A stretch of 64,000 bases of DNA from contig JAFAQY010000138.1 of assembly GCA_019261985.1 (NCBI GenBank), positions 1-64,000 on the forward strand. Direction: 5' to 3'. Of this stretch, positions 1-64,000 are shown piece after piece. The notes beneath the pieces are model-generated. The model had not been told where the DNA came from. It was given only the letters and a program-made list of their open reading frames with translations, and searched no databases. The DNA comes from Bryobacterales bacterium. GTDB lineage: Bacteria; Acidobacteriota; Terriglobia; Bryobacterales; Bryobacteraceae. Position 1 is the stretch's first letter; the number at the start of each line of letters is the position of its first letter. A program made the translations under genes and the position numbers.

Positions 1-1487
1 ACCTTCGCCCGTCCCGCGGAGACATCGACGATGCGTCCCGTGACCACCTCGCCGTTTTTGTGCTCGGCCAGGTATTCGTCGATGCTGGTAGGCTCCAGTT
101 GCTTGATACCGAGCTTGAAGCGGCGCCGCTCACGGTCTATTTCGAGCACCTGCGCCTTCACTTTTTCGCCGAGTTTCAGCGCTTCATTGGGATGATTCAA
201 CCGCTTCTCTTTCGTGATATCCGCGACATGAATCAGCCCTTCGATGCCCTCGCCCAACTCGACGAACGCGCCGAACTTGGCGAGGCTGCTAATGGTTCCT
301 TCCGCTACCGCCCCAATCGGATACTTCGTTACCGCGTCATCCCATGGATCGCCCAGCGCCTGCTTCAGTCCCAGCGCGATCCGCTTTTCCGCCGGATTTA
401 CCCCGAGCACCACCACTTCAACCAAGTCGCCCGGCTTCACCACGTCCGCCGCGCGCACCTGCTTCTTGGACCAGGACATCTCGGAAACATGGATCAGCCC
501 CTCGATTCCCGGCTCGAGCTCTACAAACGCGCCGAAGTCTTGAACGCGCGAAACTTTGCCCTTAATGCGCGAACCCTGCGGATATTTTTCCGCCACCAGC
601 GACCACGGGTCGGGCGCAAGCTGCTTCAGCCCCAGCGCGATCTTGCGCGTTTCGCGACTTATCTTTAGAATCTTGACTTCGATCTGATCGCCGGGCTGGA
701 CCACGTCGGCAGGCTTTACGTTGCGCGCATATGCCATATCCGTGACGTGCAGCAGCCCATCCACTCCGCCTAGATCGACAAAAGCGCCGAAATCGGTCAG
801 GCTTCTCACCGTGCCGGGCACAACCGCGCCTTCCTGCAGACGATCGAATGCTTCAAGCTTGGCCTGGCGCTCGCGTTCTTCGAGCACGACGCGGCGGTCC
901 ACCACCACGTCCTCATCGGCGACGTCGAGCTTCGTGATGCGGCACTCGATCTCTTGGCCAACCAGCTTTTCCATCTCGGCCTGATCGCGCGCGCCGCTGC
1001 GCGAGCCGGGCATGAAGGCGGGTACTCCGACGTCGACTCGGAGACCTCCCTTAACCACCTGCGTCACCGTGCCGCCAATGGTTCGTTTATCGGCGAATGC
1101 AGCTTCCAGGCCGCTCCAGTCTTTCGGGACTTCAACTTTAATCGTCGAGAGAAGGTAATTTCCTTCGTCGTCGCGTCCACGAATGGAAACCAGGAGCTTC
1201 ATGCCGATCTTGAGATCCTTCGCCGCTTCGGGAGACAGCACTCCGTCCATCTTTCGGCCGATGTCGACGAAGGCGCCATCGGAAGTCACCGAAACAACAG
1301 TGCCTTCGACCGAGCCGCCGTCGGCATGGTGCGTCTGCTCAAATTCGGAAAGGATCGCGCCAAAAGACTGTTCCTGCGAAGACTGGTCTTGCGAAGCCTC
1401 TTCCTGCGAAGCGGGTTCTTGCGAAATCTCCTCCTGTGAGGATTCAGGCGCAAGTTCTTCCGGGATGGGGAGGTTGGGTTGGGTCAT
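1..1487 (-). CDS. rpsA: 30S ribosomal protein S1, 3' end outside the window
   Basis: Ribosomal protein S1 binds mRNA on the 30S subunit and helps translation initiation. Reading leftward from the ATG at 1487, 495 codons are visible. After a Gln/Glu/Ser-rich N-terminal tail of about 45 residues (repeats of the SQEE/SQDQ kind) there are five S1 OB-fold repeats, three of which carry the typical DFGAFV or KFGAFV core and GLIHV or GLLHV strand, followed by the start of a sixth. The usual six-domain S1 is about 560 residues, so only the C-terminal part is missing. The acidic repetitive N-terminus is unlike E. coli S1 and is probably disordered (inference). Confidence 0.95.
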   Translation of the reverse strand, partial: MTQPNLPIPEELAPESSQEEISQEPASQEEASQDQSSQEQSFGAILSEFEQTHHADGGSVEGTVVSVTSDGAFVDIGRKMDGVLSPEAAKDLKIGMKLLVSIRGRDDEGNYLLSTIKVEVPKDWSGLEAAFADKRTIGGTVTQVVKGGLRVDVGVPAFMPGSRSGARDQAEMEKLVGQEIECRITKLDVADEDVVVDRRVVLEERERQAKLEAFDRLQEGAVVPGTVRSLTDFGAFVDLGGVDGLLHVTDMAYARNVKPADVVQPGDQIEVKILKISRETRKIALGLKQLAPDPWSLVAEKYPQGSRIKGKVSRVQDFGAFVELEPGIEGLIHVSEMSWSKKQVRAADVVKPGDLVEVVVLGVNPAEKRIALGLKQALGDPWDDAVTKYPIGAVAEGTISSLAKFGAFVELGEGIEGLIHVADITKEKRLNHPNEALKLGEKVKAQVLEIDRERRRFKLGIKQLEPTSIDEYLAEHKNGEVVTGRIVDVSAGRAK

Positions 1488-1541
1488 TCGAGAAAAACCG
1501 GGGTGTCTTTTATTGTGTCACATCTCCGGTAAAAGCTCGCC

Positions 1542-2000
1542 TCAATACGGCCGCTGGCCCACCCAATTCCCCGGCGGATGGTAATTGCAGACCCAAACTT
1601 CGCGCCGGCCTTTCCGCGCGACGCCGCAGCCGATTTCCTTCGTGTCGCGCCAGACGATTTGCGTGTAGTGTCCGCACACGCCCTTGCACTTATTCGAAGG
1701 GTAATCGTAGTTCGCGGCTTCGGATGCCCAATTTTTTACCACTTGATCGGGCGTCGCGGGGGCGCCGTCGATCTCGAACAGGTTTTCACCATACATCGAC
1801 TTCGGACGATGCACGAATTGATTGCGCTCGACGAGAGTATTGGCCCAATCCCGCGCCACCGCGGCAAGTTTGTCCGACCACGTTAGCGGCGGCAGACTCA
1901 GCTTCGCGCGAACGGCATTGTGCGCCGCAACCATCTCCGCCCACGGTTGCGGCTGTGCTTGTACGAACGCCGCCAGCAGAAAAAGGCGCGCGAACCACAT
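1542..2000 (-). CDS. Secreted CAP-domain (SCP/PR-1-like) protein
   Basis: A 152-residue protein with a short N-terminal signal sequence (MWFARLFLLAAFVQAQ) followed by one CAP domain. Family marks are AAHNAVRAKLSLPPLTW near the start, GENLF in the middle, then CGHYTQIVWRDTKEIGCG and the closing VCNYHPPGNW. Bacterial CAP proteins are exported; their biochemical role is mostly unknown. The frame is open further upstream to 2126, but the start at 2000 gives a clean signal peptide and avoids overlap with the divergent kinase gene, which starts only 17 bp away. Family assignment is firm, function is open. Confidence 0.88.
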   Translation of the reverse strand: MWFARLFLLAAFVQAQPQPWAEMVAAHNAVRAKLSLPPLTWSDKLAAVARDWANTLVERNQFVHRPKSMYGENLFEIDGAPATPDQVVKNWASEAANYDYPSNKCKGVCGHYTQIVWRDTKEIGCGVARKGRREVWVCNYHPPGNWVGQRPY

Positions 2001-2017
2001 GCAAGTACAATGTAGCA

Positions 2018-2935
2018 ATGTCCCTTGTCGTGGTTGGTTCGGTGGCCTATGACGGCGTAGAAACACCGCATGGCCGGGTGGATCGGATGCTGGGCGGAGC
2101 CGCCACTTATATTTCACTCGCCGCAAGTTATTTTACGAAGACTCGGGTAGTTGCGGTCGTTGGCGACGATTTCGCGCAGGAAGATACAAACCTGCTGCTT
2201 GAGCACGGCGTCGATCTCGAAGGCCTGGAGCGCGTTCCCGGCAAGACTTTTTTCTGGGCAGGCAAATATACGCCCGATATGAACGACCGCGTCACGCTCA
2301 CCACCGAGCTGAATGTATTCGCGGAGTTTCAACCCAAACTGCCGCCGCTCTATACGACCGCGCCTTACCTGCTGTTGGGCAACATTCAGCCGCGCTTGCA
2401 ACGCGAGGTGCGCGCGCAGATGAATGGGCTGCGGCTGGCAGGCGGCGACACCATGAATTTTTGGATCAAGGATTTTCGCGAGGAGCTGCTGGCGACCATT
2501 CGCGAGTGGGATTTTCTGCTGATCAACGATGCCGAAGCGCGGATGCTTTCCGGGCACGAGAACCTGAAAAGGGCCGCGCGGGCAATTCTCGATATGGGTC
2601 CGCATACGCTGGTCATAAAACGCGGCGAGTACGGCGCGATGCTGTTCCGCAACGACTCGATGTTCGTGGTGCCGGGTTACCTGCTTGAAGACGTTTTCGA
2701 TCCGACTGGCGCGGGCGATTGCTTCGCCGGCGGTTTCATCGGCTACCTGGCCCAGCAGGGGTTCGATCTGGAGGCCGATCACATCAGCCGCGGCGAGTTG
2801 AGCCGCGCGGTCATCTATGGGTCGGTGATGGGCAGCTTCTGCTGCGAACGTTTCGGCGTGGAGCGGTTCCGAACGCTGGAGCGCTCGGAGATCGATGCCC
2901 GTTTTGAAGAATTCCGCAAATTTACGTCGTTCTAA
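2018..2935 (+). CDS. PfkB-family carbohydrate kinase
   Basis: A 305-residue ribokinase/PfkB-fold sugar kinase. The N-terminal MSLVVVGSVAYDGVETP and the GGAATYISLAAS segment match the substrate-binding side of the family, and DPTGAGDCFAGGFIG near the C-terminus is the PfkB signature with the catalytic Asp and anion-hole glycines. The substrate cannot be read from the sequence. The frame is open upstream to 1436, but the ATG at 2018 is where family similarity starts. The gene is divergent from the CAP gene with 17 bp between start codons, so its promoter must lie inside that gene. Confidence 0.9.
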   Translation: MSLVVVGSVAYDGVETPHGRVDRMLGGAATYISLAASYFTKTRVVAVVGDDFAQEDTNLLLEHGVDLEGLERVPGKTFFWAGKYTPDMNDRVTLTTELNVFAEFQPKLPPLYTTAPYLLLGNIQPRLQREVRAQMNGLRLAGGDTMNFWIKDFREELLATIREWDFLLINDAEARMLSGHENLKRAARAILDMGPHTLVIKRGEYGAMLFRNDSMFVVPGYLLEDVFDPTGAGDCFAGGFIGYLAQQGFDLEADHISRGELSRAVIYGSVMGSFCCERFGVERFRTLERSEIDARFEEFRKFTSF

Positions 2936-2980
2936 GTGGGGCAGGATGCCATCCTGCGCGCCGGTTGCCAACCGGCGCTG
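2936..2980. repeat. Intergenic double-hairpin repeat, copy A
   Basis: GGCAGGATGCCATCCTGC followed by a second hairpin CCGGTTGCCAACCGG. It belongs to a family of short palindromic modules with TGCCA-type centres found between many genes of this window. It lies between the PfkB kinase and the GT-C gene. Confidence 0.85.
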
Positions 2981-2987
2981 GCCGGGT

Positions 2988-4451
2988 ATGGCGCAAACGG
3001 CGGTGGTTTTCGTCCTACTCATCTCTCTCAGTCTTGCCGCGGTGTCATGGACGCTCGCGCAAGGATACACCCTCTACTACGGCGATGCCGAGGCGCATCT
3101 CAACATTGCCCGCCGCGTTCTCGATTCCCGGACTCCGGGACCGGAGCAGTTCGGCACGGTATGGCTGCCCCTGCCGCATTTACTCATGCTGCCGTTCGTA
3201 GCGCGCGATAGCTTATGGCGCAATGGACTGGCCGGCGCCATTCCCTCCGCTGCAGCGTACGTCCTCGCCGGAACATTTCTGTTTGCGGCAGCGCGCCGGG
3301 CTTACGATTCAACGGCGGCCGCCGTCGCCGTGGCGGCGGCGTTCGCGATCAATCCGAACCTGCTCTATCTGCAATCGACACCGATGACGGAGGCGCTATT
3401 CCTCGCGGCGTTGATGGCGCTACTGTGGGCGACCTTGTGGTTCCGCGAATCGCAATCGCCTATCGCAGTATTAACCGCCGCTGCGGCATCCTGCGCCGCA
3501 TCGCTCACACGTTACGAAGGCTGGCTGTTGATTCCGTTTGTAACGCTTCATTTTCTGATTACGGCAAAGCGCAAACGGCACGCGATCGTTTTCGGAGTCT
3601 TGGCCTCGCTCGCGCCGCTTGCGTGGCTGGCGCACAATCAGTTCTACTACTCGAACGCGCTCGAATTCTTCAACGGCCCGTATTCGGCAGCGGCCATTTA
3701 TTGGCGGCAGAAAGCCGCGGGCATGTCGCCCTATCCAGGCGATCACGATTGGCTCGCCGCTATTAAGTACTACTTCGCGGCAGCCAAGCTGGTGTGCGGA
3801 CCGGTGCTGTTGATACTGGGAGCGGCTGGCACTCTGGCAATTGTCGCAAAGCGCATATTCTGGCCGCTTCTGTTCCTGGCCATCCCTCCCGCGTTCTACA
3901 TCTGGAGCATGCACTCGTTCTCGGCCGCGCTGTTCGTTCCGAATCTTTGGCCGTTCAGTTGGTACAACACTCGCTACGCGATTACGGTTCTGCCGTTTGC
4001 CGCCTTCGCCTGCGGCGCGTTGGTGCTGTATTTGCCGGCGCGGACGCGCTACATCGGCGCTTTAGCGATTGCGGCCGGCACGATCACGCTTTCATCGGTC
4101 TGCTGGAAGGAATCGCAGGTCAACTCGTCGGCTCGCCGCGATTGGACGCATCAAGCCGCCGCATATCTTGCGGCTAACTACCGCGCGGGCGAAGGTATCC
4201 TATATTCTTTCGGAGATCTCACCGGCATCCTGCGCGAGGCCGGAATCCCTTTGCGTGAGACCTTACATGACGGAAACCATCCAGCGTGGGAACAAGTCAC
4301 CGCGCGGCCGGATTTGTTCCTCGGCGAACAGTGGGCGCTAGCGTTCGCGGGCGACCCCGTCTCGAAGCTGGCGGCGCGGCGATATCGAATGAAGAAACAA
4401 ATGCATGTAGAGGGGTCTCCTGACGTCGAGATCTATCATCGCGAGCCGTGA
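2988..4451 (+). CDS. Polytopic GT-C-type membrane glycosyltransferase-like protein
   Basis: About 487 residues with roughly ten hydrophobic segments. An early luminal loop contains YYGDAEAHLNIARRV, resembling the acidic GT-C motif of dolichyl-phosphate-mannose-type transferases (GT39/PMT-like), and a soluble C-terminal part of about 100 residues follows. Such enzymes move sugars from a polyprenyl-phosphate donor on the outer face of the inner membrane. The start at 2988 was chosen because it lies just after the repeat and directly before the first membrane helix. The gene overlaps dapF by 4 bp (GTGA). Acceptor and donor are unknown; an uncharacterised membrane protein of similar shape is possible. 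Confidence 0.72.
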   Translation: MAQTAVVFVLLISLSLAAVSWTLAQGYTLYYGDAEAHLNIARRVLDSRTPGPEQFGTVWLPLPHLLMLPFVARDSLWRNGLAGAIPSAAAYVLAGTFLFAAARRAYDSTAAAVAVAAAFAINPNLLYLQSTPMTEALFLAALMALLWATLWFRESQSPIAVLTAAAASCAASLTRYEGWLLIPFVTLHFLITAKRKRHAIVFGVLASLAPLAWLAHNQFYYSNALEFFNGPYSAAAIYWRQKAAGMSPYPGDHDWLAAIKYYFAAAKLVCGPVLLILGAAGTLAIVAKRIFWPLLFLAIPPAFYIWSMHSFSAALFVPNLWPFSWYNTRYAITVLPFAAFACGALVLYLPARTRYIGALAIAAGTITLSSVCWKESQVNSSARRDWTHQAAAYLAANYRAGEGILYSFGDLTGILREAGIPLRETLHDGNHPAWEQVTARPDLFLGEQWALAFAGDPVSKLAARRYRMKKQMHVEGSPDVEIYHREP

Positions 4452-5266
4452 TTCCGATCCCCTTCACGAAAGCGCATGGGGCGCAAAATGATTTCCTGCT
4501 CACCTGGGGCGAACAGGTCCCGCGGGGCATTTCCGACCTGGCGTGTCTGGCGCGCGCAATCTGCGATCGCAATACCGGCGCCGGCGCGGATGGATGGATT
4601 GTCATAACGCGGTCGAATATCGCGCACGGCGGATCGCCGCCGAGCGCCGATATCCAACTGTGGAACTCGGACGGAAGCCGCAGCGAGATTTCCGGCAATG
4701 GAACGCGCTGTGCGGCGGCGCTGCTCGTCGATTCCGGCGATGCGCAAAACGAAGTTGAGATTCTCACCGGCGCGGGCGTCAAGAAACTGCGGCTGCTTGA
4801 ACGGCACGGGCTGCAATTCCTGTTCGAAATGCACATGGGCCGCGCGCATGTGGAGGATTTGCACGCGCAGATCGTGCCTGGGCGGGAATGCGTGATCTTA
4901 AATGTCGGCAACCCGCAATGCGCGGTTTTTTGCCAAGATTTTGACTTCGATTGGCGTTCCCTAGGAGCGCAATTGGAACGCCATCCGCGGTTCCCCAATC
5001 GCACTAATGTTTCGTTTGTGCGCATCGTGGACCGGCACACAATCGACGTTCGTTTTTTCGAGCGCGGCGCGGGCGAAACCAGGAGCTCCGGGACTGGGTC
5101 GACCGGAGCCGCCGCCGCTGCGCTCGCGCGCGGCTTTGTGGAAGCTCCCGTGCAAGTACTAACGCCTGCCGCGCCGCTCAATATCCGCTGGCAAGGTGCC
5201 GATATGCTGCTATCCGGCCCCGCCGAAATCGTGGCGCGCGGCGAATTCTATTGGGATGAGCCGTAA
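4448..5266 (+). CDS. dapF: Diaminopimelate epimerase with Ser in place of the second catalytic Cys
   Basis: DapF interconverts LL- and meso-diaminopimelate for lysine and peptidoglycan synthesis using two active-site cysteines. Length (272 residues) and landmarks fit: FTKAHGAQNDF at the N-terminus, SGNGTRCAA with Cys88, and ILNVGNPQCAVF. At the second catalytic site the usual ACGTG reads SSGTG, giving Ser214 (codon TCC at 5087-5089) instead of Cys. Start is GTG, overlapping the upstream stop by 4 bp, so translation is probably coupled. The rest of the fold is intact, so the gene is likely functional or a family variant rather than decayed. Confidence 0.9.
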   Translation: MIPIPFTKAHGAQNDFLLTWGEQVPRGISDLACLARAICDRNTGAGADGWIVITRSNIAHGGSPPSADIQLWNSDGSRSEISGNGTRCAAALLVDSGDAQNEVEILTGAGVKKLRLLERHGLQFLFEMHMGRAHVEDLHAQIVPGRECVILNVGNPQCAVFCQDFDFDWRSLGAQLERHPRFPNRTNVSFVRIVDRHTIDVRFFERGAGETRSSGTGSTGAAAAALARGFVEAPVQVLTPAAPLNIRWQGADMLLSGPAEIVARGEFYWDEP

Positions 5267-5332
5267 GCGAAGATTAATGAGATGAGCTGTACGCGAAGAT
5301 TAATGGGAAGAGCTGTACGCGAAGATTAAAGG
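5255..5332. repeat. Three tandem 26-bp repeats over the dapF stop codon
   Basis: Units start at 5255, 5281 and 5307 and share the core GCGAAGATTAA; units two and three also share GAGCTGTACGCGAAGATTAA. The first unit contains the last dapF codons and the TAA at 5264-5266, so the array seems to have grown from the dapF 3' end into the space before the dehydrogenase gene. Confidence 0.9.
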
Positions 5333-5355
5333 GAGCGCCAAACTAAAATAAGCTT

Positions 5356-6660
5356 ATGAGTCACTTAGAGGATTTACGCCGCAAAATCGAGTCCCGCCAG
5401 GCTCACGCCGGAGTCGTTGGGCTTGGTTATGTGGGGTTGCCGCTTGCTGTCGAACTCGCCCACGCCGGTTTTTGCGTGACCGGAATCGACGTGCAGGCGT
5501 CCAAAGTAGACGCAATCAATCAGGGCGAATCGTATGTGCAGGACGTCCCGACGGACGTTTTGAAGCCGCTTGTCAAAGCCGGGAAAATCCGCGCTACGAC
5601 TGATTTCACCGCGGTCACGCAGCTCGACACCGTCAACATCTGCGTCCCCACGCCGCTGCGCAAGACTAAAGATCCCGACATGAGTTTTATCGTCAATTCA
5701 TGTCAAGAAATTGCGAAGCATTTTCATCCAGGGATTCTCGTGATTCTTGAATCCACGACTTATCCCGGCACAACCGACGAGCTCATGCTGCCGATGTTTG
5801 AACAAAGTGGTCTTAAGGTCGGTAAAGATTTCTTCCTGTGCTTCTCGCCGGAGCGTGTCGATCCCGGCAATCCGAAGTTTCAGACAAAAAACATTCCCAA
5901 GGTCGTCGGCGGAATCACGCCCACGTGCACCGAAGTCGGCGCGGCGTTTTACCGTCAGGCTTTGGAGACTGTAGTTCCCGTGGGATCCACCAGCGTGGCG
6001 GAAATGGTAAAGCTGCTCGAGAACACATTCCGCATGATCAATATCGGCCTGGTGAACGAAATTGCGCTGATGTGCGATCGCATGGGGATCAATGTGTGGG
6101 AAGTGATCGATGCGGCCGCAACCAAGCCCTTCGGCTTCATGCCGTTTTATCCCGGCCCGGGCCTCGGCGGACACTGCATTCCGATCGATCCTTTCTATCT
6201 CTCGTGGAAAACGAAGCAAGCCGGCATTGAAGCGCGCTTTATCGATTTGGCCGGATACATCAACGGCCAGATGCCGCATTTTGTGGTCGACAAAATCCAA
6301 AACGCGCTCAACGACCACTCGAAGCCTTTGAAAGGGTCGAAGGTGCACGTGCTCGGCGTGGCGTATAAGCGCGATATCGACGATGTGCGCGAGTCGCCGG
6401 CGCTGGACGTGATTCATCTGCTCGGCCGCCGCGGCGCTCGCGTCACTTACAGCGATCCATACGTGTCGCAGATTAACGCCGACGGAATCGAGATGAAGGC
6501 AATCGACCCCGCTTCCATCGTCGAAGAAGCCGATTGCGTGGTAATCATCACCGACCACCGCGCCTTCGACTACGCGGGCATAGTCGAGAAGGCCCGCCTG
6601 ATTGTGGATACGCGCAACGCCCTAAAAGGCTTCACCGCGAGCACGGTCGTGCGCTTGTAA
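5356..6660 (+). CDS. UDP-N-acetyl-sugar 6-dehydrogenase (WecC/WbpA-like)
   Basis: A 434-residue NAD-dependent nucleotide-sugar dehydrogenase that oxidises C6 of a UDP-hexose or UDP-HexNAc to the uronic acid for surface polysaccharides. Visible are the Rossmann motif VVGLGYVGLPLA at 20-31, the loop ESTTYPGTTDE, the central helix with EMVKLLENTFRMINIGLVNE, and the active-site GGHCIPIDP with Cys274. The C-terminal UDP-binding domain has GVAYKRDIDDVRESPA. This arrangement fits the UDP-ManNAc/GlcNAc class better than plain UDP-glucose dehydrogenase, but substrate is inferred. It stands alone here, without transferases directly beside it. Confidence 0.9.
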   Translation: MSHLEDLRRKIESRQAHAGVVGLGYVGLPLAVELAHAGFCVTGIDVQASKVDAINQGESYVQDVPTDVLKPLVKAGKIRATTDFTAVTQLDTVNICVPTPLRKTKDPDMSFIVNSCQEIAKHFHPGILVILESTTYPGTTDELMLPMFEQSGLKVGKDFFLCFSPERVDPGNPKFQTKNIPKVVGGITPTCTEVGAAFYRQALETVVPVGSTSVAEMVKLLENTFRMINIGLVNEIALMCDRMGINVWEVIDAAATKPFGFMPFYPGPGLGGHCIPIDPFYLSWKTKQAGIEARFIDLAGYINGQMPHFVVDKIQNALNDHSKPLKGSKVHVLGVAYKRDIDDVRESPALDVIHLLGRRGARVTYSDPYVSQINADGIEMKAIDPASIVEEADCVVIITDHRAFDYAGIVEKARLIVDTRNALKGFTASTVVRL

Positions 6661-6752
6661 GAACGCGTCGCGAACATTCGCCGCGCCTCCCTCGGGAATT
6701 GGTATTATTCAAAGTCGGTCTAAGACACTTCCTACGAGAGGGGGGCATTCTC

Positions 6753-7682
6753 ATGAACATCAAAGCAGCCACTATCGGATGCGCGTACGCGATCGCGGCC
6801 GGGTTGGGCGTATTTTCCGTAACGCTGAGCGTTCAAGGCCAGCAGCAAGATTTCAGCAAGGTGGAGATCAAAGCCACCAAGCTCACGAACAACTTTTACA
6901 CGCTGGAAGGCCAGGGCGGCACGATAGGCGTCCTCACCGGCCCGGACGGCGTGTTTATGGTCGACACGCAATTCGCTCCGCTGAGCGACAAGATTATCGC
7001 CGCCGTAAAGCGCGTTTCAAATAATGCGCCGATTAAGTTCGTCGTCAACACCCATGTACATGGCGACCACACCGGCGGCAACGAAAACCTGGCTAAATCG
7101 GGAGCCGTGCTGTTCTCCCGCACGGAGCTGCGTTACCGGCTGGCGCATCCCGCGCCGGGAGCCAACGGACAGCCGGGCACGCCCGCTCCGGCGCTGGCGC
7201 TGCCGGCGATCACCTATGACGGTCCGGTCACCTTTCACATGGACGGCGAGGATATCCGGCTGATTCCCATTCCGCACGCTCACACCGATGGTGACACGCT
7301 GGTGGTCTTCCCGAACAACGACATCATCATGACGGGCGACTTCTACCGCTCCATCCAATATCCGAATATCGACCGCGCGAATGGCGGAAGTCTATCCGGC
7401 ATGTTGGACGGGCTTGCGGTTGTGATCGGCCTGGCGGGACCGAAGACCAAGATCGTGCCGGGCCACGGGGATATCGTCGACCGCGCCGCGGTTGCCGCTC
7501 ATCGCGATATGATTCTGGCGATCCGGGACAAGATCGCCCCACTGGCAGCGCAGGGCAAGAGCTTGCAGGAGGTGATTGCCGCGAAGCCGACCGCCGAGTT
7601 CGATGCAAAAGTGCCCAACTCCAACACGACATCGGAGCGCTTTATCACCCAGACATACCAGGATCTAAAGGAAGGAAAGTAA
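6753..7682 (+). CDS. Secreted metallo-beta-lactamase-fold hydrolase
   Basis: A 309-residue MBL-fold protein with an N-terminal signal peptide (AIAAGLGVFSVTLSVQGQ). The zinc motif HxHxDH is at 101-106 (HVHGDH), followed by PHAHTDGDT, MTGDF and the C-terminal VPGHGDIV, so all metal-binding landmarks are present. Such periplasmic proteins include subclass B3-like lactamases and quinoprotein relay enzymes; which reaction this one runs cannot be told. A purine-rich stretch (CGAGAGGGGGGC) precedes the ATG. It is convergent with the transglutaminase gene, 8 bp apart. Confidence 0.88.
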   Translation: MNIKAATIGCAYAIAAGLGVFSVTLSVQGQQQDFSKVEIKATKLTNNFYTLEGQGGTIGVLTGPDGVFMVDTQFAPLSDKIIAAVKRVSNNAPIKFVVNTHVHGDHTGGNENLAKSGAVLFSRTELRYRLAHPAPGANGQPGTPAPALALPAITYDGPVTFHMDGEDIRLIPIPHAHTDGDTLVVFPNNDIIMTGDFYRSIQYPNIDRANGGSLSGMLDGLAVVIGLAGPKTKIVPGHGDIVDRAAVAAHRDMILAIRDKIAPLAAQGKSLQEVIAAKPTAEFDAKVPNSNTTSERFITQTYQDLKEGK

Positions 7683-7690
7683 GCGAGCGA

Positions 7691-8554
7691 TTATTGTGTC
7701 GCCTCGGTGACCTCAACCGAGACGCGGATGGTTTGCTCGCCGCCGCCGAGCGCGACGCCTTTGACGGGAGCGACATCGGAGTAGTCACGGCCCCAAGCTA
7801 AAGTAATGTGATCTCCTTGCGGCATCACTTTGTTCGTCGGATCGAAATCCTGCCAGCCGAACACAGGGCACCACACCGACAACCACGCGTGCGAGGCCTC
7901 GGCTCCGGTTACGCCGGCGATCGAGCGAATATACCCGCTCACGTATCGAGCCGGCAGGTTCAATGAACGCAGGCACGCGATCATCACGTGCGCGAAGTCC
8001 TGACAGACGCCGCTGCGCGATTTAAGCGCCTCTTCTACGGGCGTCGCTACGGTCGTCGCTTTCGTGTCGTAACGAAACTGTTTGAAGATTTTCTCCGAAA
8101 GCTGGTTCACGCCTTCGAGGAATCGCCGCCCCGGCTCGAAACATTCGGTCGCATAACCGGCAAATTCGGGCCCGCGCCGGATCAGCGGCGACTCGAAAAC
8201 GAATTGGAAAGCGTCGAATGCATCCTGGGTGGCGCGGCCGGCGACCTGATCGCGCACTTCCTCCCATGCCGGAGAGAGGCTGAGATTTGGAGGAGGGGCG
8301 GGGTGCACAGCGGCCTCGCATTCGGAGGAAATCACCAGTTCGCGATGGGGCTGCTCGATAGAAAACGAAATCACCTGGTTGCCGAAGTAGTCTACTCGGG
8401 TAGCCGAGAAGCTAGGAGTGGGCGTAACCTCGAAACGGTGGCCCATTGGAATCTGGCCGGCCCGGATACGCGGCGCCAATCGCGTTTCCGTATGACATGT
8501 CGAAACGGGTTCGGCATACAGATAGCGTGTGACGTGCGTCGCTCGCAATCTCAT
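7691..8554 (-). CDS. Transglutaminase-like cysteine peptidase of the alpha-E/ATP-grasp system
   Basis: A 287-residue protein with an N-terminal beta-rich domain typical of the bacterial transglutaminase-like family (MRLRATHVTRYLYAEPV, then AVHPAPPPNLS), followed by the papain-fold core. The catalytic triad is visible: Cys in SGVCQDFAHV, His in EASHAWLSVW and Asp in WQDFDPTN. The start codon overlaps the stop of the upstream ATP-grasp gene (ATGA at 8551-8554), so the two proteins are made together. Families of this pair are known to travel together in predicted peptide synthesis or modification systems (Iyer/Aravind-type genomic analyses); actual substrate is unknown. Confidence 0.9.
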   Translation of the reverse strand: MRLRATHVTRYLYAEPVSTCHTETRLAPRIRAGQIPMGHRFEVTPTPSFSATRVDYFGNQVISFSIEQPHRELVISSECEAAVHPAPPPNLSLSPAWEEVRDQVAGRATQDAFDAFQFVFESPLIRRGPEFAGYATECFEPGRRFLEGVNQLSEKIFKQFRYDTKATTVATPVEEALKSRSGVCQDFAHVMIACLRSLNLPARYVSGYIRSIAGVTGAEASHAWLSVWCPVFGWQDFDPTNKVMPQGDHITLAWGRDYSDVAPVKGVALGGGEQTIRVSVEVTEATQ

Positions 8555-11055
8555 GAAGCCGCCAGTTGCCGCGAGCGCGCGGCGTGACTGAAATAAGCGC
8601 GCGTAATCTGATCGGATAACAAGGTCAGATCGGAGACCAGGCGCTCGAACAGCGCGGCCCTGAGCTCGCCATCGTGGCGTGCCAGTTCGCGCACGTCCGC
8701 CAACTGAACGGCCGTCAGCAGCGAAAGCGCTGTTCGCGCCTCCTCCGGGCGCCGGATGGCATTCTGGCTTGCGGGCAGTTCGTCGATGTGCTCGCGAAGG
8801 CGTACCAGCTGAAACGCGATGGACCGCGGGTTCGCTTCGTCTACCAGCAGCAGATCCAGCATCAAGTCGGCGTGGAGCGAAGTCAAGTATCGCGACCGGT
8901 ACGTGATGGTGCTGTCGGCGATCTCCAATACGGTTTCGAGCGCGCCGCTGGCCGCGGGCTGCTCGGGCGGCAAGCCCGCGCGCAGGATTTCCGTCATCTG
9001 TAGCGCGCGCTCGATGCGCCTTCCGATATCGAGGAAGCGCCACCCGTCTCCACGAGTCATGCCTTCCATCACCATCCCACCGAATGCCGATAAAGTGACG
9101 ATGGCATGATTCAGCAGATCCTGCGAAGTGCCGGTGCTCACTTCAGCGGCCGCAGGAGGAGATGAAAACTGCTGGTCCAGTTGGTTCAGGATCATCCATG
9201 CATCCAGCGAAATGCGGTCGCGCAGGAGCCACGCCAGGCGGCGCACGTGATGAATATGCGCGATCAGTCCGTTGGCCGCCTCGCGCGAATCGATGATGGC
9301 CAGGACTTCGGCTTCGGCGGCCGCGGTTCGCTGCGTGGTCAAATAGCCGAGGGCGGAAAGGATCGCCAATCCTGCGCTGATCCCCTCCGCTCTGGTCGCA
9401 TCCTCCTGAAACACCCGCGCCAGCATGGATCGCACCACGCGCACCGCCGCTTCGACGCGTTCGACATAGCGTCCGAGCCAGAAAAGATTGTCGGCGGCGC
9501 GGCTGGAAAGGTCGAATGTCGCGCGGCTCACGTCGAGCGGATGCGCAGCCGGCCGCAGCAGCGTAAACGGCGAAGCCGGACCGTCGCCGAGCACCCATGT
9601 GTCCTTGCTTCCTCCGCCGCTTTGGATCGACACCACCAACGTATTCAGCGAACTGGAAATGCGCGTAAGCCCGCCCGGCATTACGGCGTAGCCGTCTCCC
9701 GACCGTACTCCAAAAACGCGCACCACCAGGTGGCGCGGATGCAGCTTTCCATCGGCCCAGACGGGCACCGTGGACAACGCGACTTGCTCTTGAGCGACGT
9801 ACCGGTATGGCTCAGCCCGCACGGAATCAAGCAGCGCGGAGCGTTCTTTTTCGTCGAGTGCCGCGCCGAAGATCGGGTTCTGCCGCGCGGAGGGAAACGC
9901 GGGCTTGATGACCAGGCTGCCGAGGTGGTCCGCGACGTACTTCAACGGCCCCTCCTGCCCGCACCACCACGTCGCTACCTCCGGAAGTTTTAGCTCTTCG
10001 CCCAGCAGATTGCGGCAGAGCCCTGGCAGAAATGCCGCATAACCCGGCGATTCGGCCAGCCCCGAGCCGAGCGCGTTGACAATCGCCACGTTTCCCGAGC
10101 GAGCGGCTTGCAGCAATCCTGGAACGCCGAGAATGGAATCGGACCGCAGCTCCAAAGGATCGCAGTAATAGTCGTCCTGCCGGCGTACGATTGCATCCAC
10201 GGGCAATAGACCACCGAGCGTCTTCAGGAATACGCGATTTTCGCGCACCGTCAGATCGCCGCCTTCCACCAGCGTATATCCCAAGTAACGCGCCAGGAAA
10301 GCGTGCTCGAAATAGGTCTCGTTATAAGGCCCGGGCGTCAACAAGACAATTCGCGGATTTTCGCGGTTCCGGGGAACCAGCGCTTGCAGAGCGTCGCGAT
10401 AGCTTTGGAAAAAGTGCGCCAGCCTGCGGACGTGCGATGTGCGAAACACATCCGGCAGCACGCGCGTCGTTACCAGCCGGTTTTCCAGCGCATAGCCCGC
10501 GCCCGATGGCGCTTGCGTGCGATCCGCAAGAACCCACCACTGCCCGTCGGGCGAGCGGGCGAGATCCGCCGCGTACATGTGAAGGAAAACGCCGCCCGGA
10601 GGTTCCACTCCCCAGCACGGGCGCAGAAAGGCCGGGTTCGGGAAAACCAGTTCAGGCGGCAGCATCCCTTCGCGCAACAGCCGCTGCGGACCGTAGAGAT
10701 CCGCCAGGATGGAATTGAACAAAGTCGCGCGCTGGACCACGGCGGCTTCGATTTGCTTCCATTCATCTTGGCCCAGGATTAGCGGGATAGGATCGAGAGG
10801 CCAGGGCCGCGATGTATTTTCCGGATCGCTATAAACGTTGTAGGTGATGCCGTTGTCGCGGACCATCCTCCGGCCCTGCTGCCACCGGCGCGCCATGCCC
10901 TGATGCCCCATCGCGGTCAGAGCTTCGCTCAGCGTAGCCCACTGCGGACGGATGCGATATTCAGGTTCCAGGACTTCATCGTAGAAGCCTTCACTGGCTT
11001 CGTACCGCCACTGGGAATCTAACAGCGTGGGCGAAGGCGGAGGCATGCGTTGCAT
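8551..11055 (-). CDS. Fusion of circularly permuted ATP-grasp and alpha-E domain
   Basis: An 834-residue fusion. Roughly residues 60-480 are the circularly permuted ATP-grasp (CP_ATPgrasp, DUF404/407-type), with landmarks RRMVRDNGITYNVY, DPIPLILGQDEW, GPYNETYFEHAFLARYLGYTLVEGGDL (split as seen), VIKPAFPSARQNPIFG and a Gly-rich PGGLTRI. Roughly 520-830 are the helical alpha-E domain (DUF403), beginning SRAADNLFWLGRYVERVEAA and containing GMTRGDGWRFLDIGRRIERA. In many bacteria these are separate genes. ATP-grasp enzymes usually form amide bonds through acyl-phosphates, so an amidoligase role is inferred. Directly followed by the transglutaminase-like gene. Confidence 0.9.
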   Translation of the reverse strand: MQRMPPPSPTLLDSQWRYEASEGFYDEVLEPEYRIRPQWATLSEALTAMGHQGMARRWQQGRRMVRDNGITYNVYSDPENTSRPWPLDPIPLILGQDEWKQIEAAVVQRATLFNSILADLYGPQRLLREGMLPPELVFPNPAFLRPCWGVEPPGGVFLHMYAADLARSPDGQWWVLADRTQAPSGAGYALENRLVTTRVLPDVFRTSHVRRLAHFFQSYRDALQALVPRNRENPRIVLLTPGPYNETYFEHAFLARYLGYTLVEGGDLTVRENRVFLKTLGGLLPVDAIVRRQDDYYCDPLELRSDSILGVPGLLQAARSGNVAIVNALGSGLAESPGYAAFLPGLCRNLLGEELKLPEVATWWCGQEGPLKYVADHLGSLVIKPAFPSARQNPIFGAALDEKERSALLDSVRAEPYRYVAQEQVALSTVPVWADGKLHPRHLVVRVFGVRSGDGYAVMPGGLTRISSSLNTLVVSIQSGGGSKDTWVLGDGPASPFTLLRPAAHPLDVSRATFDLSSRAADNLFWLGRYVERVEAAVRVVRSMLARVFQEDATRAEGISAGLAILSALGYLTTQRTAAAEAEVLAIIDSREAANGLIAHIHHVRRLAWLLRDRISLDAWMILNQLDQQFSSPPAAAEVSTGTSQDLLNHAIVTLSAFGGMVMEGMTRGDGWRFLDIGRRIERALQMTEILRAGLPPEQPAASGALETVLEIADSTITYRSRYLTSLHADLMLDLLLVDEANPRSIAFQLVRLREHIDELPASQNAIRRPEEARTALSLLTAVQLADVRELARHDGELRAALFERLVSDLTLLSDQITRAYFSHAARSRQLAAS

Positions 11056-11096
11056 CGACTCGGGCTATTTCTGTAGTGTTGCACAAGGCGTGTCTT

Positions 11097-11136
11097 GTGG
11101 GGCAGGCTGCCAGCCTGCGGCGGACTTCAGTCCGCC
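11097..11136. repeat. Intergenic double-hairpin repeat, copy B
   Basis: GGCAGGCTGCCAGCCTGC followed by GGCGGACTTCAGTCCGCC. Same family as copy A. The second hairpin contains the stop codon of the methyltransferase gene (TGA at 11129-11127), so the repeat has reached into the coding end of a gene. Confidence 0.85.
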
Positions 11137-11819
11137 CTCTTCCGCGCGCGACAAATATACCCCAGCGTAAAATTCCGCCGGCTGTCCAGCCGGTCAAGCA
11201 GCGGCAGCACCAGCGCGGGTGGAACGAAAAAGATGGCGGCGACCCACATCCACGGCCCAGGGAAGAACTGAAGCGCGTTGAACAAACGGCGCGAGAGCAA
11301 ACGAAAGAACCCGCCCACGGCACGGATCTCATCGATTTCTAAGCCTGCCTGGCACAGCAGATATTGCAGGCCATAGCGGGTATAGCGGTAGTAATCGTGC
11401 GGCTGTTGATGCTCCTCCCATTCATGCGGAGCAATCACCAGCAGACGGCCACCCGGCCCGAGCGTCCTCGAAAGTTCCGCCACAACGCGCGCAGGATCCT
11501 TCACGTGCTCCAGCGTGACGATATTAACGGAGGCGTCGAAAACCCCATCGGAGAACGGGAGCGCGCCGAGCTCGCCGAGCACATCCAGCTTGGAATAATC
11601 CCACTGCTTATCGCCGACCGCCAGATCGAGCGCAACATACCGCTGAGCCTTGAAATAGTGCTTGTACTGGGTTTCCCCCGCTCCGGCATCCAGCACGCGT
11701 GCTCCCGGATTTAACGACCGCGCAAACTCGCGGACAGATTCGTCAATCTGGTTTTCGAAGTGAAGGACGTAACGAAACAGAGGGCCGGGAAGCAACGACC
11801 GCAGGCGAGCATAGGTCAC
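11127..11819 (-). CDS. Class I SAM-dependent methyltransferase with C-terminal membrane hairpin
   Basis: A 230-residue methyltransferase. SAM-binding motif I is ARVLDAGAGETQYKHYF, with later marks ALPFSDGVFDASVNIVTLEHVKDPARVV and LGPGGRLLVIAPHEWEEHQ, the Methyltransf_11 pattern. The C-terminal part (FFPGPWMWVAAIFFVPPALVLPLLDRL) is strongly hydrophobic, suggesting membrane attachment and perhaps a lipid or lipid-linked substrate (inference). Its last codons and the TGA lie within a hairpin repeat, so the original C-terminus may have been different. Substrate not recognised. Confidence 0.85.
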   Translation of the reverse strand: MTYARLRSLLPGPLFRYVLHFENQIDESVREFARSLNPGARVLDAGAGETQYKHYFKAQRYVALDLAVGDKQWDYSKLDVLGELGALPFSDGVFDASVNIVTLEHVKDPARVVAELSRTLGPGGRLLVIAPHEWEEHQQPHDYYRYTRYGLQYLLCQAGLEIDEIRAVGGFFRLLSRRLFNALQFFPGPWMWVAAIFFVPPALVLPLLDRLDSRRNFTLGYICRARKRAD

Positions 11820-11828
11820 GGAAGGCGG

Positions 11829-12491
11829 CTACTTCACCTCAATGCGGACGTTCAGCAGCTCGGTTGTGCCGGTATTCTTCACCGTGTGCACGACAGGCTC
11901 GCGCCAGCCCGCGTCGCCAAATTTGAGCTGGCGGTGGACTGGCTGGCCACCCGGATCGTCGACCGATTCGATGTCCGCATCGTGAAGCGGAATCAACATT
12001 CCATGCGCGTGGCGGTGCTTAGGTTGCGCGACCCCGGGGGGAACCCGTTCTTCAATAACCCGGACGAACGCATTTTCCAAGATCAGTTTCTGAGTGTCCT
12101 TGCAGGCGATGAGCGAATCGAGAGGGTCTGGCGCGGCGGGCGGTTTCGCCGCGGGCGCGTCCTGCTTCAGTTCAATGCGGATGACATGCTGCTCCGTTGT
12201 GCCGGTGTTACGCGCCTCGTGGGTGACCGGCTCGGCCCAGCGGACCTCGCCGAATTTCACATGCCGTTGGTTGACCTTCTTTCCGGGATAGTCGATGGTT
12301 TCGTTGTCGTAATCGCTGAGCGCGACAGTTACGCCGCGGGCGTGACTGTGCTTTTCTTCGAATACCCCGGGCGCAACGCGGATATCCACGGCGCGAACGT
12401 CCTGGTTTTCGAACACCACCTTCTGCTGAGCCGCGCACGTCCAGGCGGCGCCGAGCAGGCAGGAGCCAACCAAAAGCAAGTGCCGGGCCAT
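11829..12491 (-). CDS. Secreted protein with two tandem cupin-like domains
   Basis: About 220 residues: a signal peptide ending near CAAQQ, then two homologous halves. Each half has a PPG or APG turn and a histidine cluster (EKHSHARGVTV in the first, QPKHRHAHGMLI in the second), then a VKFGEVRW or LKFGDAGW strand, HEARNTGTTE or HTVKNTGTTE, and an R-I-E-(L/V)-K end. This is an internal duplication of a small beta-barrel of the cupin type, joined by a Pro/Ala-rich linker. The start at 12491 was preferred over the in-frame ATG at 12548 because it gives the signal peptide. Ligand unknown. Confidence 0.78.
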   Translation of the reverse strand: MARHLLLVGSCLLGAAWTCAAQQKVVFENQDVRAVDIRVAPGVFEEKHSHARGVTVALSDYDNETIDYPGKKVNQRHVKFGEVRWAEPVTHEARNTGTTEQHVIRIELKQDAPAAKPPAAPDPLDSLIACKDTQKLILENAFVRVIEERVPPGVAQPKHRHAHGMLIPLHDADIESVDDPGGQPVHRQLKFGDAGWREPVVHTVKNTGTTELLNVRIEVK

Positions 12492-12553
12492 GCAGGCGAT
12501 TCTATCGCACGCCGTATGAAAGCTCCAGCCTTGTGAGGCAGGCTCCAATGAAA

Positions 12554-12659
12554 GTGGGGCAGGTTGCCAACCTGCGGCGGGTTGCTAACCCGCCTAGCCG
12601 CTGCTACCCAGGTCGCCCAGCGCGATTGGTAATCGCCCGCACGATAACATCCGCCCCAC
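12554..12659. repeat. Intergenic hairpin repeat cluster, copy C
   Basis: Starts with GGCAGGTTGCCAACCTGC and GGCGGGTTGCTAACCCGCC, then a reverse-oriented part with GCGATTGGTAATCGC that ends in GCCCCAC, so it is flanked by GTGGGG and its complement. It fills the space between the double-cupin and GNAT genes. Confidence 0.8.
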
Positions 12660-12685
12660 AAACGACGAAGCGCCCGCAATCCGAT

Positions 12686-13249
12686 CTAAACGCCGCCGCG
12701 CGCCGGATCGGTGAAAAGCACCATATGCTCCTCATCGAAAAACTCTCCGTTCACCGCGAGCGCTCGCGGCTCAATCCCGAAGCCGCGAAATCCGAGACGC
12801 CGGTACAGCTTGCGTGCAGCCGCGTTGCTCGAAGTAACCGTTAGATACACGCACGCGAGTCCGGGCAATTCTCGAACGGCCTCGAGCAGGGCGCTCATAA
12901 TCGCCCGAGCGACACCCTGGCCGCGGTAACGCGTCGTCACGTAGACGCCCCAAACGGTCCCCTTGTGCCTGCGCTTTTCGCGCTGCTCGCGGAAAAAACC
13001 GGCCATGCCGATGAGCGAGCCGGCATCAAAAGCGCCAAAGATAAAATTTTCATTGCTGCTCTCTCCCAGGCGCTCGGCGATTGCATTCGAGGATAGCTGA
13101 AGAAACTCCGCAACAGATTCCCCGAAACTCGCGGGCTCGCGTTCCAGCGCCTCGCGCCGCAGCTCGCGCATCGCGCCGGCGTCGCCTTCCCGGAGGCGGC
13201 GGACTTCGATTAAACTGTCGCTTCGAGTTCGGCCGATAGCTGTTCCCAT
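12686..13249 (-). CDS. GNAT-family N-acetyltransferase
   Basis: A 187-residue GNAT protein. The acetyl-CoA site is GVYVTTRYRGQGVARAIMSALL (motif A with the RGQGVA loop); VTSSNAAARKLYRRLGFRGFG is motif B. Family members acetylate small molecules or protein N-termini; the substrate cannot be deduced. The first ATG overlaps the end of the ABC-F gene by 40 bp, and similarity begins around SLIEVRRLREGDA, so the true start may be slightly downstream; no obvious alternative ATG or GTG is present there. Confidence 0.85.
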   Translation of the reverse strand: MGTAIGRTRSDSLIEVRRLREGDAGAMRELRREALEREPASFGESVAEFLQLSSNAIAERLGESSNENFIFGAFDAGSLIGMAGFFREQREKRRHKGTVWGVYVTTRYRGQGVARAIMSALLEAVRELPGLACVYLTVTSSNAAARKLYRRLGFRGFGIEPRALAVNGEFFDEEHMVLFTDPARGGV

Positions 13250-15129
13250 TTGGCTACCGTTTGGTTCAGGTCCTTGCGCCGCTGGTCCACTAGCGAAGTA
13301 AGCCGCAAAGTCTCGTCCACGCTCTTGAAATCCGCCAGCGCGGCTTCGTGCCGGGCGATTTCAGATTCCAGTTCGGCCACTTCTTGCTCCACCTCTTTGA
13401 TCTGATCTTGAAGCTTCTTGAGCTTCATCGGATTAACGCGCTTTGCCGCGGATTGGTTCACCTCGGGCTGGGGAGCCGGCTCGGGCGCTCGCTCCTCGAC
13501 CTGCGTTTTCGCCAGGGCTTCTGGTCCACCGCTCTTGCGCCACAGATAGTCTTCATAATTACCCGGATATATGTGAACATGGCCATCCTCGATTTCGATA
13601 ACTCGCGTCGCCAGGTTATCGATGAAATAGCGATCATGAGAAACGAATACGACCGTTCCAGTGTATCGGCGCAGCGCTTCGAGAAGCACGTCCTTGGCGC
13701 GCATGTCGAGGTGATTCGTGGGCTCGTCAAGCAGAAGGAAATTTGAAGGCGCCACCAGCATGCGTGCCAGCGCGTAGCGGTTGCGCTCGCCGCCGCTCAA
13801 CACACCGATTTTCTTGAACACATCTTCGTCGCTGAACAGGAAGCAGCCAAGCAGCGTCCGCAATTCGGTGAGCGTGGCGCGAGGCGCCGCGCCCCCCAGG
13901 TCGTAAAGCAACTGCCCGTTGGGATCCAGCTCTTTGTATTGGTCCTGCGCGAAATAATCCGGCAGGACGTTGTGGCCGAGCGTGTAGGTGCCCGAAGTCA
14001 GCGGCTCGGTTCCCGCCAGTAGCTTGATCATGGTGGATTTTCCCGCGCCGTTTATGCCCACCAGCGCGATCCGGTCGCCGCGCTCGATCACGAAGTTGGC
14101 CGCGCTGAAAACGTGTTTCGGCCCGTAGCTTTTCGAGACCTCTTTGAATTCGGCCACGATACGGCCGCTGGGCTTAGGCTGCGGGAAGGAGAAGTGAATC
14201 GCGGCCTCTTCCGGAGGAATTTCGATGCGCTCGATTTTTTCCAGTTCCTTGATGCGCGATTGCACCTGCTTCGCCTTGGTGGCCTGATAGCGGAAGCGGT
14301 TGATGAAGGCTTCCAACTGTTCGATGCGGTCGCGTTGGTTTTTGTACGCGGCTTCGAGTTGGGTCTTGCGCTCGGTTTTTTGAGTCACATATCTTTCATA
14401 GTTGCCGCTATAGAAATTTGCTTTCTTATTCCACAATTCGACGATCCGGTTTATCGTGATATCCAGAAAATAACGATCGTGCGAGATAAGCACATACCCG
14501 AACGGGTAATTCGTCAGGTAAGTTTCCAGCCAGTTGCGGGCTTCGAGATCCAGGTGATTGGTAGGCTCGTCGAGCAACAGCAGATTGGGTTTTTCGAGCA
14601 GCAGCTTCGCAAGCGCGATGCGCATCTGCCAACCGCCGGAGAATTCTTCCGTGCGGCGCGTCCAATCTTCCTTGCGGAAGCCCAAGCCATCGAGCACCGT
14701 TCCAACCTGCGCTTCGATCGCGTAGCCGTCGCGGTTGCGGAATTCGCTATCGATTTCGTGCAGGCGGTCTGCAACCGCGGCATATTCCGCGCTGGCCGGG
14801 TCTAATTCGGGCAGCTTGTGATGCAGCGCTTCAAGCTCCTGCTCCATTTCCCGCAGACCCGCGAACACGGTCATGCACTCGGCGAAAACCGTCCGGCCGG
14901 AAAGCGTCAGGCCATCTTGAGGCAGATAACCGAGTCGCACCCCTTTCGGAAACGTGATATTTCCATAATCGAGCGATTCCATTCCGCACAGAATTTTGAG
15001 CAGCGTAGATTTGCCGGTCCCGTTAGCCCCAACCAGGCCCGTCCGCTCTTTGGGCGTAATCAGCCAGTCGCAGTCTTCGAACAAAAGCTTATGGCCGAAG
15101 CGTTTTCCGGCCCCTTGGAGTTGAATCAT
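13210..15129 (-). CDS. ABC-F family ribosome-associated ATPase (Uup/YdiF-like)
   Basis: About 639 residues with two ABC ATPase domains and no membrane part. Walker A motifs are GANGTGKST and GINGAGKST; signature motifs are FSGGWQMR and LSGGERNRY; both Walker B sites read LLLLDEPTNHLD or FLLLDEPTNHLD. The linker between the domains is charged and helical, and the C-terminal 70 residues form a coiled coil (KKLQDQIKEVEQEVAELES onward). ABC-F proteins act on the ribosome to resolve stalling or, in some, protect it from antibiotics. The coiled-coil tail points to the Uup side of the family. Start at 15129 assumed; an earlier ATG at 15156 adds nine residues. Confidence 0.92.
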   Translation of the reverse strand: MIQLQGAGKRFGHKLLFEDCDWLITPKERTGLVGANGTGKSTLLKILCGMESLDYGNITFPKGVRLGYLPQDGLTLSGRTVFAECMTVFAGLREMEQELEALHHKLPELDPASAEYAAVADRLHEIDSEFRNRDGYAIEAQVGTVLDGLGFRKEDWTRRTEEFSGGWQMRIALAKLLLEKPNLLLLDEPTNHLDLEARNWLETYLTNYPFGYVLISHDRYFLDITINRIVELWNKKANFYSGNYERYVTQKTERKTQLEAAYKNQRDRIEQLEAFINRFRYQATKAKQVQSRIKELEKIERIEIPPEEAAIHFSFPQPKPSGRIVAEFKEVSKSYGPKHVFSAANFVIERGDRIALVGINGAGKSTMIKLLAGTEPLTSGTYTLGHNVLPDYFAQDQYKELDPNGQLLYDLGGAAPRATLTELRTLLGCFLFSDEDVFKKIGVLSGGERNRYALARMLVAPSNFLLLDEPTNHLDMRAKDVLLEALRRYTGTVVFVSHDRYFIDNLATRVIEIEDGHVHIYPGNYEDYLWRKSGGPEALAKTQVEERAPEPAPQPEVNQSAAKRVNPMKLKKLQDQIKEVEQEVAELESEIARHEAALADFKSVDETLRLTSLVDQRRKDLNQTVAKWEQLSAELEATV

Positions 15130-15184
15130 TGGTACAGGTGCGGGGTCTAAATCCAATTTTACCGGACGGCCCAGTCGTTGCTAG

Positions 15185-15226
15185 GTGGAGCAGGCTTCAG
15201 CCTGCAACGGGTGCTTCATCACCCGC
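15185..15226. repeat. Intergenic double-hairpin repeat, copy D
   Basis: GCAGGCTTCAGCCTGC followed by CGGGTGCTTCATCACCCG, after a GTGGA leader. Same family as copies A-C but with CTTCAG-type centres. Confidence 0.75.
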
Positions 15227-15301
15227 TTCCCCGCGCAGCCAGCACCCCGCGCCGTAGACCCCCACCCACCACAGCTACAATCTTACGAGGAGGGTTTTGT
15301 G

Positions 15302-15817
15302 ATGCTGAAAATGCCGATTTTCAAAATAGCCGCGTGCATTGGTCTCGCCATCCTGCCGGCGTTCGGGCAGCAGTTGGATGTGAAAGCCGCATACCTGAAG
15401 CACCTGAAGACTTCCCGCGATTTCACGCTGAAAGTCGCGGAGCAGATGCCGGAGGCCGATTACGGGTTTAAGCTCACGCCTCCGCAGATGAGTTTCGGCG
15501 AGCAGATCACGCATCTCGCGCAAACGCAGGCATTCCTGCTTGCGCCATTGTCCGGGAGCCAATCGGGCCCTGCAAAACCGGCTTCCAGCAGCAAGAAGGA
15601 CATCATCGCCTTTGTCCGGCAGTCGTTCGATAACTCGATCGCGATAGTTTCAAAGCTGACGCCCGAGCAGCTCGCGAAGACTTATAGCAGCGGCGAGGGC
15701 ATGATGACCGGGCTCGAAACGCTGATGTTCATCATGGACCACACCACGCATCACCGGGCATCGGCGGAGATGTACCTCCGCGCCAAGGCAATCACCCCGG
15801 CAGAGTACGAGTTTTAG
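15302..15817 (+). CDS. Secreted DinB-like protein
   Basis: A 171-residue protein with an N-terminal signal peptide (MLKMPIFKIAACIGLAILPAFGQQ) and a four-helix DinB-like domain. Histidines expected for the metal site occur at EQITHLAQTQ and in DHTTHHRASAEMYLR. DinB-fold proteins are often thiol-dependent metalloenzymes, but exported members are uncharacterised. The ATG at 15302 has a good Shine-Dalgarno (GAGGAGG at 15287-15293) and is preferred over an upstream ATG at 15185 that would translate the hairpin repeat. Confidence 0.82.
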   Translation: MLKMPIFKIAACIGLAILPAFGQQLDVKAAYLKHLKTSRDFTLKVAEQMPEADYGFKLTPPQMSFGEQITHLAQTQAFLLAPLSGSQSGPAKPASSSKKDIIAFVRQSFDNSIAIVSKLTPEQLAKTYSSGEGMMTGLETLMFIMDHTTHHRASAEMYLRAKAITPAEYEF

Positions 15818-15822
15818 ACTTA

Positions 15823-15887
15823 GTGGGGCCGGATGCCATCCGGCGCGCGGTTGCCAACCGCGCTGCTGGCGCGTTGCCAAGCGCGCA
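15823..15887. repeat. Intergenic triple-hairpin repeat, copy E
   Basis: Three hairpins in a row: CCGGATGCCATCCGG, GCGGTTGCCAACCGC and GCGCGTTGCCAAGCGCGC. It sits between the convergent DinB and PBP genes, where it could also act as a bidirectional terminator, though no U-run follows. Confidence 0.85.
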
Positions 15888-15889
15888 TT

Positions 15890-18400
15890 CTAGTGCTGAA
15901 ATGCGTCCTTTAACCTCTGCCAGAACCCCTTCTTCTTTTCGGGCTCACGCGGAGACGACGGCGTGATCGGAATGCTACGCGGAGGGCGCTGACCATTTGC
16001 CCGAGCGACGACAGGCGGATTCAGACTGCTCTCTCCGCCGCCGCTCTCGGACACAGGTTGTTGCTGTATCGGCTCCCAGCCCGCCACCTGCGTTGCTCCG
16101 CCTCCACCGTGAAGGTGGCAGATCTGCACCGGCTGTGTCCCGGCGATAAAGACTTCCGAGCGAACGCGCGGGCAACGGTTCGTGGCCACTTCGCCGGTGT
16201 CTGCGTCGACCTCTTCGGTGACGACACCGTCCGGCGCTTCGAACGGATGCACATTGCGGTACTGGCTGTGCTGGTGCGCGCGCTTCATGAACTCCACCCA
16301 GATCGGCAGAGCGCTGTCCGCCCCCTGCAGCTTGAAGTCCCGGTTGTCGTCAAAGCCCATCCAGACCACACACACGATCTTGGATGTGAACCCCGCGAAC
16401 CAGCCGTCATGCGACGTCCCTGTTTTTCCGGCGGCGGGCAGCTTAAAACCGCGCGCGCGCACGCCCGCGCCCGTGCCCGACCGCATCACCTCTTCCATCA
16501 TTTGCTCCACTAGGTAGGTGACTCGCGGGTCGATGACTTGCGCCGCCTCGGGATGCGATTCGTAAACCGTGGCCCCCTGCTGATCGTGAATCGAATCGAT
16601 CAGGCTCGCTTTCAGAAGCTTGCCGCCGTTTGGAAAAACCGTGTAAGCGGATGCGATCTCGATGGGCATCACTTCGTATGCGCCCAAGGCGATGGAAGGC
16701 GTGGGTTTGATGTCCGCATTCAATCCGACCCGGTGCGCTACCTGCGCCACCTTGTCAAACCCGGCCATCTGCGCCACCTTCACCGCGGAAACGTTCAGCG
16801 AATGCGCCAGCGCCGTGCGGAGCGTTACCGTGCCCATGTATTCCTTCTCAAAATCGCGCGGCGTATAGGTAATATTGTCGAAGTAGAACGTGGTGGGTTC
16901 GTCCACAACGGTGGTGGCGGGCGTCAAAACCGGTCCGCCGTTGTTTTCAAGCCCGGTTTCCATAGCGGCGGTGTACACGAAGGGTTTAAAAGAAGACCCC
17001 GGCTGCCGCTTGGCAACGGCGTGATTCAACTGGCTGGCGCCGTAATTTCTTCCGCCTACTAAAGCCAGTACTTTACCCGTTTCCGCATCCAGCGCGATCA
17101 GCGCTACCTGAGCCAGAGGAAATTCTTCCGTGCCGTACAATTTCGATCGGCGCTTCCAGCGGTTGTCCGCTTCGACGATGCCCGTGCGCACCGCCTCCAC
17201 GGCGTCGCGCTGAAGGTCCGGGTCAAGCGTCGTGTAAACACGATAGGACTTGTTGGCGAAATCCGGATCCTGAAATCGGCTCTGCAGATCTTCGTTGACC
17301 AGATCGACGAAATAGGGGGCGTCGCTTGACTCCATGGTCCCGCGAATCACCTTCACCGGAGTTGCGGCCGCTTGTTCATACTGCCGCTCGGTTATCTTGC
17401 CGTTATCCCGCATCAGCGCTAGGACCGTATTGCGCCGGCCTTTGGCTCGCTCCGGGAAACGGAAAGGATCGCGCATGGAGGAGTTCTGCGGCAAGCCCGC
17501 GAGCAATGCAGCCTCGGGCAGCGTCACCTGGCTCAAATCCTTCCCGAAATAAAATTGCGCGCCTTCGCCGAATCCGTTGATGCTGAAGCTGCCGTGATTG
17601 CCGAGATAGATGGAGTTGGCGTAATCCTCGAAGATCTGTTTCTTCGTCAGCTTTTGCTCCAGATGCAGCGTAATCAGCACCTCCGGAATTTTCCGCCCCC
17701 ACGTGCGCTCGTTGCTGAGCCAGAGCGTGCGGGCGAGCTGCATCGTCAGCGTGGATGCGCCTTCCAGTCGTCCGCCGAACATATTCTTCACCCCGGCGCG
17801 CACAATCCGGAACGGATCGAACCCGGCGTGCTGAAAGAAGTGCTTGTCCTCCGCCGACAGCACCGCGTCGATCATCACCGGCGGGATGTCGTCGAAGTGC
17901 ACAATCCGCCGCTTTTCTCGCTTGCGGTCGAAGAGGTTGGTGACGAGTTCCGGTTCCAGGAAGTACTGATTGCGTTCGGAGTGATCGCGAAGCGAAATGA
18001 TCTCGGTGACCCGGCCGCCTTGGATCTTGATGACCGCGCCTTCCTGTTCATAGCCGTCCGGACCGGGATTGATTTCGATAGCATCCGGACGCAGCCGGTA
18101 CCATCCGGCACGGCTGGTGTTCGATTCCGAGTACTGGCAGCTTCGTAAATACGCGGCGATATCCGCGCCGCGAGCCGGGTCCCCAAGCATGATGCGCCTC
18201 GGCGCGGAATAGAGCAGCGATGTCTGCGTGAAAACTCCGGTGCGCAGCCGCGCGTCGGTGATGCGCGCGTACTTGGTGTAGAAGTATGTAAACGTGCCGA
18301 CCCCGATGGTAAGCGCAAGAACGAAGGCCAGCAGGCAGGCCTTTCCCGCGGGACTCAACAGGAATCGAGTGAATAATGTTCGCTGAAGCTTAAGCGGCAA
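15890..18400 (-). CDS. Class A penicillin-binding protein (glycosyltransferase/transpeptidase)
   Basis: An 836-residue bifunctional peptidoglycan synthase. One membrane anchor lies at about 22-43, followed by a small domain similar to UB2H of PBP1b (LLYSAPRRIMLGD). The glycosyltransferase domain has the catalytic Glu184 in AEDKHFFQHAGFD, then EGASTLTMQLARTLWLS. The transpeptidase has SSFKPF (SxxK), the SLN triad in AHSLNVSAVK and AAGKTGTSHDGWF. The C-terminus is a Pro/Gly/Ser-rich tail ending in a basic KKGFWQRLKDAFQH. All catalytic residues are present. The UB2H-like part suggests PBP1b rather than PBP1a, but I give no symbol. Confidence 0.93.
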   Translation of the reverse strand: MPLKLQRTLFTRFLLSPAGKACLLAFVLALTIGVGTFTYFYTKYARITDARLRTGVFTQTSLLYSAPRRIMLGDPARGADIAAYLRSCQYSESNTSRAGWYRLRPDAIEINPGPDGYEQEGAVIKIQGGRVTEIISLRDHSERNQYFLEPELVTNLFDRKREKRRIVHFDDIPPVMIDAVLSAEDKHFFQHAGFDPFRIVRAGVKNMFGGRLEGASTLTMQLARTLWLSNERTWGRKIPEVLITLHLEQKLTKKQIFEDYANSIYLGNHGSFSINGFGEGAQFYFGKDLSQVTLPEAALLAGLPQNSSMRDPFRFPERAKGRRNTVLALMRDNGKITERQYEQAAATPVKVIRGTMESSDAPYFVDLVNEDLQSRFQDPDFANKSYRVYTTLDPDLQRDAVEAVRTGIVEADNRWKRRSKLYGTEEFPLAQVALIALDAETGKVLALVGGRNYGASQLNHAVAKRQPGSSFKPFVYTAAMETGLENNGGPVLTPATTVVDEPTTFYFDNITYTPRDFEKEYMGTVTLRTALAHSLNVSAVKVAQMAGFDKVAQVAHRVGLNADIKPTPSIALGAYEVMPIEIASAYTVFPNGGKLLKASLIDSIHDQQGATVYESHPEAAQVIDPRVTYLVEQMMEEVMRSGTGAGVRARGFKLPAAGKTGTSHDGWFAGFTSKIVCVVWMGFDDNRDFKLQGADSALPIWVEFMKRAHQHSQYRNVHPFEAPDGVVTEEVDADTGEVATNRCPRVRSEVFIAGTQPVQICHLHGGGGATQVAGWEPIQQQPVSESGGGESSLNPPVVARANGQRPPRSIPITPSSPREPEKKKGFWQRLKDAFQH

Positions 18401-18427
18401 GCTGGTTCCCGATCACGGCGGAATGCA

Positions 18428-18865
18428 TCACTTCTTCGATTCTTCCAGGGCGTACAACTCTTTCCAGATATCTTCGTGCGGCTCCCAATCCGGATTCTGG
18501 TGTCCTGTGATCTGCAATTCCGCCACTTTCAGTGTGCCATGGCCGTAAGGACAAATGTATTCGGTGCGCGGCGCGCCGAACAGCACGTGCGTCCACGACC
18601 CCTTGAGGATCGGCATGCGAAGCCGGCGCAGGCACGCGCGGCAACGGTAGCGCTGGTCCCAAACGATCAGCCAGACAACTCCCACCGCAAACAGCGTGAA
18701 TAGCAGCATGGCGAACGTATATAAGAGATCGGATCCGAACGGATCCGGATGAGCGCCGGCAAAAGCGTCCGGCTTGGGCAGCTCGTACCGGAGTACTCCC
18801 CGGAGCACCACAAGCAACGCTCCGGCTACGGCAAGCTTTGCGACCAGATAAGCCCAGTACTTCAT
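18428..18865 (-). CDS. Small membrane protein with zinc-ribbon-like tail
   Basis: A 145-residue protein not recognised by family. It has two hydrophobic segments (about 7-25 and 49-68) and a C-terminal soluble part with a CRAC pair and a later CPYGHG, which could bind one zinc together. It ends with an acidic, helical tail (DIWKELYALEESKK). It lies 27 bp upstream of the PBP gene on the same strand and may be co-transcribed with it, which could hint at an envelope role (inference). Confidence 0.7.
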   Translation of the reverse strand: MKYWAYLVAKLAVAGALLVVLRGVLRYELPKPDAFAGAHPDPFGSDLLYTFAMLLFTLFAVGVVWLIVWDQRYRCRACLRRLRMPILKGSWTHVLFGAPRTEYICPYGHGTLKVAELQITGHQNPDWEPHEDIWKELYALEESKK

Positions 18866-18993
18866 AAGAAGATCGGACGACTTTCCGCGATTGGGTACTG
18901 CCTACGACTATTCTAGACGAAGAAGGCCCCAGGATGTTCCGGAATTTTATTAGCGCCTGAACTGGCATCCGGCGCTTGGCATCTGCCAGACCA

Positions 18994-19106
18994 GGCGGCT
19001 TAGCATAGCAAGCCGCCGCAGCTTGGCAAGCTGCCCCACTGTGCAGGGTCTTGATGGCCATCGTGGGGCAGGATGCCATCCTGCGGCGGGTTGCCAACCC
19101 GCCTGG
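18994..19106. repeat. Inverted pair of hairpin-repeat units, copy F
   Basis: The 315-bp space 18866-19180 between the small membrane protein and the DinB gene holds two units facing each other. The left, reversed unit (18994-19039) contains AGCTTGGCAAGCT and ends in GCCCCAC; the right unit (19063-19106) reads GGCAGGATGCCATCCTGC then GGCGGGTTGCCAACCCGCC, the same first hairpin as copy A. No gene is visible in this space. Confidence 0.85.
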
Positions 19107-19180
19107 TAGAACTTACTAACATCCCGGGGTCTACCGTCCACCGTGCCCGTCCGCCTTCCCCAATGCGCTACAGTTCGAAT

Positions 19181-19687
19181 ATGACGGCACAAGAAGCCCG
19201 CACCCATATTCGCTACTCCGGCTGGGCCTCCCGCAAGCTCGTGGACGCAGCCGCGAACCTGACGCCGGAGCAACGCACGCGCCATATGGGAGTGTCACAC
19301 GAGAGTCTGCAAAAGACCCTTGCCCACATCTACTTCGGGGACAGCGTCTGGTACACGCGCACGGTCGATACTTCGAGACCCGTGCCGAACCCGGACGAAA
19401 CACCATCCATCGAAACGCTCGCGGATTCATGGTCCAGCCTGCAAACCAATTGGGAGAAGTGGGCCGACTCGATTAGCGATGCGGATCTTCAGCGGATCGC
19501 CCACTACAAGCAGAGAGACGGGACGCCGTACGAATCGCCCGTATGGCAGATCGTGATGCACGTAGTGAATCACGCGACGCTACACCGCGGCCAAGTAATG
19601 GCGATGCTGAGACAACTCGGCGCAAAACCGCCCGCAACCGACCTGATTTACTACTATCGCGAAAAGGCCGCCGCCAGCGGGGCATAA
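19181..19687 (+). CDS. DinB-family protein
   Basis: A 168-residue cytosolic DinB/YfiT-like four-helix protein: IRYSGWASRKLVDAAANL at the N-terminus, the first metal-type histidine in KTLAHIYFGDSVWY, and the closing pair in MHVVNHATLHRGQVMAMLRQLG. This is the common pattern of DinB hydrolase/transferase-like enzymes that bind a divalent metal with three histidines, all of which are seen here. The reaction is unknown. An earlier ATG at 19163 would add six residues. Confidence 0.88.
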   Translation: MTAQEARTHIRYSGWASRKLVDAAANLTPEQRTRHMGVSHESLQKTLAHIYFGDSVWYTRTVDTSRPVPNPDETPSIETLADSWSSLQTNWEKWADSISDADLQRIAHYKQRDGTPYESPVWQIVMHVVNHATLHRGQVMAMLRQLGAKPPATDLIYYYREKAAASGA

Positions 19688-19712
19688 TTCGAGAACACCG
19701 TTCGGCCTCGCC

Positions 19713-20255
19713 TCACCTCTGGGCCGCTAAAACAACAACTGGCGCAGGTATGCTAGCGGGGGTTTTGTCTCTAGGCTCGTAGTAGCCGATCAGGCGCCCG
19801 AACGTGACCAAGCCGACCCAGATCGTTAACGAGAGCGCCGCCGCCAGCTTGGCTCGCCCCGGTATCACGCCCGATTTGTCGAACTCGCCGGCTTGGTCGT
19901 AGACGTTCCGCTTGAACGCGAGGGCGTGCAATCCGACGCAGGCCAGGAAAATCATTTTTGCCCAGAAGAACGGGTTAATCGAATATTTTTCTGCTTCCGA
20001 CCCGCCCAGCAGCGCCCCGATGGTCACCATCATGCAAAATCCGAGCCGCTTCCAGGGCCGCAGGCCATTCACCACCTCGCCAACCGGCCGCTTGGTCAGA
20101 GCCACGCCCAGGATGCGCAGATCCGTCAGCAAAATCATGCCGCCAAACACGGCGATGCAGCACAAGTGCGCGGTCAGAAGAACCGGAAACACCAGCGCGG
20201 ATTCCCGGATTTCAGTTAGGAATTCGACGCTCTGAATGGCATGAGCAATCTGCAT
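19713..20255 (-). CDS. DUF6644-like membrane protein, second copy
   Basis: A 180-residue protein with about four membrane helices. It resembles the upstream gene at 20277 in layout: an N-terminal helix, HLCCIAVFGGMILLTDLRILG against HILGFALSIGTIAVVDLRLLG, and a rest of similar hydrophobicity. The conserved DLR-LG after a histidine-bearing helix could hold a cofactor such as haem (inference). It forms a unit with the two genes upstream on the same strand. The DUF assignment is from memory of the pattern. Confidence 0.7.
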   Translation of the reverse strand: MQIAHAIQSVEFLTEIRESALVFPVLLTAHLCCIAVFGGMILLTDLRILGVALTKRPVGEVVNGLRPWKRLGFCMMVTIGALLGGSEAEKYSINPFFWAKMIFLACVGLHALAFKRNVYDQAGEFDKSGVIPGRAKLAAALSLTIWVGLVTFGRLIGYYEPRDKTPASIPAPVVVLAAQR

Positions 20256-20276
20256 GGACTCCTCGGAACGATAACT

Positions 20277-20909
20277 TCAAACAAATGCTATAAAAATTCC
20301 GCCCGCAACCACCGAAACCCAAAGCGCCAGGGAAACACCGCCGATCAATGCCGCGCCCGACTCCCAGGATTCCTCCTTCCGTCCTCTGAAGGCCAGCCAA
20401 AAGAGAAACGAAAGCAGCCCCGCGATGGTCATTGCAAGCCCGCCGGCGAAGCTCCAATCCGAGAACCACGCCAACACCCCGAATGCCAGCAACACCCAGC
20501 CGCCGATCAGCGTCGCAGCGCCTCCCGATGCGCCGGAAAGCGCAGCCCACCGCCGCGTCGTGTAGTTATAAACGATCGCCGCAAGCAGCACAAACATCTT
20601 AAACCGGAAACCCTGGTTAAAAAGATACATGCGCGGGTCGGAACTAAAAATAGCCGGCCCCGTGGTCAACATCACTACCAATCCGGCCAGACTCCAAGGA
20701 GCGGTTGCCTTCAAAAGCTGTGACGGAGTCGATTGCTTCATCCCCCACCCCAACAGCCGCAGGTCCACAACTGCAATGGTCCCGATCGAGAGCGCAAAAC
20801 CGAGAATATGCAGGATCTCGAGCAGCGGGAAGGACCACTCGTTGTTATTTAACGGGTTGGTTGTCGGGTCGTAGGCAAGCAGGTACGCAAGGGGAGAGAA
20901 CAAACTCAT
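20277..20909 (-). CDS. DUF6644-like membrane protein, first copy
   Basis: A 210-residue protein with six predicted membrane helices. The segment LLEILHILGFALSIGTIAVVDLRLLGWGM is the part shared with the next gene downstream (19713-20255), which starts 22 bp after this one ends. The histidine in ILHILG lies in the first helix and is a possible metal or haem ligand. Function unknown; the pair plus the DUF6152-like gene recur as a set in Acidobacteria as far as I recall. Confidence 0.7.
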   Translation of the reverse strand: MSLFSPLAYLLAYDPTTNPLNNNEWSFPLLEILHILGFALSIGTIAVVDLRLLGWGMKQSTPSQLLKATAPWSLAGLVVMLTTGPAIFSSDPRMYLFNQGFRFKMFVLLAAIVYNYTTRRWAALSGASGGAATLIGGWVLLAFGVLAWFSDWSFAGGLAMTIAGLLSFLFWLAFRGRKEESWESGAALIGGVSLALWVSVVAGGIFIAFV

Positions 20910-20939
20910 AGTGTCCGTGTCGTAGGCTGGAGGAAATTG

Positions 20940-20965
20940 GTGGAGCAGGAGCGGCCCTGCTCCAC
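20940..20965. repeat. Intergenic hairpin, copy G
   Basis: GTGGAGCAGG and CCTGCTCCAC flank a short centre (AGCGG). It separates the DUF6152-like gene from the DUF6644-like genes and may reduce or stabilise the downstream part of their transcript. Confidence 0.8.
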
Positions 20966-20978
20966 GAAGATGACAATG

Positions 20979-21377
20979 CTACTGCTTATTTTCGTTTTCG
21001 GAGGAGGCGGCGAACACTCGCTTGCCATCCGCAAGCGTTACTTGACGAGCGTTGGCGAGGTTCGAACCGTCTTTCGCCAAAGAACCGCTGACCGTTACCG
21101 TGTCGCCTTGCTTCAGCGAATTGCGAGTCCAGCCGGCGCGCATCAGACCATTCGGGCTGCCCAACTCGAACTCCCAATTGGCGACCTTTCCGGCATCGTC
21201 CTTAACATCGATATAAAACCGGGCGTGCGGGTTCATCCACTCGACCTTGGTTACCGTGCCAGTCAGTGTGATGGGTTTGGCAGCGTCGTATTCGGCTGCA
21301 AAGGAATGGTGCGCCAACACCGGCAACGCAGCCGCGATTAATCCACCAGCTATGACACCCAGCAGTTTCACCTTCAT
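20979..21377 (-). CDS. DUF6152-like secreted protein
   Basis: A 132-residue exported protein. The signal peptide (LLGVIAGGLIAAALPVLA) is followed at once by HHSFAAEYDAAKPITLTGTVTKVEWMNPHARFYIDV, the typical beginning of this family, and by an OB-like beta domain (GSPNGLMRAGWTRNSLKQGDTV). The N-terminal His-His after signal cleavage is a plausible copper or other metal site (inference). It is the first gene of the leftward unit with the two DUF6644-like membrane proteins. Confidence 0.8.
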   Translation of the reverse strand: MKVKLLGVIAGGLIAAALPVLAHHSFAAEYDAAKPITLTGTVTKVEWMNPHARFYIDVKDDAGKVANWEFELGSPNGLMRAGWTRNSLKQGDTVTVSGSLAKDGSNLANARQVTLADGKRVFAASSENENKQ

Positions 21378-21534
21378 TGTGATTCTTCTCCAACTTTTGG
21401 TTGTGTACGGAACTGCGCACCGCAGGGCGATGTTCCGCCAGAAGTGAGACTACCACAAAATCCGGCCAAATGCATGCCCTCTTTGGGTCTAACCAATGTC
21501 ACTGACCGGATTGTGACGTTGCAGTGGCAATAAC

Positions 21535-22716
21535 TTAGCGGGGTATCGGCGGAATCGGCGGCGTTTTCCCGGGCGAAAGCTCCCGGAGAAAAACATACGC
21601 GAAGTCGATGGGCATATCGTCCATCGACCTTACTTTCAGCACCAACTGATAGAAGTGCGGAAGCGTGCCGTCGGTCTTCCTCATATTCGTCACCAGGGTC
21701 TTGGCAAAACCTGCATCCGTAAATGCCTGCACGGCTCCGGCTACCGCCGGAATCTGATTGCCCGAAAAATACAGCAGCTCGCCGTTGCCCACCAGTCCCG
21801 GCACATGGCTGACCAGGGCGTAGCTGTCGGCCGAATCTTGCGGATCCAGCGGTGGGCGATCCGCCAGAAAAACCGGCTCGCCAAGGCGCGGCTTCAGATT
21901 TCGAATGCCGTTATTCTCCAGCACCAGCTGCTGGTCCATCGGCACGGCTTTAATCGTCCGGCTCCCCGTGGACGGTCCGACGAACACCACGTTCCCCATC
22001 GCGATCTCCGGCATCGACAGTTGATCGCTGGGAGTGAGCTGAATATCGTGCTTGCGTCCGCCCAAAAACTGTCCCAGCCGGAAGGCGCCGCTCGCCGTTC
22101 CGAACACTGTGGATGCGGAAGAGACCGTGGAGAGGCAGATTACCAGCGGACGGTTCGAAGACAGAATCGGCGCCCAAAGTTCCTTTAATTCCGGCGTCCA
22201 GTTCGCTGTCTCCGGCGTGGACGTGCGCTGCATCTTCCACAACCGCGCTCCGAAGAACAATGCGCAGACGATCGCCACTGCGCATGCGCCCGCCAGAATC
22301 ATTTCCCGGCGGTAGCGCGGAGCCGCGACCTCGACGACCGGCGGCGGCGAGAACGCCGGCGGAATCTCAATGGCGCGAGGCTCGAAAGTTACTTTGAAAC
22401 CGCCCTTGGGAAGATCGACGATGATCGGATCGTCGGCGCCTTCGAACCGGTAGTATTCGGCGAGCTTTTGCCGCAAGCGGGCGACATGCATGCGGACCGT
22501 GGATTCCTGCCGCGGGTCGTAAGTAGCGGGTTTGGCGAAAACGTCCAGCCCAACCACGTATTCTTTAAGCGCGTCGGCATTGCCGGAAATGGATTTTTCG
22601 GCAAGATAGGACAGCAGATTCCGCTGCACCTCCGAGGTGCGGAATGCCCTGCTCTGCAGGATCCTATGGATCTGGGAGTGTAGCGCTTCCAACTCCAGGA
22701 CCATCGCGGAGATCAT
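21535..22716 (-). CDS. Membrane-anchored ToxR-like transcription regulator
   Basis: A 393-residue protein. The N-terminal part has a winged-helix DNA-binding domain of the type found in Acidobacteria (about 10-115: LLSYLAEKSISGNADALKEY, RQESTVRMHVARLRQKLAEYY, and the wing VDLPKGGFKVTFEP). One membrane helix follows at about 137-157, then a periplasmic domain of about 230 residues with no clear catalytic motif. By design this resembles ToxR/CadC: sensing outside, DNA binding inside. It ends in a Pro-rich tail. Target genes are not evident; the divergent cytochrome gene starts 43 bp away and is a candidate. Confidence 0.8.
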   Translation of the reverse strand: MISAMVLELEALHSQIHRILQSRAFRTSEVQRNLLSYLAEKSISGNADALKEYVVGLDVFAKPATYDPRQESTVRMHVARLRQKLAEYYRFEGADDPIIVDLPKGGFKVTFEPRAIEIPPAFSPPPVVEVAAPRYRREMILAGACAVAIVCALFFGARLWKMQRTSTPETANWTPELKELWAPILSSNRPLVICLSTVSSASTVFGTASGAFRLGQFLGGRKHDIQLTPSDQLSMPEIAMGNVVFVGPSTGSRTIKAVPMDQQLVLENNGIRNLKPRLGEPVFLADRPPLDPQDSADSYALVSHVPGLVGNGELLYFSGNQIPAVAGAVQAFTDAGFAKTLVTNMRKTDGTLPHFYQLVLKVRSMDDMPIDFAYVFLRELSPGKTPPIPPIPR

Positions 22717-22758
22717 GATACCACAGGCCCCCTGCTAAGCTGGTACAAAGTCTTAGAG

Positions 22759-23199
22759 ATGCGAACCCTCCTCTATATCGCCGCGGCGGCGCTTTTTGTC
22801 GCCGGGTCCATTTGGTTCCTCCGCGCCCCGCAGATCAAACCCGAGGCTCCGGCCGCCCAAAAGACGCCCGTTGCCGCTGCAAAATCGGGGGCCGTCACGT
22901 CTGAAATTCAAACCACCAGTGCCGAAGCTCCTCCCGATACGATCCTTTTTGAAGCCTCCAACGGGAATGTGACTTTCGACCACAAGAGACATTACGAACG
23001 CGTGAACGGCGATTGTAGCGTCTGCCACCCCAAGGTTTTTCCGCAGTCGAGAGCGCCGCTGAATTACAAAAAGGCTTCGCACCGTGCGTCGGAAGCCAGC
23101 CTGACCTCTTGCGCCCACTGCCACGCCGTGGGCGCCAGCTCATTCGCCGCCGACAGCAACTGCCTGAAGTGCCACGTCAAGGACTATTCAAAACACTAA
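22759..23199 (+). CDS. Triheme c-type cytochrome (c7-like)
   Basis: A 146-residue exported cytochrome. After an N-terminal membrane anchor (residues 4-23) and a Pro/Ala-rich linker come three CxxCH haem motifs: CSVCH, CAHCH and CLKCH, with additional histidines (FDHKRHYE, ASHRASEA) suited as distal ligands. Size and motif order resemble the three-haem c7/PpcA group used in periplasmic electron transfer. The stop overlaps the start of the next gene (TAATG at 23197-23201). Confidence 0.9.
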   Translation: MRTLLYIAAAALFVAGSIWFLRAPQIKPEAPAAQKTPVAAAKSGAVTSEIQTTSAEAPPDTILFEASNGNVTFDHKRHYERVNGDCSVCHPKVFPQSRAPLNYKKASHRASEASLTSCAHCHAVGASSFAADSNCLKCHVKDYSKH

Positions 23200-23846
23200 T
23201 GTTGCGGGATTGCGACGCAATCGTGATTCCCGGCGGCGGCGTTCGCGAGGGCGGCGAGCTGCCATCCTGGGTTCGGCGGCGATTGGAGCGCGCCATTGAG
23301 CTGCATTCCGGACAATTCATCGTGTTCTTAAGCGCGGGCACCTCCCACCGCCCGCTGCCGGTTGATGCCGCCGGGTTCCCTATGTTCGAATCCACGATCG
23401 CCGCGAAATATCTGCTTCAAGCGGGAATTCCGCGTGAGCTGATCCTGACGGAAACCTGTTCTTACGACACCATCGGCAACGCATACTTCTGCCGGGTAAT
23501 TCACGCCGATCCTGGCGGCTTGGCCAAACTCCTGGTGATCACGTCCGACTTTCACCTCCCCCGAACCGAGGAGGCCTTCGATTGGATCTTCAATCTTGAG
23601 CCGAGAAGCCTGCCGTACCAACTGCGCTTCGAAAGCGTCTCCGACCCGGGCATGGACCGGCGAGTGTTACTTGAGCGAGAAAAGCGCGAGTTGAGCAGCC
23701 TGGCCGCGCTCAGAGATCTCTCGCGGCGGATCACGCGCCTACCGGATTTCCACCGTTGGTTCTTTACCGAACACGAAGCCTATAACGCCACGCGGAAGGC
23801 GTTCGGGAACCGGGCTGTGGACGATTTGGTCAGGGAGAGCTATTGA
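23199..23846 (+). CDS. DUF218 (YdcF-like) protein
   Basis: A 215-residue protein of the DUF218 superfamily: CDAIVIPGGGVREGGELPSWVRRRLERAIEL, then LSAGTSHRP, ILTETCSYDTIGNAYF and the signature VITSDFHLPRTEEAFDWIF. Members such as YdcF and SanA are linked to envelope functions, but reactions are not settled. No membrane helix is present. The start is fused to the cytochrome stop, so translation is coupled; why these two are paired is unclear. Confidence 0.88.
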   Translation: MLRDCDAIVIPGGGVREGGELPSWVRRRLERAIELHSGQFIVFLSAGTSHRPLPVDAAGFPMFESTIAAKYLLQAGIPRELILTETCSYDTIGNAYFCRVIHADPGGLAKLLVITSDFHLPRTEEAFDWIFNLEPRSLPYQLRFESVSDPGMDRRVLLEREKRELSSLAALRDLSRRITRLPDFHRWFFTEHEAYNATRKAFGNRAVDDLVRESY

Positions 23847-24097
23847 GCACACTCCCGCGCCGTCTAATCGAGGATATACCTGTTCAGAAAAGACCCGATT
23901 TCCAACGTTTCCCGCATCAAGTACCATTACGTTAGGCGGGGAACATCGCAGCCCCGACGTACCGGTTGACGAGCGGCAACGGCTAGCACCCCCGCCTACC
24001 GCTTAGATAGATAACAAACGCGGAGGGTAAGTTACATAACCGGTATTCGACCTCGCCCTTTGCCATGCGCTCCAATTGGAAGCGCGCTACCCAGTAG

Positions 24098-24961
24098 TTA
24101 TGAAGAACCAGCGCCTTTTAAGAATGCAAGGACTCGTTCCGTCTGCCCTGGAATGAAGTGCCGAGCTTCGGGTAAGAACACCACCTCCGCGTGGACCAAA
24201 TTGCGCTGCAGGCGAACCTTGGTTTGCGCGGAGTCGAGAAGCACATCCCGTCCGCCTACAATCGCCAGTACCGGCATGCGCAGCTTCCGTAATGCGTCAT
24301 CGGCGAACACCGGTAGCCTCACCATGCGCGGACGAAAGTATTTGTGAATCAGGGAAACGAATTCCATGAAGGCCTTTACCGTGGGCGTCGGATTGGCCCG
24401 GGGACGGCCCAGGATTAATTCCAACAACTTGCGCTTGCCCCACGCGCCGCACATCTTCAGCCCAATGGTTGCGAAAACGATCCCCACCTTCTGCCGGCCC
24501 ACGCCGCCCGGGCAGAGCACCGCAATCCTTTCAATGCGTTCCGGCCGCCTGCTCGCGTAATCCAACGCGAGCCAACCGCCGAGCGACACGCCGGCGATGG
24601 ATGCACGTTCCACCGAAAGGCCCTCGAGCACGTCATCCAACCACAGCGCATGCGCATCCGAGTCCAGAGAAGGGCGTGAAGGAGCGCTGAAGCCGGCCTC
24701 GCCGATCAGGTCAATAGCATAGACGCGAAACACACTCGCGAAAGCAGCCGCCTCGCCCATCCACATAGCCGAGTTTGCCGCGCCGCCATGCAGCAGCAAC
24801 AGCGCGGGCGCGCCAACCGGGCCCGAGGCAACCACGAATGTTTCTCCCTGGCAGGTCGGGATCCGGATCTGCTCGTTTGCCACTGGCCAGTGCTTCAGAA
24901 ACCTCGCATAACGTTCACGGACTTGTCGTTCTCCTTCAGCGGATCTATAAATGTGAGGCAT
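24098..24961 (-). CDS. Alpha/beta-hydrolase
   Basis: A 287-residue alpha/beta-fold hydrolase. HGG oxyanion segment (LLLLHGGAANSAMW), nucleophile elbow GVSLGGWLAL, acid in VGGRDVLLDSAQT and His in PEARHFIPGQTE are all visible, so the catalytic set is complete. The ATG at 24961 has a clear Shine-Dalgarno (AGGAGAG); an ATG 30 bp upstream is less likely. Substrate unknown. The 250 bp between this gene's end and the DUF218 gene contain an imperfect palindrome near 24067-24085 (GCGCTCCAATTGGAAGCGC) and nothing else I could recognise. Confidence 0.88.
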   Translation of the reverse strand: MPHIYRSAEGERQVRERYARFLKHWPVANEQIRIPTCQGETFVVASGPVGAPALLLLHGGAANSAMWMGEAAAFASVFRVYAIDLIGEAGFSAPSRPSLDSDAHALWLDDVLEGLSVERASIAGVSLGGWLALDYASRRPERIERIAVLCPGGVGRQKVGIVFATIGLKMCGAWGKRKLLELILGRPRANPTPTVKAFMEFVSLIHKYFRPRMVRLPVFADDALRKLRMPVLAIVGGRDVLLDSAQTKVRLQRNLVHAEVVFLPEARHFIPGQTERVLAFLKGAGSS

Positions 24962-25034
24962 TAATCTCTCCTTCTTTGAAAATGGGCACACGTGTCCCGT
25001 GCTCCTCGGTCAGCTCACTGTTTTGGGGATTGCG

Positions 25035-25574
25035 TTACGCCGGGCTTACGTCTTGGTCCGCGAATGCCAGCTTAATCGCATAATCGCGGATATCCTCCGG
25101 CCAGCTCGCGACGATCGTGCTGAAGCGTCGCCAATCGTATGCGAAAAGCGCGCGCAGCGCTTCTTCGAATCCGGGCAGGTTGCCCGCCGTCGCTGACATA
25201 AAACGAAATGCGGCCTCTTGTGCCGCCCGAACGCGATCCCGGTCTCCGCTCACTCGGCGCGCTTGCTCCACCAGCTTCCGTAAAGCGACGGACGCCCCGC
25301 CGGGCTGCGAATTCAGCCAGTCCCAATGCCGGGGCAATAGCGTGACCTCTCTGGCGATAACACCCAGCCGCGGCCGCCCCCTGGCACGCGATTCACTTTT
25401 TTCGCGGTCCCTCGCGGCCTCTTCCTGTACTCGCACGTCGACATCGACTTGCCCGCCCGTCGCGTCGTCAAAAACGAGAACTTCCCCCTGCGGCCGATTT
25501 CGTAGGAAAACAGCCAGTTCCGCGAGGGTTCCCCCGCCGACCTTCTGCAATCCGTGGAAGGCCGTATAGCTCAT
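25035..25574 (-). CDS. DUF2239 family protein
   Basis: A 179-residue cytosolic protein with the DUF2239 pattern: FDDATGGQVDVDVR, GRPRLGVIAREVTLLPRHWDWLNSQPGGASVALRKLVEQAR, and a C-terminal helical part. No catalytic residues can be named and the function is unknown. It stands alone, 74 bp upstream of the hydrolase on the same strand. Confidence 0.85.
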   Translation of the reverse strand: MSYTAFHGLQKVGGGTLAELAVFLRNRPQGEVLVFDDATGGQVDVDVRVQEEAARDREKSESRARGRPRLGVIAREVTLLPRHWDWLNSQPGGASVALRKLVEQARRVSGDRDRVRAAQEAAFRFMSATAGNLPGFEEALRALFAYDWRRFSTIVASWPEDIRDYAIKLAFADQDVSPA

Positions 25575-25627
25575 AGACTAAATATACCCGGATATAAATC
25601 GCCTGTCAATATCATCCGGGTAAAAAA

Positions 25628-25679
25628 GTGGGGCAGGCTGCCAGCCCGGCTGCCAGCCTGCGGCGGACTTCAGTCCGCC
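25628..25679. repeat. Intergenic hairpin repeat with internal duplication, copy H
   Basis: GGCAGGCTGCCAGCC is partly duplicated (GGCTGCCAGCC occurs twice), then GGCGGACTTCAGTCCGCC as in copy B. It lies between galE and the DUF2239 gene. Confidence 0.85.
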
Positions 25680-25701
25680 ATCTCCTCTGAATTGGAGGAA
25701 C

Positions 25702-26694
25702 CTACCCTCGGGCCAGCGCGGCGTGCTGCTCCTGCCAGCGCCATGCCGTCCCCAGAATGTTGTCCAGCGACGAGCGGGTGGGTTTCCATCCCAGCACTTC
25801 CCCTGCGCGACCCGCGGCGGCGACCAACAGGGGAGGATCTCCGGGCCTGCGCGGCTGCTGGACCACCGGTACTGGATGGCCGATCACTTTTTCGGCTGCG
25901 ATTAGAATCTCTTTCACCGAATATCCGTGACCGGTGCCGAGATTTAGCGTGGCGTTTGATCCCCCGCGTTCCAGATAATGCAAAGCCTTCACGTGTGCCT
26001 CCGCAAGATCGGTCACGTGGACATAGTCGCGGATACAGGTTCCGTCGGGCGTCGGGTAATCGTCGCCGAAAATCGGACAGGGGTCGCGGGCGCCCTGCGC
26101 GGCCTGCAGCAGGCATGGAATCAAGTGCGTCTCGGGGTAATGATCCTCGCCGGTTTCTCCGTCCGGGTCGCCACCCGCCGCGTTGAAGTAGCGCAGCGCG
26201 ATGTATTGAAGTCCGTGGCAGACCCCTTCCCAGTGCAGGATTTTCTCCACCATCAGCTTTGAGTCGCCATACGCGTTTAACGGGACGGTCGGGCTCGATT
26301 CTTCAATCGGAATGATCTCGGGAATGCCGTAGACGCCGGCGGTGGAAGAAAAAACGATTTTGCCGACCCCCGCCGCGCGCATTGCATTCAGCAATGACAG
26401 CGATCCAACAACGTTGTTGTGGAAGTAGACCTCGGGCGTCTGCATGGATTCGCCGACGGCGATGAGAGCGGCAAAGTGAAGAACCGCTTCTATGCGGTTT
26501 TCCTCCATGACACGCCTGAGCCGCTCGGTGTCATGCAGGTCGCCCTCGATCAGCGGACCCCATCGAACCGCCCAGCGGTGTCCGCGGCTCAGATTGTCAT
26601 ATATAAAGACGTTGTACCCCGCGCGGGCCAGCTCCTTCGAGGTATGCGACCCGATATAGCCGGCGCCTCCGGTCACGAGAACGTTGGGTGACAT
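25702..26694 (-). CDS. galE: UDP-glucose 4-epimerase
   Basis: A 330-residue short-chain epimerase interconverting UDP-glucose and UDP-galactose. The NAD site is VLVTGGAGYIGSH near the N-terminus; the catalytic Tyr-Lys pair is in YGDSKLMVEK, with a Ser/Thr-rich FSSTAGVYG before it. The sections HFAALIAVGESMQTPEVYFHNNV (in parts), RYFNAAGGDPDGETGE and IRDYVHVTDLAEAH are all typical of GalE. Full length. It supplies UDP-sugars for surface glycans and galactose use. Confidence 0.93.
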   Translation of the reverse strand: MSPNVLVTGGAGYIGSHTSKELARAGYNVFIYDNLSRGHRWAVRWGPLIEGDLHDTERLRRVMEENRIEAVLHFAALIAVGESMQTPEVYFHNNVVGSLSLLNAMRAAGVGKIVFSSTAGVYGIPEIIPIEESSPTVPLNAYGDSKLMVEKILHWEGVCHGLQYIALRYFNAAGGDPDGETGEDHYPETHLIPCLLQAAQGARDPCPIFGDDYPTPDGTCIRDYVHVTDLAEAHVKALHYLERGGSNATLNLGTGHGYSVKEILIAAEKVIGHPVPVVQQPRRPGDPPLLVAAAGRAGEVLGWKPTRSSLDNILGTAWRWQEQHAALARG

Positions 26695-26780
26695 GAATTC
26701 TAAAGGATACCAACGGAGAGGAGCAAAAGCGTGCGGCGCAACGCCGGACGCATGGGTGACTGAAGAGCTTTAGCGGTCAA

Positions 26781-26862
26781 CCGTCAGCGATCAGCTTTCG
26801 ACATGAAAACTGATGGCTGGTAGCTGAAAGCTGATAGCTGACAGCTGATAGCTGACAGCTCT
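26781..26862. repeat. AGCTGATAGCTGACAGCT tandem repeat, copy 1
   Basis: A low-complexity array of AGCTGATAGCTGACAGCT-like units between galE and the sigma factor gene. Two further arrays occur at 36468-36562 and 38758-38830. Each unit is nearly self-complementary through AGCT. Confidence 0.8.
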
Positions 26863-26865
26863 TAA

Positions 26866-27327
26866 CTACGCTGCCGTCGGCGCGAGCCGCGACCGCAATC
26901 CTTGCCGGATACGCAGCATGCGTACGCGGATGCCCGTCGAGGTGATCCCTTCGTTCTTCGCGATCTCCTCAGCCGAGTAGCCTTCCAGGCTCCGCTCGAG
27001 CAAATCCCGATCGCGAGGCGAGCATTGTTCCAGCAGCCGCCGCACATCGATGGACTCCAGGTTCATCATGTATGGAGTGTCCACCTTGTCGATCGGCACG
27101 GGCTGCTTCAGGCGGAATCTCGCCCTGAACAGGTTGCGGGCAATCGAGTTCACCCAGACTCCTACCAACCCCGGATCGCGGAGTTGCTCGCGGTATTCCC
27201 ACCCGCGCACCCAAGCGGCCTGGGCGATCTCTTCGGCTTCGTCTATCGCGGCTCCTCGGGAAAGCAGGAAACGCTTTGTGGCTGGAAAACCATTTTCGAA
27301 TGCTTGAGCGTATTGACTACGTTTCAT
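26866..27327 (-). CDS. ECF-type RNA polymerase sigma factor
   Basis: A 153-residue sigma-70-like protein. Region 2 is seen in DEAEEIAQAAWVRGWEYREQLRDPGLVGVWVNSIARNLFRARFR, and region 4 in CSPRDRDLLERSLEGYSAEEIAKNEGITSTGIRVRMLRIRQGLRSRL (helix-turn-helix). There is no anti-sigma gene next to it, and no extra domain. The stop lies only 4 bp from the AGCT-type repeat array. Target promoters are unknown. Confidence 0.85.
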   Translation of the reverse strand: MKRSQYAQAFENGFPATKRFLLSRGAAIDEAEEIAQAAWVRGWEYREQLRDPGLVGVWVNSIARNLFRARFRLKQPVPIDKVDTPYMMNLESIDVRRLLEQCSPRDRDLLERSLEGYSAEEIAKNEGITSTGIRVRMLRIRQGLRSRLAPTAA

Positions 27328-27487
27328 CGCTTTTCAGAAAAGCATCCTCCCTTCCACACGAATTTGTTCTTTGGCTTTAGTATTTTGCAGCCCAAATCGG
27401 GCAATAGCCTGATGGAAAAAATTACAGCGAAGAACGGTATTGCGCATGCGTTTGCAGTCCACCTGCGTTAGATTAGTTGGAGTCGAT

Positions 27488-29959
27488 ATGGCTGTGTGCT
27501 CACGTCTGTTTATTGTCTCGTTCGTGATTACGCCGGCGACGATGTTTGCCCAACCGTACCTGAACACGCAACTTTCGCCCGAAGCGCGCGCCGCGGATCT
27601 GGTTTCGCGCCTCACGCTGGAGGAGAAAGCGGCGCAAATGCAGAACGCCGCGCCGGCCATTCCGAGGCTCGGCATCCCGGCATATGACTGGTGGAATGAA
27701 GCGCTGCACGGAGTCGCGCGCGCCGGCCAGGCGACTGTTTTTCCGCAGGCGATCGCGCTCGCGGCGACCTGGGATACGGATCTAATGCATCGGGTCGCGG
27801 ACGTGATCTCGACGGAGGCCCGGGCGAAGTACAACGAGGCCATCCGTAATAACGATCGCAGCCGCTATCATGGCCTGACGTTTTGGTCCCCCAACATCAA
27901 TATCTTTCGCGATCCGCGCTGGGGCCGCGGACAGGAGACCTACGGCGAAGATCCCTATTTGACCGGGCGCATGGCCGTGGCTTTCATCACCGGTTTGCAA
28001 GGCAACGATCCCCGCTATTACAAGGTCGCGGCCACCGCAAAGCATTTCGCCGTGCACAGCGGGCCTGAACCGGCGCGCCATCAATTCGACGCTCGCGTCA
28101 GTGAGCGCGATTTGCGCAGCACCTACTTACCTGCGTTTCGCGCCAGTGTCGTCGAAGCCAAAGTTGAGTCCATTATGTGCGCCTACAACAGCGTGAACGG
28201 CGAGCCGGCATGCGCCAATACCGAGCTGCTGCAGAAGATTCTTCGCGGAGAGTGGGGCTTCAAAGGCCACGTAGTCAGCGATTGCGGCGCAATCGACGAT
28301 ATTTTCCGCGGCCACAAATTTAAGGCCACGTCCGCGGAGGCATCGGCCATTGCCGTCAAAACCGGAACGGACGTTACCTGCACCTTCACCAACGATTACA
28401 AATCGCTCCCGGAGGCCGTGCAAAAAGGGCTCATCACCGAAGCGGAAATCGACCGCTCCTTGCAACGCTTGTTTGTGGCGCGAATCAAGCTCGGCATGTT
28501 CGATCCGCCGGACCGCGTGCCGTATTCGAAAATTCCGTATTCCGAGGTGGATTCGGCGGAGCACCGGAAACTGGCGCTTGAGGCCGCGCGCAAGTCCATC
28601 GTCCTGTTAAAGAACGATCGCGGGATTCTGCCGCTCGCGTCGTCGGTGCGCAAAATCGCGGTGATCGGTCCGTCGGCGGACGATCAGGACGCTTTGCTCG
28701 GAAACTACAACGGCTTTTCGTCCAAGCATGTGGCGCCGCTCGAAGGCATTCAAAATCAGTTTAAGGGTAAAGCTGAAGTTCGCTTCGCTCAAGGTAGCCC
28801 TTATGCGGAGGGGCAGACGGGATTCATTCCCGCGTCGGCGCTGGCTCCGGGCCTGACGGCGGAGTACTTCGATAACGCCGATTTTCAGGGGCAGCCGAAG
28901 CTGACGCGAACTGAGCCGCGGCCCGATCCGCGGGCTGAATATGCCGATCCAGGGGTAGCCGCCATTGTGCGCCGGCAAAGCTTCTCCGTCCGCTGGACCG
29001 GCGCGTTAAAGCCGGCGCGCAGCGGCGCATATTCCATCGCTACGTCAGGTGGCCGCATTTTTGTCGATGATAACGAGGTGGGCCAGTCGCCGCTGATGCT
29101 CGAAGCCGGGCGCGCATATAAGCTGCGTATCGAGTTTCGCGGCGCGGCGCCGGGGATGCCGGTTCGCTTGCGGTGGTCTTTGCCGGAAGCCGGCTGGCTT
29201 GCCGAGGCCGTCGATACGGTGAAAGAATCCGATGTCGCGATCGCCTTTTTGGGATTGAACCCGAATCTTGAAGGCGAGGAAATGCGCGTGAACATACCCG
29301 GTTTTTCCGGCGGCGATCGTACGGATTTGAATCTGCCCGCTCCGCAGCAACGGTTGCTGAAATCGGCCGTTGAAACCGGCAAGCCTGTCATTGTTGTCCT
29401 GACGAGCGGAAGCGCTGTCGCGGCCAACTACGCCGCCGAGCACGCGGCCGCGCTGCTCGAATCCTGGTACAACGGCGAGGAGGCCGGGACTGCTATCGCG
29501 GAAACGCTCGCGGGAATCAACAACCCGTCCGGCCGCCTGCCCGTCACGTTTTATAAGGGGATTGAGCAACTGCCTTCCTTCGAAGATTATTCGATGACCG
29601 GCCGGACTTACCGCTATTTCAAAGGCGAGCCGCTGTTTGGATTCGGCTTCGGTCTGAGTTATTCGAATTTTGAGTACAAGGTGAGAGAGGCCGTCCGCGG
29701 CGCCGATAATCTCCGCGTTACCGTTCGCGTCAAAAACACCTCGACTCGCGAAGCAGATGAAGTAGTGCAGTTTTATTTGGAGGGTGAAAACGATTCGATT
29801 CGCGAGCTGCGCGGCTTTCAACGTGTCCATCTCAAGCCGGGCGAAACTCGCCTGGTTCGATTTATTGTTGGCGATCTTCCAAAACACAAGGTACGCTGGA
29901 GCGTGGGCGGAGGACAACCTTCGGCCTCCGTTCCGCACGTGGTGGGAGGACCGCTATAA
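27488..29959 (+). CDS. Secreted GH3 beta-glycosidase with inserted PA14 domain
   Basis: An 823-residue GH3 enzyme of the beta-glucosidase/beta-xylosidase type. A signal peptide ends near FAQPYLN. GH3 N-domain: FWSPNINIFRDPRWGRGQETYGEDP, KHFAVHSGPEPAR and the nucleophile Asp265 in VVSDCGAIDDI. A PA14-type carbohydrate-binding insert (about 455-580; LTAEYFDNADFQG, SVRWTGAL, GRIFVDDNEV) interrupts the C-domain, and a fibronectin-like domain closes the protein. With a xylose-isomerase-like gene and a symporter downstream, beta-xylosidase activity is likely but inferred. Start at 27488 gives the signal peptide. Confidence 0.9.
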   Translation: MAVCSRLFIVSFVITPATMFAQPYLNTQLSPEARAADLVSRLTLEEKAAQMQNAAPAIPRLGIPAYDWWNEALHGVARAGQATVFPQAIALAATWDTDLMHRVADVISTEARAKYNEAIRNNDRSRYHGLTFWSPNINIFRDPRWGRGQETYGEDPYLTGRMAVAFITGLQGNDPRYYKVAATAKHFAVHSGPEPARHQFDARVSERDLRSTYLPAFRASVVEAKVESIMCAYNSVNGEPACANTELLQKILRGEWGFKGHVVSDCGAIDDIFRGHKFKATSAEASAIAVKTGTDVTCTFTNDYKSLPEAVQKGLITEAEIDRSLQRLFVARIKLGMFDPPDRVPYSKIPYSEVDSAEHRKLALEAARKSIVLLKNDRGILPLASSVRKIAVIGPSADDQDALLGNYNGFSSKHVAPLEGIQNQFKGKAEVRFAQGSPYAEGQTGFIPASALAPGLTAEYFDNADFQGQPKLTRTEPRPDPRAEYADPGVAAIVRRQSFSVRWTGALKPARSGAYSIATSGGRIFVDDNEVGQSPLMLEAGRAYKLRIEFRGAAPGMPVRLRWSLPEAGWLAEAVDTVKESDVAIAFLGLNPNLEGEEMRVNIPGFSGGDRTDLNLPAPQQRLLKSAVETGKPVIVVLTSGSAVAANYAAEHAAALLESWYNGEEAGTAIAETLAGINNPSGRLPVTFYKGIEQLPSFEDYSMTGRTYRYFKGEPLFGFGFGLSYSNFEYKVREAVRGADNLRVTVRVKNTSTREADEVVQFYLEGENDSIRELRGFQRVHLKPGETRLVRFIVGDLPKHKVRWSVGGGQPSASVPHVVGGPL

Positions 29960-29991
29960 AACCCGTTCCTGAAAACCAACAGCAAGCGCTC

Positions 29992-31194
29992 GTGTCGCGC
30001 CTGATGCAGGCGTGCGGCGGCTCATACAATCGGGAAACCAGGCACAAATACTACATTTCCGGCCCGCAGTGGGCAGCCGCCTACACCGGCCACGCTCTCT
30101 TCCATGCGCCCACTCGGCCTGAGATCGGCTTCGGAGAAGTCATGCGCAAATACGGCGAGATCGGTATCCGTTACTGGACCACGCACGATACGGATGTGAT
30201 CCCTACCGATGCGCTCGGCACGGAGCGGCAAACGGAAATCGTCAACCGCATCAAAGCCGCGCTGGCCGCCAACGATATGCAGTGCTCGATGGTCACGGCC
30301 GAGACGTTCCATCACGCAGTGTGGGCGGCAAGTCCCGCGGCCGAATCCCCGGAGGTCCGCGAGTATGCGAAGTTCAGGTTGCGCAACACGGTGGATATCG
30401 GGCACGACCTCGGTGCGACCTTCGCGGTGTATTGGCCTGGATCGCTTGGCTATTACGTGCAGGGCGCGATCGATGAGCTCGCAACGCTGCGCTGGTATGC
30501 CGAAGGACTGAACGCCGCTTGTGACCGGGACCTCGAGATCGCCAAAAAGCTGGGACGCCCGCCGCTTAAGCATTGCCTGGAAGCAAAGCCCTTCGAGCCT
30601 CAAGCCGAGATCCTGCTGCCGACTAGCGACGCCATGCTCGCGTTCATCGGCTCGGGCCTGCTTACGCATCCAGAGATGGTTGGGTTGAATCCCGAATATC
30701 TGCATGAGCTGATGTGGGGGGCGGCCCCGCGGGCCGCGCTGGCGCGAGCGCTGCTCGCGGGCAAGCTGTTTCACTTCGACATAAACGACGGCTATCGTTT
30801 GAAGCACGACGTGGATATTGGGGTCGCGCTCGTCAATCCGCTCGATTGGCTGAACGTGCTCGTGCTGCTGCGGACGCACGGCTACAACGGCCCGTTCAAT
30901 TTGGACTACAAGCCGCCGCGCACTACCAGCCAGTTTGGGGTTTTCGAGGTCAGCTTCCCGACCGCCGTCGATCGCTTCATCACATTGTGGGAGATGGCGG
31001 GTGAAGTTTCTTGCGATCCGATAATTCAACAAGCGACCGGCGCATTGAAAGCAGGCGGCGGCGTCGCCGATCCGCGGGATGCCGGCGCTGTGGCTCGCGC
31101 GAACCGGGAGTTGCTGACGCTGCACGAGCTAATCGCTCACCGGTTATTCCAAATCCTGATAGGCCAGCATCGAGGAAGGACGTTTCTATGGTAG
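29992..31194 (+). CDS. Xylose-isomerase-like TIM-barrel protein
   Basis: About 400 residues. Segments align by eye with class I xylose isomerase: THDTDVIP with His65 and Asp68 at the catalytic His/Asp place, AETFHHAVWAA, the metal-ligand region CLEAKPFEPQAEILLPT, VGLNPEYLHELMW and KLFHFDINDGYRLKHDVDIG. All acidic ligands seem kept. It would turn D-xylose (or a similar aldose) into the ketose in the cytosol. Start is GTG at 29992 or ATG at 30004. It lies 32 bp after the GH3 gene and before the symporter. It is divergent enough that another aldose, such as rhamnose or lyxose, is possible. Confidence 0.8.
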   Translation: MSRLMQACGGSYNRETRHKYYISGPQWAAAYTGHALFHAPTRPEIGFGEVMRKYGEIGIRYWTTHDTDVIPTDALGTERQTEIVNRIKAALAANDMQCSMVTAETFHHAVWAASPAAESPEVREYAKFRLRNTVDIGHDLGATFAVYWPGSLGYYVQGAIDELATLRWYAEGLNAACDRDLEIAKKLGRPPLKHCLEAKPFEPQAEILLPTSDAMLAFIGSGLLTHPEMVGLNPEYLHELMWGAAPRAALARALLAGKLFHFDINDGYRLKHDVDIGVALVNPLDWLNVLVLLRTHGYNGPFNLDYKPPRTTSQFGVFEVSFPTAVDRFITLWEMAGEVSCDPIIQQATGALKAGGGVADPRDAGAVARANRELLTLHELIAHRLFQILIGQHRGRTFLW

Positions 31195-31263
31195 GACAAG
31201 CTTCAGCTTGTCCCCGACACGCTTCAGCTTGTCCTACATTGGACAAGGTAAACCTTGTCCTAC
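31191..31263. repeat. Intergenic hairpin repeats with GACAAG modules, copy I
   Basis: Three modules in tandem: GGACAAGCTTCAGCTTGTCC, then a partial CGCTTCAGCTTGTCC, then GGACAAGGTAAACCTTGTCC. Same CTTCAG-type centre as copy D but with a GTAGGACAAG outer stem. It begins within the last codon region of the xylose-isomerase-like gene and ends 4 bp before the symporter start. Confidence 0.85.
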
Positions 31264-31267
31264 TTTT

Positions 31268-32941
31268 ATGAACATCATCGCCCTAAAATCCGTCGATCTC
31301 GCGATCATCGCGTTGTACTTCGTCGCGGTGCTGGCAATCGGGTTCTACTTAAAGCGCTTCGCCACCAGCGGACAGGATTTCTTTCTCGCGGGGCGCGAGA
31401 TGACGGCGTGGGTGGCGGGCTTGAGTTTTCTTTCCGCGAACCTTGGCTCGCTCGAATTGCTGGGATGGGCCGGCTCGGCCTATCAGTACGGAATTCTCGC
31501 CGCGCACTGGTATTGGATTGGCGCGATTCCCGCGATGGTCTTTCTGGGCATCGTGATGATGCCGTTTTATTACATTTCAAAAACCCACTCCGTTCCGGGA
31601 TATCTTCAGCTTCGGTTTGGGAATGGAGCAAGCGGTCTCAGCGCCATCACCTTTGCGGTGATGACCATCCTCATGTCCGGCGTAAACATGTACGCGATGG
31701 CGGTGGTGATGAAGGTGATGCTCGGCTGGAATATTCATTTCAGCATCTGGGTGTCTTCGCTGACTGTCGGAATCTATGTCGCGGCCGGCGGCCTTTACTC
31801 CGCGATCTTCAATGAGGTGCTGCAATTCTTTCTGATCTGGTTCGGCGCGCTGCTGATTCCGGTTTTCGGATTGATCGAAACCGGCGGATGGAGCGGCATG
31901 GTCGCTCGGATTCAAAGCAATTTCCCAGGGCAGGATTTCACGCACCTATGGTCCACACTCGGTAATGCGCAAGATAACCCAATGGGGATGCACTGGACCG
32001 GCATCGTTTTCGGGCTCGGCGCGGTGCTTTCGATGGGGTATTGGACCACGGACTTCCTGGTGGTTCAGCGAGTGCTCTCGGCCAAAGACATCCGCTCGGC
32101 GAAAATGGCGCCGATCATCGGATCCTTCTTCAAAATGGCCGTGCCGCTAATCGTGATCTTGCCCGGCGTGCTGGGCCTCGCGGTGCTGCCGGAGAAGTTG
32201 GTTCCCGAGAGCGCGCTGCAAGCCGGCCAACACAGCTACAACGAGGTATTGCCCCTGATGCTTGCGCGCTACATGGGGCCTGGCCTGCTCGGGCTTGGAG
32301 TTACCGCGCTGGTCGCGGGTTTTATGGCGGGCATGGCGGGGAACGTCAGTGCGTTCGCCACCGTCTGGACCTACGATATCTATCGCCCCTATATTCGCCG
32401 GCAGGCGGCCGATGCGCACTACGTCTCCATGGGCCGCTGGTGCACCGTTATCGGACTGTTCATCAGCATCGCGACGGCCTACGTTGCGATGGGATTCGCG
32501 AGCATCATGGACTATGTCCAGGCGCTGTTCAGTTTTTTCATCGCGCCGCTGTTTGGGACCGTGCTGCTGGGAATGCTATGGAAGCGCGCGACGGGCCCGG
32601 GCGGATTTTGGGGCTTGCTGGCGGGCGTGGGTTCCTCAGTCGCGATGTTTTTCTGGGTGAAGCTCAACCCGGGAGCGCTGGCGATCATTGCTTTGTCGGA
32701 CCATGCCAAGCCCTTGGCGGAAGACATGTACCGCGCGCTGTGGTCGTGTTTGATCAACGTGATCGTGACCGTGGTGGTAAGTCTTGCGACTCAGCCGAAA
32801 CCTCTATCGGAACTGAAGGGCCTTGTGATGGGCGTGACCGATATTCCGAAGGAGCAAAACGTCCCGTTGCTTCACAAACCGGCATTCTGGGCAGCCGTAT
32901 CGATCGCGATTCTGGCGATCCTACAATGGATCTTCTGGTAA
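31268..32941 (+). CDS. Sodium:solute symporter (SSS family), probably sugar
   Basis: A 557-residue integral membrane transporter with about 13-14 helices. SSS marks include FFLAGREMTAWVAGLSFLSANLG in helix 2, WAGSAYQYG, GGLYSAIFNEVLQFFLIW and the region around GYWTTDFLVVQRVLSAKD typical of SGLT-like carriers. It would take up sugar with sodium. Its place right after the xylose-isomerase-like gene suggests pentose uptake (inference). The ATG at 31268 was chosen because upstream codons translate the hairpin repeat. Confidence 0.9.
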   Translation: MNIIALKSVDLAIIALYFVAVLAIGFYLKRFATSGQDFFLAGREMTAWVAGLSFLSANLGSLELLGWAGSAYQYGILAAHWYWIGAIPAMVFLGIVMMPFYYISKTHSVPGYLQLRFGNGASGLSAITFAVMTILMSGVNMYAMAVVMKVMLGWNIHFSIWVSSLTVGIYVAAGGLYSAIFNEVLQFFLIWFGALLIPVFGLIETGGWSGMVARIQSNFPGQDFTHLWSTLGNAQDNPMGMHWTGIVFGLGAVLSMGYWTTDFLVVQRVLSAKDIRSAKMAPIIGSFFKMAVPLIVILPGVLGLAVLPEKLVPESALQAGQHSYNEVLPLMLARYMGPGLLGLGVTALVAGFMAGMAGNVSAFATVWTYDIYRPYIRRQAADAHYVSMGRWCTVIGLFISIATAYVAMGFASIMDYVQALFSFFIAPLFGTVLLGMLWKRATGPGGFWGLLAGVGSSVAMFFWVKLNPGALAIIALSDHAKPLAEDMYRALWSCLINVIVTVVVSLATQPKPLSELKGLVMGVTDIPKEQNVPLLHKPAFWAAVSIAILAILQWIFW

Positions 32942-32942
32942 T

Positions 32943-33146
32943 ATGCAACGGCATTTGATTCCGGTCTGGTTTTTCGTAGGGTTGCTGCTCGCCGTGTATG
33001 GCGTGCTGATCGCAGCGAGCGGCATCGCAGAGCTAGGCCAGCCTGCGAAAACCGTCCTCGCCGAGCTGCACGCGCCGGTTTGGTGGGGCGCATTGCTCGC
33101 GGTGGTCGGCGGAATCTACTGCGTGGTCTTTCGTCCGCGAGGGTGA
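32943..33146 (+). CDS. Small two-helix membrane protein
   Basis: A 67-residue protein with two hydrophobic segments (about 6-27 and 44-62), starting 1 bp after the symporter stop. A small membrane partner next to an SSS transporter is common, and a role in the transport or stability of that protein is possible, but nothing in the sequence proves it. Confidence 0.72.
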   Translation: MQRHLIPVWFFVGLLLAVYGVLIAASGIAELGQPAKTVLAELHAPVWWGALLAVVGGIYCVVFRPRG

Positions 33147-33167
33147 TAACAATAAGGAGGTTGGCAC

Positions 33168-33965
33168 ATGCATGTGCGCGCCCTATCGCCGGCCATCGTG
33201 ATAACAGCACTCGCCGCGAATGCCCAATGGTTGCATTATCCGACCCCCGGCATTCCCCGGCTGCCGAATGGGATGCCGAACTTTACCGCGCCGGCTCCGC
33301 GAACGTCCGATGGGAAACCGGATCTCTCCGGAATTTGGGGGTGGGAAGACAACCGCGCCTGTCCGCCGGAAGGCTGCGCGGACCAGAAGATCGGACAGGA
33401 GTTCATCAATATCGGCTGGCGCCTGAAGGGCGGCCTGCCTTATCAACCGTGGGCGGCAGAGCTGGTAAAGAAGCGCAGAGCTGAAAACAGCAAAGACGAT
33501 CCGCAGTCGCGGTGCTTGCCGCGCGGCGCAGTGCGCATGCTGACGGACGCCACGCTCAAGAAGATCGTTCAAGTTCCCGGCGAGGTCGTGATCATTTCCG
33601 AACGGAACGCGACGTTCCGGCAGATTTTTACCGATAACCGGCCATTGCCCGCGGATCCGAATCCGGCGTGGAATGGCTATTCGTCCGGGCACTGGGAAGG
33701 CGACGCCCTGATCGTTCAAACGACCGGTTTCCGCGACGATTCCTGGCTCGATTCCGGCGGCAGCCCATTAACTGAAGCCGGCAAAGTCACCGAGAAATTC
33801 CGGCGGACGGACTTCGGACATCTGGAAATTGAGATAACCGTAGACGATCCGAAAGCCTACACGGCTCCGTGGACGATCACGCTGCATCAGCCGGTTATCG
33901 TAGACACGGAATTGCTGGATTATATTTGTTCGGAGAACGAGCGCGATTCGCGACACTTCAAATGA
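33168..33965 (+). CDS. Secreted acidobacterial-type hypothetical protein
   Basis: A 265-residue exported protein with a short signal sequence (ALSPAIVITALAANA) and no domain I can name with certainty. The block APRTSDGKPDLSGIW near the N-terminus, FRQIFTDNRPLPADPNPAWNGYSSGHWEGDALIVQT (in parts) and FGHLEIEITVDDPKAYTAPW are a pattern I recall from many Acidobacteria and Bryobacter hypotheticals. It has four cysteines (CPPEGC, RCLP, YICSE). A good Shine-Dalgarno (AAGGAGG) precedes the start. It is 27 bp upstream of the rhodanese gene. Confidence 0.75.
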   Translation: MHVRALSPAIVITALAANAQWLHYPTPGIPRLPNGMPNFTAPAPRTSDGKPDLSGIWGWEDNRACPPEGCADQKIGQEFINIGWRLKGGLPYQPWAAELVKKRRAENSKDDPQSRCLPRGAVRMLTDATLKKIVQVPGEVVIISERNATFRQIFTDNRPLPADPNPAWNGYSSGHWEGDALIVQTTGFRDDSWLDSGGSPLTEAGKVTEKFRRTDFGHLEIEITVDDPKAYTAPWTITLHQPVIVDTELLDYICSENERDSRHFK

Positions 33966-33992
33966 GTGTAAAAAACGAAGGGAGGTAGGAAG

Positions 33993-34403
33993 ATGAGTTT
34001 CGATTCCGCCGATGTTGCCCGGAACCGCGATTATTTTGCGGCCAAGATGCACGCCGAAAAACAACGCAATGACGTTTTGAGAGCCGTGGAAGGCGCGGGG
34101 CCCTACAACTTCGTATTACTCGACACGCGCGGGAAAGAGCCGTTTGCATCCGGGCACATTCCCGGGGCGTGGTGCATGGGCGACTTTGCCGAAACCGCCG
34201 CGCTGCTGCCGAAGGATAAAGAGATCGTGACCTACTGTTGGGGACACGATTGACAGCTCTCCGCGAAAGTGGCTCTGCAGTTGGCAGAGCAAGGTTTTCT
34301 GACTAAGGAGATGAACGTGGGATGGAAAGAGTGGACCGCTAACCGGCACCCGATACATCAGGAGAAACCGAGCGGGGTGAAGTGTAGCTGCTCGAAGGGC
34401 TGA
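33993..34403 (+). CDS. Rhodanese-like protein with in-frame UGA, candidate selenoprotein
   Basis: The frame opens at ATG 33993 behind a strong Shine-Dalgarno (GGAGG, 33981-33985). The first 86 codons encode half a rhodanese domain (FVLLDTRGKEPFASGHIPGA, then VTYCWGHD with Cys82). A TGA follows at 34251-34253. Without any frameshift the reading continues for 49 codons with the missing half of the fold (LSAKVALQLAEQGF, NVGWKEWT) to TGA at 34401-34403, with a C-terminal KCSCSKG. By homology the UGA replaces the second Cys of a Cys-x4-Cys loop, so it would be Sec87 in a 136-residue protein. A perfect 7-bp hairpin begins 18 nt after the UGA. A simple Cys-to-stop mutation cannot be excluded. Confidence 0.65.
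34272..34290 (+). promoter_or_regulatory. Candidate bacterial SECIS hairpin
   Basis: GCTCTGC pairs with GCAGAGC over seven base pairs around the loop AGTTG. The loop begins 25 nt after the in-frame UGA and has a G at its second position. As I recall the bacterial SECIS model, a short upper stem, a small apical loop with G in its first two places and 16-37 nt distance from the UGA are required, and all three are met. The following AAGGTTTT is not a canonical terminator. Confidence 0.55.
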
Positions 34404-35067
34404 GGTTAGTCAAGTCCGGTTTTGCCCTTAGCCGGGGAGCAAAGGCCCGGCACCACAGTACGACTCCGGCGGTGTGGGTTAAGGCTGCGAAAAGATTGAC
34501 GAAATGGCGCGCCGGTGCGAAGAGCTGCAGTAGACCATAGGAGATGGCGGCTCCGGTAACCGTGACCCCCACGCCTAAGCTTACGCCCAGCAGTCGTGGG
34601 TCGCGTTTTTTTTGAACTAGAAGAGCCGTCCACAATCCCAGGTTCAGGATCGCTGCTCCAAAGTTGAGGATCTGGCTTGTACCCTCGAACCAACGGGTCC
34701 CGAAGACCTTGCTTCTGAGGACCGCAAAAGGCAGAATCAGCGTGACGGCGATTACTCCAGCCAGTAACGGACCCGCGCTCCTGCGGACGGGCGACTCCTC
34801 GAGCGCGTGGTAAATCAGGGCGATCACGGTCAGGAATAAGAGCAGGTCGAATCCTACTTCCGCCGGCCAGTAGAAGCTGCGATACGCAATACCTCCCGAG
34901 CCGGCTCGGCGAAGAAGGATTTCGCCCAATAACGTGGTAAACAGGTAAGCGAGCGAATAGAGCAGGATTATTACGTAACGGCGCGTCAGGTTTTTCAACA
35001 GAAGAAAAACCAGCAGCAACTGGAGAATGATGTTGGCGATCTGGAGCGTGTAGGAGAGCAGGTTCAT
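34339..35067 (-). CDS. Seven-helix membrane protein
   Basis: A 242-residue integral membrane protein with about seven hydrophobic segments and a polar C-terminal tail rich in Ser/Pro. I do not recognise the family. It is the last gene of a leftward group starting with the small membrane gene at 35489 and the repeat peptide at 35120. Its last 65 bp overlap the read-through part of the rhodanese gene on the other strand. Its start codon lies 2 bp behind a 10-bp hairpin and has no Shine-Dalgarno, so translation may be conditional. Confidence 0.75.
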   Translation of the reverse strand: MNLLSYTLQIANIILQLLLVFLLLKNLTRRYVIILLYSLAYLFTTLLGEILLRRAGSGGIAYRSFYWPAEVGFDLLLFLTVIALIYHALEESPVRRSAGPLLAGVIAVTLILPFAVLRSKVFGTRWFEGTSQILNFGAAILNLGLWTALLVQKKRDPRLLGVSLGVGVTVTGAAISYGLLQLFAPARHFVNLFAALTHTAGVVLWCRAFAPRLRAKPDLTNLSPSSSYTSPRSVSPDVSGAG

Positions 35068-35069
35068 GG

Positions 35070-35095
35070 CTGGGCCTCGCTGACCCGAGGCCCAG
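35070..35095 (-). promoter_or_regulatory. 10-bp hairpin directly before the 7-TM gene start
   Basis: CTGGGCCTCG and CGAGGCCCAG form a perfect stem with a six-base loop, ending 2 bp before the ATG at 35067. On this strand it would occlude the translation start; on the other strand it is followed by TTTT and could end a rightward transcript. Confidence 0.6.
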
Positions 35096-35119
35096 TTTTA
35101 AAAGCGTCAAGAATCCCGG

Positions 35120-35356
35120 TCAGCTAGCGATAAAAGTGCCGTCATCATCCGGTGGCGGCAGAGGTCCGAATGCAAGGAAAGTGCCATCATCATCCGGCGG
35201 GGGCAGCGGACCAAAAGCGATAAAAGTGCCATCGTCATCGGGCGGCGGCAGAGGCCCAAAGCTTGCGCTCGTCGTATTGAAACCGATGATGAGCGCCAGT
35301 GCAAGCACGCCAAAAGCTACGGCGGATTGTAAGACTGTACTGCGGAAGTTTTTCAT
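35120..35356 (-). CDS. Secreted peptide precursor with three 15-residue repeats
   Basis: A 78-residue protein: a signal sequence (about 1-31, ending FNTTSA) followed by three repeats of FGPLPPPDDDGTFIA, the middle one with Leu for Ile, and a final Ser. There is nothing else in the mature part. Ten of the 15 codon columns vary only at synonymous positions, which shows selection on the peptide rather than a fresh DNA duplication. A clear Shine-Dalgarno (GGAGG) lies 6-7 bp before the ATG. Such a layout is seen in repeat-type peptide precursors (signals, toxins or modified peptides); no modification gene is adjacent. Confidence 0.8.
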   Translation of the reverse strand: MKNFRSTVLQSAVAFGVLALALIIGFNTTSASFGPLPPPDDDGTFIAFGPLPPPDDDGTFLAFGPLPPPDDDGTFIAS

Positions 35357-35488
35357 CCTTTTTCCTCCAGCTAATTTAGTCCGGACTTTAGCCTAAGTTT
35401 CTCGTCAGACTAAACCGAACAACTCAATACTACGGGGGGAAAACTAAGATTTGAGGTAAGATTTTGCCTAGGACAAAACTGCACTCGC

Positions 35489-35791
35489 CTAGTACTTTCG
35501 TCGCATCAGCCGGACAAACTGGAAAAGCGCGATGTAGAGGTTAACGAAACCGAGGCCGGTGATGGCTCCGCGGAACGAGGGTTCGTCCCAAAGCTGCCGG
35601 GCGCCTGGGATCAGGTCCTGTATGTAATTCAGATTCCATGAATCCGCCCAGGGAAAGACGACCAGAAAACCGCCTATCGCTAGGGTAAGCACGGTGAAGA
35701 TAAGCAGTGGCCATCGCCTGGCGCGCTTTGGCGGGGTCGCAACCGTATCGGAGACCGTCTGCGCCACGGCGGACTCAGGGGTCAGTGACAT
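35489..35791 (-). CDS. Small two-helix membrane protein after rnhB
   Basis: A 100-residue protein with a polar N-terminus of about 26 residues, a hydrophobic segment at about 28-47 and a second one near 75-92, ending VRLMRRKY. Its ATG lies inside the last 10 bp of rnhB, so it is translated in coupling with that gene. Family not recognised. The 132 bp that follow up to the repeat-peptide gene hold no gene and probably its promoter. Confidence 0.65.
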   Translation of the reverse strand: MSLTPESAVAQTVSDTVATPPKRARRWPLLIFTVLTLAIGGFLVVFPWADSWNLNYIQDLIPGARQLWDEPSFRGAITGLGFVNLYIALFQFVRLMRRKY

Positions 35792-36465
35792 GGGAGCACT
35801 TCCGTTTGGCGCTCAAACAGTTCGGTCTGCTGCACAATTGAAGGATAACCTGTCCAGAATTCGATGTGACTGCTAAGCCGCACAGGCTCGAAGCTGAAGC
35901 GGTGCAAGGCGGTGGGCCCCAACTTTTCGAGCGCGGCGATGTGATCGGGAGTCGAGTAGCCCTTATTACTGGCTAAGCCGTACGCGGGAAAAACGCGATC
36001 CCAGTGGCGGAGCGCGTGGTCGCGGTGCACTTTTGCGAGGATCGAGGCGGCGGCGATGGAAAAGCAGAGCGCATCACCGTGGATGAGCGCTTTTTGCGGC
36101 AGGGGGACGTCCACGGTTACGGCATCCACGAGGAGATGATCGCAGGCGCCCGCAAGCCGTTCCACCGCGCGACGCATGGCGAGCCGGGACGCCTGGAGGA
36201 TGTTGATGCGGTCGATTTCAAACGCGTCGGCGGCGGCGACGGCCCATCCCCTGGCGCGCTCGCGAATGCGCTTCGCGAGGACCTCGCGGCGTTCCGGCTC
36301 CAATGCCTTGCTATCGTCCAGCCCACGGATGGGTTTTTCGGGATCGAGCACGACGGCGGCGGCGAAGACGGGTCCAAACAAGGCTCCACGCCCGGCTTCG
36401 TCCACGCCGGCGATGGCATGGAAGCCCTCGCGACGGAGGGCTCGCTCGTGCCGGCTATGGGGCAT
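35782..36465 (-). CDS. rnhB: Ribonuclease HII
   Basis: A 227-residue RNase HII, which cuts RNA in RNA-DNA hybrids and single ribonucleotides in DNA. The metal-binding DEAGRG is at 22-27, followed by DDSKALEPERRE, LLVDAVTVDVPLPQKALIHGDA and SIAAASILAKVHRD, all diagnostic. It ends the ffh-rplS block, separated from rplS by an AGCT-type repeat array. C-terminal part with CH at the end is a little longer than usual. Confidence 0.95.
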   Translation of the reverse strand: MPHSRHERALRREGFHAIAGVDEAGRGALFGPVFAAAVVLDPEKPIRGLDDSKALEPERREVLAKRIRERARGWAVAAADAFEIDRINILQASRLAMRRAVERLAGACDHLLVDAVTVDVPLPQKALIHGDALCFSIAAASILAKVHRDHALRHWDRVFPAYGLASNKGYSTPDHIAALEKLGPTALHRFSFEPVRLSSHIEFWTGYPSIVQQTELFERQTEVLPCH

Positions 36466-36467
36466 AG

Positions 36468-36562
36468 AAGCTGTCAGCTTTCAGCTGTCAGCTATCAGCT
36501 ACCGTTATCAGTTGTCGGGGGCTGCAACTGAGAACTGATGACTGAAAACTGATAACTGATTA
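36468..36562. repeat. AGCTGTCAGCT-type repeat array, copy 2
   Basis: AGCTGTCAGCTTTCAGCT, AGCTATCAGCT and ACTGATAACTGAT-like units between rnhB and rplS. Similar to copy 1 at 26781-26862. Confidence 0.8.
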
Positions 36563-36563
36563 C

Positions 36564-36908
36564 TTATTCCCTTTCACGTAGGCGGGCGGCTTTGCCTTTC
36601 AGACCGCGCAGGTAATATAGCTTCGCGCGGCGGACGCGGCCGGTGCGGACTACGTCGATGTGGTCGACAACGGGGGCCTGCACGGGAAAGATTCGCTCCA
36701 CGCCTTGGCCGAAGCTGACCTTCCTAACGGTAATGGTTTCGCCCATCCCGGTGTTGTGGCGCGCGATCACGGTGCCTTCGAAGGCCTGCAAGCGCTCCTT
36801 ATCGCCTTCCTTAATTTTTACGTGAACGCGGATGGTATCGCCGGGGCGGAACTCGGGGTGCGTTCTGCGGTTCTTATTCAGAACCTTGGTGATCAGTGCG
36901 TGGTTCAT
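36564..36908 (-). CDS. rplS: 50S ribosomal protein L19
   Basis: A 114-residue ribosomal protein: [25 protein letters not shown] (in parts), [27 protein letters not shown] and the basic end [23 protein letters not shown]19 lies at the 30S-50S interface. It follows trmD in the classical order. Confidence 0.97.
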
Positions 36909-36928
36909 ATGTCTTCCTCAATTCCGTC

Positions 36929-36956
36929 GTGGGGACAAGCTGAAGCTTATCCTACT
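36929..36956. repeat. Short hairpin repeat, copy J
   Basis: GTGGGGACAAGCTGAAGCTTATCCTAC, an imperfect relative of copy I. It supplies the TAG stop codon of trmD (36954-36952). Confidence 0.7.
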
Positions 36957-37692
36957 TTAATAAATCGGGCTTTAATAAATCGGGCTTTAATAAATCGGGC
37001 CGCAGGCGCGCGGTTTTTTCCAGCGCGGCCTTACGGCGCCATTTGCGGATTTCCTCATGGTTGCCGGTTAGCAGCACCTCCGGAACCCGCCAACTTCTAA
37101 ACTCGGCCGGACGCGTGTACTGCGGGCAATCCAGCAAACCTTCTTCGCCGAAAGACTCAAAAATTGCCGAGTCCCGGTTTCCCAAAACTCCTTCCTGCAA
37201 ACGCGCAACGACGTCGATGACCATGGCCGCGGCCAACTCACCGCCGCTCAGGACGAAGTCGCCGATGGAAACCTCTTCATCGGCCAGATGTTCAGCCACG
37301 CGCTCATCGACGCCTTCATAGCGGCCACAAAGCAACAACAACTCGCTCGCCGAAGCAAACTCGCGGGCGAGCCGTTGATCGAACTTTCGGCCCTGGGCCG
37401 AAAGCAGGACAACTTTTTTCTCCAAACCGCTCCCTGGCGGTCGCGGCTCCGTAACGCTGCGTTCCGGCCAGATCGATTCTACCGCGTCGAATAACGGCTC
37501 CGGCTTCAGCAGCATGCCTTCGCCGCCACCGAACGGCCTGTCATCCACGGTGCGGTGACGATCCTTAGTCCAGTTTCGCAGATCGTGAATCCGGATGTCG
37601 ATGTGGCCGGCTTCCCGCGCTTTCTGGATGATTCCATGTTCGAAAGGGCCCCGGAAGAAATCCGGGAAAATCGTCACGACGTGAAACGTCAC
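36952..37692 (-). CDS. trmD: tRNA (guanine37-N1)-methyltransferase
   Basis: A 246-residue SPOUT methyltransferase that makes m1G37 in tRNA and prevents frameshifting. Marks: VVTIFPDFF at the N-terminus, DDRPFGGGEGMLLKPEP, LLCGRYEGVDERV and EEVSIGDFVLSGGELAAAMVIDVVARL (in parts), the knot region. The end is unusual: it finishes PDLLKPDLLKPDLLK, encoded by exact 15-bp tandem repeats. The stop codon lies in hairpin repeat J. It starts 12 bp after rimM. Confidence 0.96.
   Translation of the reverse strand: MTFHVVTIFPDFFRGPFEHGIIQKAREAGHIDIRIHDLRNWTKDRHRTVDDRPFGGGEGMLLKPEPLFDAVESIWPERSVTEPRPPGSGLEKKVVLLSAQGRKFDQRLAREFASASELLLLCGRYEGVDERVAEHLADEEVSIGDFVLSGGELAAAMVIDVVARLQEGVLGNRDSAIFESFGEEGLLDCPQYTRPAEFRSWRVPEVLLTGNHEEIRKWRRKAALEKTARLRPDLLKPDLLKPDLLK
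36956..37000. repeat. Three exact 15-bp tandem repeats at the trmD 3' end
   Basis: TTTAATAAATCGGGC three times (36956-36970, 36971-36985, 36986-37000). On the coding strand it encodes PDLLK three times. Confidence 0.95.
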
Positions 37693-37704
37693 AAAGGCTC
37701 CGGC

Positions 37705-38211
37705 TTATAACCCGGGGGGCAGCCAGACCCGAATCAACTTTCGTTTGATATCGATTTCACGGCAGATCTCGCGGGCGAACGGCACCAGAAGCTCACCACC
37801 GCCTGCCGGCTCTACATCCAACAAGACGGAGGCGCCATATTCTTCTATTCCGCGCACGACGCCCACCTGGTCCTCCGTATCGTTGCGCAACACACGGCAA
37901 CCGATCAGATCGGCGTGAGTGTATTCGCCTTCGCCTGGACGCACGCGCTCGATCCCGGGCACCAGGATATCCGCGCCTTCCCATTCTTCGGCTTGGGAAA
38001 TGGAATCGATTCCAGCGAACTTCAGGATCGGGCGTCCGTCGTGATACCAGACGCTCTCTACCGCTGCAACACGGCTGTTCCGATCCTTCTCGAGCCGCAC
38101 TTCACGTAACCCGCTGGCGCGGCCGGGATCCGAACTATAGATTTCCGCGAGAAACTCGCCCCGATTGCCGCGGGCCCGCTTAAGTTGGCCTACGGCGACC
38201 CATGGATCTAC
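37705..38211 (-). CDS. rimM: Ribosome maturation factor RimM, start codon unclear
   Basis: About 168 residues of RimM, the 16S rRNA processing factor that binds S19: [23 protein letters not shown] at the N-terminus, [12 protein letters not shown] in the middle and the PRC-barrel part with [10 protein letters not shown] and [29 protein letters not shown]. Similarity begins right at the khpA stop (38208-38210), but no ATG, GTG or TTG occurs in frame there: the codon before DPW is GTA. The next in-frame ATG is at 38490, upstream of khpA. I give the homologous region only; the true start is open. Confidence 0.85.
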
Positions 38212-38447
38212 TCCAGAATCTCCAGCGTGAAGCGCCGGTGCAACTTCATCCCCGCGGCACCCAACAGAGTTCGGATGGAGCGGGCCGTCCGGCCCTGCTT
38301 CCCGATTACTTTGCCCAAATCGCTTGGCGCTACGCGCAACTCCAGAACCGTAATCTGCTCGCCTTCCACTTCTCGGACCGCGACTTCGTCTGGAATATCG
38401 ACTAGAGCTTTGGCGATCTCCGTTACCAGTTCCTTCACCCGTTTCAC
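38208..38447 (-). CDS. khpA: KH-domain RNA-binding protein KhpA
   Basis: A 79-residue protein of the KhpA/YlqC type with the KH motif [18 protein letters not shown]. It binds RNA and in other bacteria works with KhpB in cell-wall growth control. Found between rpsP and rimM in the usual order. Its TAG stop runs directly into the rimM reading frame. Confidence 0.93.
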
Positions 38448-38497
38448 CCTCCTGTTTGACCGATTCTAACACGTTATCACGAGGGTGCATGCAGCGC

Positions 38498-38746
38498 TTA
38501 AGCGACGGCGGGCGCGGGATTGTTCTTGAGCAGCCGGCTCACGGTGTCGGACGGACGCGCGCCATTCCTGATCCAATGGGCGATGCGTTCATGATTCAAA
38601 TCCACCGCAGCCGGTTTCGCGACCGGATTGTAGGTTCCGACCACTTCGACCGAGCGGCTGTCTCGCGCCCGCTCCTTTTCAATCACCACGACGCGGTAGG
38701 TTGGCTTCTTTTTCGCGCCAAACCGCGCCAGACGTATCATTAGCAT
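38498..38746 (-). CDS. rpsP: 30S ribosomal protein S16
   Basis: An 82-residue protein with MIRLARFGAKKKPTYRVVV and ERARDSRSVEVVGTYNP, the S16 pattern. The annotated start gives ML before MIRL; the ATG at 38740 is equally possible. It begins the conserved rpsP-khpA-rimM-trmD-rplS run. Confidence 0.96.
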   Translation of the reverse strand: MLMIRLARFGAKKKPTYRVVVIEKERARDSRSVEVVGTYNPVAKPAAVDLNHERIAHWIRNGARPSDTVSRLLKNNPAPAVA

Positions 38747-38757
38747 TCGTTCTCCTT

Positions 38758-38830
38758 GAGCTGTCAGCTATCAGCTGTCAGCTATGAGCTTTCGGTTTTC
38801 AGTTTTCAGTTATCGGTTATCGATAATCGA
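38758..38830. repeat. AGCTGTCAGCT-type repeat array, copy 3
   Basis: GAGCTGTCAGCTATCAGCTG and further units, then ATCGGTTATCGATAATCGAT. Fills the space between ffh and rpsP. Same family as copies 1 and 2. Confidence 0.8.
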
Positions 38831-38831
38831 T

Positions 38832-40187
38832 TTATTGTCCTAGCCCTATTGGTAGCTTGAACTTTCCTAGCCGTTTGCCCAAGAAGCCGCCGGCGCCGGT
38901 GATGCTTTTCATCATCTTTCGCGCTTGCGCGTATTGCTTGAGCAGATTATTTACTTCCTGTACTGTCGTCCCGCTGCCTTTTGCTATACGGCGGCGGCGC
39001 GCGCCGTTTATGATCATGTGATTGGCGCGCTCTTTTTCGGTCATCGAATCGACGATTGCCACCAGGCGGGTGATTTCTTTTTCGTCGACTTTCATGTTTT
39101 TTAGGTCTTTTAAAGGACCCAATTGCGGCATCATGCCTAATAGCGATTCCAGCGGACCCAGTTTACGTAATTGGCGCATCTGGTCGCGGAAATCGCCTAG
39201 CGTGAACTCGTCTTCGATGAGCTTGCGCTGCATCTCCTCGGCGTCTTTCTGATCGATGTTTTCCTGCACCTTGTCGATCAGACTCAGCACGTCGCCCATG
39301 CCGAGGATGCGCTGCGCCACGCGGTCGGGATAAAACGGTTCGAGCGCGTCGGGTTTTTCGCCCACGCCGACGAACTTGAGGGGCTGCCCGGTGACGGCGC
39401 GGATCGACAACGCCGCGCCTCCGCGCGCGTCGCCGTCCATTTTCGTGAGAATGATGCCGGTAATGCCGAGGCGCTTATTGAACTCGTCGGCCGATTTCAC
39501 CGCGTCCTGACCGGTCATGGCGTCGGCGACGAAGAGGATTTCGGTGGGGTTGAGAAGCTCTTTCAACTCGGCGAGCTCCGTCATCAGTTCATCGTCGATG
39601 TGAAGACGGCCGGCCGTATCCACGAGGACCACATCGCGCCCGGTTTGCGCGGCTTCTTTACGAGCCGAGCGCGCCAGTTCGGCGGGCTTGGTTTCGTCCG
39701 GGGCGCCTTCGTGAATGGGAAGCTTCAGTTCTTTTGCGAGCACGCTGAGCTGCTTGCGGGCGGCGGGACGGTAAATGTCCACCGAGACCATCATCGGCGA
39801 GTGGCCGTTCTTGGAAAGCCAGCGGGAGAGCTTGGCGGTGGATGTTGTCTTGCCCGAACCTTGGAGGCCGACGATCATGAAGGCGCTCGGCGGCTCATTC
39901 GCGGTGCGGAGCCGCGCCTGATGCTGACCCAGCATCTTGATCATCTCGTCGCGAACGATCTTGACCACCTGCTGGGTGGGAGAAAGCGCGGTGAGCACTT
40001 CCTGGCCCATGGCCTTTTCCTTGACGGCTTCGATGAACTGCTTGGCGACGCGGAAATGCACGTCGGCCTCGAGCAGCGCGACGCGAATTTCGCGCAGCGC
40101 GGCTTCCATATTTTCCGCCGAGAGTTTTCCTTCTCCGCGCAGGTTTTTGAAAACGCGCTGGAGTTTATCGCTTAAGTTATCGAACAT
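38832..40187 (-). CDS. ffh: Signal recognition particle protein Ffh
   Basis: A 451-residue SRP54 GTPase that targets membrane proteins with SRP RNA. N domain MFDNLSDKLQRVFKNLRGEGKLSAENMEAALREIR (in parts), G domain with GLQGSGKTTSTAKL, DTAGRLHID and LTKMDGDARGGAALS, and the C-terminal M domain (MRQLRKLGPLESLLGMMP, GSGTTVQEVNNLLKQY). The start at 40187 fits the family; upstream in-frame codons to 40349 would translate hairpin repeat K. First gene of the leftward block. Confidence 0.96.
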   Translation of the reverse strand: MFDNLSDKLQRVFKNLRGEGKLSAENMEAALREIRVALLEADVHFRVAKQFIEAVKEKAMGQEVLTALSPTQQVVKIVRDEMIKMLGQHQARLRTANEPPSAFMIVGLQGSGKTTSTAKLSRWLSKNGHSPMMVSVDIYRPAARKQLSVLAKELKLPIHEGAPDETKPAELARSARKEAAQTGRDVVLVDTAGRLHIDDELMTELAELKELLNPTEILFVADAMTGQDAVKSADEFNKRLGITGIILTKMDGDARGGAALSIRAVTGQPLKFVGVGEKPDALEPFYPDRVAQRILGMGDVLSLIDKVQENIDQKDAEEMQRKLIEDEFTLGDFRDQMRQLRKLGPLESLLGMMPQLGPLKDLKNMKVDEKEITRLVAIVDSMTEKERANHMIINGARRRRIAKGSGTTVQEVNNLLKQYAQARKMMKSITGAGGFLGKRLGKFKLPIGLGQ

Positions 40188-40566
40188 CGGAGTAGGACAG
40201 GCTTCTGCGTGTCCGCCTAGAGGGATCCCTCGTAACATTCTAGCGTAGATGGGGGCAGATTGGGTTCGGTTTGGGTTCGCTTTCTGACGCGCTCTTGTGT
40301 TTTCAATAACATAATGGGTTCGTTTCGCCAAAAACGTATTAGCGAGCACTTTGGCTCGGAGGAAGCGATCCGGATCGGCCGAATTTGCTTGATCTATTCA
40401 TATCTACTATCGACGTAGCCACCCGCGGGTGTCCAGGTGATGGGAAAGTGATTGAAGAATATGGTGAATCCAGAGAAATGAGAGCGCGGCATCAAATGCA
40501 GGACATCAAAAAAGACCGAGAAAATAAGGGTGGACTATAGAGATTCTGTTTGCGGTTTTGTCGAAC
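40188..40566. other. Non-coding space upstream of ffh
   Basis: 379 bp. Contains repeat K (40191-40217), then sequence without a convincing gene or clear promoter. It marks the left edge of the accessory island. Confidence 0.6.
40191..40217. repeat. Hairpin repeat, copy K
   Basis: AGTAGGACAGGCTTCTGCGTGTCCGCC, a degenerate member of the GACAAG-CTTCAG family directly before the ffh start. Confidence 0.6.
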
Positions 40567-40776
40567 TCAAGCCACCTCGACCAATTCTAGCCGTGAAGGC
40601 TCTGGTATGTGTTCTCCGTCTTCCCTCATTGCCGCAAGGTGCATCTCGATGGCTTTCGTCATGCGCTTTCTGACCTCCGCCACTGTCCGGCCAGTCGCGA
40701 TGCACCCTGGAAGGTCGGGGACGTGCGCGCTGTATCCTGTTCGTGTCGACGCGATGAAGATAGGATACTTCGTCAT
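40567..40776 (-). CDS. hicB: HicB-family antitoxin
   Basis: A 69-residue HicB protein: IFIASTRTGYSAHVPDLPGCIATGRTVAEVRKRMTKAIEMHL (in parts), the partial RNase-H-like fold that neutralises HicA mRNA interferase. The reading frame is intact. The start overlaps the stop of the hicA remnant (ATGA), as in a normal hicAB pair, but the toxin is truncated, so the antitoxin seems orphaned. Confidence 0.88.
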   Translation of the reverse strand: MTKYPIFIASTRTGYSAHVPDLPGCIATGRTVAEVRKRMTKAIEMHLAAMREDGEHIPEPSRLELVEVA

Positions 40777-40889
40777 TTTAAGCCTGCCTGCCTCGTTATA
40801 GACTTCTTCGTTCCGGCATCGATTTCTTCGGATGGGTGGCCCGCGACGGTCACGTTCCCGGGCTTGTACGGATGAACGAACTGGGTCGC
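40773..40889 (-). pseudogene. hicA: hicA toxin remnant, N-terminus lost
   Basis: Only the last 38 residues of HicA are left: QFVHPYKPGNVTVAGHPSEE and DAGTKKSITRQAGLK, corresponding to HPTKPG-VTV-H and GTLRSI-KQAGL of the family, with the active-site histidine region present. Upstream, in the same frame, the sequence turns into an IrrE-type peptidase C-terminal part (PDEKRSVNRY), so a deletion joined the two genes. The N-terminal strand and helix of HicA are gone; toxicity is unlikely. Confidence 0.75.
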
Positions 40890-41385
40890 ACCTGTATAAC
40901 GATTCACAGAACGTTTCTCATCGGGTTCATCAGCACGTCGATTGATCTTGCGATTAATATCGATTCCTTCAGCGGTCTTGAGGAGCAGGCTGAAAATGCG
41001 GACTTGGCCGCCAGGCGCACTTCGATACGCGAAGATTGAATCAGCAGCGGTGTTGAGCAGCATAGGATGGTCGAGTTTTGACTGGTCGACAAACAAGTCC
41101 CAATGACCCATTTCATGGCCTTGAGTCAGGCGTCGACGACCCGGTTGTGATTCCAAATCTGCAAGCCTCTTCATTCATAACGATCTGACGGTCGGGGCGC
41201 GCAACCCGCCAAGCACTTCTTCGCCAGCCAATTCATCAATTGGTTTCCCAGCTGATGGAGAGCCCTAAAACCAGATCACCAAAGAGCTCAATATGGGGAA
41301 CGAGCGGCCGTCCAAGCACCGCGGCGAATTCAGCCACCCGCCATTCCGCGATCTCTTCGATTTGGGCGTTGCGGTAAAACTTCAT
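40890..41385 (-). pseudogene. ImmA/IrrE-type metallopeptidase remnant with frameshifts
   Basis: Starts as MKFYRNAQIEEIAEWRVAEF, typical for ImmA/IrrE, and runs to GLSISWE where a stop interrupts (near 41239). Pieces of the following sequence (PIDELAGEEVLGGLRAPT, then VMNE, then RLADLESQPGRRRLTQGHEMGHWDLF) are in different frames, so at least two or three indels exist. The HEMGH zinc motif is kept. The 3' part ends at the fusion with hicA. ImmA/IrrE proteins cut repressor-like partners; the XRE gene just upstream is the partner here. Confidence 0.75.
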
Positions 41386-41762
41386 TCTGTTTTCTTTTTT
41401 TTCATCTGCTCCAGCAGACGTTTCCATTCATCTTCCGACAGGTTGCTGCTCATGGCGGAGCGGAAGAACATGCGCGCGCCTTGGCTTTCCTGCAGCATCT
41501 TCCCGACATCAGGCGGAGCCTTGCTGGCGAGTGCCAGAAGTTCGTCGCTATCTCCGCCAAGCTCGGCAGCAAGTGCGAGGATGGCCGGAGCGGACGGGTA
41601 GTGTTCCAGCCTTTCGTTCTCGATCTTCGAAAGATACGTAAAATCAAACCCCCGGCGATCCTTCAGGCGTTTTGCTACACGCTCGGCGAGGTCCCGCTGC
41701 GATAGTTTTGCCCGGATTCTTAACTCCCTTATCTTGACTCCAAAAGTCGTACTGCTCTTCAC
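41382..41762 (-). CDS. XRE-family HTH regulator
   Basis: About 126 residues when read from GTG 41762. The helix-turn-helix is IRELRIRAKLSQRDLAERV, followed by the longer FDFTYLSKIENERLEHYPSA, which fits the XRE type paired with ImmA/IrrE peptidases. The remaining part is helical with a Lys-rich tail (LLEQMKKKKTE). The gene overlaps the start of the irrE remnant by 4 bp. An earlier in-frame ATG at 41843 is possible but seems too long. Intact, so it may still bind DNA though its peptidase is broken. Confidence 0.8.
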   Translation of the reverse strand: MKSSTTFGVKIRELRIRAKLSQRDLAERVAKRLKDRRGFDFTYLSKIENERLEHYPSAPAILALAAELGGDSDELLALASKAPPDVGKMLQESQGARMFFRSAMSSNLSEDEWKRLLEQMKKKKTE

Positions 41763-41850
41763 AATGGGCAGTTTATCACAAATGTTGAGTCTGGAGTCAA
41801 CGTCAAACTGTGGTGTTGGAGGACGGCCGGACCGATGCCACAATCACTTT

Positions 41851-43890
41851 ATGCCGGCTCTCTATTGCGAGTCCATTGAAAGGTTCATGGCTTCTGCGCC
41901 TGAACACGTCTTAGGGAAGCTGACAGGGGGGCTCGCCGCTGAAGGTTTCGATATCAACACCCTGACCGCCGTTTCATGGCAGCAGGAGATCGTCGAACTG
42001 CAAACGGCGATGATCAGAATTACAGAGGTTGATTCCGTTGCGAGGCAATGGTCGCTTCTTCTCGAATATGTCCTGCCCATCATCGGGCAGCGTCTGGACT
42101 GTCTTCTCCTCGCGGACGATCTGATCTACGTTATCGAATATAAAGGTGGAAGTTCTGCCGGAGCGAGGACGGCACTCCGCCAGGCTCAGGACTACGCCTT
42201 GAACCTCGTAGATTTTCACGAGGAATCGCGCCATCGCACCGTTGTTCCGATAGCTGTTGGAAAGTTTAGGGTTCCAATTCCCCTCGATTTGGCGTCTGAG
42301 CACCAGGGCGCCGCCGTTTCACCTGCGGATCTCCCCGAATTGATCATTTGTGCCTCGAAAATCTGGGGGAACAGAGGTGCTGCGATCAACGTGGAGGCAT
42401 GGAACAACTCGCGATACTTCCCTGTCCCGACAATCATCGAGGCTGCTTCCGCCGTTTACAGTAATCATGATGTTCACGACCTGGCACACTCGCGTGCCGG
42501 GTCCGACAATCTTGAAACAACTCAGGCAGCGATCGCAGAGGCTGTGAAGGATGCGATAACCCGGAGTGTGAAAAGACTGATCGTGGTCACCGGGGTTCCG
42601 GGCGCCGGCAAAACGCTGGCGGGCCTCAATGCAGTGCAGGTGCTGGCAGAGAAACTCGATCTTAACCGTGAACAGGCGTCGTTTCTATCGGGCAACGGAC
42701 CACTCGTCGCTGTCCTTCAGGAAGCACTCAAGCGGAGTGCGGGTGAACAACGCCGCGGCGCGGTTCGCTCGATTAAATCACGCATTCGCGAGATTCACAG
42801 GTTTGTGCGTGACACGTATGAAAACGGGCGCCCGCCGGCAGACCGGCTCATCGTCTTCGATGAGGCGCAGCGGGCTTGGACGGCGGCAAAAAACCTGAAG
42901 AAATTTGAGCGGGACCTCTCCGAACCCGAGATGATCCTTCAAATTATGGGCCGACACGCAGGATGGGCTGTGGTCGTGGCGCTTGTGGGTGGAGGTCAGG
43001 AAATCCACGCGGGAGAGGCTGGCCTCGCCGCCTGGGGAGATGCGATCACGCGCCATCCGGAATGGGAGATTGTCACATCTCCCGAAGCGCTCTCCGGCGG
43101 TGCATCAGTCGCCGGCTCCCGGCTTTTCAGAGACAGAGCCGGCCATTCGGGTACGATTTTCCAAATTCCATCTCTTCATCTCGCGGTATCAAAACGGTCC
43201 TTCGAGTCGGAAGTTACGGCTGCGTGGGTGAACGCGGTTCTTGACGGCCAGCCTGACCAAGCCGGGGCTCTGGCAGCGAAAGGACTTCCGGTGTACCTCA
43301 CACGCGACATTGATGAGGCGCGGGCGTGGTTGAAATTCCATGCGAAAGGGAATCGGCGCGCCGGACTCGTTGCAAGCTCAGGCGCCGCCCGCAGTCGCGC
43401 CGAAGGAGTAGAGACTCCCACGTTCAAGTTCCTTGGAGGAATCGATTATGTGAAATGGTTTCTCGAACCGGCCGGTGATCATCGCTCCTCGAACCAGCTT
43501 GAAGTTGCAATGAGCGAATTCGAAATGCAGGGTCTTGAAATTGACTTGGCCGTGCTGGTTTGGGGTGGAGACCTGATCTTTCCGAACGATCGGGTGGTTG
43601 CAAGAACGCTCTAGGGAACGCGCTGGGTCGCCGTTCAGGGCACAGGTGATCCGCAAGCGTCCGCGGACGATCCCATCACGCGCGTCCGCAATAAATACAG
43701 AGTTCTCCTCACCCGTTTTCGAAAAGCTATGGTAGTCTTTATCCCGAACGGATCTGTGGAGGACTCCACTCGTGCGGTACAAGATTTTGACAGCGTCCAT
43801 CGGTATCTTGCGCGCTGTGGAGTGCGTCCGCTGGCATCCGTTCCGGGACAACCCATTGCGGCTGAGAAGTATCTGAAAATCGGAGAATGA
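41851..43890 (+). pseudogene. DUF2075 (schlafen/helicase-like) ATPase gene with in-frame amber stop
   Basis: Reads 587 codons to TAG at 43612-43614, then continues in the same frame for 92 codons to TGA 43888-43890. Before the stop: an N-terminal nuclease-like part with YVIEYKGG, Walker A VTGVPGAGKTLAGL, Walker B LIVFDEAQRAW and LVGGGQEIHAGEAG. After the stop: NKYRVLLTRFRKAMVVFIPNG (in parts) and HRYLARCGV, the normal C-terminus of DUF2075 proteins. One nonsense mutation therefore splits an otherwise undamaged gene. Such ATPases are often in defence loci; role here inferred from family and place. Confidence 0.85.
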
Positions 43891-44002
43891 GGCGGGTCTG
43901 CTGTTGCCTTTCGCAGCGAAGTTATTCTAAGGTACTGATTCTCGTCATCAGAAGTATATAGCGGCTGGAACCCAATCTCCGGACGTTTGCGGGCAGAAAA
44001 AA

Positions 44003-44224
44003 ATGGACAGGCTCACGGCAGCGCGACGAAGCTGGAACATGCGCCGCATCAAAGGGCCGGATACCGTTCCGGAGAAGCGGGTGCGGTCGCTTCTGCATCG
44101 TCTCGGCTTTAGATTCTCACTCGGAAGAAAAGACCTTCCCGGACGCAACATCGGATTTGTCGAGGAAATTGGTAATCGGCTGGTACACGGTTGGTGTAAC
44201 ATCCTTTCAGTAAATTCGAATTGA
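44003..44224 (+). pseudogene. vsr: Fragment of a very short patch repair endonuclease gene
   Basis: The first 48 or so residues read like Vsr (DRLTAARRSWNMRRIKGPDT, PEKRVRSLLHRLGFRFSL, DLPGR), then similarity stops where the family continues with the catalytic part. Residues after GRN are unrelated. Vsr usually goes with a DNA cytosine methyltransferase, which is not present. A remnant without catalytic core. Confidence 0.75.
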
Positions 44225-44627
44225 GCGGGGCCGGCGGCGAAAGTTGGGTTGGTGCAATTCCGCACGCTGATCGCCTTCAAAGTTGTGCCGCAAATCTCGC
44301 CACTGAAATAAGTTATGATCGCGTAGCCTACAGCACCTACAATCCCATTACCTCCAGGATGCGTTTCCACAGAGCTTCCACCGATGCACGGGCTTACCTG
44401 GTTCGCCTTCGGAGTTGCCGGGATTGCTTGGGGATGGAGCAACGAAAGACATCTTTCCTGGAGCGGATCGCGTTGCTGTTGGGAATCGTATTGTTGGCTG
44501 CTGGATGCTGGGTTCTTCTGCCCTGGAGCATGAGGTTTTGACATTATCTTCGGATCTTGTCATTTTATCGTTGCTGTTGCTTCAGGGGGAGCTTTTAAAA
44601 CCTGTTTAACTATCTTTTGGGTTTCCG
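44225..44627. other. Sequence without recognisable gene
   Basis: 403 bp between the vsr fragment and the transposase remnant. Several open frames exist on both strands but none looks like a protein, and codon use is unlike the neighbours. Probably debris of former mobile DNA. Confidence 0.5.
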
Positions 44628-44960
44628 CTACTCTGGCGTCGTTATTAATCCTCTTTCGGGCTCTTCCTCTGCCTTGTCGGTCGATTTTTCGAACTCCATT
44701 ACCCGACCTCCTGATCGGTTCGCATTTTCCGCATCAAGCGTTTCCCGCCCAACGCGCAAAGCACTTGGCGAAAGTCTGAGCGTCTGTGTCCCGGCGCTCG
44801 TTAGAACGGAACGATTATTCATCGAGATATCTGAACAATGAAACGGCTCGATGCTCATGTAGGTTCCTCTGATCGCTCGTTTCAACAACGACCAGAACTT
44901 CTCGAGCCCCATTCGTGTGAACCGGGCCATCGACATACCCCTTCCCGGTGGCGGTTCACC
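44628..44960 (-). pseudogene. IS1595-type (ISXO2-like) transposase remnant
   Basis: GLEKFWSLLKRAIRGTYMSI followed by EPFH is the typical DDE-region end of IS1595-family transposases. Directly before it YVDGPVHTNG lies in another frame, and after EPFH the expected LFRYLDE continues in a third frame with a stop. At least two frameshifts; the N-terminal two thirds are missing. No terminal inverted repeats found. Confidence 0.72.
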
Positions 44961-45008
44961 AAGGGTTCCGGCTGCGACGCAAGGGAGTGGTGTACGCGGA
45001 TTTACGGC

Positions 45009-45833
45009 TTATGGCCCAACGTTGACCGTTACATCGCTCGTGACCGACAGCTCGCCATCATTTGCCGTCGCGCGGAGGATGTAACTGCCGGGAGCAGGGA
45101 AACGCGCCTGAGTGGTAGCCGCGCCGTTGAGTACCCGCAGCGGCGTGTTGTCGTCGAAAACCACCTTAGCTGGGCCACGATACTGCACCCATGTAACAGA
45201 GAGGCCCGCGCGCGGACGAGCCGCGGTGTTTGTCTGGCTCTTGCCGGTGTCGACCGCGGGACGGGCTTTCGGCTCGCGCGGTTTTGGGAGGCCATCGTCG
45301 GTGACATGGGCCGTCAAAGTCACCGGCGAACTCACATTGGCGGCCGAAACGGGCGAGATCGAAATTACCGGAGGCCTATTCGGATCATCCAGCCCCGGAT
45401 TCAGGTTGCCGCGTGTCATGATGATGCGCTCGGTTAGCTCTTCATCGGATTTGAGGCTGGCGTAGGCTCTTTCCGTGCGGCCGTGAGAGGTCAGGGTCCA
45501 CACCAATTCTTTGTTCGTGCCCCAATCGGCGGGGACCTTTACGCGAAACATCCAGGCGTGGCGGCGCGGGAGGAAGTACGTCGGCTGACCTTGATCCGGC
45601 ATGCCGGGCTCGACTTTATTATCGGGGCCGGCGGGAATCACCAGCTCTTCTTCAAAGTTGCGGTTGAAATAACCGAAGACCATGCTGAAGGTGCCATCGG
45701 CATTGCGAAGCCAGCCATCGAAGCTCGGCACTACGTCCTGGCCGCTGGCGAAATGGGTTTGAGGGATGTAGGTCTGGGGCAACGTCTGCCCCACGGCAGC
45801 GGCGATCCCGACCAGAAAAACCGCGAACTTCAT
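45009..45833 (-). CDS. Secreted protein with C-terminal Ig-like domain
   Basis: A 274-residue exported protein. Signal sequence MKFAVFLVGIAAAVGQ, then a beta-rich acidobacterial-type domain (FDGWLRNADGTFSMVFGYFNRNFEEEL in parts, and FRVKVPADWGTNKELVWTLTSHG), a linker, and a cadherin/PKD-like Ig domain (PVISISPVSAANVSSPVTLTAHVTDDGLP in parts, to the end). The start is coupled (ATGA) to the cytochrome-like gene upstream. The two probably act together at the cell surface, but the job is unknown. Confidence 0.78.
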   Translation of the reverse strand: MKFAVFLVGIAAAVGQTLPQTYIPQTHFASGQDVVPSFDGWLRNADGTFSMVFGYFNRNFEEELVIPAGPDNKVEPGMPDQGQPTYFLPRRHAWMFRVKVPADWGTNKELVWTLTSHGRTERAYASLKSDEELTERIIMTRGNLNPGLDDPNRPPVISISPVSAANVSSPVTLTAHVTDDGLPKPREPKARPAVDTGKSQTNTAARPRAGLSVTWVQYRGPAKVVFDDNTPLRVLNGAATTQARFPAPGSYILRATANDGELSVTSDVTVNVGP

Positions 45834-47095
45834 TTTCTTCGCGCGAGCAACCGCTGCTGATAATCGGCTTCGTCGATGTAGTACAAGCTCACCCAGGCGA
45901 AGCTCATTTCATCGATGGTGCGCTGGCCGCTGCCCACCCAATTCTTCGGATTCGGATTGAATTTGTTGTTGTCGGTATTATCATGCCAGGTGCTGACGTG
46001 AATGATGGTTCCGGCGGGCAGCACGGGCGAGGCGTCCTCGGCGTAGTTGTAGGTGATGCTCCAGCCGAACTGGTAATCGCTGACGCAACTGAGTGTCTCG
46101 GTTCGGGCAGGCCCGGGGCGAGCCGAGTCCGCGCGAACATCCGGATAGATTGCCTCCATGCACTGCGCTTTCCCGCGTAGATGAAAGTGCGGCTGATACG
46201 CCGAAATCACCGCCGGGCGCTGCAAGCGGAAATACCCGTCGCTCCGCGTGATCTGGCCGGCGGGCAGATCGAGATCCGCGACATCGCCCATATGCTGCGT
46301 GAAGGCGACGTACTTAGGAACGAAACCCTTCGGGTACAGCTTGAGACCGAGCGAAACCTTGACCGGAGTCTCTTGACCGTCCGGGTGCAGATGAAGGTTA
46401 AAGTGGATCTTCGAGCCTGCCTTAATCAAGCGGCCGGAATCCTGGGGAAAGATGTCCGCGTTCTTGCCGACCGCGTACTCATTCAGAAACAGACCGACGG
46501 GATCGTCCTCGGGATCTTCAACAAGATTGGTAGTGCAGTGATGCACCACCTTGAAGCCGCTATCCGGCTTCGTCTCCACCGCCTGGATGTAAACGTCTTC
46601 GGTGAACCCTGGATCGACGTCGACGTCAAAATATTCATCGCCGCCCTTGGCTTTTAGCACGTAGGGCTGGGTCATCGAGACCACGATATCGGGTTTGCCG
46701 ATGTGCCATTGATCGAGATCGGAGAACTGCCGCGGGCGCGGCAGGTCGGAGGGATTGCCCTCCGGCGCGCCCTGATCCACCCAGTTCACGATCGCAGCAA
46801 TTTCGGCGTCCGACAGGGACGGGTCGTCTTTAAATTTATTGATGCCCACGTTTCGATCGATATGCCAGGGCGGCATTACACGGGTCGCGACCTTCTGCTT
46901 AATGGAGCGAGCCCAGGGGCGGGCGTCGGCGTAGGTGAGCAGCGACATCGGCGCGATCGAGCCGGGGCGGTGGCAATTCTGACAAGCGCGCTCGAAAATC
47001 GGGGCGATGTCTTTGGAGAAAGTGACCTGCTGACCGGCGGCCAGGGCCGCACCGGCGATCGACAATGCGAGGCAAGACGTGATCGAAAGCTTCAT
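45830..47095 (-). CDS. Secreted c-type cytochrome fused to copper-monooxygenase-like domain
   Basis: A 421-residue exported protein. After the signal peptide comes a single-haem cytochrome domain with CQNCHRPG and distal MPPWH, then beta-sandwich domains that resemble the Cu type II ascorbate-dependent monooxygenase fold (VVHHCTTNLV, HFNLHLHPDG, AYQPHFHLRGKAQCMEAIYPD, several paired histidines). Such proteins occur in Planctomycetes and Acidobacteria. It may oxidise a small organic substrate in the periplasm (inference). Start at 47095 gives the signal peptide; an upstream ATG at 47143 is unlikely. Confidence 0.8.
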   Translation of the reverse strand: MKLSITSCLALSIAGAALAAGQQVTFSKDIAPIFERACQNCHRPGSIAPMSLLTYADARPWARSIKQKVATRVMPPWHIDRNVGINKFKDDPSLSDAEIAAIVNWVDQGAPEGNPSDLPRPRQFSDLDQWHIGKPDIVVSMTQPYVLKAKGGDEYFDVDVDPGFTEDVYIQAVETKPDSGFKVVHHCTTNLVEDPEDDPVGLFLNEYAVGKNADIFPQDSGRLIKAGSKIHFNLHLHPDGQETPVKVSLGLKLYPKGFVPKYVAFTQHMGDVADLDLPAGQITRSDGYFRLQRPAVISAYQPHFHLRGKAQCMEAIYPDVRADSARPGPARTETLSCVSDYQFGWSITYNYAEDASPVLPAGTIIHVSTWHDNTDNNKFNPNPKNWVGSGQRTIDEMSFAWVSLYYIDEADYQQRLLARRK

Positions 47096-47255
47096 ACGAC
47101 AGACCTCGGATTTGTAGTATATCCGTTGCGCGCGCGGAATCAAATGCCCCGATGCTGCGTAAACGCGTGCTTAATTGCGGGGGTTCAGGTAACGGCTCAA
47201 GCGGGCTGAAGGCCGACGGTCGCGGTCGGGACTAGCATTACTGACCGGCCGCGTT

Positions 47256-47296
47256 CCGGGGCTGAAGCCCCGGTTGCACGCTAAAGCGTGCTCCAC
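47256..47296. repeat. Double hairpin, copy L
   Basis: CCGGGGCTGAAGCCCCGG followed by GCACGCTAAAGCGTGC and a TCCAC end. Between leuA and the cytochrome gene in a roughly 200-bp space with no gene. Confidence 0.8.
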
Positions 47297-47298
47297 GA

Positions 47299-48477
<1,179 letters not shown>

Positions 48478-48572
48478 CAAGGCCTCCGAGTTCTATTATT
48501 GCGGGGAGGACGGCATTTTTCAAATTAATAATATTCGCGCTGTGCATCAGCAGAATGCATGGCTAGCCTTAA

Positions 48573-48601
48573 TTGACAACAAAGACAGATTAGTCTAACA
48601 T
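48573..48601 (+). promoter_or_regulatory. Sigma-70-like promoter of the toxin-antitoxin pair
   Basis: TTGACA at 48573-48578, 17 bp spacer, TAACAT at 48596-48601; the start codon follows 23 bp later. A near-consensus promoter for the rightward pair. Confidence 0.6.
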
Positions 48602-48624
48602 CGAATACAGGAAGAGCGACTTTG

Positions 48625-49116
48625 ATGACTTCGGGGGAAACCGAGATAAAAGTTGCGGACGAGACGTTTATCGCCGTTGCGCTGCTTCACTGGGAGCACC
48701 CGGAACGGGCGGATTTTACAATCGGCGAAATCGTCGAGCGGGCACGCGAGGAGAACCTTTATGGCGTGCTTCGTCCAGGGGTTCGGGTTCACGCGACTCT
48801 GCACTGCGTGGCCAACCGCGCTCCGAACCCGGGGCGCTATCGAATGTTATACGCGACAGGTGAGCACACGCGCCGGCTTCTCCACGCTGGGGATCCCGTG
48901 CATCCCGATCGCACCGGGAAAATTTGGCCTGACCTTGAGAATGTCCCTGAGCGTTATCGCGACCTCATCCAGTGGACGAAACGGCAGTATGCCGAGACGC
49001 CGCCGAACGAGCGCTGGCTGGATAGTGTGTTCCAGTTGATTGGGTTAGGCAGAGAGGTTTGGCGCGGCGAAGATCCCGATGAATATGTCCGCAAGCTGAG
49101 GGAGGGATGGGAATGA
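48625..49116 (+). CDS. Putative partner (antitoxin-like) of the PIN toxin
   Basis: A 163-residue cytosolic protein I do not recognise with certainty. The first half looks like a winged-helix (FIAVALLHWEHPERADFTIGEIVERAREENLY in parts, then VHATLHCVANRAPN), which would suit DNA binding; the second half is helical and basic with a final acidic REGWE. Its stop overlaps the PIN gene start by 4 bp (ATGA), the normal layout for an antitoxin-toxin pair. A codon TTG 3 bp upstream is also possible as start. Confidence 0.65.
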   Translation: MTSGETEIKVADETFIAVALLHWEHPERADFTIGEIVERAREENLYGVLRPGVRVHATLHCVANRAPNPGRYRMLYATGEHTRRLLHAGDPVHPDRTGKIWPDLENVPERYRDLIQWTKRQYAETPPNERWLDSVFQLIGLGREVWRGEDPDEYVRKLREGWE

Positions 49117-49538
49117 GCAGAATCTTCTTCGATACAAACCTGTTTATTTATCTGCTGGAAGATTTTGGAGACCGCGCGGCCCGTGTCCGCCACCTCTTGG
49201 AACGTATGTCGGCGCGTAGGGACGAACTGCTGACTTCCACGTTAACGCTTGCGGAAGTGTTGGTGAAACCGCTCGGGATTGGGGACATTGCGCTGACCGA
49301 GCGCTACGAGAAACTGCTGAGCGGCCCGGGCATTTCCGTCATCCCTTTCGAACGCGCATGCGCGCGCATCTATGCACAGCTTCGCAAGGACAAGTCGCTC
49401 AAAGCGCCCGATGTGGTGCAGCTAGCCTGCGCGGCCAGCGCTCGGTGCGATCTGTTCATTACTAACGACGACCGTCTAACCACCAAGATTGTTCCCGGCA
49501 TTCAATTTATTGCGTCGCTTGATCGGGCGGTAATTTAG
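49113..49538 (+). CDS. PIN-domain ribonuclease (VapC-like toxin)
   Basis: A 141-residue PIN protein. Four acidic residues of the active site are visible: Asp7 in FFDTNLFIY, Glu in LTLAEVLVKP, Asp in LKAPDVVQLA and Asp in FITNDDRL. VapC toxins cleave tRNA or rRNA. The reading frame is intact and coupled to the gene upstream. The upstream partner is not a standard VapB, so the pair may be a little-known type. Confidence 0.85.
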   Translation: MSRIFFDTNLFIYLLEDFGDRAARVRHLLERMSARRDELLTSTLTLAEVLVKPLGIGDIALTERYEKLLSGPGISVIPFERACARIYAQLRKDKSLKAPDVVQLACAASARCDLFITNDDRLTTKIVPGIQFIASLDRAVI

Positions 49539-49576
49539 GAAACGAATACAAGCGCGGACTTGTATAATGGCCCGTT

Positions 49577-50449
49577 ATGGAATTGCACTCGCTGCGGGTC
49601 TTCCTTACCGTGGCCAACGAAAAGAGTTTCTCGCGCGCTGGAGAGAAACTTTTGCGGACTCAGCCGGCGATATCGCTTTCGATTCAACGCTTGGAGCAAG
49701 CGTTAGGCGAGAAATTGATCGATCGCTCCGCAAAGGAGCTGCTGCTTACCGATGCCGGCGAGATCGTCCTTGAATACGCGCGCCGGTTTGAAAGCATACA
49801 GGGCGATTTGGAGAACGCGCTAGCGGAGTTGCGTGACAAATCCGCAGGGCGGCTAAGCATCGGAGCGAATGAGTCGTCGACGCTATACCTTCTCGGACAT
49901 ATTGAGAATTACCGAAGGCAGTATCCGCGAATCAAAGTCCAGGTGCGCCGGAGTTTATCGAGCAAGATCCCCGCGGAACTGATCGATGGAGACCTGGAAT
50001 TGGGCATTCTCACTTACGACCCACAAGACGAACGCTTGGTTTCTCGAGTAATTTACACGGACCATCTGGCATTCATTGTGTCGCCTCAGCACCGGCTCGC
50101 CTCCCGTGGAGAAGTTTCGATTGCGGAGCTTGGCTCGGAAACATTCATCGCCCACAATGTCGTTTCGCCCTACCGGGCGGTGGTGATTCGCACGTTCCAG
50201 CAGCACAAAGTGCCGTTGAATATGGACTTGGAAATGCCAACGGTAGAGGCCATCCGAAAGATGGTGGAACGCAATGAAGGCGTCGCGTTTCTGCCGCGAA
50301 TGTGCGTGGAGGAGGAACTGCGCCACGGCCTGCTGCGAGAAGTGAAGGTGAAAGAACTGGAGGTGGAACGCAAGATCCGGCTGGTTTACCCGGCGCGGCG
50401 GGCCCTGAGCCATGCGGCGCAAGCGTTCCTGGACTTAGTGAGGGGATAG
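49577..50449 (+). CDS. LysR-family transcription regulator
   Basis: A 290-residue LTTR. N-terminal winged HTH MELHSLRVFLTVANEKSFSRAGEKLLRTQPAISLSIQRLEQALG (in parts) and C-terminal substrate-binding domain (GRLSIGANESSTLYLLGHI, GDLELGILTYDPQDERL, FIAHN). Inducer and targets unknown. It starts 38 bp after the PIN gene and ends 10 bp before nfo. Confidence 0.92.
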   Translation: MELHSLRVFLTVANEKSFSRAGEKLLRTQPAISLSIQRLEQALGEKLIDRSAKELLLTDAGEIVLEYARRFESIQGDLENALAELRDKSAGRLSIGANESSTLYLLGHIENYRRQYPRIKVQVRRSLSSKIPAELIDGDLELGILTYDPQDERLVSRVIYTDHLAFIVSPQHRLASRGEVSIAELGSETFIAHNVVSPYRAVVIRTFQQHKVPLNMDLEMPTVEAIRKMVERNEGVAFLPRMCVEEELRHGLLREVKVKELEVERKIRLVYPARRALSHAAQAFLDLVRG

Positions 50450-50459
50450 ATTAGCCGTT

Positions 50460-51326
50460 GTGCGCATCGGCATTCACACCTCCATCTCCGGGTCGCTGGA
50501 GCGAGCGGCGCTGAAGGCGGCCGAACTCGGCGCGAACACGTTCCAGATTTTCTCTTCGAGCCCCCGGCAGTGGAAACCGTCCACGCTCAGCGTGCCCGCG
50601 ATCAAACTGCTGCAACGCGCTCGGGAGAAGCATGACTTATATCCGCTGGCGATCCACGATAATTACCTCATCAACCTTGGCGCCGCCAGCGAAAATATTC
50701 GCAAATTATCGATCGAAGCGTTCCGCGGCGAGTTGGAGCGCGCGATCCAGATCGGCGCCGAGTATCTTATCGCGCATCCGGGCAATTACAGGGGTCTGTC
50801 TGTTGAGCGCGGGATTCTGAACGTGCTTGAGGGCGTAAGGGAGGCGGCCCACGGCTTGCCTACCGGAAAGCTCGTATTGCTAATCGAGAATACTGTCGGG
50901 GCGGGCACGCAGCTTGGGGGTTGTCTCGAAGAACTTCATGTGATGCGCGAGTTCGCGCCGAAGATGACGGACCTGTCGATCGGATTCTGCCTTGATACGT
51001 GCCATCTGCTTGCGTCGGGCTACGATATTGCCGCGGAAGAAGGGCTGCGGGACACGGTCGCCAAAATCGACCGGTTTCTGGGGCTCGAAAACGTACACGT
51101 GATCCATGCGAACGACTCGAAAACGCCGCTGGGCTCGCATGTGGACCGGCACGAAAATATCGGCGAAGGACATATTGGCCGCGAGGGTTTCCGGCGCATT
51201 CTCTCGCATCCCGCGCTGCGGAACAAAGCGTTCATTCTAGAGACGCCGGTCGATAACGAGGGGGACGACAAACGGAACTTGGAGACGCTGAAGGCGTTGT
51301 CGGGAAAGCACGCCCGGCGAAATTAA
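50460..51326 (+). CDS. nfo: Endonuclease IV
   Basis: A 288-residue AP endonuclease (TIM barrel with three zinc ions). Marks: IGIHTSISGSLERAALKAAELGANTFQIFSSSPRQW (in parts), IHDNYLINLGA, AHPGNYRG, LIENTVGAGTQLG, GFCLDTCHLLASGYDI and HANDSKTPLGSHVDRHENIGEGHIG (in parts). All zinc ligands are present. GTG start at 50460. It cuts DNA 5' to abasic sites. Confidence 0.95.
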   Translation: MRIGIHTSISGSLERAALKAAELGANTFQIFSSSPRQWKPSTLSVPAIKLLQRAREKHDLYPLAIHDNYLINLGAASENIRKLSIEAFRGELERAIQIGAEYLIAHPGNYRGLSVERGILNVLEGVREAAHGLPTGKLVLLIENTVGAGTQLGGCLEELHVMREFAPKMTDLSIGFCLDTCHLLASGYDIAAEEGLRDTVAKIDRFLGLENVHVIHANDSKTPLGSHVDRHENIGEGHIGREGFRRILSHPALRNKAFILETPVDNEGDDKRNLETLKALSGKHARRN

Positions 51327-51353
51327 CCTCAGTCAATTTGATAGGCTCTCAGC

Positions 51354-51767
51354 GTGGCCGACGCAAATTCCGCAACGCGCGCCGCGGGACGCGCCCGCGT
51401 CAAGAGCTCAACGCCGGTCTTCCTCGTTGGCGACATTCAAGCCACAATCTCCTGGTACCAAAGGATCGGATTCGAAGCCGAGTACTTTCCACCGGGCTTC
51501 GGGATTTTGTCACGGGACGATGTTCGAATATTTGTCCAGGGGCATCCCGGCTATAAAAGACCACACGATCCGGGGCGTTACGAGCGTGACGCGTGGGACC
51601 TCTACATCGAAACAGATAATGTGGCGGCCCTGTTCGCGGAATTCTCCGATCAGCCGGAGGTGGAGATTACGGGCGCCCTTTCCGAGCGGGACTATGGACA
51701 AATAGAATTCGAAGTCACCGATCCGAATGGGTACGTTCTGGTGTTTGCACAGCCCTCAGATAGTTAA
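51354..51767 (+). CDS. VOC-superfamily (glyoxalase-like) protein
   Basis: A 137-residue vicinal oxygen chelate protein: TPVFLVGDIQATISWYQRIGF, then YIETDNVAALFAEF, and RDYGQIEFEVTDPNGYVLVF. One betaalphabetabetabeta module pair as usual for glyoxalase/bleomycin-resistance folds. GTG start at 51354. Substrate unknown. Confidence 0.87.
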   Translation: MADANSATRAAGRARVKSSTPVFLVGDIQATISWYQRIGFEAEYFPPGFGILSRDDVRIFVQGHPGYKRPHDPGRYERDAWDLYIETDNVAALFAEFSDQPEVEITGALSERDYGQIEFEVTDPNGYVLVFAQPSDS

Positions 51768-51817
51768 ACCGGGATGCGCCGGCGTTTTTCGCGCGGAACC
51801 CGCACCGGTGCATCAAA

Positions 51818-51826
51818 TGGTATAAT
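51818..51826 (+). promoter_or_regulatory. Extended -10 element before the brnTA remnant
   Basis: TGGTATAAT fits an extended -10 box just before the BrnT remnant; no good -35 hexamer was seen. Confidence 0.4.
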
Positions 51827-51837
51827 TTTTATACCGG

Positions 51838-52070
51838 ATGCCAACAAATAAAGCACGGCATCGACTTCCAGGAAGCACAAGAAAATTGGATTGATCCGGA
51901 CCGTCTCGAGATTCCCGCGAGTAGCGTCTGTGAGCCCCGCGGACAATGAGTAGTAGGAACGATTAATGGCAAAACGTGGTCAGCATTTCTTACCATACCG
52001 GGGTGACGCAATCCGCATCATCTCGGTCCGGGCCCGCAACGAAGAAGACAAGCTCTACCGGACGCCATAA
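51838..52070 (+). pseudogene. brnT toxin remnant
   Basis: Broken pieces of the BrnT toxin: KHGIDFQEAQENWIDPDRLEI, then EPRGQ, a TGA stop, then VVGTINGKTWSAFLTIPG, and in another frame RGDAIRIISVRARNEED, ending at TAA 52068-52070. At least one stop and one or two indels, so no active toxin. BrnT is a ribonuclease neutralised by BrnA, found just downstream. Confidence 0.8.
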
Positions 52071-52299
52071 TGCACTCACGCCCGCCCATCTGGACGCGAT
52101 GCACGATGCGGGCGAGAGCTTGCTTCCACACCTGGAGTTGGACAAAGCAGTACGTCCAGGCCGCCACGTACAACGCGTGAATGTAGATTTCCCAGTCGAT
52201 CTGCTGTCCGCAATCGACCGGGAGGCTAAGCGGATAGGCGTCAGCCGCCAAGCGTTCATAAAGCTGAGGCTTGCCGATACGCTCGCCAGATCGCATTAG
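51976..52299 (+). CDS. BrnA-like ribbon-helix-helix antitoxin, start uncertain
   Basis: The C-terminal part (QRVNVDFPVDLLSAIDREAKRIGVSRQAFIKLRLADTL in parts) is an intact ribbon-helix-helix domain of the BrnA type. The frame opens with a GTG at 51976 inside the brnT remnant. A more natural start would be at KKTSSTGRHNALTPAHLD, but the codon there is ACG, perhaps a mutated ATG; the next ATG is at 52099, giving 67 residues. Confidence 0.65.
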   Translation: MVSISYHTGVTQSASSRSGPATKKTSSTGRHNALTPAHLDAMHDAGESLLPHLELDKAVRPGRHVQRVNVDFPVDLLSAIDREAKRIGVSRQAFIKLRLADTLARSH

Positions 52300-52326
52300 A
52301 AGCGTTTTTTGAGACCTAATCACCCT

Positions 52327-54765
52327 ATGCCCGAAGCATACGACCATAATCAAATCGAATTGAAATGGGAGCAGCGGCTGCGCGATCCCTCGCTTTACCG
52401 CGCCGACCCGAGCGCGCCCGCGCCCAAGTACTACGTGGTTGAGATGCTTCCGTATCCGAGCGGGCGTCTGCACATGGGACATGTGCGGAACTATTCGATT
52501 GGAGACGCGCTGGCGCGCTACATGTGGATGCGCGGCTACAACGTGCAGCATCCGATGGGCTGGGACGCGTTCGGGCTCCCGGCCGAAAACGCGGCGATCG
52601 CTCGCGGCCGCCACCCGCGGGAGTGGACCATCTCGAACATCGCGGAGATGAAGCGCCAGATGTACCGCATGGGCTTCGCTTACGATTGGGATCTGGAAAT
52701 CACTACGTGCGAGCCCGAATATTACCGTTGGAACCAGTGGTTCTTTCTAAAGATGCTGGAGCGCGGCCTTGCTTATCGCAAGAAAGCCATGGTGAACTGG
52801 TGCCCGAAGTGCGCGACGGTGCTCGCGAATGAGCAAGTCATTGATGGCTGTTGCTGGCGGCACGAAGATACGCCGGTTGAGCAGCGCGCACTGGAGCAGT
52901 GGTTTTGGAAGATCACGCAGTACGCGGACGAGCTGCTTCGCGATATCGACACTAAACTCGCCGGCGGCTGGCCCGAGCGCGTGCTGACCATGCAGCGGAA
53001 CTGGATCGGGCGCTCCGAGGGGTCGGAGATCGATTTCACGCTGGAAGGCTCCGGTGAAAAGATCCGCGTCTTTACGACGCGTGTGGATACTATTTACGGG
53101 GCCACCTGCGTCATCCTCGCGCCTGAGCATCCAATTGCCGCAAAGCTGCTGGATGAGACCGGGCGCGCCCGCGCCAAGCAGATGATCGACGCCCGCGCGC
53201 ACAAAGGTCCGGGCGATCTCGAAAAAGACGGCCATTTTACGGGCGCATACGCGATAAATCCGTACAGCGGCGACAGGCTGCCCGTATGGATCGGCAACTT
53301 CGTCCTGATGGAGTATGGGACCGGCGCGATCATGGCCGTCCCGGCGCATGACGAGCGCGATTTTGATTTCTGTAAAACGCATGGCATTCCGATCCGGCCT
53401 GTGATTCGCCCGTTAGACGGTGAGTTAGACGAGAATCCGGAAGCGGCATTCACGGAAGACGGTATCGTCGAGCGGTCGGGCGAATTTAGCGCACTTTCGA
53501 GCGCGGAGGCTCGAAGGAAGATGAATCAATGCGCCGAACGCGAGGGCTTCGGGAAGGCGGCCATCACATTTCGACTGAAAGATTGGGGCATTTCCCGGCA
53601 GCGTTATTGGGGCACGCCGATCCCGGTGATCCATTGCGCGAAATGCGGGACGGTCCCCGTGCCCGAAAGCGACCTGCCGGTTGTGTTGCCGCACGATGTG
53701 AAATTTACAGGGGAAGGCCGGTCGCCGCTCGCCGAGGTCGCGTCTTTTATGAATGTCGCTTGCCCGCAATGCGGAGGCCCCGCGAAGCGCGAGAGCGACA
53801 CAATGGATACTTTTGTCGATTCGTCCTGGTATTTCTATCGTTATCTTGATCCGAAGAACGAGAAAGCGCCGTTCGATTCGGCCATCGTCGCCAAATGGTT
53901 TCCGATGGACCAGTACATCGGTGGCGTGACCCATGCGATTTTGCACCTGATGTACTCGCGATTTTTTACCAAGGTGATGCGCGACCTGGGATTGGTCTCA
54001 AATGACGAACCAGCCACCAATCTTTTCACCCAGGGCATGGTGCTGGGCCACGACGGAACGGCGATGTCGAAGTCCAAAGGCAACGTCGTGGATCCCGAGG
54101 AAATGATCGAAAAATACGGCGCGGACACATGCCGTTTATTTGTCCTCTTCGCCGCGCCGCCCGAAAAGGACATGCCGTGGATTGAGGCGAGCGTCGGCGG
54201 CCCGCGCAAGTTCCTGGAACGCGTACACCGGTTTGTGGTCCGCAACTCAGATGGGACCGCGCCTGGCGACGCCGCCGCCGACCGCCGCGCGTTGCGAAAG
54301 CTGCATCAAACCATCCGGAAAATTACCGAGGATTTTACAAATAGATGGCACTTTAATACGTCAATTGCGGCGTTAATGGAGCTGATAAATGATCTTTACG
54401 CGGACGAGGAATCCTTATCCCGCTCCGCGCTAGACCAGATTAGTCCTACCCTGGTGCTTCTGCTCGCGCCCTTTGCGCCGTATCTCGCAGAGGAGTTGTG
54501 GGAAGCACTGGGGCGTAAAGGCCCCGTTTTCCGGCAAAGGTGGCCGTCCTATGACGACGAACTGGCCAAAGAGGATGCGGCTGAGGTGGTCTTGCAGGTT
54601 AATGGGAAGTTGCGCGGCCGGATTTTAGTGCACTTCGGGGCAAGTTCCGAGGAGCTGGAAAAGGCCGCGCTGGCGGACCCGAAAGTACAGCCATTTCTTT
54701 CCGGGAAGCAGGTGACGAAAGTGGTGGTCGTGCCGGATAAATTAGTGAATATTGTGGTAAGGTGA
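52327..54765 (+). CDS. leuS: Leucyl-tRNA synthetase
   Basis: An 812-residue class I synthetase. HMGH at 49-52 (HIGH motif), the editing domain with [20 protein letters not shown] (in parts), [12 protein letters not shown] near residue 580 (KMSKS, first Lys replaced by Ala), the zinc-type pairs CPKC and CAKC, and the anticodon-binding and C-terminal domains ([11 protein letters not shown]). It charges tRNA-Leu. Full length. Confidence 0.96.
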
Positions 54766-54769
54766 CACC

Positions 54770-55282
54770 ATGTCGGCCTCCAAGACGCTGGTTTCCGTCG
54801 AAGAATACCTCAGCACCGTCTATCAGCCGGATTGTGACTACGTGGATGGGGAGGTGTTGGAACGGAATATGGCCGAGCTGGATCATTCCACATTACAGGG
54901 TGATCTCACCGGGTATTTGTGGATGCGCCGCAAAGAGTGGAACATCACCATTCTGCCGGAAATGCGCGTCCAGGTCAGATCTACACGATTGCGCATTCCC
55001 GATATCTGCGTCGTTCTAGGCACGACGAATGAGCAGATCCTTACTAAACCGCCATTTCTGTGCATCGAAATTCTTTCGCCCGAGGACCGCTGGAGCCGCG
55101 TTGAGGAACGCATTAACGATTTCATCGGCATGGGGGTTCCGTTTGTGTGGGTACTTGATCCCCAACCAAACAAGCCTACACAGTTACCCCCGCCGAAGGT
55201 CTGCGCGAAGTCAAAGATGGAGTCCTTCGGACAAATAACCCGAGTTTCGAAGTTCCTCTCGGCGAGTTCTTCTCTTGAGTAG
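54770..55282 (+). CDS. Uma2-family (DUF820) putative nuclease, C-terminus frameshifted
   Basis: A Uma2-type PD-(D/E)xK-fold protein: SVEEYLSTVYQPDCDYVDGEVLERNM (in parts), RIPDICVVLG with the Asp and CIEILSPEDRWSRVEERINDFIGMGVPFVWVLDP (in parts) with the Glu of the active site. After VLDPQP (about 55165) the expected AYTVTPAEGLREVKDGVLRT lies in another frame, ending with TGA at 55276-55278. A one-base indel therefore changes the last 38 or so residues. The catalytic part is unaffected. It is 4 bp after leuS. Confidence 0.85.
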   Translation: MSASKTLVSVEEYLSTVYQPDCDYVDGEVLERNMAELDHSTLQGDLTGYLWMRRKEWNITILPEMRVQVRSTRLRIPDICVVLGTTNEQILTKPPFLCIEILSPEDRWSRVEERINDFIGMGVPFVWVLDPQPNKPTQLPPPKVCAKSKMESFGQITRVSKFLSASSSLE

Positions 55283-55323
55283 CCGTGCGCAAAACGCGCC
55301 CGGCACGGCAGGGTTACGCTTAA

Positions 55324-55782
55324 GTGATCACTGACGAATTCCTCATGCGCCAAGCCATCGACTTGGCTCGTGAGGCGGAGGCCGCCGCCGAGGTTCCTGT
55401 CGGCGCGGTCGTTATGCGCGATGGCGAGGTGATTGGCCGCGGGCGAAATTCACCCATCGGCGCCAACGATCCCACCGCGCATGCGGAAATCCTGGCGCTG
55501 CGCGACGCAGCCTTGCGAATCCACAACTACCGGCTGGAGGGAGCCACGCTCTATAGCACGCTGGAACCTTGCGTGATGTGCGCCGGGGCGCTGGTCGCCG
55601 CGCGCCTCGCACGGCTCGTGTTTGGCGCGCGGGACCTGCGTTTTGGCGGCGTGCGAAGCAAGTTCCGGCTCGCCGATACGGAAATTCTTAATCACCGGTT
55701 GGTAATAGAGGAAGGCGTATTGGGAGCGGAATGCGCTGAATTGATGCGGAATTTCTTCGAGAAGAGACGCGGTGTTTATTGA
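55324..55782 (+). CDS. tadA: tRNA-specific adenosine deaminase
   Basis: A 152-residue deaminase that makes inosine 34 in tRNA-Arg. Zinc and catalytic motifs: HAE at 53-55 and PCVMC at 82-86. VPVGAVVMRDGEVIGRGRN and KFRLADTEILNHRL fit TadA. GTG start. Confidence 0.95.
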   Translation: MITDEFLMRQAIDLAREAEAAAEVPVGAVVMRDGEVIGRGRNSPIGANDPTAHAEILALRDAALRIHNYRLEGATLYSTLEPCVMCAGALVAARLARLVFGARDLRFGGVRSKFRLADTEILNHRLVIEEGVLGAECAELMRNFFEKRRGVY

Positions 55783-55841
55783 CGGAGTGGACAATTGCAA
55801 TCCGGCTGCCCTGAGGCGCCGGAGCGTGCCCTGAGCGCTCA

Positions 55842-55880
55842 GGCGGGCTGAAGCCCGCCGCAGGCTGAAGCCTGCCCCAC
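55842..55880. repeat. Double hairpin repeat, copy M
   Basis: GGCGGGCTGAAGCCCGCC followed by GCAGGCTGAAGCCTGC and CCCAC. CTGAAG-centred member of the interspersed family, downstream of tadA. Confidence 0.85.
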
Positions 55881-55952
55881 GGCGGGCTGTATGCCAGTTT
55901 TGGCAATATGTATGCCAACTTCTGCGATCAGGTGCTAGCTCCGGGTCGCGCG

Positions 55953-56534
55953 TTATGCTGCTCGCCGCACTTCGGGGAATCGCAACCTTGACGGCAAGGC
56001 CGACGGCCCTGTTTTGCGAGCCACCGGCTGTGGCCCTGTGACCATGCGGGAAGCCCCGTGGAAGTAGTCGTCCAGCGGGAAAAGCGGATACGGCTCCAGC
56101 TCCCGGAACGTGCGGCCTAATTTCTGTTCGATACGGTAGACCGCGTGGAAAAACGTTCCGCGGTCGATTCCTAGCTTGCGGCTGCAGAGCCGCCAGTCCG
56201 CGCCCAGCAAAAAATGATAGCGGAACAAACGATGTTCGAAATCATCGAGTGTCCGGCGCGAAACGAGGCAAAAATCGGCGATGTATTCTTCATCCTTTCT
56301 TCCCCATGTGGCAGCCCTCTGTTTGCCCACATGCGGCTCAACCGAAATCCGGCTGAGGTACGGCTCCTGCGTGGCGCAGCGGATAAAGCGGTCGTAACAG
56401 ACCCGGAAGATAGCTCGCAGAACGCAATTGCAAGGCGATAAAGAGCCCATTCTTCCTAAACGCAATCCAGAGCCATGGCATTGCGTGCAGTTATTCTTGG
56501 CTAGCGCCAACGTTTCCGATCGTGTCCATTGCAT
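55953..56534 (-). CDS. Hypothetical protein with DnaJ-type zinc motif and HTH-like part
   Basis: A 193-residue protein. The N-terminus has CTQCHGSGLRLG and, further on, CNC, suggesting one zinc bound by Cys pairs as in DnaJ-like zinc motifs. The middle (FCLVSRRTLDDFEHRLFRYHFLLGADWRLCSRKLGIDRGTFFHAVYRIEQKLG in parts) looks like a helix-turn-helix. The end is Pro/Arg-rich and likely disordered. I recall similar proteins in Acidobacteria without known function. A nucleic-acid-binding role is inferred. Confidence 0.68.
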   Translation of the reverse strand: MQWTRSETLALAKNNCTQCHGSGLRLGRMGSLSPCNCVLRAIFRVCYDRFIRCATQEPYLSRISVEPHVGKQRAATWGRKDEEYIADFCLVSRRTLDDFEHRLFRYHFLLGADWRLCSRKLGIDRGTFFHAVYRIEQKLGRTFRELEPYPLFPLDDYFHGASRMVTGPQPVARKTGPSALPSRLRFPEVRRAA

Positions 56535-56659
56535 TTAATAATCCTCCCGAACGCCCTTCCAGCGATTTGCCGGAAGTCCGGCCTTCCGCCCATTGACGGT
56601 AAGACCAATAAAGGTATAGTACGGCTATTCCTGTAATATGTCAAATAAATATTTGGGGA

Positions 56660-57793
56660 TTATTGGAGTATTTCCGCATAAACCTCAAGGACCTGCCGCG
56701 CGGTTTCGGTCCAGTTAAACCGGCGCGCGCGTATGGTTCCCGCCAGCGCCAGACTGCGCCGTTTTTCATCATTTATCAGTAATTCCCGCAATCCACGTGC
56801 GATATCGAACACATTGTCCGGTGTAACGAGCTCGGCCGCTTCATCTACGGCTTCGACCAGCGGCGGCAAATTGGAGGCTACTACGGGCGTACCGCACGCC
56901 ATCGCCTCAAGCGGCGCAAGCCCGAACCCTTCATATAGGGACGGAAAAGCGAAAACCAGCGCCGCCTTATAGAAAACTTTCAAAGTTTCGATGGGCACGA
57001 ATCCCAGAAAGCGCACGAATGCCTCCACGCGCGTAGCGATGACCGCGCGCCGGACCGAAGGGTTCTGGGATAAATCGTCGCCGATGATCACCAGGCGCAG
57101 ATCGCGGTATGTGGGATGATTCTCAAATTCGCCGCGAAGAACCGCAAATGCTTCCACCAGGCGAGGAATATTCTTTTGCGGACGGACCGTGCCGGCATAC
57201 AGAATGAAGGGCGCGCGGATCGAGTAGCGCTCCAGCACCTGCTGGTGCCTGGGATCGTCGTGATCGCCGGTGAAAGCCGGATCGGGAGCGCTGTAGATGG
57301 TGCGCACGTGCGCCGGCGTAATCGGCAGCACCACTTCCAAGTCCCGGCGCGTTGAATGAGATACGGCGATTATGCGCGCGGCCCGCAAAGCTCCCCGGCG
57401 ATACCGTTCCTCATGCAAAGTTGCCCGCAGGTCGTTGCGCGCCGGATAGAGCAGGGTGCTCATATCGTGCACCGTTACCACGTAGGGCCGGGGCATCCAA
57501 TAGGCGACGGAATTAAGCGGGATATGAAATAAATCCGCGTTGAATTTCCGCAAAAAGAACGGGAATGTGACGTTATGAAGGACTTCGGTATCGCGGCGGG
57601 CATAAGGGGCGGCCTGGAAGTTTCCGGGCAGCGGCCCCAGCGCGCCTGCATCTTGCGGCCGCGCGATCAGCGTGTAGCGATTTACGCAATCGATCTGGGC
57701 AAGAGCCTGCACCAGATTGCGGACGTACGTTCCGATTCCGAAGTCATTCCACCGGCGGACGTCGATAACGGCGTGAAACGGCCTGGCGGGCAT
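56660..57793 (-). CDS. GT4-family glycosyltransferase
   Basis: A 377-residue GT-B enzyme. N-terminal part with DFGIGTYVRNLVQAL and HVTFPFFLRKFNADLFHIP-like region, C-terminal donor site with YAGTVRPQKNIPRLVEAF, FVPIETLKVFYKAALVFAFPSLYEGFGLAPLEAMACGTPVVASN (in parts), including the EGFGLAPLE motif. It uses a nucleotide-sugar donor on a lipid or surface glycan acceptor; specificity unknown. It starts 4 bp after glyA. Confidence 0.92.
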   Translation of the reverse strand: MPARPFHAVIDVRRWNDFGIGTYVRNLVQALAQIDCVNRYTLIARPQDAGALGPLPGNFQAAPYARRDTEVLHNVTFPFFLRKFNADLFHIPLNSVAYWMPRPYVVTVHDMSTLLYPARNDLRATLHEERYRRGALRAARIIAVSHSTRRDLEVVLPITPAHVRTIYSAPDPAFTGDHDDPRHQQVLERYSIRAPFILYAGTVRPQKNIPRLVEAFAVLRGEFENHPTYRDLRLVIIGDDLSQNPSVRRAVIATRVEAFVRFLGFVPIETLKVFYKAALVFAFPSLYEGFGLAPLEAMACGTPVVASNLPPLVEAVDEAAELVTPDNVFDIARGLRELLINDEKRRSLALAGTIRARRFNWTETARQVLEVYAEILQ

Positions 57794-57797
57794 GACT

Positions 57798-59105
57798 TTA
57801 TTGCGGTCTGGCGCCTACCAGCTCGGCCCCGGCCAGCTTCCAGGCATACAGCGGGAACCGGTTCGTCAGTTTTCCCACCTCCGCGCGCACGCTCAAAAGC
57901 TCCGCTTCATTCGTCGCGTTTTCCAGCACGCGAACGATTAGTTCGGCGACTTTGCGCATTTCGTTCTCGCGAAAGCCGCGCGTGGTAACCGCCGGGGTGC
58001 CGAATCGCATTCCACTCGGGTTCAGCGGCGGATTGGTATCGAAAGGAATGGCGTTCTTATTGGCCGTGATATAGGCGTAATCGAGGGCCATTTCCGCATC
58101 CTTGCCGCGGACGCCTTTGGCAAAGACATCGACCAGCATGAGATGTGTGTCGGTCCCCCCCGAGACTACGCGGCAGCCGGCTTCGGCAAGCGCGGTCGCG
58201 AGAGCTTGAGCGTTCGCGAGCACCTGGCGGGAATAGTTCACGAACTCCGGCGCCATCGCCTGTTTGAAGCAGACCGCCTTTGCGGCAATCACGTGCACGA
58301 GCGGTCCGCCTTGCACTCCGGGAAACACGCTGCGATCGATCGCGGCTCCGTATCTTTGACGGGCGAGGATCATTCCGCTGCGCGGCCCCCGCAGCGTTTT
58401 ATGCGTGGTGGAGGTGACGATGTCGGCGTACTCGCACGGATTCGGATGCAATCCGGCCGCAACCAACCCCGAAAAATGCGCCATATCGACGAGTAAAATG
58501 CTGCCCACCCGGTCGGCAATTTGACGGAAGCGCGTAAAATCCAGTGTTCGCGGGTAGGCGCTGCCTCCGGCAATGATCATCCTGGGCTTGTGCTCTTCGG
58601 CAAGCTGGGCCAGCGCTTCGTAATCGATGCGCTCGTCGCCTCTGCTTACACCATAGGGAATGATTTTGTAGAGTTTTCCCGAGAAATTCAGTTGATGGCC
58701 GTGAGTTAAATGACCGCCATGGGCCAAATTCATGCCGAGGATGGTGTCTCCGGGTTGGAGCACCGCGGCGTAAGCGGCTTCATTCGCTTGTGAACCGGAG
58801 TGCGGCTGAACATTCGCGTATTCCGCGCGAAATAGTTTTTTCGCGCGCTCACGCGCCAGGTTTTCCACCACATCCGTGTGCTCGCAACCACCGTAGTAGC
58901 GCTTGCCGGGATAGCCCTCCGCATATTTATTCGTGAATATGCTGCCCGCGGCCTGGAGCACGGCTTCCGAAGTGAAATTTTCGCTGGCGATTAACTCCAA
59001 ACGCGAGTTCTGCCGCTCGGTTTCCTTGATGATTTGCTCCCAAATTTCGGGATCAACCTCATTTAGCGGCTGGGCCATGCGTTCCTGTTCCGTCATTGTT
59101 GGCAT
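57798..59105 (-). CDS. glyA: Serine hydroxymethyltransferase
   Basis: About 435 residues of a PLP enzyme that turns serine and tetrahydrofolate into glycine and methylene-THF. [60 protein letters not shown] and the PLP lysine in [14 protein letters not shown] are all visible. Start at 59105 or 59096; the frame is open upstream to 59543 but that part overlaps the SDR gene. First of the two genes glyA-GT4 on this strand. Confidence 0.96.
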
Positions 59106-59131
59106 CTTAGCATTTGGCTTCGTTCGGAGAA

Positions 59132-59866
59132 TCACGTTTGACTCAGTCCTCCATCCACGGCGAGCACTTGGCCGGTGACGAAATTCGAAGTGGTCAAGAA
59201 AAATACAACTGCATCGGCGATTTCTGCCGCGGTACCGCCGCGGCAGGCGGGCGTCCGCGCGATCAGGCGTTGGACGCGCTCGTCCGGATCGCCAAACGGG
59301 ATCACCCCTGGCGCCACCGAGTTCACCGTGATCTTCGGAGCGAACGCTTTCGCCAGTGCGCGCGTCAGCATAATGACTCCGGCCTTTGAAGCGCAATAGT
59401 GCGCGTGATACGTCCAGGGGCGCAGACCGCCGAGCGAGCTGATATTCACGATCCGCCCGCCATCTCCCGCCAGCATCCGCCGCGCGGCTTGCTGGCAGCA
59501 AAAGAACGTTGCTTTCAGGTTCACAGAATGTATATAGTCCCAATCCGCCTCGGTCACTTCCAGCGGGTTGATTCTAGTAAACCTCGCGGCGTTGTTCACC
59601 AACCCGTCGATACGCCCAAGTCGCTGCTCTACCTGGAGAAAAAGACTTTCGATTTCGGCGACTCGCTCCAGATTCGCGTGAAAAATTGGAGCATTGCCGC
59701 ATTCCGCGGCGCTTGCGCGCGCCTCGGTTTCCGACCCGTGATAGTGAATTGCGACGCGCGCCCCTTGTTGCGCAAGACGCAATGCGATGCCCCGCCCGAT
59801 GCGCTTCGCGGCGCCGGTGACGAGGATAACGCGCCCTTGCAGCGCATTCGTAGAACCTGAGTTCAT
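59132..59866 (-). CDS. Short-chain dehydrogenase, pteridine-reductase-like
   Basis: A 244-residue SDR. The cofactor site reads TGAAKRIGR, where Arg in place of the usual Gly is typical of pteridine reductase/FolM-like NADPH enzymes, then VNNAARF, NISSLGG and [11 protein letters not shown] with the catalytic Tyr and Lys, and NSVAPGVI. With glyA directly downstream a link to folate metabolism is plausible (inference). Confidence 0.88.
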
Positions 59867-59923
59867 CGAGCCAATGTTAGCAGCGGCAGCCGGTAATACC
59901 GGCAGGCTTCGACGGCGCGGGGC

Positions 59924-60928
59924 TTAGCTCGCGGCAGCCAGTTCCTGCTCGAAGAACCGGTCCACCAGATCCAGAATCTCCCCCGGCTGATGCACGTGAT
60001 AGATCTCGGCGCGCAGACGAGAGCCGTTGCGTACTCCGTGGGTGAAGTACGTCGCGAACTGCTTCATCTTGCCTACGGCGTCCGATGCGCCGTGATGGCA
60101 CAGCATCGAGTAGTAGCGGCGCATCAGCTCGTAGCGCGCATACTCGGGAGGAGTGTCGTAGCCGCCGGTCTCGAGATAATCCGAAATCTGGCGAAAGATC
60201 CAAGGATTCGATGACGCCGCCCGTCCGATCATCACCGCATCGCAGTTGGTTTCGCGCACGATGCGCACCGCGTCTTCCGGTTTCGTGATGTCGCCGTTGC
60301 CGATGACTGGGATGTTCACCGCGGCTTTTACTTCCGCGATTCGCGACCAGTCCGCATTACCGCTATAGCCCTGCTCGCGCGTGCGCGGGTGTAGCGCGAT
60401 CGCCTGAAGGCCGCAATCCTCCGCCAGTCGCGCCATCCGCACCGCGACCAGCTCACGGTCGTTCCAGCCCGCGCGGAATTTCATCGTGAGCGGAATGGTA
60501 ATGGCGGCACGCACGGAACGGAGAATGTTTTCGACGAGCGGAAGATCCCGGAGCAGGCCCGATCCTCCGTTGCACGTCACCACCTTCTTAACGGGACAAC
60601 CAAAGTTGATATCTACGATGTCGAACCCGAGGTCCTGGCAGTAGCGCGCCGCGTCCGCCATAGTCCCGGGATCGGCGCCGAAGAGCTGCGCGGAGATCGG
60701 GTGCTCGTCGGGATCGAAGTATAAATAGCGGAAGCTGCGCGTAGGCTTCGTCGACCTCGCGTTGGCGACTACGCCGTGCGAGCTGGTGAACTCGGTCATG
60801 ATCAGCCCGCACCCGCCCTGGGAGCGGATCAACCGCCGGAAAACCGTGTCGGTAACGCCCGCCATAGGCGCGAGCACCGTCGCGGGGCGCACCTCGACAG
60901 GACCGATTTGGAGCTTTTCCGGAAGCAT
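59924..60928 (-). CDS. dusB: tRNA-dihydrouridine synthase
   Basis: A 334-residue FMN enzyme that reduces uridines in tRNA. Marks: ATVLAPMAGVTDTVFRRL, INFGCPVKKVVTCNGGSGLLRD with the catalytic Cys, TMKFRAGW, AIALHPRTREQGYSGNADW and PVIGNGDI followed by MIGRAASSNPWIF. The pattern matches the DusB group. Full length. Confidence 0.94.
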   Translation of the reverse strand: MLPEKLQIGPVEVRPATVLAPMAGVTDTVFRRLIRSQGGCGLIMTEFTSSHGVVANARSTKPTRSFRYLYFDPDEHPISAQLFGADPGTMADAARYCQDLGFDIVDINFGCPVKKVVTCNGGSGLLRDLPLVENILRSVRAAITIPLTMKFRAGWNDRELVAVRMARLAEDCGLQAIALHPRTREQGYSGNADWSRIAEVKAAVNIPVIGNGDITKPEDAVRIVRETNCDAVMIGRAASSNPWIFRQISDYLETGGYDTPPEYARYELMRRYYSMLCHHGASDAVGKMKQFATYFTHGVRNGSRLRAEIYHVHQPGEILDLVDRFFEQELAAAS

Positions 60929-60983
60929 TGTCGCAAGGACGTAGGACGAGCCTGAAGCTGTCCGCTTGTCTTATGATAGACCC

Positions 60984-61325
60984 ATGATCAGAACAGCCGC
61001 GCGAACTCTGGCCGCTCTTATTGGTCTGGCCTGCCTGATTTCCTCCGCAACGGCGCAATCCAATTCGAAAACGAAGGCTTACACGCTGCATGGAACTATC
61101 CAGGAAGTGAAAGATGCGGACAAGAAGGTCACGGTAAAGCACGATAAGATCGAAGGCTACATGGGGGCGATGACGATGGATTATGGCGTCTCTGACCCGG
61201 AGATGTTCAAAAAGCTCAAAGCCGGCGATGAGATCGTCGCGACCATCTATCAGGACGAGTACACGTTGTACAACATTCGCCTGGTGCAGATCGACGATCG
61301 AGTGCATGGAGTGAAGCGTAAATAG
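60984..61325 (+). CDS. Secreted CusF-like copper-binding protein
   Basis: A 113-residue exported protein: signal peptide to about SSATAQS, then an OB-like domain with GTIQEVKDADKKVTVKHDKIEGYMGAMTMDYGV (in parts). The MGAMTMDY methionine cluster is typical of CusF/SenC-associated copper binding modules, though the usual Trp is replaced by Tyr. No copper pump is adjacent. ATG at 60984 chosen for the signal peptide. Confidence 0.82.
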   Translation: MIRTAARTLAALIGLACLISSATAQSNSKTKAYTLHGTIQEVKDADKKVTVKHDKIEGYMGAMTMDYGVSDPEMFKKLKAGDEIVATIYQDEYTLYNIRLVQIDDRVHGVKRK

Positions 61326-61365
61326 GAACGCCCACCGCGCTGGTCAGGGTTTGCACAAAGATCGA

Positions 61366-61408
61366 CAGGCGGGTTGGCAACCCGCCGCAGGTTCGCAACC
61401 TGCCCCTA
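61366..61408. repeat. Double hairpin repeat, copy N
   Basis: GGCGGGTTGGCAACCCGCC followed by GCAGGTTCGCAACCTGC; reverse orientation of the copy C/F type. Confidence 0.8.
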
Positions 61409-61458
61409 CAGGCGAAACGGGCAATCACCTGTGCGCGTCTTTCTGGTATAGTGCGACC

Positions 61459-62589
61459 ATGAAGGCTCTACGTGTATTGGCCGTTTTGTCCGCTTGCTCG
61501 CTTGGATTTGTCGTTTTCTCCCGGGCTCAGGGGCCGAACAATTCCGGCAGTGAAACCGTAGCCCGGCCGAAGAAAGGCAACTCCCCCGCTCCCGCGGAAG
61601 AGCAGCAGCCGAAAATTCCATCGAAATTTTCGAAGAAGGATGCGCCTCCCCAGGAAGGCGTCCCCACATTCTCTACGGACGCGATTACGGTTACGGTGGA
61701 CGTTTCGGTATTAGACAATCGCGGGCACTTCATTCCCAAAATTCCGAAGGGCAACTTCCGCATTCTGGAGGACAACGTTCCGCAGCAGATCGCCGGCTAT
61801 TCCGTAGGCGAAGCGCCGATGACGATCGCCATGGTGATCGAGTTCTCGAACCGGTACCAGCAGTTCTATTCGGAAACCTGGTTCCAGACGCTGCAGGCAT
61901 CGTATGGTTTTGTCCAGACTTTGAAGCCGGAAGATTATGTCGCAATTATCGCGTACGACTTGAGGCCGGAGATCCTTTCGGATTTCAGCACCGACCGCCA
62001 GCAGACATATGAGGCGCTGCAGCGGATGCGCTTCGCCGGCTTTTCCGAATCCAACCTCTACGACGCTCTTGTGGACACCGCTCAACGGATGCAGGATATC
62101 GAGGGGCGGAAGGCGATCCTTCTTATCGCATCGGGCGTGGATACATTCAGCAAACTTACCTTCGACAAGGCTCGCAGGGCAATTCAAGAAGCGGGCGTGC
62201 CCATCTATTCTTTCGGCTTGATGCAATCGCTACGCGACCGCGCCGAAGCGATGGGGGCGCTTGGTCCGATCCGCGAACTTGATTTTCTCCAAGCCGACAA
62301 TCAAATGAAGACATTTGCCACCGAGAGTGGCGGGATGGCATTTTTCCCGCATTTTTACGGAGAATTCCCTGGAATTTTTCAGACCATCGCACAAGCGCTG
62401 CGCAGCCAATATGTGCTCACCTACACTCCCGCCAATCAGGACCGGAACGGTAAGTTTCGGAAGATAAAAGTTGAGCTTGTGAATCCCGAAACAAACCAAC
62501 CGTTGAAGGTTGTGGACGAGAAGCAGAAGCCCATAAAATACGAGATTCACGCGAAGCCTGGTTACACCGCGCCGCGAGCGGTTGAGTAA
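61459..62589 (+). CDS. Secreted VWFA-related acidobacterial protein
   Basis: A 376-residue exported protein of the acidobacterial VWFA-related family (TIGR03436 type, from memory). After a signal peptide and a Pro/Lys-rich linker come VTVDVSVLDNRGHFIPKIPKGNFRILEDNVPQQI (in parts), then the VWA-like domain in which the metal-site DxSxS is degenerate (MVIEFSNRY), ALVDTAQRMQDIEGRKAILLIASGVD and a C-terminal YVLTYTPANQDRNGKFRKIKVEL (in parts). Strong lineage marker; function unknown. Start at 61459 gives the signal peptide. Confidence 0.9.
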   Translation: MKALRVLAVLSACSLGFVVFSRAQGPNNSGSETVARPKKGNSPAPAEEQQPKIPSKFSKKDAPPQEGVPTFSTDAITVTVDVSVLDNRGHFIPKIPKGNFRILEDNVPQQIAGYSVGEAPMTIAMVIEFSNRYQQFYSETWFQTLQASYGFVQTLKPEDYVAIIAYDLRPEILSDFSTDRQQTYEALQRMRFAGFSESNLYDALVDTAQRMQDIEGRKAILLIASGVDTFSKLTFDKARRAIQEAGVPIYSFGLMQSLRDRAEAMGALGPIRELDFLQADNQMKTFATESGGMAFFPHFYGEFPGIFQTIAQALRSQYVLTYTPANQDRNGKFRKIKVELVNPETNQPLKVVDEKQKPIKYEIHAKPGYTAPRAVE

Positions 62590-62735
62590 CCGTCCGCCGC
62601 CGCTTCCGACATAAACGAATCATCTTGCGCGACGTCAAAAGTCAAGCACTCCATCTTTCCGATTTTGATGTTCTTACAAAGTGTTTGACAGATGGGTTTC
62701 TATCTTGTTACTGTCGCTTTGTTCACCACGACCGC

Positions 62736-63176
62736 ATGCCCTCGAAAACGCCTTCTTCCGCGAGAATTCTTTTAGTCGACGACAACCACAATGGACTCAA
62801 AGCGCGCAAGGCCGTGCTTGAAGAAAACGGCCACCACATTACGATCGCATCCGCCGAAGATGCTTTGAATGTGTTCACGGGACAGAAGTTCGACTTGGTG
62901 ATTACCGGCCGCCGCATGGGTCGTACGGGCGGGCTGGAATTGATCGCCCGTTTTCGCGAGGCTTCGCCCGCGGTGCCGATAATCCTGATTTCGGGCTATG
63001 CGAATACACTCGGCCTGACGGAGGCCAACACGGGCGCGGACGCAATTCTCCAGAAGGGCCCGCATGAGGTGGCCCAACTGGTGCGCACGGTGGACAGGCT
63101 GGTACGCGGCAGGAATGGGAAAAAGAAGCCACCGTCGGCGGCGGGGCGGGTGAAATCGAAGCGGAAGGCGGTTTGA
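62736..63176 (+). CDS. Receiver-domain protein without phospho-acceptor Asp
   Basis: A 146-residue single-domain response-regulator-like protein. LLVDDN (acidic pair) at 12-17, ILISGYA and LQKGP (Lys) are kept, but the acceptor position 58 reads ITGRRMGRTGG instead of ITDxxMP, so Gly replaces Asp (codon GGC at 62907-62909). The C-terminus is a basic KKKPPSAAGRVKSKRKA tail. It is either a pseudo-receiver acting by protein contact or a dead gene. Start at 62736 chosen by similarity. Confidence 0.85.
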   Translation: MPSKTPSSARILLVDDNHNGLKARKAVLEENGHHITIASAEDALNVFTGQKFDLVITGRRMGRTGGLELIARFREASPAVPIILISGYANTLGLTEANTGADAILQKGPHEVAQLVRTVDRLVRGRNGKKKPPSAAGRVKSKRKAV

Positions 63177-63189
63177 GCCTGTAACACAT

Positions 63190-63289
63190 GGGCAGTTGCC
63201 AAACCTGCTGCTAACCCGCTTGCCGCGCCTTGAACAAAACCCCGAACAGCGCGATTGGCAATCGCGCGCAGGATGGCATCCTGCCCCAC
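63190..63289. repeat. Hairpin repeat cluster, copy O
   Basis: GCGCGATTGGCAATCGCGC and GCAGGATGGCATCCTGC followed by CCCAC, the exact reverse type of copies A and F, plus a less regular first part. Lies between the receiver gene and the S41 pseudogene. Confidence 0.85.
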
Positions 63290-63351
63290 AACAAACCTGG
63301 GCTGATCGAGAAAGCTGAGTTTTAGGCAGTCAATGAGATAGCATTTATGCG

Positions 63352-64000
63352 ATGTGGACTCCGCCAATCTCCCGCTTAGCGCTGTTTTCGCCGTGATTCT
63401 TGGCCAGGCGCACGCGCAGGTCTCGCGCGATCAAGCGAGGCTGCAGGATCTTAATTTCATTGCGACGCAGTTACCCAAACTGCATCCGGACTTTTTTTTT
63501 CCAGCTCAATCCAGCCGATTTTTCGAAGGCAGTGAACGCGCTTCAAAATCAGATTTCCACGCGGACCGATGCTCAGTTTTACGTGGGGCTGGCGCAGCTT
63601 GCTGGAATGGCGGGCGACGCGCATACCTTCGTCAATCTAACCGATGGCGGCGCTGTGAGCGCCGGCTTTCAGAGCTTTCCGCTCAACTTCTTGTGGCTGG
63701 ATGACGGCGTTTTTGTGATAGGGGCGGCGGCTGAGTATTCGCAATCGCTCGGCATGCGGCTGGTAAGTTGCGGACACACCGATCGATCAAGTGCTTAGGT
63801 TGTTAGGATCGGTGATCCCAGTGACAACATGCAATGGCTGCGATACCGCGCGCAGAGTTATCTGCGGGGGCAGCAGATCCTGCAAGGATTAGGGGTGCTG
63901 CCGCAAGGCTCCGCTTGCCCGCTTACATTCCAGGATCTGGCGGGGAACGAGTTTACATTACAAGTGACGCCCGCAAATGAGCCTCTAAAGTACATTCCCG
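63352..64000 (+). pseudogene. S41-peptidase-like pseudogene, runs off the right edge
   Basis: The start would be MWTPPISRLALF, a signal peptide, but VILGQAHAQVSRDQARLQDLNFIATQLPKLHPDFFF continues in another frame, then after a run of nine T (about 63491-63499) QLNPADFSKAVNALQNQI goes on in a third. Two more shifts occur near 63775 and 63815 before LRYRAQSYLRGQQILQGLGVLPQGSA (in parts) and LTFQDLAGNEFTLQVTP. Similar full-length proteins in Acidobacteria are secreted S41-type peptidase relatives as far as I recall. At least four indels, so not functional. Confidence 0.75.

What the first reader, a model, noticed from the sequence alone, without database searches (positions are those of the whole stretch)
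33993..34403. Rhodanese-like gene with an in-frame UGA and a SECIS-like hairpin: candidate selenoprotein
The rhodanese fold is cut at TGA 34251-34253 and continues in the same frame for 49 clean codons with the missing half of the domain (LSAKVALQLAEQGF, NVGWKEW). The UGA sits at the place of the second Cys in a YCxxxxC loop (Cys82-x4-U87), a redox-suitable position. Exactly 18 nt later begins a perfect 7-bp hairpin with loop AGTTG, a G in the second loop position and 25 nt between UGA and loop, matching the bacterial SECIS rules as I recall them. No other lesion is seen in the gene and its Shine-Dalgarno is strong. Sec-containing rhodanese-type sulfurtransferases have, I believe, been noted in metagenomic selenoproteome work, but this short C-x4-U form with a C-terminal CSC tail appears little described.
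Basis: partly seen in the sequence, partly recalled or inferred. Interest (0 to 1): 0.88.

Follow-up and report, generated by a model that had tools for sequence, protein, structure and literature searches.

The report
Rhodanese-like selenoprotein family in Acidobacteriota
A soil-bacterium gene that looks broken by a stop codon is most likely intact: the stop is probably read as selenocysteine in a small sulfur-handling protein, since relatives keep the same codon at that place and nearly always the same RNA hairpin after it.

Summary
ORF 33993-34403 reads through UGA 34251-34253 (codon 87) as one rhodanese domain. Nineteen distinct sequences (window included), all Acidobacteriota, have UGA there (19 of 19); 18 of 19 keep at least the inner five pairs of the hairpin. 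Synonymous change is suppressed in the hairpin (pS 0.22, against 0.72 and 0.74 nearby) and the part after UGA is under purifying selection (pN/pS 0.16). Published bSECIS rules are met. More distant relatives often carry Cys at the site (35 of 61). SelA, SelB and a Sec-bearing SelD are present. The gap is tRNA-Sec: three searches missed it in this 138-contig assembly, though carriers G016 and G059 have it. Two NCBIfam rhodanese selenoprotein models score far below cut-off, and a 2026 list of 119 families has no CxxxxU rhodanese; its form 1, given only as 'UxxS', could overlap. Function (persulfide chemistry by Cys82 and Sec87 with a C-terminal CxC) is inferred. New variant of a known kind.

The parts
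33980..33985 (+). Shine-Dalgarno-like GGGAGG, 7 nt before ATG
   Evidence: read directly
33993..34403 (+). rhodanese-like selenoprotein gene, 136 residues with Sec87, stop TGA included
34236..34238 (+). codon of Cys82, catalytic-cysteine position of the rhodanese loop
   Evidence: aligned with the first Cys of YCWGPAC in BH2092 (3o3w/3nhv); catalytic role recalled from general knowledge of rhodaneses
34251..34253 (+). in-frame UGA, codon 87, proposed Sec
   Evidence: UGA in 19 of 19 distinct sequences; Cys at this place in 35 of 61 more distant loci
34272..34290 (+). bSECIS-like hairpin GCTCTGC-AGTTG-GCAGAGC
34383..34391 (+). C-terminal C-x-C (Cys131, Ser132, Cys133)
   Evidence: CxC in all 15 Sec-type rows of alignment A4

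Best explanation
This is a selenoprotein gene. UGA 34251-34253 is decoded as selenocysteine by SelB and tRNA-Sec, directed by the hairpin at 34272-34290 (about 0.9). The product is a single-domain rhodanese. The most likely chemistry, inferred and not shown (about 0.45), is that Cys82 takes up sulfane sulfur as a persulfide, that Sec87, at the end of the same active-site loop, attacks it to release sulfide or pass the sulfur on, leaving a Cys82-Sec87 selenenylsulfide, and that the conserved C-terminal CxC or a thioredoxin reduces that bond. In the Acidobacteriota sampled the close family has Sec wherever the site can be read, and many more distant relatives have C-x4-C at the same two positions.
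For: UGA at codon 87 in 19 of 19 distinct sequences from 30 loci. Synonymous identity 0.78-1.00 of pairs in each hairpin codon +7 to +12; the other degenerate codons examined lie between 0.22 and 0.58 except -5 (0.71), -2 (0.78), +1 (0.85) and +25 (0.75) (18 sequences). pS 0.218 in codons +7 to +13, against 0.724 for the other codons +1 to +28 and 0.743 for codons -19 to -1; pN/pS 0.161 after UGA outside the hairpin, 0.277 before it (16 sequences). Hairpin cells paired 95.2%, against 29-44% when slid (this control favours a structure read off the same sequences). bSECIS rules met. Sec/Cys exchange: Cys at position 87 in 35 of 61 distant loci; BH2092 of B. halodurans has YCWGPAC. SelA 411 bits, SelB 361 bits, near full length without stops; SelD with Sec in AAGUASK. 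In the window's genus SelB is in both carriers (G000, G016) and in 1 of the 12 non-carriers tested. Best fold matches 3nhv and 3o3w, Z 16.5, spanning both sides of the UGA. CxC tail in 15 of 15 Sec-type rows.
Against: tRNA-Sec was not found in the genome by Rfam model (ARAGORN names the eight best hits as other tRNAs), by the G016 gene as DNA query or by a model built from five relatives (34-36 bits in G000, at two tRNA-Ser genes, against 101-103 in G016 and G059). In some searches only 150 of 1086 and of 1897 first-look candidates were scored. No pair of the hairpin shows a double compensatory change and the shuffle control is uninformative (500 of 500 shuffles reach every observed value), so conservation, not covariation, carries the structure. 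Carrier G346 shows no SelB (75% complete), and outside the genus SelB does not predict the gene: 10 of 22 non-carriers have it. Three of the 19 sequences have further lesions (L083 an in-frame UAG, L091 frameshifts and a degenerate hairpin, L092 a late frameshift), and no start was found in frame for a fourth, L096. No expression or protein data.
Confidence: 0.88

Rival explanations
1. Nonsense mutation: the gene is a pseudogene cut at codon 87.
For: tRNA-Sec is missing from the assembly; three relatives carry other lesions.
Against: The same codon is UGA in 19 of 19 distinct sequences, at large synonymous distance (pS about 0.74), with purifying selection after it.
Confidence: 0.02
2. The 86-residue product that ends at the UGA is the functional protein and the rest is untranslated.
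For: TGA is also the stop codon of this gene, so it is not reassigned wholesale.
Against: The product would stop inside the active-site loop; codons after the UGA have lower pN/pS than those before it; the modelled fold and its matches use the second half.
Confidence: 0.02
3. The gene family is a selenoprotein, but this particular genome has lost tRNA-Sec and the gene is now silent.
For: Three negative searches for tRNA-Sec; 11 of 13 same-genus genomes tested lack SelB.
Against: SelA, SelB and a Sec-type SelD have no other stops; this gene shows no other lesion; the assembly is in 138 contigs.
Confidence: 0.06
4. It is a selenoprotein but acts mainly as a redox enzyme (disulfide or peroxide reduction), not in sulfane-sulfur chemistry.
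For: Most uncharacterized selenoproteins are thought to be redox proteins (PMC13188914, section 7 part 1); C-x4-U plus CxC could form a redox relay; no conserved neighbour points to sulfur metabolism.
Against: The nearest family and solved-structure matches are rhodaneses, with Cys82 at the sulfur-accepting position.
Confidence: 0.35

Closest known systems
TsoB, rhodanese/DsbD fusion-like selenoprotein (NF045694; 'rhodanese form 5', UxxxxU in PMC13188914)
   Same: rhodanese domain with the same motif spacing (U-x4-U against C-x4-U); 19 of the 22 members of A4, Cys rows included, match the model at E <= 0.001
   Different: 572-position model with two Sec and a DsbD-like part; ours is 136 residues with one Sec and scores 19.4 bits against a cut-off of 805. 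I did not see a TsoB alignment: that its second Sec sits at our site is inferred from spacing
rhodanese_LYCAU (NF041203; 'form 3', C-x-U)
   Same: best NCBIfam match (45.7 bits); short rhodanese with Cys then Sec in the loop; C-x-U genes also occur in Acidobacteriota (five loci by motif)
   Different: below cut-off 115; Sec is at Cys+2, ours at Cys+5
Rhodanese-like selenoprotein form 1 (WP_010941598.1, motif UxxS in PMC13188914)
   Same: our U87-Q-L-S90 also spells UxxS, so the Sec may be at the same place
BH2092 of Bacillus halodurans (PDB 3nhv, 3o3w)
   Same: closest solved structure together with lp_1913 (Z 16.5, rmsd 1.9, 118 aligned, tied with Z 16.1); YCWGPAC has Cys at both positions
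   Different: Cys instead of Sec; 26% identity in the structural alignment; the match ends at residue 125, before our CxC tail

Membership tests
bacterial selenoprotein | in-frame UGA conserved as UGA or Cys in homologues | tested here: met
   19 of 19 distinct close sequences UGA; 35 of 61 distant loci Cys, the others with another residue or a gap
bacterial selenoprotein | bSECIS: loop 3-9 nt, stem 4-16 bp, G in first two loop positions, 16-37 nt from UGA, MFE <= -7.5 kcal/mol (PMC13188914 Fig. 2 legend) | tested here: met
   5-nt loop AGUUG, 7 bp, G at second place, 25 nt, -11.2 kcal/mol
bacterial selenoprotein | SelA, SelB and SelD in the genome | tested here: met
bacterial selenoprotein | tRNA-Sec (selC) in the genome | tested here: inconclusive
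   not found in the 138-contig assembly; found in G016, G059, G012, G048 and G057
bacterial selenoprotein | selenium in the protein | not testable with these tools
   needs 75Se labelling or mass spectrometry
rhodanese domain (PF00581) | Pfam score over cut-off and rhodanese fold with the active-site Cys | tested here: met
   47.1 bits against 22.2; Z 16.5 to 3nhv; Cys82 aligned with the loop Cys
NF041203 rhodanese_LYCAU | score over the equivalog cut-off of 115 bits; C-x-U motif | tested here: not met
   45.7 bits; motif is C-x4-U
NF045694 TsoB | score over cut-off 805; two Sec and DsbD-like part | tested here: not met
   19.4 bits, 136 residues, one Sec
rhodanese selenoprotein form 1 (UxxS) | alignment with WP_010941598.1 | not tested

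The most novel reading that the evidence does not exclude
An undescribed, Sec-only subfamily of single-domain rhodaneses (C-x4-U plus C-terminal CxC), seen so far only in Acidobacteriota, in which the second, not the catalytic, loop cysteine is selenium: a selenium-driven persulfide reductase or transferase with its own reducing tail.
Probability: 0.4. Interest if true: 0.6.

Novelty: new variant of a known kind. Interest (0 to 1): 0.5.

Why it matters
Gene finders that take UGA as a stop would cut this gene at 86 residues or leave it as a pseudogene. If right, it adds a rhodanese subtype in which Sec sits five residues after the catalytic-position Cys, next to the listed forms with motifs UxxS, UxxG, CxU and UxxxxU, and it offers a clean Sec/Cys comparison (this family against C-x4-C relatives such as BH2092) for asking what selenium does in sulfane-sulfur chemistry.

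Tried and rejected
Chance hairpin: tested on all 1642 TGA of the window; the hairpin alone would be unremarkable, so the argument rests on conservation. Covariation: not available, the stem hardly varies. Neighbourhood: all-against-all comparison of ORFs of 80 aa or more at E <= 1e-20 over 22 stretches (12 kb of the window, L077-L093, L095, L096, L058, L059) gave no neighbour shared by more than three stretches; the three larger clusters were the gene itself or other reading frames over it, and the listed three-stretch clusters all join L059, L084 and L085, of which L059 and L085 are the same contig and L084 a close relative (only the 14 largest clusters were printed). tRNA-Sec: three negative searches in G000; stretches round selA, selB and selD also empty by ARAGORN, Rfam and model R1 (where the model did find the G016 gene). 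A look at the flanks of five tRNA-Sec genes found one shared ORF (L069 with L072, 44% identity), which I did not follow into G000. The first structure prediction, from 3 sequences, was poor (pLDDT 69.0) and not used. Plasmids gave 71 records, all under 60% identity (their residue at the site was not read); viral contigs gave six distant loci, all with C-x4-C.

Literature: seven searches; 'CxxxxU' with 'rhodanese' 0 papers, 'TsoB' with 'selenoprotein' and 'rhodanese' one. Haft and Tolstoy 2025 (PMC12013261), reference 64 and the cited source of TsoB, is not held; references 13 and 66 of the review were not read. Seen: PMC13188914 outline with abstract, section 5, section 7 parts 1 and 2 of 3, and passages; PMC9312934, PMC2398784, PMC1088965, PMC1794560, PMC12013277 and PMC5877670 passages only; other listed papers as search listings.

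Rows dropped before counts: L094 (the window again), L018 and L019 (the genes of L082 and L085), and 11 loci identical to others over a 310-base region, leaving 19. L093, L135 and L136 could not be scored at the site. L091 was left out of the codon table and of A3; L083, L091 and L092 out of the pN/pS sums, where L096 was kept; L083, L091, L092 and L096 out of A4, in which three rows (L084, L085, L086) were ended before their own stop. A3 holds L083 and L092 although broken. For SelB I tested 12 of the 21 same-genus non-carriers, leaving out the less complete ones. Genome searches scored at most 10 candidates per genome.

Full report
What is there. The window lies in a 6.49-Mb, 138-contig genome, 98.8% complete; the 17 named loci with a relative are Acidobacteriota draft genomes, and the phylum of the window is inferred from them. 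The gene at 33993-34403 has a good Shine-Dalgarno, codes for 136 residues if UGA 34251-34253 is read, and ends at TGA 34401-34403. Read through, it is one rhodanese domain (PF00581, 47.1 bits, residues 39-116). The UGA falls at YCWGHD-U, five residues after Cys82, and the protein ends in KCSCSKG.

Is the UGA meaningful? Searches of 61 genomes (the window's and 60 relatives), of 396 drawn evenly from the phylum, of 399 drawn from the class and of the named genome collection gave 30 loci with a readable site; many are the same genome under two names, and they reduce to 19 distinct sequences including the window. All 19 have UGA at the site. The profiles carried Cys there and the two peptide patterns do not include the site, so Cys forms were not selected against. 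The gene is rare: close matches in 3 of 61 genomes, in 3 of 396 of the phylum sample (G000, G346, G245) and, at E <= 1e-20, in 14 of 399 of the class, 13 of them with one TGA in the match while the fourteenth, G487, has only a match that stops short of the site. Identity to the window protein is 57-73% for the other 14 Sec-type rows of A4. Three of the 19 carry further lesions (L083, L091, L092) and no start was found in frame for L096; these may be decay or draft errors. L091's hairpin is also degenerate.

Selection. Over 16 sequences (L083, L091 and L092 left out), codons after the UGA outside the hairpin have pN/pS 0.161, against 0.277 in the 19 codons before it: the second half is under selection as protein. 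In codons +7 to +13 pS falls to 0.218, against 0.724 and 0.743 elsewhere; codon by codon the drop covers +7 to +12, with isolated high values at -5, -2, +1 and +25. L095 and L096, from other families of the phylum, keep the hairpin, L096 without its outermost pair. This is what an RNA signal embedded in coding sequence looks like.

The hairpin. Seven pairs, loop AGUUG, 25 nt from UGA to loop, -11.2 kcal/mol alone: the constraints of the bSECIS model printed in PMC13188914 (section 5) are met. In 18 sequences the inner five pairs are standard in all, the next fails in one and the outermost in five; the consensus fold finds the inner six. Three sequences have one-sided changes that keep pairing and none has a double change; the shuffle control cannot tell observed from shuffled, so covariation neither supports nor opposes it. 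By itself such a hairpin follows 8.1% of TGAs in this window, and the folding energy of the 50-nt stretch is ordinary in the window copy and in G016, lower than most shuffles only in G059 (z -0.36, -1.00, -2.42).

Machinery. SelB (361 bits, 1-578 of 581 positions) and SelA (411 bits, 1-366 of 367) have no stops. SelD has one in-frame TGA, in AAGUASK; Sec in SelD is listed as UxxK in PMC13188914 Table 1. tRNA-Sec was not found. The eight best Rfam loci in G000 are tRNA-Ser, Gly, Trp, Cys and Lys by ARAGORN. The G016 gene as DNA query gives only an 18-base match at E about 1. A covariance model of five tRNA-Sec genes scores 101-103 bits in G016 and G059, both in its training set, and 34-36 in G000, at two tRNA-Ser genes. 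ARAGORN confirms tRNA-Sec (TCA) in G016, G059, G012, G048 and G057, 5 of 7 relatives searched. An assembly gap is the simplest account, since selA and selB are intact and both Sec genes seen here (this one and selD) show no other damage, but it is not shown. Of 26 genomes tested for SelB, 3 of 4 carriers and 10 of 22 non-carriers have it; the carrier without it is 75% complete. Within the window's genus the split is sharper: both carriers, and 1 of 12 non-carriers tested.

What the protein is. The AlphaFold2 model from 22 sequences has mean pLDDT 95.4 (Sec modelled as Cys). Its best solved matches are BH2092 of B. halodurans (3nhv, 3o3w; Z 16.5, rmsd 1.9) and, tied, lp_1913 of L. plantarum (Z 16.1, rmsd 2.1) (Foldseek agrees). 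BH2092 aligns its two loop cysteines (YCWGPAC) with Cys82 and Sec87. Of 61 more distant loci, seven of them from the window's own genome, 35 have Cys at both places, 5 are C-x-U genes with Glu aligned at position 87, and 21 have other residues or gaps. The tail CxC is in all 15 Sec-type rows of A4 and in the Cys relative L100, and a CxC ends two viral-contig relatives, L137 and L138. No gene neighbour is widely shared.

How it likely works. Shown by computation: conserved UGA, conserved hairpin, selection on the second half as protein, fold prediction, Sec/Cys exchange at the site. Inferred from rhodanese chemistry (recalled): Cys82 accepts sulfane sulfur. Inferred from position: Sec87 resolves the persulfide, and the CxC tail or a thioredoxin reduces the resulting bond. 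A mainly redox role is the chief rival.

What is known. The 2026 inventory of 119 prokaryotic selenoprotein families and subfamilies (PMC13188914 Table 1) has five rhodanese forms: UxxS, UxxG, CxU, UxxG and UxxxxU. None is given as CxxxxU. Because the table gives only a short motif, form 1 (UxxS) could be the same position as ours (U-Q-L-S), and I could not compare the sequences. The two NCBIfam rhodanese selenoprotein models that match, NF041203 and NF045694, score far below cut-off. A text search for CxxxxU with rhodanese found nothing in the held open library, which lacks most subscription papers. I therefore call it a new variant of a known kind, with a real chance that it is a lineage of form 1.

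Noticed in passing
L030, L033, L038, L039, L114: C-x-U rhodanese genes with in-frame TGA in other Acidobacteriota genomes, like NF041203 by motif (not scored with that model). The match in L030 also holds a TAG.
   Followed up: no
L062 (G000 contig C53): The genome's SelD is itself of the Sec type (AAGUASK), a second Sec gene in this genome.
   Followed up: partly
L083, 4262-4321: A relative keeps UGA and hairpin stem but has UAG where the others have a Leu codon over the loop: draft error or decay.
   Followed up: no
L091 and L092: Two relatives keep the UGA but carry frameshifts; L091's hairpin is degenerate, as might be expected of a decaying copy.
   Followed up: no
whole genome G000: tRNA-Sec not found although selA, selB and a Sec-type selD show no damage.
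   Followed up: partly
window genus and family: SelB is absent from 11 of 13 same-genus genomes tested but present in 8 of 9 genomes of other genera of the family, which suggests loss of the trait in much of the genus.
   Followed up: no
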